From the NCBI GenBank assembly GCA_037143175.1, contig JBAWZF010000032.1, positions 1 through 32,930 on the forward strand: 32,930 bases of DNA, given 5' to 3'. This document shows positions 1-32,930 of the stretch, piece by piece. Position 1 is the first letter of the stretch. Each line of letters begins with the position of its first letter. The notes under the pieces are model-generated. The model saw only the letters and a list, made by a program, of their open reading frames with translations. It had not been told where the DNA came from and ran no database searches. The translations under genes were made by a program, and so were the position numbers. Source of the stretch: a bacterium (GTDB taxonomy: Bacteria > Verrucomicrobiota > Kiritimatiellia > CAIKKV01 > CAITUY01).

Positions 1-1
1 T

Positions 2-99
2 TCTCCCCCTGCAACTCACTCGGCGCTCGGCGCTCCCCGCTCCCCGCTATTCTCCCCCTGCAACTCACTCGGCGCTCGGCGCTCCCCGCTCCCCGCTAT
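2..99. repeat. 49-bp tandem duplication (two copies)
   Basis: Two identical 49-bp units lie head to tail at 2-50 and 51-99. Each is rich in short steps such as CGGCGCTCGG and CTCCCCGCTCCCCGC. The second copy encodes the last residues (GERGAPSAE) and the stop codon of the acyltransferase read on the minus strand, so the natural C-terminus of that protein has been replaced or extended by repeat DNA. The array may continue left of the window. Confidence 0.85.
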
Positions 100-997
100 T
101 CTCCACCGGCTCCAATACCCAGCGCTTATTGTACCAAAACCACTGCTCCGGCTGGGCCATGATGGCTTCAGACACAATATCCATAACCTTCTGGCTCATC
201 TGCTGGATATCAGCATCCTTGTCCAAGGCGGGATCAGACCAGATGGGAGGATAGATATGCGCCACATGTTTTGCCCAGCCCACCCGCGTGACAATAACGG
301 GAAAAATGGGCACATTGGCATGCCGCGCGAACATCGCCATCCCGCCTCCGATATTGGCTTCCTTTCCCAGAAACCTGACCTTCACCGCCTCGGTTCTCAT
401 TCGCACATCCGGCAGAATTGCCAGCATCTGCCCCGCCTTCAACCGCCTGATGATATCCTTCAGGGTTGAGGCACCTCTCATCAGGATAGGCATCCCGGAT
501 TTTTCGCGGGTGGTGTTCAAATAGTGATCAAATAATGGGTTCCGCTGCTTACCGGCCACAGAGAAAAAAGGCACACCTCGCAACGTCATGGCACGCCCGG
601 GAAGTTCCCAAGCTCCCATGTGCGGCAAGGCGAAAACCCCACCGCATCCGGTTTTATGATGCGTCAGCATAAGGTCTATGGCCTGTTTATAATCCGAAAT
701 TTTGTCTAATTGTGACTGAGTCGTGAAAGGCGTGCGCATGATATCCACAGCCGTGAACATCACATTGCGCAGGGACAGCCAGGCAATCCGCTTCCTCTCA
801 CACGGGGTGAAGCGGTCACCCAATACTTCACGAATCCGCCGATCCGTCTCCGCCCGACGGAACCGCAACACATGAAATCCCAGCCAGGCCCACTTCCAGC
901 CCACAAACAGTGCCAACCGGTAGGGCAGCACATTCACAAGACCAGCCATGGCCCTGATAAACCCGTATTCAATAAGATGTTTTAACTTATATTTCAT
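65..997 (-). CDS. Lipid A biosynthesis lauroyl/myristoyl acyltransferase family protein (LpxL/HtrB-like)
   Basis: Predicted inner-membrane acyltransferase that adds a secondary acyl chain to a lipid A precursor. The 310-residue protein has the family pattern: a hydrophobic N-terminal anchor (about residues 18-45), the catalytic H-x4-E motif as HMGAWE (H126, E131), a second block around residues 195-222 ([17 protein letters not shown]) and the C-terminal [11 protein letters not shown] signature (from 283). Length is normal for LpxL. The last nine residues come from the 49-bp repeat. The start at 997 follows directly on the repeat tract at 1007-1145 and has no clear Shine-Dalgarno sequence. It probably shares a transcript with the DUF362 gene upstream. 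Family assignment is firm; acyl-chain specificity cannot be read. Confidence 0.85.
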
Positions 998-1006
998 TTT
1001 TACTGT

Positions 1007-1145
1007 TTATTGCCCGCTGCTCTCTGCCCACTGCCCACTGCCCGCTGCTCTCTGCCCACTGCCCGCTGCTCTCTGCCCACTGCTCTCTGCCCGCTGCTCT
1101 CTGCCCGCTGCTCTCTGCCCACTGTTTACTGCCCACTGTTTACTG
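1007..1145. repeat. Short-period intergenic repeat tract (GGGCAGT / GGGCAGAGAGCAGC units)
   Basis: Read on the minus strand, this tract is built from 7- and 14-base units such as GGGCAGT and GGGCAGAGAGCAGC, ending in AAACAGT. It fills almost the whole gap between the DUF362 gene and the acyltransferase gene. The stop codon of the DUF362 gene (TAA at 1140-1142) lies inside a CAGTAAACAGT unit, and the acyltransferase start codon lies 10 bases past the other end. No protein-coding role is supported. Confidence 0.85.
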
Positions 1146-2279
1146 CTTCCGTCCTGCGGTAAACTTCCGTGCAAATCTGAAAAACGGACTCGGCTGCATC
1201 TCGATCGCATGGACCGGACACATCTCGTGACAGCAACAACAGGCTATACATTTCTTGGAATTCAGCACCGGCTGATATCCGGGTGATATGGTCAAGGCTT
1301 CAGCCGGACAGGCTTTCACACATTTGCCGCAAAACATACAGTTTAGCAGAAACCTTGGCCGATGCCAAATATACGGCTCCACCAGACGGATGAGCCAGCG
1401 GGGCACATATTGAATTGGCACTGTGGCAGGCAGGCGATGCTCCCGTGGTGCCAAGGCACGGATTGCGATATCTCCGCCCACATCGATCTGACTCCAATCC
1501 TGAAAACCTAACCCAGCCTGACGCGCCAACTCCAGATGAATGACATTTCTGGGTTCAAGACCCAGCGTTCTGCAAAGCACCACATCTAGAGCAACAGCAT
1601 CCGCCGAGGCGGCCAGAAATCCCAAATGGATCGGGATCCCAGCGGAAGGCCCGTTCCCCTCCATCCCCACCACCCCATCCGCTACCGCCAACACCGGCTT
1701 CACGTGGCGGAATATGGCGACCAGTAGCTTGGCGAAGTCCTGCGGGTAAGGATACATCTTGTGAAAGGACGTCTTCTGCAATCCCGGAACCGTGCCATAC
1801 AGGTTTTTCATCGCACCGGTCAAACCCGTCAGAACGTGCGTCTTCACCTTGGGCACGGTAATGATGGCATCCGCCTCCAGCACCGGATTGGCAATAGTGA
1901 AGCGGATTCCGTTCTCCTCGAAACTTTTAGAGCCCGCCTTCTCCAGATTCACAAGCGGGGCATTCTCCTCGCGGCACACCGCCTCCATACCGGTCCGTTC
2001 CCAGACCCGCCGCAAATCAGCGATCATCGCAGGACTATCCGCGACCCAAGGTGTGGCACCGGCGGACTTCACCAGCCGGATCAAAGCCCGCACCACCTCG
2101 GGATGGGTGGTCACCGCATCCTCCGGGGTATGATCAGAGAGGAGATTAGGCTTGATCAGAACTGACTGTCCCGGTTTGACAAACTGCCCAATCCCTCCCA
2201 ACCCGGCCATCAGGCGCGACAAGGCCTCTGAGACAGAGGCATAATCAGGGCAGTTGACCAAATTTACAGACGCTCGCAT
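1140..2279 (-). CDS. DUF362 domain protein with C-terminal 2[4Fe-4S] ferredoxin domain
   Basis: A 379-residue protein. Residues about 35-280 match the DUF362 family (IKPNLL near 42-47, THPEVVRAL near 58, PKVKTH near 143, GAMKNLYG near 155). The C-terminus carries two ferredoxin-type cysteine sets: C314, C317, C320, C324 and C344, C347, C350, C354, each ending in CP. The second set has extra cysteines at 348 and 349. The family is thought to be an iron-sulfur redox protein, but its reaction is not established, so none is assigned. The start at 2279 has no obvious ribosome-binding site. The stop codon is supplied by the flanking repeat tract. The downstream acyltransferase gene on the same strand is probably cotranscribed. 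Confidence 0.85.
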
Positions 2280-2330
2280 GGGGCAGGAAGGTACCGTGTT
2301 GGGGGGGGTAGGCTCAAGAGTAGAAAAAAG

Positions 2331-2370
2331 ACCACAGACTTCAGACCACAGACCGTAGACCAGAAGACAG
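2331..2370. repeat. Degenerate short repeat (ACCACAGACTTCAGACC type)
   Basis: The 178-bp gap between the divergent DUF362 and LacI-head genes contains tandem variants of CCACAGAC, TTCAGACC and CGTAGACC. It is one of several unrelated short-period repeat families in the window. To its right, at 2384-2399, TAGGT and ACCTA form a weak inverted repeat that could be an operator for the LacI-type gene. An 8-G run lies at about 2301-2308. Confidence 0.55.
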
Positions 2371-2457
2371 ATCCAACTACAGGTAGGTTAGCCGACCTAT
2401 GTACATAAGAATCAAGACCCTTGACTTCAATAAAACATAATGCCATACAGGTTTTGC

Positions 2458-3396
2458 ATGAGCTATCCGGTTTTAATAATGGACGTTGCCAAGGCCGCGG
2501 GAGTCGCCAAATCGACTGTCTCCCTCGTCCTCAATGGCCATGGTAATTCACGCCGGATCAGCCCTACCACTCAGGAACGTATCCACGCCATTGTCCGCCA
2601 GATGGGGTATCAACCCGATCCAGCCGCCAGACATGTTGCCTTGGGAAACACTCCGTTCTATTACCCGGAATATCTGAAGGCGAGGGAGACGAGTCTTGAG
2701 TCGAAAGTCCAAAGTCCGGAGTCAATGCCCGAAGTCCCCTTGGATACCGGGCCGACGGAGCCTGCCACACCAAGCGAGACACTGGAACCAGTCGTCATTG
2801 AGGAGCCAATGCCGGAGTCGGTACCGGTTGCGGAGCCGATCGTCTTACCGGAACCGGTTGTCACGCCAACGCCAGCGACAGTCATCGAACCAAAGCCTGC
2901 GCCCCAGCCCGAACCCGTGACGGTGTCTGCTCCGGTCGCGGAAGAAACGCCGGGAGTGGTGATGGTGAGTCTCGAGTCGAAAGTCCAAAGTCCCGAGTCA
3001 ATGCCGGAAGTCCCCTTGGAGGCCGGGCCGAAGGATCCTGGCACACCAAGCGAGACACTGGAACCAGTCGTCATTGAGGAGCCAATGCCGGAGCCAGTGC
3101 CGGCGGCAGAACCGGTCGTCATACCGGAACCGGTTGTCACGCCAACGCCAGTGATAATCATCGAGCCAAAGCCTGCGCCCCAGCCCGAACCCGTGACGGT
3201 GTCTGCTCCGGTCGTGGAGGAAACGCCGGGAGTGGTGATGGTGAGTCTCGAGTCGAAAGTCCAAAGTCCAGAGTCAATGCCGGAAGTCCCCTTGGATACC
3301 GGGCCGAAGGATCCTGGCACACCAAGCGAGACACTGGAACCAGTCGTCATTGAGGAGCAAACACCGGAGCAGGTGCCGGTCGTCGCGTCCCAGTAA
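2458..3396 (+). CDS. LacI-type HTH head fused to Pro/Glu-rich 92-residue tandem repeats
   Basis: The N-terminal 60 residues are a standard LacI/GalR DNA-binding head: MDVAKAAGVAKSTVSLVLNG, a recognition helix, then a hinge-like segment ending in MGYQPDPAARHVA. The periplasmic-binding-protein-like sugar-binding domain that should follow is absent. After about residue 75 the protein is low-complexity, rich in Pro, Glu and Val, and built from 92-residue tandem repeats that each begin SLESKVQSPES. It is likely disordered. The start at 2458 is preferred because it gives a usual LacI spacing before DVAKAAG; ATG codons at 2440 and 2479 are alternatives. It could still bind DNA as a small repressor, or be a decayed LacI gene kept open by repeat expansion. 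It ends 26 bp before the distal end of the CRISPR array. Confidence 0.6.
   Translation: MSYPVLIMDVAKAAGVAKSTVSLVLNGHGNSRRISPTTQERIHAIVRQMGYQPDPAARHVALGNTPFYYPEYLKARETSLESKVQSPESMPEVPLDTGPTEPATPSETLEPVVIEEPMPESVPVAEPIVLPEPVVTPTPATVIEPKPAPQPEPVTVSAPVAEETPGVVMVSLESKVQSPESMPEVPLEAGPKDPGTPSETLEPVVIEEPMPEPVPAAEPVVIPEPVVTPTPVIIIEPKPAPQPEPVTVSAPVVEETPGVVMVSLESKVQSPESMPEVPLDTGPKDPGTPSETLEPVVIEEQTPEQVPVVASQ
2692..3396 (+). repeat. 276-bp tandem repeat inside the LacI-head gene (2.5 copies)
   Basis: Units start at 2692, 2968 and 3244, each opening with AGTCTTGAGTCGAAAGTCC or AGTCTCGAGTCGAAAGTCC. The period is exactly 276 bp (92 codons), so the frame is kept. The third copy is partial and ends at the stop codon. 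The unit start has the GAGTCGAAAGTCCAAAGTCC look of a short intergenic repeat, which suggests that an intergenic element was captured and then amplified with flanking coding DNA. Confidence 0.9.
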
Positions 3397-3422
3397 TATG
3401 CTCCATCATGTTCCTGCAACGG

Positions 3423-8043
<4,621 letters not shown>

Positions 8044-8049
8044 GCTTTA

Positions 8050-8078
8050 GTTATAACCTATTGCCGATAAACAGCCAA
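8050..8078 (-). promoter_or_regulatory. Candidate sigma-70 promoter of the CRISPR array
   Basis: On the minus strand, TTGGCT (8078-8073) is followed after exactly 17 bp by TATAAC (8055-8050). The -10 box matches the consensus at 5 of 6 positions and the -35 box at 4 of 6. A start about 7 bases downstream would fall at position 8043, the first base of the first repeat, so the pre-crRNA would have almost no 5' leader. Confidence 0.55.
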
Positions 8079-8086
8079 GAGCTACA

Positions 8087-8224
8087 TTTCCGCGAACCGC
8101 ATTGCGAATCGCATTATTGATTCAGTTTTCAAAGATCGGTCATTCGTAACTGACTGCGGTTCAGTCGATTAAGAACAGCGCGAATCGCCTTAGGGAATTT
8201 CTGCTGAATGCAGGTTCGCGGAAA
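8087..8224. repeat. 12-bp inverted repeat bracketing the leader
   Basis: TTTCCGCGAACC at 8087-8098 and its exact reverse complement GGTTCGCGGAAA at 8213-8224 flank most of the leader, 114 bp apart. This is too far for a terminator hairpin. It may mark a protein-binding pair, for example for the integration complex, or be the ends of an inserted element. Confidence 0.6.
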
Positions 8225-8229
8225 CGAGT

Positions 8230-8520
8230 TTACACCACCAGTGGCCCTTCCAAATCTACTGCCGGCTTTGCGCCGACATGTTCTACCCGGTGCTGCCAAT
8301 TCGCCCCGAGGAAATAGTATCGCAGACTATCCTCATTCGGGTCAGCAGCGGTCTCAAGTCGATGCCGACACTCGGCCCATTGGGCGGGATCCACAATGCA
8401 CTCAAACACCGAATTCTGAACCCGCTGGCCGTAATCCAGACACACTTTAGCCACCCGGTTCAAACGCCGCTTTCCTGCCGCCGTTGTTGTGCTTACGTCA
8501 TAACTCACTAGAACCAGCAT
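8230..8520 (-). CDS. cas2: CRISPR-associated endonuclease Cas2
   Basis: A 96-residue ferredoxin-fold protein of the Cas1-Cas2 spacer-integration complex. It opens with the family pattern MLVLVSYDVSTTT (the conserved Asp of beta-1 is D8), continues with RRLNRVAKVCLDYGQRVQNSVFEC and ends in the I-C type tail LRYYFLGANW. Length is normal. It is the last gene of the operon, next to the leader. A GGAGG at about 8520-8525, read on the minus strand as AAGGAGCCTCC, precedes the ATG. The 46-bp gap to cas1 holds a repeat element. Confidence 0.95.
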   Translation of the reverse strand: MLVLVSYDVSTTTAAGKRRLNRVAKVCLDYGQRVQNSVFECIVDPAQWAECRHRLETAADPNEDSLRYYFLGANWQHRVEHVGAKPAVDLEGPLVV

Positions 8521-8534
8521 GGAGGCTCCTTATA

Positions 8535-8564
8535 TGAAATCTGAAATTTCAGATCTGAGATCAT
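8535..8564. repeat. ISDLKS-type repeat with a 16-bp palindrome in the cas1-cas2 gap
   Basis: The segment contains the perfect palindrome ATCTGAAATTTCAGAT (8539-8554) followed by CTGAGATCAT. It belongs to the same family of AATCTGAGAT / TCAGATAT units found at 9811-9845, 10131-10165, 10515-10548 and 17341-17378. It ends within 3 bp of the cas1 stop codon. Confidence 0.7.
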
Positions 8565-8566
8565 TT

Positions 8567-9598
8567 CTACTTCCACACAAAAGGAGGATAGCCATCCAGA
8601 TCTCCGCGCAGAAATCTCGCCATTAATAATGCCTGTAAATACATCAATAAACCAACCGGTGCGGTTTCCCCAATAAATGGGTGCTGGATTTCCTCCTGTT
8701 TCCGTTTTTGATATGCCACCAATAATTCCTTTCGGGTCTCATCCGTCATCTCTACAGCACCGGACTCAGTTTTCTTGAACCCTTTCCCTTGCACCTGCTT
8801 TAGATTTACGAGCGACAAAGCCAAACGGTCAGCTAGAAAAGGCCGGAACTCCTCCATAAGATCCAAGGCCAGACTTGGTCTACCCGGCCGGTCGGCATGA
8901 AGGAATCCCACCTGGGGATCCAGCCCCACAGAATGCAAGGCAGAGGCAGCATCGTGAGCTAAAAGCGTGTAGATAAACGATAGCAGGGCGTTCATATTAT
9001 CGAGAGGGGGGCGTCGACTTCGACATTTAAAAAAGAAATCGTCTTTTTGAGCCGTGATCATGTGATCGAAGGCCTCAAAATAGGTATTGGCTGCATCCCC
9101 TTCCCGTCCGCGCAAAACGGCAAGGTCCGTCTCCGTCTTAATGGTATCCAAGAGCACCCCCAACCGTCTTGCCGAGCGCTCAATCTCCTCGATCCCTGAC
9201 TTTCCCTCATGATCCCGTGCGGCCCTCATGAGAACAGACCGGCAATTGACGACTTTCGCCAACACGATTGATCGGGCTATCTCCACGCAGCGCTCCGGTA
9301 AATCGGCACGGCGGTATTGTTCCCGTCGGAGCAGCACATTCCCTGAAACCGGCCCCTCCACCCGTGCCAGAAAACGTCCCTGTGCTGACAGAAAACTGAT
9401 CGCCACTCCACGCTCACTGCAAAGATGCATAAGTGAGGGACTACATGATACTTGCCCGAACCCGACGATACCTCCGAGTGTATGAATGGGAATGCGAAGT
9501 TTGGTTTCCTTTTCCACTCGCACCAGGATGGCCTCACCCTCATGGCAAAGGTAAGCCCCTTGAGTTGTCACAAAAAGAGTATTGAGCAGCTTTTTCAT
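8567..9598 (-). CDS. cas1: CRISPR-associated endonuclease Cas1 (type I-C)
   Basis: A 343-residue integrase of the spacer-acquisition complex. The beta-rich N-terminal half is followed by the helical catalytic half with the conserved metal ligands: E166 in GREGDAANTYF, H234 in GFLHADRPGRPSLALDLMEEF and E249 in the same block. The I-C form MKKLLNTLFVTTQGAYL is recognisable at the start. Length is normal and no catalytic residue is missing. Its ATG overlaps the TGA of the four-helix-bundle gene by four bases (ATGA at 9595-9598), so the two are probably translationally coupled. Confidence 0.97.
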   Translation of the reverse strand: MKKLLNTLFVTTQGAYLCHEGEAILVRVEKETKLRIPIHTLGGIVGFGQVSCSPSLMHLCSERGVAISFLSAQGRFLARVEGPVSGNVLLRREQYRRADLPERCVEIARSIVLAKVVNCRSVLMRAARDHEGKSGIEEIERSARRLGVLLDTIKTETDLAVLRGREGDAANTYFEAFDHMITAQKDDFFFKCRSRRPPLDNMNALLSFIYTLLAHDAASALHSVGLDPQVGFLHADRPGRPSLALDLMEEFRPFLADRLALSLVNLKQVQGKGFKKTESGAVEMTDETRKELLVAYQKRKQEEIQHPFIGETAPVGLLMYLQALLMARFLRGDLDGYPPFVWK

Positions 9599-10119
9599 GA
9601 TGGAATCGGAGCGCCACCGGCACGCTCCGCCTTTAACCGCGCAAGTAGAGCATCCTGATCACGTTTAAGCTTCTCTGTAAAAGTAGAGGCTCTTTGTTTT
9701 TGCTGGTAAGACTCCTTGGATTGTTCGGTAAGGTAACGAGGCCCCTTGATATCGCCTTCTTGAAGAGATGTTGCCCAGGCAGACAGTTGTCGGGAAATGG
9801 AGGTGGCAAGTGATATGAGATCTGATATCTGAGATTTGAGATGATTGAAATACGGCAAACGGTCGATGACGTGGCAAATTGAACGCACCTCACCGGCGGA
9901 GCCTTTAGCGTAATACAGAAACGTGATCAGTTCCGGCGTGGTGCCGCGCTCAAAACCCTCGGCGATATTATTGGGAACTGACAGAGCGGCGCGCTGGATC
10001 TGGTTTGCGATATCCCCTTTAAAGCGAAAATCCTTATCATCAGTCAACCTGAACACTTGCGCCGTCATTTCAATGCCAGCCTGCCAGACCGGCACATCTT
10101 CGAAGTTTTTGTATCGCAT
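9595..10119 (-). CDS. Four-helix-bundle protein (S23/IVP-like) inside the cas operon
   Basis: A 174-residue protein. Residues 1-122 match the small four-helix-bundle family first seen in 23S rRNA intervening sequences: YKNFEDVPVWQAGIEM, then DIANQIQRAALSVPNNIAEGFERG (about 36-60), then FLYYAKGSAGEVRS. The function of the family is not settled; relatives serve as nucleic-acid-binding accessories. After residue 122 there is a charged, probably coiled-coil tail (EQSKESYQQKQRA onward) not usual for the family. Residues 93-103 (HLKSQISDLIS) are encoded by an intergenic-type repeat inserted in frame. AAGGTGA precedes the ATG. It is not a standard I-C gene but sits between cas4 and cas1 on the same strand and overlaps cas1 by four bases. 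Confidence 0.8.
   Translation of the reverse strand: MRYKNFEDVPVWQAGIEMTAQVFRLTDDKDFRFKGDIANQIQRAALSVPNNIAEGFERGTTPELITFLYYAKGSAGEVRSICHVIDRLPYFNHLKSQISDLISLATSISRQLSAWATSLQEGDIKGPRYLTEQSKESYQQKQRASTFTEKLKRDQDALLARLKAERAGGAPIPS
9811..9845. repeat. ISDLKS-type repeat within the four-helix-bundle gene
   Basis: The stretch TGATATGAGATCTGATATCT followed by GAGATTTGAGATG consists of the same short units as the intergenic copies. Here it is read through as HLKSQISDLIS. Confidence 0.65.
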
Positions 10120-10130
10120 TTATTCACCTT

Positions 10131-10165
10131 TCATCTGAGATTTCAAATTTGAGATTTGAGAATGA
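10131..10165. repeat. ISDLKS-type repeat between cas4 and the four-helix-bundle gene
   Basis: Units CATCTGAGATTTCAAATTTG and AGATTTGAGAATGAG span the cas4 stop codon (10143-10145). The last residues of Cas4 (ILKSQI) are encoded by the repeat, which also lies just upstream of the ribosome-binding site of the four-helix-bundle gene. Confidence 0.7.
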
Positions 10166-10799
10166 GCACGCCAGCCAAATACCGAGCAACGGTTTGATTT
10201 GCAGCTAATTTCTTTGGCAGACACACATTTATAAGCGAGCAATGGTCGCATTTGGGGGCATATTGAGCAGGCGGGGTTTTGCCGGTTTCGATCAGAACAT
10301 GTAGCCGCTGGGCTGTTTGGATAGTCAACGCCCGCAACGGTTCGTCGAAGTTTACATCTTGTCGTCGGTGGGTAGTCCCATAGAATAAGGCGCCTGCGGG
10401 AATGGTCACGTCCAGCATCTCTTCCAAGCACAAAGCTTGAGCGCAGAGTTGCACCTCATCAGAATGATCCGCTTTAGGCTTGCCCCGCTTATATTCCACA
10501 GGAAAGGGCTGAGGGGGCGATTTAAAATCTGAAATATGAGATACCAGATGAAATTCCACCACATCCGCCATTCCTACCAAGCCAAGCCGAAGGGAACGAA
10601 GACGAAGACCACGGGCAATACGGATGCCTGGCCGGCTTTCGGAAGTCTGTTCATGAACACGCTCGTGCATGTTCTTGCCTTCTACCGTCAACCGGTTCTC
10701 CTCCCAGACATGCTCAATATGGATCAAAGCACACTGCCGTTCACAGAACAGCAGGTGCTGGAGCGCGGAGATCGGAAGCAGTTCTTCTTCGGGATACAT
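10143..10799 (-). CDS. cas4: CRISPR-associated exonuclease Cas4
   Basis: A 218-residue RecB-family nuclease with an iron-sulfur cluster that trims prespacers and selects those with a PAM. The four cluster cysteines are C19 (LFCERQC) and C184, C187, C193 (CDHCSLINVC). Nuclease motifs are H45, D79 (GMADVVEF) and E102-x-K104 (PVEYKRGK). A short insert, SHISDFKS (residues 87-94), lies between the D and E-x-K motifs and comes from a repeat copy. The last residues (ILKSQI) come from a second copy. All catalytic residues remain, so the enzyme may still work. The ATG shares one base with the TGA of the Bro-N gene (TGATG at 10797-10801), which indicates tight coupling. Confidence 0.95.
   Translation of the reverse strand: MYPEEELLPISALQHLLFCERQCALIHIEHVWEENRLTVEGKNMHERVHEQTSESRPGIRIARGLRLRSLRLGLVGMADVVEFHLVSHISDFKSPPQPFPVEYKRGKPKADHSDEVQLCAQALCLEEMLDVTIPAGALFYGTTHRRQDVNFDEPLRALTIQTAQRLHVLIETGKTPPAQYAPKCDHCSLINVCLPKKLAANQTVARYLAGVLILKSQI
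10515..10548. repeat. ISDLKS-type repeat inside cas4
   Basis: GATTTAAAATCTGAAATATG followed by AGATACCAG is read on the minus strand as LVSHISDFKS. It lies in the loop between two nuclease motifs of Cas4 and keeps the frame. Confidence 0.65.
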
Positions 10800-11650
10800 C
10801 AGGTCTTCAATCTTTTATCGGCCTCTTTTTTCCGCAGATAATTCTGACTAGAGACAATCGGCCGTTTCAGCCGCTTCTCCAACGCCTTGCGTGCATCGCC
10901 AGCGATGCGCCCACCAGCCTGGGCATCCGCTTTCAGTTTAGGAACTCCTCTCGAATCTTCCTGGCGATGGATTTCAGTCGTCGACCTTTCCCCCAACATG
11001 CTGAAAATCAACTCGAAATCATCCATATGATCACGCAGGTTTTCGCGTTTGAGCCCTTTGATTTTTTTGTACTCCAAGGGAGTCACGCCAAACGCGGCTT
11101 TGGATATTTCCGCCGTAAGAATTTCGTAATCCGTATCCTCAGCGGCACCCCGCTTCTGCCATTCGTCCGTCAGCTCCTCGCGGATTGCGATACCCCGCAT
11201 CCGCTTTTCGATCCAATCGTCACTGTAGCCTTTGAGCTTATACAGTAAGCGGGTTCGCTTAGTGGCCAATTCAGGATTTTCGATCTCCTGGACACGCTCG
11301 AAACCGACCTTCGCAAGCCAGCGTTTGAACGGCTCAGCTTTGGGCGATGGGATGGACTGGATAATACGAAAAACACCCTCTGCATTGGCGCAGTCGGTCT
11401 CGTATCTTTTGCCATCCGCCGACTCAAGTTTCAGTTGTAGACAAATTGTCGACAACTGAACTCCTGCCTCATCCTTTTCCCGGATTTTCATTTTGGACCA
11501 GTAGTCACGGGGGTTCACACTATCCGTGAGGGCCGCCACCACATCCACGACCGAAAACCACCATTCATTGTCATGAATGATTCGCCGCACCTGCTTGCCC
11601 TTAAAGACAGCCAGCGGGGCAGCAGGGACGATCATTTCCTTCTTTGCCAT
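10799..11650 (-). CDS. Bro-N domain antirepressor-like protein embedded between cas7 and cas4
   Basis: A 283-residue protein with an N-terminal Bro-N domain, as in phage antirepressors and DinD-like proteins: FKGKQVRRIIHDNEWWFSVV, then DVVAALTDSVNPRDYWSKMK (about 10-60), then GVFRIIQSIPSPKAEPFKRW (about 105-125). The conserved long C-terminal part follows (YSDDWIEKRMRGIAIREELT, then FGVTPLEYKKIKGLKRENLR). Length is normal and the gene is intact. The start at 11650 is chosen because GAGGAG stands 7-8 bases upstream; the frame is open further up but without a site. Bro-N proteins are known DNA- or repressor-binding factors and are not a standard part of I-C loci. The gene follows cas7 by 42 bp and overlaps cas4 by one base, so it is expressed with the operon. 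Its role in immunity is unknown; a regulatory role is inference. Confidence 0.85.
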   Translation of the reverse strand: MAKKEMIVPAAPLAVFKGKQVRRIIHDNEWWFSVVDVVAALTDSVNPRDYWSKMKIREKDEAGVQLSTICLQLKLESADGKRYETDCANAEGVFRIIQSIPSPKAEPFKRWLAKVGFERVQEIENPELATKRTRLLYKLKGYSDDWIEKRMRGIAIREELTDEWQKRGAAEDTDYEILTAEISKAAFGVTPLEYKKIKGLKRENLRDHMDDFELIFSMLGERSTTEIHRQEDSRGVPKLKADAQAGGRIAGDARKALEKRLKRPIVSSQNYLRKKEADKRLKT

Positions 11651-11692
11651 ACTTTTCTCCTCAAATAGACACCCTGTTACAGGCGGCAATTT

Positions 11693-12607
11693 TTAGGGCA
11701 TTTCAATGACGGAGACACCGGCAGGCAATGCTGATTTATCGATCGCCAAGGCATAGTCCGAGAAACTACGGGCCGGTTTGTTCTCATCTTTACGCTTAAG
11801 AGTAACCCGCTCAAATAGTTTATGAGCCTGTGCATTACCGAGAGCGCTATCGTGTTTGAATATTACCAGCCTCTGGGTTGCCATTAGCCCACGTGCGGCC
11901 GACCGGTCATGTTCGAACATATTAACCAATGCATCCCATAACAGCTTGAGGTCTTCTTCTCCAAAACCGGTTTGGTTAGCCAAATGGGCGGAAATAAACC
12001 CGTGGGAAACATAAACGCCATAAGGCACAGTGTTTTTCCGGCCCATTGTACGGTTATCACCACTTTGCTTTTCAGCATCCGCCTCCGTTGTCACAGCCAT
12101 ACGGGTGATGCAGTGCTCTAATGTCACAACAGGATCAACCGAACGCCCAAAAGTAAATTGAACCGGTCCACGGACTTGACCTGCATTAGCACCTGTGGAC
12201 ATCACGGCACCAAATGCGCGAATATCGAAGTAATCCGAACACATTTGTGTCCGCACCTTATCCACTTCCTGACCTTGCCCAACACCTTTTTCTTTTCGCG
12301 TTTCTCCGTCTTTCTTATTGGCTGGCGTTTTCTCCAAATCAATTTCTAAAGTTTCGTATGCACCATTGATGAGCCTGTTCAGCACAGCTTTTTCCTTAAC
12401 AAAGATATCATAGCCTTTTGATAAATTTCGTGTCATTTGCACAAAGTTCCTGATCTTTCTCTTGAGGCAAACATCCGTGACGAGACCTTGTCCGGATTCG
12501 GCGTCAATACGCGGCAGATTGCCCGCATCAGGGTCACCATTGGGGTTTCCATCCTGCACATCAAAGATCAATACAAAGTCATAACGATTCTTTACTAGGG
12601 TACTCAT
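11693..12607 (-). CDS. cas7: Type I-C Cascade backbone protein Cas7 (Csd2 family)
   Basis: A 304-residue RAMP-fold protein that polymerises along the crRNA. The Csd2 signature is clear: [20 protein letters not shown] near the start, [11 protein letters not shown] (about 46-56), [14 protein letters not shown] (about 127-140), [10 protein letters not shown] and [13 protein letters not shown]. Length is typical of the family. The ATG overlaps the TGA of cas8c by four bases (12604-12607). Downstream, 42 bp separate it from the Bro-N gene, where a normal I-C operon would have cas4. Confidence 0.96.
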
Positions 12608-14418
12608 GTTTTCTCCTTATTTGGTTGGTCTTGTTTTTCTTTCTTAGTGTAGAAATCCTGCATCTGGTGATAGTAGCCGATTGCAAATCTTCCCTGATCA
12701 TCCAACTTGAGATGCGGGGGAAAATCAGCAATTCCGGACATAATCTCACCTATCAGTCGCTCGCAATTGATCCGTTCGCCAACATTTTCAATGCCTGCAA
12801 GATGATGTTTACTTAATCGAATTAATGTTCCAAAAACAGATGCTGGCGTTCCCGACGCCGCACCATAGAATTTATCCCGAATTGTGGAATTTGGTTCTTT
12901 CCCACCGTTCTGAGTGAACTTCCTAATTTGAATTTTCTCAAGCGCGGCAAACAGTCGCCCGAGCCGATAGCCGATATTCATATTAACTGTATCGAGACTC
13001 ACTTTCAGTTCCTCCTTTGTTTGTTGGTTTTCAGATCTAAATTTGCGATTTAGACAAGCTTTTATGAGCGAGGCACGCTCGTAAGTCACATTGGGCAATA
13101 ATTTACCGGTTATTTTGTCTTTTTTCCCTTGCTCGACGCGAATACGCCTAATAGCCGCCTGCAACAGCGTTTGCGGATACGGTAGTCCTTCGAGAATAGC
13201 CCGTATCGTATCACCTGCAAGGTTAGGCGGAATATTTTCCGCTTTCCCTTGGGTAGCCGTGGAAACCAGCAAACGAAAAAGCGCAACGGCATCCTTGTCC
13301 TTTGGTCCATGCGCAATCCGAATATCATCGAAATGATGCCTGACCTTAGCTGCAATTTCAGCCACTGTTCCTCGCAACCAGAAGCGAACGGCAATGCGGG
13401 CCGCGTTTGGTGACAGACCCAATACATAAAACGTTATTCGGTTATCATCCGTGACATAAGCACCATTATGTGCAGATTTGTAGAGATTTTTGACAGCATT
13501 CACTAAACGATCTGGATCATCTTTGGGCGGCTCCCCAAAGAAATCAGCTACCAGCATTTCAAAGTTATCGTCTTTTGCGCTCCAAAAGATAGTCGTGGCA
13601 TCGCCGATCTGGATACGCTGACGCGAATCACTTCTCAGTAGGTGATTGAGTACCGTTGTGTAGGCGAAAGATGCTGACTTCCCTATGGGAGAGTTTCGCC
13701 CTTGCTCTTTCGAGAATGACGAAAATGCAGGCACTGCCCCTGCGTTCACGCCGTTTGAAACTTTGTTATTTACTGACACTAGGCTGGCACCCATTGGATT
13801 CGCGCCGCGAACACCACGAATCGGAGGTTCCAGAACTACAATTTCATCTTCCTCCCCAGTAACCAAACAACGCCCTCGAACACCCTTAGGTGTTCGCGAC
13901 ACATCAATCAAATTGCGCAATTCAGCATCGTCAGTGACAGGCCCACGCCCCTCTATCGCCAAAAGAAGAGACTGATTCAGATCAAGAACATCCTGCCACC
14001 TCGCCACACGCTGGATCGCTTCAACATCTATTCGTTCAAGAAAAGAACGAACAGACCTTAGGGTTCCGCAATCGCCTACAATTGCTTCTACACGGTGCCG
14101 GAACATAGAATGCTGTTCCCGAACACGTTCAGGGTCAGGCTTTCTCTCACCTGTTGCTACTGGAATCCCAAACAGGTACTCGATGTTTTCCCAAAAGAAA
14201 TTGGCCTTGATTCCATTGCCCTTCTTTTCGCCTAGAGAAGGAACAAGAAACTCTTTTGCACGCAGTCGCTTTCCGTCAGACTCCCTCGTGTCTTGAAAGC
14301 AAACAAAATCACCATTTTCTTTGATCACTACCAAGAATGGGATGGCTTTCCGCTCCCAACCTTCCCGGGGTAGATCCGGCTTCCGATCGTAATATTCCTT
14401 CAACGCTTGCAGGATCAT
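12604..14418 (-). CDS. cas8c: Type I-C Cascade large subunit Cas8c (Csd1 family)
   Basis: A 604-residue large subunit that recognises the PAM and recruits Cas3. It has the Csd1 features [11 protein letters not shown] at the start, [20 protein letters not shown] (about 57-76), the LVTGE-like block [29 protein letters not shown] in the middle and [14 protein letters not shown] near residue 485. The C-terminal [16 protein letters not shown] is also typical. Length is usual for Csd1. The start overlaps the cas5c stop by four bases, and the stop overlaps the cas7 start. In I-C systems the gene can also yield the small subunit (Cas11c) from an internal start; I could not locate one with confidence. 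Confidence 0.95.
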
Positions 14419-15140
14419 TTGCGCACCTCCTCGCTGTCGAAAGCCGGAACCATAATGACGCCTTCTTTCATTTCGACCCGGAAAAACATCGGCTTAATGT
14501 CCTTCGGATCAGAAAAATCAAGATCATAAAGCATCCAGCCCAAATCACGAGTTTCTGGGACTGGAAGAGGAGTTTCCATTTCATTGATCGAATCAACCAA
14601 AGTGAACGCACAGGAGAATTCGCGGCAGCCGAGATAGGGTTGGTTGAAACACTGCCCTTTTTTGGCTCTTCGCTCAAACATGGCGGCGTACTTTGCCTCG
14701 GTTTCGTCTGTGCGCACATCCGGCTTCTTAAACTCTAGTACCTCCTCGGGATCTACCAACCATTCCGGCACTGGATTCATACCCCTTCCCCTATTATCCG
14801 GCGAAATAAATTTAAATTCAGCGTGAAGCCGGTACTTTACGTCACGCAGAATGAGCCCGGCACGTTGTTGGCGGGTTTTCCCATCATCAATGAAGATACC
14901 CTTTGAACCTGGCGACGCCACCTTCCCGACTTCATTCCTTCGGACTGACGCCCATCGAATAGGCGATAGCACTTCTATTTTTTTTATTTGCCACCGGATA
15001 GTCGGCTTCCACAAAATAGCGTCAAAGATTGCACGGGCCGCCGATGGAGTGATGACATCATAACTGACGCGCTCAACCTTCATCTCAGGCCTTGTGAAAC
15101 AGGCGAATTCACCACTGACTTCCAGACAAAAACCTTTCAT
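14415..15140 (-). CDS. cas5c: Type I-C Cas5 (Cas5c/Cas5d), crRNA-processing subunit
   Basis: A 241-residue RAMP protein that in I-C systems replaces Cas6: it cuts the pre-crRNA below the repeat hairpin and stays on the 5' handle. Family blocks are FCLEVSGEFACFTRPEMKVE at the start, ARAIFDAILWKPTIRWQIKK (about 35-54) with IEVLSPIRWASVRRNE after it, and CFNQPYLGCREFSCAFTLVD (about 163-182). AAAGGTGA stands at a proper distance before the ATG at 15140. It follows cas3 by 25 bp and overlaps cas8c by four bases. The GC-rich 7-bp repeat hairpin is its expected substrate. Confidence 0.95.
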   Translation of the reverse strand: MKGFCLEVSGEFACFTRPEMKVERVSYDVITPSAARAIFDAILWKPTIRWQIKKIEVLSPIRWASVRRNEVGKVASPGSKGIFIDDGKTRQQRAGLILRDVKYRLHAEFKFISPDNRGRGMNPVPEWLVDPEEVLEFKKPDVRTDETEAKYAAMFERRAKKGQCFNQPYLGCREFSCAFTLVDSINEMETPLPVPETRDLGWMLYDLDFSDPKDIKPMFFRVEMKEGVIMVPAFDSEEVRK

Positions 15141-15165
15141 GGCTCACCTTTCATTATATTTCCGC

Positions 15166-17328
15166 TCAAACGATCAAATCCTCTGGCGCACGACCTGCAC
15201 CAAAAATATCCAGGCCAATTACCCCGTCATATTTTCCTGTCCAACACCAGAAATCTTTGCCAATTTCCTCCAGCAAACCGTCAGCCTTGGCCTGATTGAA
15301 TGTCCGCATAGACAGGTTGACTGCGTAACGCTGCAACCGGCGCATGTTCTCACGAGTCGGCCCGACAATACGAAGTTGATCAAGCCATTTGGCGCTAGCT
15401 CCATAGCGGACAAAAACGGGTTGCTGAGCCTGATCATCGATAAACTGGAAATTTTCTGCAGCTGTTCTGAATTGGAAATGGAGATGCGGATTCACATCTT
15501 TTATCAGCCAGTCAGCGAACCGGCTTCCCGTATCATTGACTCGGGAATAAAATAGCGCAAAATATTGTGCAAAGACTTCAACCCTATGTGGATCAAACCC
15601 CTGCATTGAACACAATTCCCTGGTCGTATCTTCGCCTTTACGAAGTAGACCCGATGGTGATGACTTTGGTGGCACAAATACATGAACCTCCCCTTTTGCC
15701 CGCCGCCCTTCGCGATTACACCGACCTGCCGCCTGGGCAATTGAATCAAGCCCGGCAAGAGCGCGGTATACCACAGGAAAATCAATATCAACCCCAGCCT
15801 CAACCAGTTGAGTACTGATAACACGTGTAGGCAATCCATCATTCAGTCTTTGTTTGATATCAGCAATAACCGAGGAACGATGCTCGCCACACATCAGTGC
15901 GGAAAGATGGATTGTTCCCTCCGGCATAAACCTGAAAAGATCATAACAATCCCGACGTGTATTCACGATACAAAGGACCTGTTCGTATTGCTGGAGGCGT
16001 TTCGCCAATTCCCCCCATTCAGTCTTTACCTTGAGATCTGGAAGTTTGAATTCCGTCCGCTTCAACCGATTATACAAATCCAAGGTGGCGGGTATAATTT
16101 CCCGGGGTGGATCGATTTCAGGAAGAGCTGGCTGGGTGGCTGTCGAAAGCACCATGGTAACCCCATAGTTCCGGACAAGTTGATTCATCACATCTACACA
16201 AGGAGCCAAAAGCGTCGGCGGTAAAAGCTGAGCCTCATCGAGAATTACCACGCTATCGACAATGTTGTGAAGCTTGCGACACCGCCCCGCCTTGGCCGCA
16301 TAAAGTGACTCAAAAAACTGCACGTTGGTTGTTACAATGATTGGCGCATCCCAGTTTTCGGCAGCTAATCTCCCCCGCTGTGTCTCTCGCTCTGGATCCA
16401 AGTTACTGTGATGCTCAACCACATTTTCCGCCCCAAAGATATCGGCTAAAGTCTGAGCGGTTTGCTCAATAATACTTGTGTAGGGAATAACATAGATGAT
16501 TCTTCGTTTCGCGAGCCTCACCGCGTGATCCAAAGCAAACGCCATTCCTGACAGGGTTTTTCCGCCACCAGTTGGAACAGTGAGTGAGAAAAGCCCAAAG
16601 TCTTGTTTGGCAGCGTCACGGCATGCGGCAAGAATTTCCTGGCGTATCTCGTTTACAGGCGTCTTTTTTGCATTCTTAGTTTTCTCACTCATGAAGGCAT
16701 CAAACAAGGGCTTAAGTTCAACCAGCGCCTTGAAACCCCTCCGGATTTGAGGTTGCGCAGGCTGCATAAATGCTTCGGTATCTAAAAAGTCAGCATCCAC
16801 AAGGCAGGAGAAAAGCATTCTAACCCAAAGATGGAAATCTGACGGCTTAACAAATTTCGGAGGCCGAGGCGTTGCGCGAAAGTTTTTTCGAATGGCCGTC
16901 GTATATTCTTTGATCCTAGCTAAATTTTCACGGCCCTCATCCATCCGTATCGAAAGCGCAGCATTTCCGGTTTCATTGGCATCCCAATCAGGTAACCCTG
17001 CGTGATGGCCAGCAGCGATATAGGCAAGAATACGACCAACACATGCGCCCATACTATCCTCTGCCAAGGCTGCACCAGCAGAAGAATGATTAATTCGACC
17101 AGAATCATAATTTGCATCATCAAGCCCATTTTCACGCAAGAGATACCCTTGAAATATCGAATCGGCTTTTCCAAGATCATGTATCCAACCTGCATTCCAC
17201 ACCCAATTAGCAGACTCGAAAACCCCTGCGAACTCCGCCGCCATTTTCGCCACACCCTGCAAATGTTCATCCAGACCCTGCCACTCTTCCACTGGCCGAT
17301 CTTCTTTGCTATGTGCGTAATATTTCAT
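15166..17328 (-). CDS. cas3: CRISPR-associated nuclease-helicase Cas3 (HD-DExH)
   Basis: A 720-residue enzyme that degrades target DNA after Cascade binds. The N-terminal HD nuclease has H22, H50-D51 (IHDLGK), H81 (INHSSAG) and H108-H109 (GHHAGLPD). The superfamily 2 helicase follows: Walker A TGGGKT (253-258), the DEAH-box equivalent DEAQ (364-367), STATQ (395-399) and motifs V-VI as TQLVEAGVDIDFP with QAAGRCNREGR. All motifs are present in one polypeptide, as usual for I-C. The gap to the upstream regulator gene is only 33 bp and is filled by a repeat, so transcription probably comes from the regulator promoter. Confidence 0.97.
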   Translation of the reverse strand: MKYYAHSKEDRPVEEWQGLDEHLQGVAKMAAEFAGVFESANWVWNAGWIHDLGKADSIFQGYLLRENGLDDANYDSGRINHSSAGAALAEDSMGACVGRILAYIAAGHHAGLPDWDANETGNAALSIRMDEGRENLARIKEYTTAIRKNFRATPRPPKFVKPSDFHLWVRMLFSCLVDADFLDTEAFMQPAQPQIRRGFKALVELKPLFDAFMSEKTKNAKKTPVNEIRQEILAACRDAAKQDFGLFSLTVPTGGGKTLSGMAFALDHAVRLAKRRIIYVIPYTSIIEQTAQTLADIFGAENVVEHHSNLDPERETQRGRLAAENWDAPIIVTTNVQFFESLYAAKAGRCRKLHNIVDSVVILDEAQLLPPTLLAPCVDVMNQLVRNYGVTMVLSTATQPALPEIDPPREIIPATLDLYNRLKRTEFKLPDLKVKTEWGELAKRLQQYEQVLCIVNTRRDCYDLFRFMPEGTIHLSALMCGEHRSSVIADIKQRLNDGLPTRVISTQLVEAGVDIDFPVVYRALAGLDSIAQAAGRCNREGRRAKGEVHVFVPPKSSPSGLLRKGEDTTRELCSMQGFDPHRVEVFAQYFALFYSRVNDTGSRFADWLIKDVNPHLHFQFRTAAENFQFIDDQAQQPVFVRYGASAKWLDQLRIVGPTRENMRRLQRYAVNLSMRTFNQAKADGLLEEIGKDFWCWTGKYDGVIGLDIFGAGRAPEDLIV

Positions 17329-17340
17329 TCTTTCCCCAAT

Positions 17341-17378
17341 TCTATCTCATATCTGAACATCTCATATCTCATATCGCC
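17341..17378. repeat. ISDLKS-type repeat between the XRE regulator gene and cas3
   Basis: Units CTCATATCTGAACATCTCAT and ATCTCATATCGCCGC fill the gap and encode the last residues and stop codon of the regulator (YEI then stop). It is the most upstream of five copies in the cas operon. Confidence 0.65.
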
Positions 17379-18549
17379 GCAGGCGTTCCCCAATCTCCCT
17401 CGCCTCTTCCGCCGTCTCGGGATTCCTTGACGCAATCAACAGCAGATCGCCCAGCCTGCCATTGGGCGATAATACCCGCCGGGTCGCGTCGGGCTCGCCA
17501 TACGCTGTTTGCTGATAGTGCGCTGCGATCTTTGTGCGCAATGCGTCTGCCCCGGCTTTGTCGATCAGGTTTAACTCGCCTAATCTCATCAGGAAGGCCT
17601 GCGCCGATACCCCGAACCGATGCTTGAGCCGCAATAACAACTCATAGTTCCATTCATCCGGCTTGACCCCAAGTTGCATGACACTGGCCCGAACCGACGA
17701 TGCCGGCATCAGGAATAATGCCGCAAACTGGCGCGCCACATGCAGATCGTCCAAAGCCCCGGCCTCGTTGGCCGGCAACTGTCCATAGACCCGCCGCGTG
17801 AACATGTAAATGGAGCCTAACCGCTTGATAAGCTCAAATAACTGCCGCTCCACGTTCAATCCATTCCGCACAATTAAAAACGCGTTGGCATTCCGAGCAT
17901 CGTAATAGGCTACACTTTGAATTTTATCCGGCAGCGGACAGAACACCACGCGCAATCCGGCATTCTCAAGCAACTCCAGATAGTCGAATATCACCGCCTG
18001 TCCAATCCCCAGCACCTGCCGAACCTGCTGCGCCCACATCTCTACACCTTCAACCGTGCGCGAAAAGGGAACGTAGAGCGGAATGTGCGCCCGCTTCTGC
18101 GCCCCACATAAATCTTCAAGTGCCAGGAATGCTTGCATAACTTGATCCACCATCACCCGGCCTGCTTTGTCCAACGGCGTATCGTCAGGTAATGACGCCA
18201 TAACCGCCATGGGCCATTGCGTTCCCTGCTGCGGAACGTTGTACTCAGCCGATTCGGCTACATAAAGCGGCATCCCTGATGTGCCACCGCCCGCCCCGCG
18301 CTGCTGGCCCACGCCCAGTAACGAATCCACACTCGTTTCTAAAACTTCAGCTAAGCGAAATAACACCCGCCCAGAGGGGATATGATGGCCATTTTCCAGG
18401 GCATTCATGGGCCCTGTCCGAATTCCAATACGACGTGCCAGTTCTGCCTGTGTAAGATGATTAACTCGGCGTAATGCCTTGATCCGCAACCCTATATCCA
18501 CTCCCAGCGGATCATTTGGATGGTCAGACTTGTCTGATTCATTGTTCAT
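17362..18549 (-). CDS. XRE-family regulator with degenerate ImmA/IrrE-like domain, head of the cas operon
   Basis: A 395-residue protein. Residues about 18-80 are an XRE/Cro helix-turn-helix (IKALRRVNHLTQAELARRIG, then GPMNALENGHHIPS). The C-terminal half has the layout of an ImmA/IrrE metallopeptidase, including FAALFLMPASSVR (275-287). However, the HExxH zinc motif expected near residue 242 reads LIKRLGS (240-246), and the Glu expected before the FAA block is also missing. It is therefore probably not a protease and may use this domain as a sensor or for dimerisation. It lies 33 bp before cas3 on the same strand, so it may be the local regulator of the cas genes. An 18-bp palindrome overlapping a TTGACA box lies 27 bp before the start codon. 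No clear Shine-Dalgarno sequence is seen. Confidence 0.75.
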   Translation of the reverse strand: MNNESDKSDHPNDPLGVDIGLRIKALRRVNHLTQAELARRIGIRTGPMNALENGHHIPSGRVLFRLAEVLETSVDSLLGVGQQRGAGGGTSGMPLYVAESAEYNVPQQGTQWPMAVMASLPDDTPLDKAGRVMVDQVMQAFLALEDLCGAQKRAHIPLYVPFSRTVEGVEMWAQQVRQVLGIGQAVIFDYLELLENAGLRVVFCPLPDKIQSVAYYDARNANAFLIVRNGLNVERQLFELIKRLGSIYMFTRRVYGQLPANEAGALDDLHVARQFAALFLMPASSVRASVMQLGVKPDEWNYELLLRLKHRFGVSAQAFLMRLGELNLIDKAGADALRTKIAAHYQQTAYGEPDATRRVLSPNGRLGDLLLIASRNPETAEEAREIGERLRRYEI

Positions 18550-18575
18550 GTACTAATTACTACAGATTAAGGCTG

Positions 18576-18593
18576 TATCATGTCAACATGATA
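18576..18593. promoter_or_regulatory. 18-bp palindrome, candidate operator of the XRE-cas operon
   Basis: TATCATGT-CA-ACATGATA is a perfect 8-bp inverted repeat around a 2-bp centre. On the minus strand it contains TTGACA (18586-18581), a perfect -35 box, but the -10 partner (TAGTAA after 18 bp) is weak. A protein bound here would block the promoter. The size and symmetry fit an XRE-family dimer site, most simply for autoregulation by the adjacent gene. Confidence 0.6.
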
Positions 18594-18640
18594 TTTATGA
18601 AAACAAAAATGAGGCCATCCAAATGTTTTAAACTGCGGCC

Positions 18641-19831
18641 TCACCCCTGTAGGTACGCATCAATTTCGCTGAAACGCGTGATGTCTTGATTTGGGACACC
18701 GGTAGCCGTGAATGCTTCCTTCCAGCCCGCCACGGCTTCAAATACCTGTGCGACCACTAATTCTGGATTTCGAATTCCCCACCGCGTCCCCAGTTGCTCA
18801 AGTTTTTTCCGTCCGGGATAAAAGGCATCGAGGTCGAAAAACAAAATATGCTCTCTTCTCCTCCCCACGTCGGGGATCAGATCGAATGCCGGTGAGAGCC
18901 GCCACCCCTGTTCGCGGTCATGAACCATCCAAAAATTCTTCAAGTGGTCATCCGTGTTGCCCACGACAGCGTTAAAAACCATCTGACGGTAAAGCCGTTC
19001 AGCATCAACCAAGGGGTCATTGCTGTATTTTCGCACGATGGCCAGTAACTCCTGGTACCGCAGCTGATAGAACCCATGGGCTTTCAGCAAAGTCTGAAAG
19101 CTGATCATATGTCGGCGTCCGGCAGGGATGATATCGAATCTTTGAACCAGCAGTATCGATTTGCCTGAGCATTGGACAAGCTTGGTACAGGGAACGGGAA
19201 GACCAGCCCTGGCCGCCAGATTCATGATGGCGGCCTCGATTTTCACCACATCGACCTGATCGATAACACTCGGGAATTTGGCCAGATAGTGACTGTTGCT
19301 TTCCTCATCTACCACCACGGCTTTGGGGCGCGCCCCACCGGGCGAACTGCCAGCGCTCAGAAGAAGCGAGAGACCTGAATCCAGACTCTCGCCACGCTCG
19401 AACTTCTCAGCCGCCTCGACAAGGTCAGAGAGGTAGAGCGTTGAGATTTCAGCCGCGGCAGGGGGCGGCTTTTCATGATCCGTGAAAGACAAGGCCCCTA
19501 GTCCTGTGTTCCCCAGGGCAAGAAGTAGATTCGGCAAATTTTGTGCATGCCGAGGGATCTGATGTTTACGGACTAGAAGATTGCGCCCCCAGTCATCGGG
19601 AAGACTGTCTTCAAAAACACCGAAAATGCCAGGGAGTTCAATCGAAAATGAATCAGACTTCAGGGGAAGAGAGACCGGATCCAACGCAAAGGCGTCATCC
19701 CTCTCCAGATAAGCATGCTCATACCGAAATGCACTTCTTGCCCGTCCACTTTCAACAATTTCGCAGACCATCTCACCAACGGGCCGATGATCTCCGTTTG
19801 ATCGATCCCAAACCCTGATCCGGTAGATCAC
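18641..19831 (-). CDS. hipA: HipA-family serine/threonine kinase toxin
   Basis: A 396-residue HipA-type kinase. The N-terminal subdomain contains the family stretch LPDDWGRNLL (78-87). The ATP-binding loop is SSPGGARPKA (162-171), with the autophosphorylatable serine in or next to it. The ATP lysine is K185 (YLAKFPS). The catalytic loop is NTDDHLKNF (D294, N299) and the metal ligand is D317 (SPAFDLIPD). All kinase residues are intact. HipA toxins phosphorylate translation factors or tRNA synthetases; the target here is unknown. The start overlaps the hipB stop by four bases (ATGA), the usual arrangement. Its neighbourhood next to a CRISPR locus suggests a defence or stress island. Confidence 0.92.
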   Translation of the reverse strand: MIYRIRVWDRSNGDHRPVGEMVCEIVESGRARSAFRYEHAYLERDDAFALDPVSLPLKSDSFSIELPGIFGVFEDSLPDDWGRNLLVRKHQIPRHAQNLPNLLLALGNTGLGALSFTDHEKPPPAAAEISTLYLSDLVEAAEKFERGESLDSGLSLLLSAGSSPGGARPKAVVVDEESNSHYLAKFPSVIDQVDVVKIEAAIMNLAARAGLPVPCTKLVQCSGKSILLVQRFDIIPAGRRHMISFQTLLKAHGFYQLRYQELLAIVRKYSNDPLVDAERLYRQMVFNAVVGNTDDHLKNFWMVHDREQGWRLSPAFDLIPDVGRRREHILFFDLDAFYPGRKKLEQLGTRWGIRNPELVVAQVFEAVAGWKEAFTATGVPNQDITRFSEIDAYLQG

Positions 19832-20124
19832 CTTGTCCTCCTCGATGCCCGTCTGGGTAGCGGAGTCTTCATCTGATCATATTTGGCGAATAGGTCTTCT
19901 GGCGCGGCAAGAATAGCCTCTATATCTCCAGCACGGTCGAGAACCTCCAAGGCCGTCACCCAGTGTCCGACCAAAACGGAGGGATCTCCGGATTCCATTT
20001 TCCGGAGGGTTGGCACACTTATCCCGATCCTGGCCGCAAATATGGCCTGGGTATCGTTCCGCCGCAAGCGCGCATCCCGCAACCTGAGACCAAGACTATG
20101 CAATTTTATGTTACTTTGGACCAC
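19828..20124 (-). CDS. hipB: HipB-like XRE antitoxin
   Basis: A 98-residue protein with a single helix-turn-helix: LRLRDARLRRNDTQAIFAAR, then IGISVPTLRKMESGDPSV (about 13-51). The C-terminal helix ends in a basic tail RRASRRTR. It is the expected antitoxin and autorepressor of the hipA kinase, with which it overlaps by four bases. The frame starts at a GTG (20124); an ATG at 20129 is out of frame. Palindromic AT-rich sites lie immediately upstream. Confidence 0.88.
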   Translation of the reverse strand: MVQSNIKLHSLGLRLRDARLRRNDTQAIFAARIGISVPTLRKMESGDPSVLVGHWVTALEVLDRAGDIEAILAAPEDLFAKYDQMKTPLPRRASRRTR

Positions 20125-20134
20125 AGCATCACCA

Positions 20135-20195
20135 CATAATTGAAATTATGCTTTCCATAATTGCGCAAATATCTAATTAAAGCAAATTATAATTT
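20135..20195. promoter_or_regulatory. Candidate hipBA operator cluster (CATAATT half-sites)
   Basis: CATAATT-GA-AATTATG (20135-20150) is a perfect 16-bp palindrome. A third CATAATT half-site lies at 20156-20162, 21 bp from the first, which is two helical turns. A separate AAATTATAATTT palindrome lies at 20184-20195. On the minus strand, TTGCTT, 17 bp, then AATTAT is a weak promoter overlapping this cluster. The layout fits autorepression by HipB. Confidence 0.5.
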
Positions 20196-20219
20196 CCTTT
20201 ATATGTCAACCAATAAGCC

Positions 20220-20252
20220 AAAAAAAGGCGTCCGGTTTTACCCGGACGCCTT
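20220..20252 (-). terminator. Rho-independent terminator of the aldolase gene
   Basis: On the minus strand, AAGGCGTCCGG, a 6-base loop and CCGGACGCCTT form an 11-bp stem followed by a run of seven T. It lies 18 bp after the aldolase stop codon. Confidence 0.92.
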
Positions 20253-20269
20253 GGATCAACAGAGACCGC

Positions 20270-21217
20270 TTACTTCACCAGCTTGCGAATTTCGTCGAGC
20301 TGCCCGGCGCTGCCGAGTTTTTCGTTCTTCGCCGCGATGAACTTCGCGTATTCCTTCATGAAGACCTTGCCCGGAGGACGAAGGTCGAAGTTCTTGGGAT
20401 CGTTCTTGAAGGATTCACGGTGCACGCGGCACCAGACCAGACGGCCATCCGTATCAATATTGATCTTGGTCACACCCAACTGGGCGGCGCGCTTGAACTC
20501 GTCCGCGTTGACACCCTTGGCGCCACTGATCTGGCCACCGGCGGCGTTGATGCGGGCAACTTCGTCCTGCGGCACCGAGCTGGAGCCGTGCATGACGAGA
20601 GGGAAATTCGGAAGGCGCTTCTGGATCTCCGACAACACGTCGAAGTGCAGGCCCTGCGAGCCGCTGAACTTGAACGCGCCGTGGCTGGTGCCAATGGCAC
20701 AGGCCAGACTATCGCAACCGCTCTTCTTGACAAACTCTTCCGCCTGAGAGGGATTCGTCAGCTTGGCATCGGCCTCGGCCACAGAGACGTGCTCTTCCAC
20801 ACCGCCGAGTTTGCCAAGTTCGGCTTCGACGACAATGCCCTTGGCATGCGCCGCATCGGCCACGCGCTTGGTGATTTCGATGTTCTTTTCAAATGACTCC
20901 GCGCTGGCGTCGATCATGACCGAGCTGTAGAACCCGCTCTTGATGCAGTCCATGCAGGTGGCTTCGTCACCGTGATCCAGATGCACGGCAAAAATCGCAT
21001 CCGGGAAGATCTCGTCCGCCGCGCGGATCATGGCTTCCAACATGGCTTTGTTGGTGTAATCGCGGGCACCCTTGGACAACTGGATGATGAAGGGAGCCTT
21101 GCTGTCAATACAGCCATTGAACAAGCCCATCGTCTGCTCCAAATTGTTGATATTGTATGCACCAATGGCATAGTTGCCATAGGCATGCTTGAATAACTGT
21201 TTTGTCGATACAATCAT
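20270..21217 (-). CDS. fba: Class II fructose-bisphosphate aldolase
   Basis: A 315-residue zinc-dependent aldolase that reversibly cleaves fructose 1,6-bisphosphate to glyceraldehyde 3-phosphate and DHAP in glycolysis and gluconeogenesis. Visible motifs are VHLDHGD (79-85, catalytic Asp and zinc His), VEAELGKLGG (130-139), GTSHGAFK (H179), VMHGSSS (H210) and KINIDTDGR (phosphate site). The start at 21217 is preferred over an upstream in-frame codon at 21286 because AAGGAG lies 6-7 bases before it. It has its own candidate promoter and a clear terminator, so it is probably monocistronic. A tagatose-bisphosphate aldolase of the same superfamily is possible but the overall pattern fits Fba better. 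Confidence 0.93.
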   Translation of the reverse strand: MIVSTKQLFKHAYGNYAIGAYNINNLEQTMGLFNGCIDSKAPFIIQLSKGARDYTNKAMLEAMIRAADEIFPDAIFAVHLDHGDEATCMDCIKSGFYSSVMIDASAESFEKNIEITKRVADAAHAKGIVVEAELGKLGGVEEHVSVAEADAKLTNPSQAEEFVKKSGCDSLACAIGTSHGAFKFSGSQGLHFDVLSEIQKRLPNFPLVMHGSSSVPQDEVARINAAGGQISGAKGVNADEFKRAAQLGVTKINIDTDGRLVWCRVHRESFKNDPKNFDLRPPGKVFMKEYAKFIAAKNEKLGSAGQLDEIRKLVK

Positions 21218-21263
21218 GGTTTTCTCCTTAAATGAAGCCTTACGGCTTGTTGAAAGGGGATAT

Positions 21264-21291
21264 ACTTTACGGAGGAACCGCCTCACGTCAA
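21264..21291 (-). promoter_or_regulatory. Candidate promoter of the aldolase gene
   Basis: On the minus strand, TTGACG (21291-21286), 16 bp, then TAAAGT (21269-21264). It lies in the 87-bp gap after the MATE gene and about 47 bp before the aldolase ATG. The -35 box is good and the -10 box moderate. Confidence 0.4.
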
Positions 21292-21304
21292 TAAGAATTA
21301 CGGG

Positions 21305-22666
21305 TCATACTTTTCTGGTTTTCCAGCGGCCGGTCATAAACCAGAAAGTCACCATCAGCCCGTTGACCAGAATGGCGATGCCGACTGACCACCAGATGCC
21401 ATCTGTCGAAGGCGTCATATGGCGTGCCAGGAAAATGGCTAAAGGAATCTGCACGCCCCATAACCCCACAATCGTTGCAACCATCGGTGCCACCGTATCT
21501 CCCGCTCCTTGTAGCGCACGGCCCAACACAATGGAGAGCGCCGCCAACACATGGAAGAACGACGTAATCCGGAGATAACTGGCCCCGGCCAGCACGACCT
21601 CCGGGGAAGGATCGAATAACCGGACAAGCGGCGTGGCAAAGATCGTCAAGCCGAGTGCCAGCACAAACATAATAATGGCATCCAGCCCGGTGGCCAGCCA
21701 CGCCACGCGCTGAGCGCGGTCCGGACGGCCCGCCCCCAGATTTTGCCCCACGATCGCACCGGCCGCATTTCCCAAAACAAAAGCGGGCATCAGGGCCATC
21801 ATATGAAAGCGGACCCCAATCCCATAAGCCGCCACGGCATTCGTCCCATACTTCGCCACAATCCACATCAACGCCACACTCATCAGGCTCCGGGACAACA
21901 TCTGCCCTGAGCTGGGAATACCCACTTTCATGATGCGCCAGATCGGATCGAGTCGAAGACGCCAGGCCGCTAACCCCACCTTCACCCCGCTTTTACCGCG
22001 AACCAGTGCCCGCAAAACTACAACCACGGCCACACTTTGAGCCAACACCATGGCCAGTGCCGCCCCCTCAACCCCCATACGCGGCATTCCCAGCAAACCA
22101 AAAATGAAAATAGGATCAAGAACCAGATTAAGCACTGTTGCCAACACCATGGCATACATCGGTATGACGGTATTCCCCGAGGCCTGCAGAATGCTGTTGC
22201 CAATGAAGAGAATAAAAACGGTAAAGCAACCCAGAAATGAAATTCCCAAATACTGGGTCCCCAGCCGGGCCACCTCACCAGTAGCGCCCTGCCACCGGCA
22301 GAGATCCCCCGCCCAATACCAACCCGCCACTCCGGCAATCACCCCGCAGATCAAGGCCGCAAGAAGAGACTGCCCGCCCACTTCAGCGGCCTCGGCCGGA
22401 TTCCCCGCGCCCACACTCCGCGCAACAATCGCGATCGTGCCAGTCGACAACCCCATGACCACGGGAAAAAGCATCATCAGCAGGGTACCACTCATCGCCA
22501 GCGCCGCGACAGAATCAGATCCAAGCCGACCCACCCAGAAAAGGCCGATTACACTCTGGAGATTTTGAAGTGTCGTGCTGACGAACATCGGCCAGGCCAG
22601 CCCTATCAGGCCTTGCCACACCGAGCCCGTCGTCAAGGATTGAGCGTTTGAACGGAGCTCATTCAT
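21305..22666 (-). CDS. MATE-family multidrug/cation efflux transporter
   Basis: About 453 residues with twelve predicted membrane segments in two related halves, as in NorM/DinF-type exporters driven by a Na+ or H+ gradient. Family features are LAWPMFVSTTLQNLQSVI at the start, VARSVGAGNPAEAA in the first half, MGVEGAALA, then GNAAGAIVGQNLGAGRPDRA opening the second half, and GDTVAPM near the end. The ATG at 22666 overlaps the end of the trmJ-like gene by 8 bp; an upstream GTG at 22690 is an alternative start. The overlap suggests cotranscription from the promoter before the EIIA fusion gene. The substrate cannot be told. Confidence 0.9.
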   Translation of the reverse strand: MNELRSNAQSLTTGSVWQGLIGLAWPMFVSTTLQNLQSVIGLFWVGRLGSDSVAALAMSGTLLMMLFPVVMGLSTGTIAIVARSVGAGNPAEAAEVGGQSLLAALICGVIAGVAGWYWAGDLCRWQGATGEVARLGTQYLGISFLGCFTVFILFIGNSILQASGNTVIPMYAMVLATVLNLVLDPIFIFGLLGMPRMGVEGAALAMVLAQSVAVVVVLRALVRGKSGVKVGLAAWRLRLDPIWRIMKVGIPSSGQMLSRSLMSVALMWIVAKYGTNAVAAYGIGVRFHMMALMPAFVLGNAAGAIVGQNLGAGRPDRAQRVAWLATGLDAIIMFVLALGLTIFATPLVRLFDPSPEVVLAGASYLRITSFFHVLAALSIVLGRALQGAGDTVAPMVATIVGLWGVQIPLAIFLARHMTPSTDGIWWSVGIAILVNGLMVTFWFMTGRWKTRKV

Positions 22667-23402
22667 GATCCGACGGGTTGTTGCCAACACCTTGCCGCGC
22701 CTTCCAGAGCGTTTGACGCGCGATTCCCATCAGGATGTTCACATCATCCGTGGTCAGTGGCGAACGGGAAAAAATCCGGCGCACCCCCAGCATCATGTGT
22801 GCGGATTTTTGTTCATTCATGAATCCCACTTCCATCAGCATGTCGTGCCACATCCTGAACATATGTTCACGGGTCGAAGTGGAACATTCTTCGGATTTTT
22901 CAACAGGGGGCTCAAACGTGCCGGAAGCAACATACAATTCATAACAGCAGATCAAGACCGCCTGCGAGAGGTTGAGTGAAGGATATTCAGGCGATGTGGG
23001 AATCTGAATGAGGTTGGTGCAAATGGCCAGTTCCTCATTGGTCAATCCCCAGTTCTCGCGCCCGAAAACCAGGGCAACCTTTTTTACAGAAGCAGAGGCC
23101 AGAATATCGGGAGCCCATTCCCGCGGCGTTTTGACATGTTGCCGGTAGAGTCCGGGCCGGACCGTTGTCCCCATCACCAGGCCACAGTCGCCCACGGCCT
23201 CCTCCAAGGTCGCAACCTCACGCCGCTGCTCCAGAATGCCACCCGCCGCCACGGCCATCATCCTGGCCTCGTTGTAATCAAGGGTGGCCGCAGGTGAAAC
23301 CAACGTCAATTCCGAAAGCCCTGTATTCGCCATGGCCCGGCAAACCGATCCCACATTCCCGCCATACAAGGGGCCCACTAACACAATTTTGATGTTTGCC
23401 AT
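22659..23402 (-). CDS. SPOUT-family tRNA/rRNA methyltransferase (TrmJ-like)
   Basis: A 247-residue methyltransferase of the SpoU/TrmH class, closest in layout to TrmJ, which 2'-O-methylates position 32 of tRNAs. Motif 1 is LVGPLYGGNVGSVCRAMANT (about 8-27), motif 2 is ALVFGRENWGLTNEEL (about 120-135) and motif 3 is IPTSPEYPSLNLSQAV (about 142-157). These are the knot and S-adenosylmethionine-binding regions. The start MANIKIVLVGP (23402) is the family start; the frame extends upstream without support. It begins 20 bp after the EIIA fusion gene and overlaps the MATE gene. The exact tRNA or rRNA target is inferred only. Confidence 0.88.
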   Translation of the reverse strand: MANIKIVLVGPLYGGNVGSVCRAMANTGLSELTLVSPAATLDYNEARMMAVAAGGILEQRREVATLEEAVGDCGLVMGTTVRPGLYRQHVKTPREWAPDILASASVKKVALVFGRENWGLTNEELAICTNLIQIPTSPEYPSLNLSQAVLICCYELYVASGTFEPPVEKSEECSTSTREHMFRMWHDMLMEVGFMNEQKSAHMMLGVRRIFSRSPLTTDDVNILMGIARQTLWKARQGVGNNPSDHE

Positions 23403-23422
23403 GTCGCGGGAAAACCGAGGGG

Positions 23423-24259
23423 TTACTGAACCGTCTTCTTGGTCAGTTTGATCAGTGCCTTCCACAATTTTTCAGGACTTTCCTCTGCACTCAACGCCTT
23501 GCGCGCTTCGGCATCGGTAAACGTTTCCGCCAATCCTGCCAGCAACTTGAGATAAAACGCACTGGCCGCGGTGGGAATGACCATAAAGAAAATGATCTTG
23601 GTGAGGCCTTTGTCATTTTCATCGAACTTAATGCCTTTGGGACTGATCCCCAGGCCCAAGGTAAGCCCGCCGCCTTCAACACCACGAACATGAGGAAACG
23701 CCAACGTATGCTCCAAGGCAGTGCTGACAATCGATTCGCGTTTAAGCGCCGCTTCGATCAACTTATCGGCATCATCCACGACCCCTTCCTCCTGCATCTT
23801 TTTCGCCAACTCAGCGATTGCGCCCTCACACGTCGTGGCCGTCAACCGGGGAATCATCAGCGCGGGCGAGGAGAAGCGCGCAATACCCACTTTCCGCGGC
23901 TCGGTGTGCTTAACGGCTTTGCCGATATTCTTGGCCAAACCATCCTGGAAATAGAGGAGACGGGTACATATGGGGCACACCTGAAGCTGATCCGAGACTT
24001 TCACCTGCTGAACATGGCTGGTAGGCAATCGCATGCCACAGGCATTACAGGCTCCATTCGTCATAGGAGCAATAATGATGAAGTCCCGCTTCTGCATACG
24101 CTGCACCAGAGCTTGAATCTCAGGCGAGAGTTGCGCGGTCAGATCATTAATGGCCGCGGTAAGTTCGTCCAACCGATGTCCCCCGCGATGGGCCTTCTGT
24201 TCAGCACGAATGAGCGAAAGTTCCTGTAACTGGATCAAATGATTAATCTTCGGATGCAT
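23423..24259 (-). CDS. Zinc-ribbon (C4) / PTS EIIA-type fusion protein
   Basis: A 278-residue two-domain protein. Residues 1-60 are a coiled-coil-prone helix pair, and 71-102 a C4 zinc ribbon (C71, C74, C95, C98) ending CPICTRLLYF, as in the zf-RING_7/DUF164 family. Residues about 128-275 match a PTS EIIA type-2 (fructose/PtsN-like) domain, with the phosphorylatable His in EHTLAFPHVRG (H190) and the FFMVIP strand. The start at 24259 is chosen because the strong promoter at 24312-24340 would start transcription near 24305, excluding an upstream in-frame codon at 24313; AAGGA lies about 13 bases before the ATG. No sugar-transport PTS genes are seen nearby, so a regulatory role like PtsN is more likely. 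It heads an operon with trmJ and the MATE gene. Confidence 0.8.
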   Translation of the reverse strand: MHPKINHLIQLQELSLIRAEQKAHRGGHRLDELTAAINDLTAQLSPEIQALVQRMQKRDFIIIAPMTNGACNACGMRLPTSHVQQVKVSDQLQVCPICTRLLYFQDGLAKNIGKAVKHTEPRKVGIARFSSPALMIPRLTATTCEGAIAELAKKMQEEGVVDDADKLIEAALKRESIVSTALEHTLAFPHVRGVEGGGLTLGLGISPKGIKFDENDKGLTKIIFFMVIPTAASAFYLKLLAGLAETFTDAEARKALSAEESPEKLWKALIKLTKKTVQ

Positions 24260-24311
24260 AGTAAGAGAAAGTCCTTCCAAAATCGTTGCAATGCTTGAAA
24301 AACCGGAGACC

Positions 24312-24340
24312 ATTATGATCAGTATTGGCCTCTATGTCAA
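24312..24340 (-). promoter_or_regulatory. Strong sigma-70-type promoter for the EIIA-trmJ-MATE operon
   Basis: On the minus strand, TTGACA (24340-24335), exactly 17 bp, then CATAAT (24317-24312). The boxes match the consensus at 6 of 6 and 5 of 6 positions. The predicted start is about 45 bases upstream of the chosen ATG. Confidence 0.75.
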
Positions 24341-24677
24341 TGCATGGAATATTTCAAGTGATGCAAATCGCGCCCCAAGTGCCCCCAGATACAACGGCAA
24401 AAACCGATCCGCCAACTTCTCCCCGACTCCGACAAATACCACCATGACCAACATAACCAGCTATGCAACATACGTGATATGAAGGACATTATTGTAACAA
24501 TGCAGAAACGCAAGACACCATTGTATAATTCATGAAAATTCATTATATATTCATAATCAACATGTTATTACTATTTACAGCCTTCATATCCAAAACTTGG
24601 CACGGAAGATGGTATTGAATAAACACGTCGCGAATAAATAGTTTTAACAAGCAACAACAAGAGAAAGAGGACAAAAC
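24341..24677. other. Divergent intergenic region before the ammonium transporter
   Basis: An AT-rich stretch of about 340 bp with no convincing gene. It contains small dyads (ATTGT-A-ACAAT near 24493-24503) and a possible promoter at 24598. Any nitrogen-control sites would be here, but I see no clear NtrC-type palindrome. Confidence 0.5.
24598..24613 (+). promoter_or_regulatory. Possible sigma-54-like (or sigma-70) promoter of the amt operon
   Basis: TGGCAC (24598-24603), 5 bp, then ATGGT resembles a sigma-54 -24/-12 site, as is common for ammonium transporters. The -12 element lacks the usual GC. The same DNA can be read as a sigma-70 site: TTGGCA, 17 bp, TAAACA. Neither reading is decisive. 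Confidence 0.3.
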
Positions 24678-26051
24678 GTGAAAAGGTTAGGATGGCTAAC
24701 AGGACTGATGGGAACGGGAATGGCACTGGCGGGCGCACTGCCCGCCCTGGCGGAAGAGGCCGCCACAACTGCAACCACGGCGGTCGTGGCCGCCGCTCCG
24801 GCGGCCACGGCTTCAGCCGTGAATTCGGGTGACACCGCCTGGGTATTGGTCAGCACGGCATTGGTCATGTTGATGACCATCCCCGGCCTTGCCTTATTCT
24901 ACGGAGGATTGGTCCGGAAAAAGAATGTGCTCTCGGTCCTCATGCAATGCTTCTTCCTGATGTGCGCCGTAAGCTTACAGTGGGTGATCTTCGGATACAG
25001 CCTGTCGTTCGGCCCTGATATCAAGGGACTCATCGGGAACCTGGACTGGGCGTTTCTAAAGAACGTCGGACTGGAACCGAATGCAGACTATGCGGGGACG
25101 ATTCCGCATCAAGCGTTCATGATCTTTCAAATGATGTTTGCGGTGATTACCCCTGGCCTGATCATCGGCGCCTTTGCGGAACGCATGAAGTTCTCGGCGT
25201 TTGTGGTGTTCATGCTGCTCTGGTCCACGATTGTTTATGATCCCGTGTGTCACTGGGTCTGGGGCGTTGGCGGATTCGTCCGCAAGATGGGCGCGTTGGA
25301 TTTCGCCGGTGGTACCGTGGTTCATATCAATGCGGGTGTTGCGGCCCTGGTCGCGGCTTTGGTGCTGGGACGTCGCTTAGGGTATCCCCACAAACTGTCT
25401 CCGCCACATAACCTACCGTTTGCGGTCATGGGCGCAGCCCTGCTGTGGTTCGGCTGGTACGGCTTCAACGCCGGAAGCGCACTGGGCGCAAACGGTTTGG
25501 CGGCTAATGCCTTTGTGGTAACACACGTTGCTACAGCGGTTGCCGGGTTGGCCTGGGCAGTGATGGATGTGGCGTTCAATCGGCGTATGACGGTGCTGGG
25601 CTTGATCTCTGGTGCAGTTGCCGGTCTGGTAGCGATCACCCCGGCTGCGGGCTTCGTCAATATTGGCGGCGCCATCGGAATCGGCTTGGGCGCAGGCGTC
25701 ATCTGCTACCTGTTCGTCAGCTTCGTGAAAGAGAAACTTGGCTATGACGATGCTCTGGATGCGTTCGGCGTGCATTGTGTGGGCGGAATCTGGGGTGCGT
25801 TGGCGACGGGATTGTGGGCGACCACCACCGTCAATAGCGCTGGCGCGAACGGCCTGTTCTACGGGAACCCCGCTCAGTTCATCATCCAACTCAAGGCGGT
25901 GGCGATCACCGTGGCTTACTCGGGCGTGGTCAGCTTCGTCCTGCTCAAACTGGTGGACAAAGTGATCGGCCTGCGTGCGACTGAACAATCTGAGCGGATC
26001 GGCCTGGATCTGACGGACCATCGCGAAACCGGGTACACGATGCTCGACTAA
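24678..26051 (+). CDS. amtB: Ammonium transporter (Amt/MEP/Rh family)
   Basis: A 457-residue inner-membrane ammonium channel. A signal peptide-like N-terminus (cleavage likely after ALA, about residue 25) is followed by an Ala/Thr-rich stretch and eleven membrane segments. The twin pore histidines are H216 (GGTVVHINAG) and H366 (DAFGVHCVGG). Other family blocks are TIPGLALFYGGLVRKKN (67-83), PHQAFMIFQMMFA (143-155) and LWFGWYGFNAGSAL (256-269). The start is a GTG at 24678 with GAGG about 9 bases before it. The P-II gene follows after 47 bp, the classic amtB-glnK pairing, in which P-II plugs the channel when nitrogen is plentiful. Confidence 0.95.
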   Translation: MKRLGWLTGLMGTGMALAGALPALAEEAATTATTAVVAAAPAATASAVNSGDTAWVLVSTALVMLMTIPGLALFYGGLVRKKNVLSVLMQCFFLMCAVSLQWVIFGYSLSFGPDIKGLIGNLDWAFLKNVGLEPNADYAGTIPHQAFMIFQMMFAVITPGLIIGAFAERMKFSAFVVFMLLWSTIVYDPVCHWVWGVGGFVRKMGALDFAGGTVVHINAGVAALVAALVLGRRLGYPHKLSPPHNLPFAVMGAALLWFGWYGFNAGSALGANGLAANAFVVTHVATAVAGLAWAVMDVAFNRRMTVLGLISGAVAGLVAITPAAGFVNIGGAIGIGLGAGVICYLFVSFVKEKLGYDDALDAFGVHCVGGIWGALATGLWATTTVNSAGANGLFYGNPAQFIIQLKAVAITVAYSGVVSFVLLKLVDKVIGLRATEQSERIGLDLTDHRETGYTMLD

Positions 26052-26098
26052 GGAAACGACCTAACAACGATTAGCAAATAACGAATTGAAGGACAAAA

Positions 26099-26440
26099 AT
26101 GAAATACATCATAGCAGTGATTCAACCCGACCGGATGGACGAAGTCCTCGAGCGGTTAACAGACAAGAAGATCAACCTGGTTACCGTGACCAGCGTCATG
26201 GGGCGCGGTCGCCAGGGCGGTATCGCCCAGGTCTACCGGAGCCACAAGGAGGCCGGGACCCTCTTGAAGAAGATGAAGCTCGAGATTGCGGTGAATGACG
26301 AGTTCGTCAAGCCCGCTATCGAGGCCATCACCGGCGGGGCGCGCACCGGGGAAGTCGGGGACGGCAAGATCTTTGTCCTCGACCTACCAGAATGCATACG
26401 CATCCGAACGGGTGAAACGGGTGGTGCAGCGATCGGATAA
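26099..26440 (+). CDS. P-II family nitrogen regulator (GlnK-like)
   Basis: A 113-residue trimeric signalling protein that binds ATP/ADP and 2-oxoglutarate and controls the ammonium channel. It aligns without gaps to E. coli GlnB from the start through the T-loop. The B-loop signature is TGEVGDGKIFVLDLPECIRI, followed by RTGETG. The T-loop keeps Q39 and Y46, but position 51, the uridylylated tyrosine in proteobacteria, is Glu, and position 49, the phosphoserine of cyanobacteria, is His. Covalent control at these sites is therefore unlikely. AAGGA stands 8 bases before the ATG. The gene lies between the transporter and a beta-barrel gene, with a 34-bp gap to the latter. Confidence 0.93.
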   Translation: MKYIIAVIQPDRMDEVLERLTDKKINLVTVTSVMGRGRQGGIAQVYRSHKEAGTLLKKMKLEIAVNDEFVKPAIEAITGGARTGEVGDGKIFVLDLPECIRIRTGETGGAAIG

Positions 26441-26474
26441 ACTCACAAATCATAAATACAGAAAGAGACAAAAC

Positions 26475-27269
26475 ATGATAACACGCAATAACGGACGGAC
26501 AAGCAGGTTACCAAACAACTATTTTCGATGCATGGTGATAACGGTGGTATTGGGCGGGGCAAGCCTCGCCTGGGCGGAGGCTCCCGCCCCCACCCCGCCG
26601 TCGGCCCTGGCCGAAGCAACCTTGGCCAATGGGTACGTATGGCGTGGACAAGTCCTGAATAAGGAAGCTGTACTACAGCCCTCGTTCACCCTCGGCAAAG
26701 GATCGTTCACGATCAACACCTGGGGGAATATGAACCTCACGGACGCCGTCACCGAAGATGCCCCGGACTTATCAGAAATGGATCTGACGTTAGGCTATTC
26801 CAAGACAGTGGGGGCCGTGGCCTTGGGAGCGGGATTGATTGAGTATTCCTTCCCGAATACCACCTTCAAGGGTACCCGCGAGGTTTACGGAACCCTCTCG
26901 CTGCCTACGTTGTTGATCGTCCCGACGTTGAGCGTCTATTATGACTTCGACGAAGCGGATGGCGTCTACGGAAACCTGGCGTTCACCTACAGCCACAGCC
27001 TTACGGAGAAAACCACACTGGCTCTCTGCGCCTCGCTGGGCGCGGCGACCGCTGAGTATAACGCCTTCTACTTCGGCGTAGACCAAAACGCGCTGAACGA
27101 TATGAATGTCGGGGCCGCGCTGGCCATCCCGGTCACCAAGTCCCTCACCATCACCCCGGCGTTTCAGTACACTGCCCTGCCTGATGGCGACATCAAGGAC
27201 GGTGCCGCTGGTCTCTATCCGGAGAAGGACTTCGTGCTCGGCAGCATCAAGGCCTCCTACGTTTTCTAA
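26475..27269 (+). CDS. Outer-membrane beta-barrel protein, TorF/Gcw_chp porin-like
   Basis: A 264-residue secreted protein. A long N-region precedes a hydrophobic signal core (MVITVVLGGASLAWA, cleavage after about residue 34). The mature part is rich in alternating beta strands, starting with ATLANGYVWRGQVLNKEAVLQPS, which resembles the opening of the TorF/Gcw_chp family (putative porins), and it ends in the outer-membrane signature of a C-terminal aromatic residue (KASYVF). The start at 26475 is chosen because it begins the signal peptide; the frame is open upstream through the P-II gene. It is third in the amt operon and precedes a strong terminator, so it may admit ammonium or another small nitrogen compound. 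That function is inference. Confidence 0.7.
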   Translation: MITRNNGRTSRLPNNYFRCMVITVVLGGASLAWAEAPAPTPPSALAEATLANGYVWRGQVLNKEAVLQPSFTLGKGSFTINTWGNMNLTDAVTEDAPDLSEMDLTLGYSKTVGAVALGAGLIEYSFPNTTFKGTREVYGTLSLPTLLIVPTLSVYYDFDEADGVYGNLAFTYSHSLTEKTTLALCASLGAATAEYNAFYFGVDQNALNDMNVGAALAIPVTKSLTITPAFQYTALPDGDIKDGAAGLYPEKDFVLGSIKASYVF

Positions 27270-27287
27270 GTTACTATCATCAACATG

Positions 27288-27323
27288 AAACAGGCCGGCC
27301 CTAAACAGCCGGCCTGTTTTTTT
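27288..27323 (+). terminator. Rho-independent terminator of the amt operon
   Basis: AAACAGGCCGGC and GCCGGCCTGTTT form a perfect 12-bp stem around an 8-base loop (27300-27307), followed by a T tract to 27323. It lies 18 bp after the beta-barrel gene. Confidence 0.95.
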
Positions 27324-27364
27324 GCTACTTTAATTTCCGCACAAGAGGAATAGGATGTGGTGTT

Positions 27365-29077
27365 ATGAAAAGAATACTTATAATCCTCGCCCTGCTGCTC
27401 CCGCTCTCTTTGACCGCCACTGAATCGCCCGGTAATGTTTCCCCTCCCCTGCCAAGGCGCTGGCTCTACCTGCAAACGGGATTACTCCCACAAGAACACA
27501 TGATCCAAACCATGGCGCTGCTGGAGCGAGTCGCCACCGAGGGTTACACCGGCGTAGTCTTCAATGACTACAAGTTCATGCGCTGGGATTCTGTCCCCGA
27601 CATTTACAAAAAGAACTGGCAGGAAATGCATGACACCTGCCGCCGCCTGAAACTGGAACTGGTGGCAGCCGTTATGCCGATGGGCTATTCCAATAGTCTC
27701 CTCAGCCGTAACCCGCATCTGGCGGAAGGATTGCCTGTGCGCGGCGCCAACTTTGTTGTCCGTAACGGCACGCTTATCCCGGATGAGGCGATTGCTTTCC
27801 GAAACGGTGGATTTGAGTCTTTTCACGCCAACACACCTGACGGCTGGAAATTCGTCGACGCACCGGGCCAGATTTCATTTATGGACACGAATATCCACAG
27901 AGAGGGCCATGCCTCACTCCGGATGCAGGATGTGGCAAAGTTTGAACCGGAGCACAAACATGCCCGAGCCTGCCAAACCCTCAAGCTTCAGCCCTTCCAC
28001 AACTATCACGTGTCAGTTGACGTCAAAACCCTCAACTGGAGTGCCCAAGACACCCGTATCATGGTACTGGGCGAAAAGGGACAGACCCTGAATTTCCAAA
28101 CGCCTGTATTCGAACAGACTCAAGACTGGAAAACCATCCACATCACCTTCAACACACTGGAATCCTCCACGGCGACCCTTTACCTGGGCACTTGGGCAGG
28201 AGAAACAGGCACCATCTGGTGGGACAACGTGCAAGTGGAACCCGCAGGATTCATGAATGTCCTCCGGCGCCCCGGCGCCCCGCTTCGACTCTACAACGAA
28301 GGCGGCTCTGTTCTTTATCAGGAAGGCCGCGATGTTAAGCCTATTAACGACCCGTTACTTGGAATGGATCCTTGGGCAGGCGATTACAGCTCGTGGCACG
28401 CCCTACCCGCCATCAGCACTCTGCCCGGCGGGCAGTTGGCGGAAGGACAACGGGTGCTCGCCGACTATTATCATACTGCCATCATTTATGACGGACAGGT
28501 CTCCTGTTGCATGAGTGAAGCCAAGGTTTATGAGATCCTCACGGAACAGATTCAACAGGTGCGAGACGCCATTCATCCGGATGGCTACATGATGATGCAT
28601 GATGAAATCCGAATGCAAGGCTGGGACGAATCCTGCCAAAAACAAGGCGGAGACCCCGCCCGGATTCTCGGCAATAATGTCCGCCACTGCGTAGACATCA
28701 TCAAGGCCGCCGATCCCGGCAAGCCTCTCTTTATATGGTCAGACATGTTTGACCCGACCCACAACGCCCGCAAGGAGGGTCGTTACTATCTGGTGAAAGG
28801 AGAGGGCCCCTGGTATGGCGCCTGGAAAGACCTACCTGAAGAGGTCACCGTGGTGAGCTGGCAGATGGAGCCCAAAACCCGGCGCCAATCGCTCGAACAT
28901 TTTGCCAGTTTGGGCCATAAGCAGATTCTAGCCGGGTATTACGATGGCGACCCAAAAATGATCGCCTCATGGTTAAAAGACTCGAAAGGCATTAAAGGCG
29001 TAGACGGCGTGATGTACACCACTTGGCAAAGCAACTTCAAACATACCAAAGAATTTAGCGACCGCGCCAATTTTTGA
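27365..29077 (+). CDS. Secreted glycoside-hydrolase-like TIM-barrel protein with embedded CBM-like domain
   Basis: A 570-residue protein with a clear signal peptide (MKRILIILALLLPLSLTATE, cleavage near residue 18). Residues about 32-140 look like the first strands of a TIM barrel (RRWLYLQTGL, GYTGVVFNDYK, LELVAAVMP). Residues about 146-296 look like a beta-sandwich carbohydrate-binding module (NGGFES, DGWKF, HASLRM, WWDNVQVEP). The barrel then resumes: YMMMHDEIRMQGWDESC (D413-E414, a likely catalytic pair in GH20-like manner), KPLFIWSDMFDP and VTVVSWQMEP. It probably acts on a glycan outside the cytoplasm; substrate and exact family are not recognised. An AGGA stands about 10 bases before the ATG. 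Neighbouring sugar genes lie on the other strand. Confidence 0.6.
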   Translation: MKRILIILALLLPLSLTATESPGNVSPPLPRRWLYLQTGLLPQEHMIQTMALLERVATEGYTGVVFNDYKFMRWDSVPDIYKKNWQEMHDTCRRLKLELVAAVMPMGYSNSLLSRNPHLAEGLPVRGANFVVRNGTLIPDEAIAFRNGGFESFHANTPDGWKFVDAPGQISFMDTNIHREGHASLRMQDVAKFEPEHKHARACQTLKLQPFHNYHVSVDVKTLNWSAQDTRIMVLGEKGQTLNFQTPVFEQTQDWKTIHITFNTLESSTATLYLGTWAGETGTIWWDNVQVEPAGFMNVLRRPGAPLRLYNEGGSVLYQEGRDVKPINDPLLGMDPWAGDYSSWHALPAISTLPGGQLAEGQRVLADYYHTAIIYDGQVSCCMSEAKVYEILTEQIQQVRDAIHPDGYMMMHDEIRMQGWDESCQKQGGDPARILGNNVRHCVDIIKAADPGKPLFIWSDMFDPTHNARKEGRYYLVKGEGPWYGAWKDLPEEVTVVSWQMEPKTRRQSLEHFASLGHKQILAGYYDGDPKMIASWLKDSKGIKGVDGVMYTTWQSNFKHTKEFSDRANF

Positions 29078-29184
29078 GTGGGGTCAATGTCACATCGCAA
29101 CATATCATTTGAACCGCTTTGGTCACTTTATCCGTCAAACGAGCCAATACTTTATCGCGATTGCAGGCAAGAGGAAACCGGTGC

Positions 29185-29275
29185 ACGGCCATGCGCTGCC
29201 AGCGGATTTACATCCTGGACGGCGGCGTGGTCACCGCCACCGAATCCCATGACGAGTTGGTCAAAGACGGCCGCA
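29185..29275 (+). pseudogene. Possible C-terminal fragment of an ABC exporter ATPase
   Basis: The plus-strand frame reads RIYILDGGVV, then TATESHDELVKDGRM, which strongly resembles the end of MsbA-type ABC ATPases (RIYVLDGG, then HDELL). No Walker motifs or other parts of such a gene are present. The fragment ends where the opposite-strand URO-D-like fragment begins. Chance similarity cannot be excluded over 30 residues. Confidence 0.35.
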
Positions 29276-29586
29276 TGAACCAGTTCCGGCCGATCATACA
29301 TGTCGGTCATGGCCTCCTCAATGCCCCACCAGTGAATCAGGAAATCCCAAGGCGTAAACCAAACATGGGTTTGGCCCGTTTTCTTCACAGGCATGATTCC
29401 CTCATAGATTGAAGGCATCAATCGATAGCGGGAGTCTGTCTCCTCCATATTATGCGTAACTATCGGCATCCTGATCTTGTCGAGGTCCTCCCGCTCGCAA
29501 ATCTGCTTGTGGAAATGGCGCGACACCACGGCGTTGGAGTCATCAGTGTAGATGGTCTGCCGCAAACCGCCGGAGAACATCAGCAT
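29260..29586 (-). pseudogene. Truncated uroporphyrinogen-decarboxylase-like fragment
   Basis: The minus-strand frame gives about 105 residues typical of the middle of a URO-D-fold protein: SNAVVSRHFHKQICEREDLD, then KIRMPIVTHNMEETDSRY, then VWFTPWDFLIHWWGIEEAMT, then DMYDRPELVHAAV. About 110 N-terminal residues and the entire C-terminal half, including the metal-site region, are missing. It differs from the intact URO-D-like gene at 30106-31311, so it is not a recent duplicate of it. It is a gene remnant, joined at its 3' end to unrelated DNA. The 147 bp to its right (29587-29733) hold nothing I recognise. Confidence 0.6.
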
Positions 29587-29733
29587 CCTTTGACAACAAC
29601 GTAATTTCCGCAGTTCCCGATTTCATTGCTTCATGACTGACATCGTGCAACATGATCACACCTCAACTATTATCCAACCCTTGACACAATGGTTCGTTCC
29701 CAAATCATACCCTAACCTCCTAGACAAAAGACC

Positions 29734-30072
29734 CTATTCACAATGGAACACTTCCTCCATTCCCGCCCACCACTCGCCCTTGAGCCGATCCGGCAGCGGC
29801 TCCTGGCAGGGCATACAGAATGACCACCATTTTTGCGTGGTGGGATCCGCAACCATCGCGGCACAGTCCGTGGCAAAGTCCGACCCGGTATACTCGAAAT
29901 AGCTGAACAGATAATGCTTTCCATCGGGCATCTTCCGAAGATAGATGGAGTAATTCCGCATGCGGCACGCCGCGATCATCTTCAGCACGTCAGGCCAGAC
30001 GGCCGCGTGAAGGGTTTTGTATTCCGCGATCTTTTCTTCCTTCAGACCAATCACCGAACCATAGCGTTTCAT
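29734..30072 (-). CDS. rhaM: L-rhamnose mutarotase
   Basis: A 112-residue dimeric alpha-beta barrel enzyme that interconverts the alpha and beta anomers of L-rhamnose. Visible family features are the N-terminal KRYGSVIGLKEEKIAEYKTL, then HAAVWPDVL with the catalytic His (H22), RNYSIYLRKMPDGKHYLFSY and the C-terminal tryptophan-rich end (KWWSFCMPCQEPLP). Of two adjacent ATGs, the one at 30072 has the better spacing (5 bases) from GGAGG. It lies 30 bp downstream of the URO-D-like gene on the same strand and is probably cotranscribed. No isomerase, kinase or aldolase of rhamnose breakdown is in the window. Confidence 0.9.
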   Translation of the reverse strand: MKRYGSVIGLKEEKIAEYKTLHAAVWPDVLKMIAACRMRNYSIYLRKMPDGKHYLFSYFEYTGSDFATDCAAMVADPTTQKWWSFCMPCQEPLPDRLKGEWWAGMEEVFHCE

Positions 30073-30105
30073 CATGTCCTCCAGTCAAATGCCTGCTCTC
30101 CTTCA

Positions 30106-31311
30106 TCAGATTAACTCATCATATTCGCCGAGATTCATGGGGTATTTTCCATACTGTCGCACCAGCTTGACGATCATGTCATAGGTCTTGCCTGAAACGT
30201 TACTGGCCACCGAGTGGTCGGACTGGAATATATAACCGCCACCTTTAGCCGCGTTCAACTTGCGAAGCACTTCCCGCCGAATAGTTACCGGATCCCCCTT
30301 TTCCCAGATCTGGATATCACTGTTGCCGCAAAACCCGAGAGTGTGGCCGAGTTCGCGCCGCAAGTCCACCGCATCCATGCCCGCCTTGACTTCGAGCGGA
30401 TTATAGGCGTCGACGCCCATCTCCGCGAAATCCCGAATGACCGCATGGACGTTCCCACAGCCGTGATAGATCACCATCAGCCCCTTGGAATGGGCATGAT
30501 CGGTAATGGCCTTCACCCAGGGCTTGTAGTGTTCACGCCAGAAGTCTGGATGCATGAACGTGCCGCACTTGTAGGCGATATCGCCCCAGATCACGAACCC
30601 GTCCAGTTTCCCTGAAGCAGCATCGATTTGCGCCTTGGCACAGTCCAGATAGAACTGTCCTACCTGCGCCACCACGTCCGCCATGCGCTCCGGTTCCATC
30701 CCCACCCACAACATGTGGTTCTCGGGGCCAATCAGGCGGGTCAAGCACTCGTTAACCTCGATGATGCTTCCAAATACCGGGAAATCGGGCCAAAGCGAGG
30801 CTACCGTATTCACCCAAGGGGGGCTGTTGCGTTCAAATCCATCGCCAACCCCCGCTATCTGGTTGTCGCCCGCGCTCAAATAACGGCGCGGATCGAAATG
30901 TGAATCGAAGGTCTTGACGGCCGCCTCGAGTTTTTCGATAGAATCAACTTCCCAGCCAACAAACTCAGGCATGGGGAAGTCGTACACCTTACGCATGATG
31001 GCGCCGAAGCCTGTCTTCACCGTGACCTCCTGTGGCGTTTCCTTCAGGATCTCGAAGGATCGAACCCACGGATCCATGTTCGGGACGGTGCAGATCCAGT
31101 CAAGATCGTAGTAATAATAAGGATTTGCATCTGCTGGCAGCCTCAACTCTTCCCTCCATCGCCGGATAAATCCGCCCCAGAAAAAGTCGCTGATCGGCAC
31201 CCGATCCGGCTCCTCATGGCGCAAAGCCTTGCGCATACGCTCAAGTTTTACCTGCGTGCCAGGTTTACGGGAGGACAATACCTCTTTACCAACGGTGTCA
31301 AACATGCTCAT
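30106..31311 (-). CDS. URO-D-fold protein, zinc methyltransferase-like (MtaA/CmuA-related)
   Basis: A 401-residue protein of the uroporphyrinogen decarboxylase fold. Unlike true HemE, it has the zinc-site pattern of corrinoid-dependent methyltransferases: H283 and C285 in IYHGCGN, and C328 in LGFCGN. Other fold elements are LRHEEPDRVPI (30-40), GFVIWGDIAYKCG (238-250) and DAYNPLEVKAGMDAVDLRRE (301-320). It may transfer a methyl group from a small methylated compound, but substrate and corrinoid partner are unknown. AGGAG stands about 11 bases before the ATG. It is first in an operon with rhaM and divergent from an AraC regulator, which suggests induction by a sugar or a methylated sugar. Confidence 0.8.
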   Translation of the reverse strand: MSMFDTVGKEVLSSRKPGTQVKLERMRKALRHEEPDRVPISDFFWGGFIRRWREELRLPADANPYYYYDLDWICTVPNMDPWVRSFEILKETPQEVTVKTGFGAIMRKVYDFPMPEFVGWEVDSIEKLEAAVKTFDSHFDPRRYLSAGDNQIAGVGDGFERNSPPWVNTVASLWPDFPVFGSIIEVNECLTRLIGPENHMLWVGMEPERMADVVAQVGQFYLDCAKAQIDAASGKLDGFVIWGDIAYKCGTFMHPDFWREHYKPWVKAITDHAHSKGLMVIYHGCGNVHAVIRDFAEMGVDAYNPLEVKAGMDAVDLRRELGHTLGFCGNSDIQIWEKGDPVTIRREVLRKLNAAKGGGYIFQSDHSVASNVSGKTYDMIVKLVRQYGKYPMNLGEYDELI

Positions 31312-31328
31312 GGCTGCTCACTCCTGTA

Positions 31329-31334
31329 TATAAT
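31329..31334 (+). promoter_or_regulatory. Perfect -10 box before the AraC gene
   Basis: TATAAT lies in the short divergent gap. The matching -35 position (GCTCAT, 31306-31311) is poor, as expected of an activator-dependent promoter. Transcription would begin near 31341, which argues against the ATG at 31333 as the start of the AraC gene. Confidence 0.4.
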
Positions 31335-31368
31335 GGACAGCCATATCATTACTCTTTTCTTGCCGCCA

Positions 31369-32286
31369 ATGTCTATGTCCTCTAGACTCAGTTTTATGTC
31401 TTATTCAATACATGGCCGCGTCAACGTCGGTGCTTATAAGCGCCCCTTTTCCGGCGTCGGTATCGAGTTTGACCCGCTCGGGGTCAAACCCGGACGGACC
31501 GGCATCACCCTGCACGAAGCCGGATATCTCCCCTCCAACAGGGAGTGGAACTTTCCCAGCGTATTCAGTCCCTTCTGGCGGCTTTACTACAATAGTGAAG
31601 AAGGACATTGTGTGCTGTTTGGCGAACGCATAGTTGAACTGACCCCTCAACACTTCATGCTGATACCCCCCCATTGCCTGTTCCACTGTCTGGGACGCAA
31701 CCCCGTTCCGACATTCTGGTTGGCGTTTAGTTTCTCACGGTCGCTTCGCGTCGATTACACCCCTCCGGTTTTACTTAAACCCCAAGACACCGAATTGTGT
31801 CTGATCCGCAATTTAAAACAGATGATCGCCGCCGATAGAACATGGGAACCTATGGACGCTATTTTCCACAATAGCCTGGCACTGCTCCATGTCGTATTGG
31901 CACGGCGTGAACTTCATTGGCAGCCTCCCTTGCCCGATAACCTGACGCATGTCCAACAATACATTCAAGAGAACCTCGGCACGGGGCTAGCCAACCCATC
32001 CCTAGCCAAGCTTGCCGGTCTAAGCGTTGCGGGATTCGAGCGGGTCTTCAAACGGCACTTCGGGACTACAGCGGCACGGTATGTTTCCGAAATGCGCATA
32101 CGGGAAGCAACCCGGCTATTGCTGCAGACGGATGAAACGATTGATGCCATCGCAGATCAAACTGGGTTCCCGAATCGCGCCTACTTCAGCCGCGTATTCA
32201 AGAATATCATCTGCGAGTCCCCCGCCAGATTTCGCCGCAAACACCGCCGATACGTTCCAGCATGGCAAAATCGTTGCGTTCGCTGA
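31369..32286 (+). CDS. AraC-family transcriptional regulator
   Basis: About 305 residues. The N-terminal part is a cupin-like ligand domain (FWRLYYNSEEGHCVLFGERI, then VELTPQHFMLIPPHCLFHCL). The C-terminal 100 residues are the double helix-turn-helix of the AraC/XylS family: NPSLAKLAGLSVAGFERVFK, RHFGTTAARYVSEMRIREAT and the signature IDAIADQTGFPNRAYFSRVF. The start is uncertain: ATGs at 31369, 31375 and 31396 are possible, and 31333 overlaps a perfect -10 box. None has a clear Shine-Dalgarno sequence. It is divergent from the URO-D-like/rhaM genes and probably controls them, responding to a sugar. The end of the gene abuts a transposase remnant. Confidence 0.88.
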   Translation: MSMSSRLSFMSYSIHGRVNVGAYKRPFSGVGIEFDPLGVKPGRTGITLHEAGYLPSNREWNFPSVFSPFWRLYYNSEEGHCVLFGERIVELTPQHFMLIPPHCLFHCLGRNPVPTFWLAFSFSRSLRVDYTPPVLLKPQDTELCLIRNLKQMIAADRTWEPMDAIFHNSLALLHVVLARRELHWQPPLPDNLTHVQQYIQENLGTGLANPSLAKLAGLSVAGFERVFKRHFGTTAARYVSEMRIREATRLLLQTDETIDAIADQTGFPNRAYFSRVFKNIICESPARFRRKHRRYVPAWQNRCVR

Positions 32287-32289
32287 TTC

Positions 32290-32770
32290 CCAGAATGGAA
32301 GCAATACGCTGACGTGGCCCTTCTTCAGGAAGTATGCCCGCAAAGAACGGACGAGCTTTCTTCCCCTCAAACGCTTCACCTTGGAGCGGCAACGATCGGG
32401 AAAGCGGTAAGGCGTGAGGCTGGCGAAGCCAGTCTTGTTCATAACGGTAGGAGACCAGCACATTCTCGCAGTCAGCCCGATCCCGGTACAGTTGAGCCAA
32501 GGCCACGATGGGGAGTGTCTCATTAGTCACCAGAACCCCGTATTCGTAGGTGCCCCCCTCATCGAGTCCTTCCACAAAATCGAATTGGTTTTGCGTTGTG
32601 GCCGGAAGGATATTCCGGGAAGCCCCCTCCTTCTTTGCCGGTCGGCGCAGGCATACGCATCGGCGGGCTCGTGTCCACCCCATGAGTTTCACGCAGCCTT
32701 GGTCTTACGCGAAAGAATCACTTGCCAAGATGCCCCTCGCTTCCTTATGCTGCAACCCGTTTTAAGCATT
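32290..32770 (-). pseudogene. Degraded IS transposase remnant (IS1380-like DDE)
   Basis: The minus-strand frame from about 32692 leftward gives LMGWTRARRCVCLRRPAKKE, then FDFVEGLDEGGTYEYGVLVT, then PIVALAQLYRDRADCENVLV, which matches the late part of IS1380-type transposases (YEY-VLVT, then LYRDRADCEN). After DCEN the frame no longer resembles the family, so a frameshift or break is likely. To the right, WQVILSRKTKAA in another frame may be the part before it. No N-terminal half, intact frame or terminal inverted repeats were found. Confidence 0.6.
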
Positions 32771-32875
32771 ACAGCCCTCGTTATCTAATTTGGTGATAAA
32801 ATGGTGACACGGGGTTAAAATGACGTCAATTTCTAATAAATACATCATCGTAACTGCTTGAATACAAACGACTTT

Positions 32876-32930
32876 GGAGAGGTGGCCGAGTGGTCTAAGG
32901 CGCAGCACTGGAAATGCTGTGTACCGCAAG
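32876..32930 (+). tRNA. tRNA-Ser(GGA), 5' part
   Basis: GGAGAGGTGGCCGAGTGG is the typical start of a bacterial serine tRNA. The anticodon stem is CAGCA (32903-32907) with TGCTG (32915-32919), around loop CTGGAAA, giving anticodon GGA at 32910-32912. The gene runs off the right edge of the window; the variable arm, T arm and acceptor end are not seen. Confidence 0.93.

Follow-up and report, generated by a model that had tools for sequence, protein, structure and literature searches.

Layout of the locus

The window, by which we mean the whole stretch of 32,930 nucleotides analyzed here, carries on its minus strand a complete type I-C CRISPR-Cas locus headed by a gene for a putative regulator. 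The following genes and repeats were assigned.

17362..18549, minus strand: XRE (HTH_3) plus degenerate M78/IrrE-like regulator, 395 aa, HExxH changed to KRLGS (profile searches, alignment, and model)
15166..17328, minus strand: cas3, 33 bp downstream of the regulator
14415..15140, minus strand: cas5c (profile match)
12604..14418, minus strand: cas8c/csd1 (profile match)
11693..12607, minus strand: cas7/csd2 (profile match)
10799..11689, minus strand: Bro-N protein inside the cas operon (profile match)
10143..10799, minus strand: cas4 (profile match)
9595..10119, minus strand: 23S_rRNA_IVP four-helix protein, between cas4 and cas1 (profile match)
8567..9598, minus strand: cas1c (profile match)
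8230..8520, minus strand: cas2 (assigned by position and similarity to the cas2 of relatives)
3423..8043, plus strand: CRISPR array, 71 repeats (repeat search)

An earlier interpretation made from the DNA letters alone (the sequence-only reading) had placed the regulator gene 33 bp before cas3 on the same strand, which we confirmed (17362-18549 versus 17328). From the regulator to cas2, the successive gaps are 33, 25, -4, -4, 3, -1, 23, -4, and 46 bp, and a scan of positions 17000-18900 revealed no promoter-like or terminator-like site. Gaps of at most 46 bp and the negative scan both support the proposal that the whole operon is under common control. The scan missed the regulator's own promoter, described below, because the -10 box of that promoter is poor.

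Several other elements were found in the window. A HipA/HipB pair lies directly upstream of the regulator on the same strand (18641-20124), with a separate palindrome before hipB (20178-20201). Short ATATGAGAT-type repeats, one of which makes up the regulator gene's 3' end, occur in gaps of the cas operon (8532, 9813, 10133, 10520, and 17341-17375), and the 23S_rRNA_IVP gene overlaps cas1 by 4 bp. At 2691-3380, three 138-bp units that are at least 91% alike and spaced by 276 bp lie in a proline-rich ORF, the start of which resembles a LacI-type HTH. The possibility that a CRISPR-repeat-like element close to the promoter acts as a regulatory RNA was rejected, as the window has no repeat outside the array.

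A degenerate M78 domain throughout the regulator family

Pfam searches located an HTH_3 domain at residues 23 to 76 of the regulator (PF01381, 35.9 bits against a gathering score of 23) and a Peptidase_M78 domain at residues 195 to 323 (PF06114, 37.3 bits against a cut-off of 22), so the XRE/M78 domain layout is kept, as had been claimed. An AlphaFold2 model built with 40 aligned family members had a mean pLDDT of 88.7 and a pTM of 0.86. Its N-terminal domain matched P22 c2, SinR, C proteins, ImmR, and CapH in the PDB; VIA-align gave Z scores up to 13.4, with an rmsd of 0.9 over 66 residues, in a list of mostly HTH domains that says little about the M78 part. The HTH_3 match and the lambda-repressor-like fold assign the protein to the XRE/HTH_3 class. 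For the M78 part, the best Foldseek matches in the PDB were CapP (top) and IrrE; PprI, an IrrE ortholog in complex with single-stranded DNA (ssDNA), ranked 6th, and MtPrpR appeared from the 9th place on.

The regulator resembles the M78 profile but carries KRLGS instead of the HExxH zinc/catalytic motif. An HMMER alignment to IrrE set the KRLGS residues on HExxH, in agreement with the replacement noted in the sequence-only reading; in the family alignment, ERQRFTLAHEISHA stands opposite ERQLFRLxxELGRI, and the window's counterpart is LFELIKRLGSIY. The Glu of IrrE "ETLCN," which we take to be the third zinc ligand, is aligned with a Leu in the window's protein, at a position that varies in the family.

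A search of 146 related genomes yielded about 26 relatives that were full length or nearly so, and scanning species genomes with an alignment of those relatives yielded 61 loci from Kiritimatiellae, Lentisphaerae, other Verrucomicrobia-type MAGs, and Desulfobacterales. Pooling and removal of near duplicates left 61 proteins, the window's counted (60 further members). HExxH was present in none of the 61, versus all 6 outgroup M78 proteins from related genomes. Among the 55 members readable at the motif, the first His was never kept and the second His was kept once, while the Glu persisted in 44; the window's own clade, with KRLGS or KRLGA, lacks the Glu too. Since HExxH is absent across the family, its loss would be ancestral rather than a decay in one genome. 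With the zinc site lost throughout the family, the M78 domain is predicted to be one that cannot cleave by the M78 mechanism, and the view of the regulator as nonproteolytic thus gains family-wide support from sequence comparison. A profile search found no second M78 protein in the window's genome (95% complete), so that an ImmA/CapP-like protease is unlikely to cleave the regulator in trans.

None of the Pfam, NCBIfam, and PADLOC models names the family, and we found no description of it in the article texts searched. Altae-Tran 2023 (PMC10910872) reports putative regulators associated with CRISPR loci, and the family may already be listed there. We found no relatives in viral contigs or phages, and on plasmids just one, a Bradyrhizobium protein with 27% identity.

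A palindrome over the regulator promoter

Upstream of the regulator gene, the following features were assigned.

18576..18593, minus strand: putative operator O1, TATCAT-gttgac-ATGATA, centered on the -35 box
18581..18586, minus strand: -35 box TTGACA within O1, starting at -37 from the start codon
18559..18564, minus strand: probable -10 box TGTAGT, 4/6 matches, 16-nt spacer
18544..18561, minus strand: weak putative second operator O2, AGTAAT-tagtac-ATGAAC, 9/12 matches, over the start codon

O1 had been described as a perfect 18-bp palindrome that covers a TTGACA box. It consists of TATCATGT-CA-ACATGATA (18576-18593), so the two 8-bp arms are indeed perfect, but the 2-bp center is asymmetric and the element is not a strict 18-bp palindrome. 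Its minus strand reads TATCATG-TTGACA-TGATA and does enclose the TTGACA box. From the placement of the -10 box, transcription in the window probably starts at the ATG or a few bases away.

A random palindrome with two 8-bp arms and a spacer of at most 6 bp is expected in the 91-bp gap between hipA and the regulator with a probability of about 0.017, so the window palindrome taken alone is only suggestive; it gains significance because it recurs in relatives. The O1 palindrome is the sole exact copy in the whole 3.3-Mb genome; the window holds no other match within 3 mismatches. A search for further copies had been suggested, especially near the CRISPR leader (8044-8229); neither the window nor the genome search gave an exact one, and the one-mismatch hits of the operator search were a site within cas7 (12406) and a single site on contig 69. 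The uniqueness of the operator is in line with a dedicated function, as is the finding that the commonest downstream neighbors across the family are cas genes. We also considered the palindrome as a terminator of hipA and rejected this, as it is AT rich, is followed by no T-run, and lies in a region (17000-18900) with no terminator-like site.

A conserved dyad upstream of regulator genes

We searched the 61 upstream regions exhaustively for dyads with 5-bp arms and spacers of 0 to 10 bp, without using the window palindrome. The top dyad, TTCAT-N6-ATGAA, occurred in 18 of 61 regions versus 0.98 expected from shuffles, and in 60 shuffled sets no dyad reached more than 12; because members are related, such counts are not fully independent, and the positives are spread over several clades. 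The window palindrome has the geometry of this dyad with one position changed per arm. Extended matches of at least 11/12 preceded 10 of 61 regulator genes and none of 426 other genes from the same loci (Fisher P = 5e-10), with an AT content of 0.59 in the regulator upstream regions versus 0.50 in these controls; composition-keeping shuffles predict 0.17 regions at this threshold. In L040, which at 72% identity is the nearest relative, the two arms have changed in concert, giving ATTAAT-gtttac-ATTAAT at -43. The dyad recurs at two positions, near -43 (O1) and at -12 (O2), about 31 bp or three helical turns apart, and O2 scores higher in relatives than in the window. Between the regulator and the next gene, the best scores of relatives were at background, giving no indication of a second operator there.

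The promoter is conserved as well. Of the 61 regions, 28 have a perfect TTGACA, in most cases at -35 to -37, whereas 1.0 would be expected; of the 38 members whose box matches at 5/6 positions or more, 31 have it 35 to 37 bp upstream of the start codon. With this spacing, transcription starts on the ATG or beside it, and the mRNA probably has no leader. O1 would thus probably lie over the -35 box, and O2 over the -10 box and start codon, of a near-leaderless promoter. A strong copy of the consensus (at least 10/12) is absent in about 70% of members, so that specificity may have drifted or some start codons may be misplaced; Desulfobacterales members show the dyad weakly. The family-wide dyad, with the same geometry and centered on the -35 box, supports the suggestion that the regulator is autoregulated.

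Genes headed by the regulator family

At least 28 of the 61 members have cas genes downstream on the same strand; in one more locus (L131), cas3-cas5-cas8c is divergent from the regulator, and 8 of the remaining members stop at a contig edge within about 0.5 kb. The subtypes headed are mostly I-C, along with I-G (L076, L101, and L103, with Cas8g1/Csx17 in L101 and Cas8g2, Csb1, and Csb2 in L076), I-B (L130, Cas7/Csh2), and loci with an I-E-type Cas3 (L090 and L094); two further loci are led by Cas6 or cas1 (L121 and L112). The I-C, I-G, I-B, and I-E-type Cas3 loci are interleaved on the regulator tree, so regulators have been either exchanged between subtypes or inherited across subtype changes. 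In many loci, the gap from the regulator to the next gene is -22 to 33 bp, too short to leave room for a separate promoter. Co-occurrence with cas3 over the 146 genomes was uninformative, as the helicase profile matches most genomes, controls included, below the cut-off.

Some members are found in other surroundings. The nearest relative of the window protein (L040, G004) is not beside cas genes, and a few members (L099, L100) have other defense-rich surroundings. A derived clade (L107, L108, L118, and L125-127) heads not cas genes but a gene of 404 to 409 aa for an MFS-type transporter, an identity that rests on Pfam in one of the six (L127) and on shared length and position in the other five.

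Accessory genes have been inserted repeatedly between the regulator and cas3, where Bro-N (L075), HEAT repeats (L078, L083, and L089), RlaP (L116), and a YhcG/DUF1016 nuclease (L081, identified through Pfam matches of the duplicate locus L046) are found; from length and tree position, L102 probably carries YhcG/DUF1016 as well. Bro-N recurs beside or within regulator-headed operons at varying positions (the window, L067, L075, L101, L109, L120, and L056). Between L075 and the window, Bro-N is 81% identical and the regulator 60%, so that Bro-N may have moved more recently or may evolve more slowly.

Proposed mechanism and alternatives

Taking together the domain architecture, the loss of the catalytic motif, the operator/promoter geometry, and the recurrent place before cas genes, we consider it quite likely that the regulator is an autorepressor of the cas operon it heads, acting by operator occlusion and equipped with a dead M78 sensor. 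In the mechanism that we infer, the XRE domain would bind O1 as a dimer, through half-sites TATCAT/ATGATA lying 12 bp apart center to center, and cover the -35 box; some relatives would have a further site bound as well, about 31 bp off, over the -10 box and start codon. Binding would shut the single promoter from which the regulator and the cas genes are presumably cotranscribed.

It is unlikely, in our estimate, that the regulator is instead an activator or dual regulator of the restriction-modification (R-M) controller type, which activates at low and represses at high levels through paired sites. Several members do have paired sites about 31 bp apart, XRE proteins can activate (R-M controller proteins do, and MtPrpR is regarded as an activator), and the HTH fold matches C.AhdI (Z score of 13.4), although tied with other XRE domains. 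However, dimers on O1 at the -35 box and on O2 at the -10 box and start codon should exclude RNA polymerase, and activator sites usually lie upstream of -35.

We give still less credence to the idea that the regulator is an antitoxin of the RosmerTA (RmrA) type that, with an adjacent toxin, guards the cas genes without regulating them. RmrA is an XRE-protease antitoxin (PMC10440598), it provided the best PADLOC matches (E = 9e-21, over the M78 region), and a HipBA pair lies just upstream of the regulator. Yet the similarity does not extend to the whole protein, only residues about 158 to 347 matching RmrA models; there is no constant partner, the next gene being mostly cas3 and otherwise varied (Bro-N, YhcG, HEAT, and RlaP); and relatives of HipA/HipB were not detected at the other cas-linked loci. 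The position of the palindrome just after hipA, and the probability of about 0.017 for the palindrome alone, could also mean that it belongs to HipB of the upstream pair or arose by chance. This appears highly improbable, as a dyad of the same geometry precedes the regulator genes of relatives without detected HipBA, and the sequence upstream of hipB (20178-20201) is a different palindrome.

Under the autorepressor reading, the dead M78 domain would most likely serve as a sensor or oligomerization domain, and a ligand would loosen the repressor. Candidate ligands include ssDNA, nucleotides, CoA-like metabolites, and antirepressors, of which the Bro-N protein could be one. As no protease is expected to act in trans, we favor a cI-like autorepressor whose release is gated by a ligand or partner. 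Bro-Xre pairs have been proposed as regulators (PMC2701414), and for this reason, together with its recurrence as a neighbor, Bro-N may be a partner; as an antirepressor or as cargo, it is only a lead. The term "switch" used for the cas operon in the sequence-only reading may be apt as an interpretation, and, with relatives of the same layout heading several CRISPR types in two bacterial groups, the arrangement looks like a recurring on/off switch. More tentatively, and with more doubt than confidence, the family could be a CRISPR-specific class of immunity controllers carried between I-B, I-C, I-G, and I-E-type operons, in which the dead M78 domain senses a ligand of infection or DNA damage.

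Relation to known systems and significance

The best precedent for the dead M78 domain is, by analogy, MtPrpR, an XRE protein with an IrrE-like domain in which HExxH is not conserved and a cavity binds CoA (PMC6765138). Like MtPrpR/RamB (ScfR), the regulator combines an XRE domain with an IrrE-like fold devoid of the zinc motif; in contrast, carbon metabolism is what PrpR controls, and its C-terminal region holds a [4Fe4S] cluster. The RamB model NF038139 gave 14.7 bits against a cut-off of 700, on the HTH only, so by score the regulator is not a ScfR/RamB protein.

In CapH and CapP, XRE and M78 parts likewise control an immune operon (CBASS and others) near its promoter, but there CapH is cut by CapP, an active protease and a protein of its own, whereas the regulator is one protein with no active site, and the window's genome, at 95% completeness, holds no other M78 match to act as CapP. 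CapW/BrxR and CapK+CapS, according to the accessible text of PMC13373217, likewise place the gene for a repressor at an immune operon's promoter, in diverse systems; their domains (WYL and STAS/GHKL, respectively) are unrelated to those of the regulator, and the systems named in that text do not include CRISPR-Cas. Its position and the conserved dyad would place the regulator in the functional class of controllers of adjacent immune operons.

Among proteins tied to CRISPR, RtaC and RtbC of I-F3 transposons are XRE proteins that control a CRISPR-bearing element; unlike the regulator, which is found with stand-alone type I cas operons and has an added M78-like domain, they regulate transposition in Tn7-like elements. 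As described in the available parts of the respective papers, CasR of M. tuberculosis is a cas regulator whose targets are a 20-bp palindrome in the casR promoter itself and the promoter of csm6 (PMC9953421), but it is a TetR protein, and the archaeal Csa3 regulates cas genes and is otherwise unrelated (PMC10013973); neither is described there as a family heading several type I subtypes.

Apart from a few model systems, little is settled about whether CRISPR-Cas operons are kept silent until infection turns them on, and about the signal. Because this regulator family repeatedly heads cas operons of several subtypes and has a compact promoter with a defined operator, the question can be tested directly with a single protein and about 60 bp of promoter DNA. 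Alongside PrpR/RamB, the regulator would provide a second case of a protease fold turned into a regulatory domain. Under the more tentative reading of a CRISPR-specific controller class, CRISPR-Cas in these bacteria would be kept silent by a one-protein repressor and switched on by infection.
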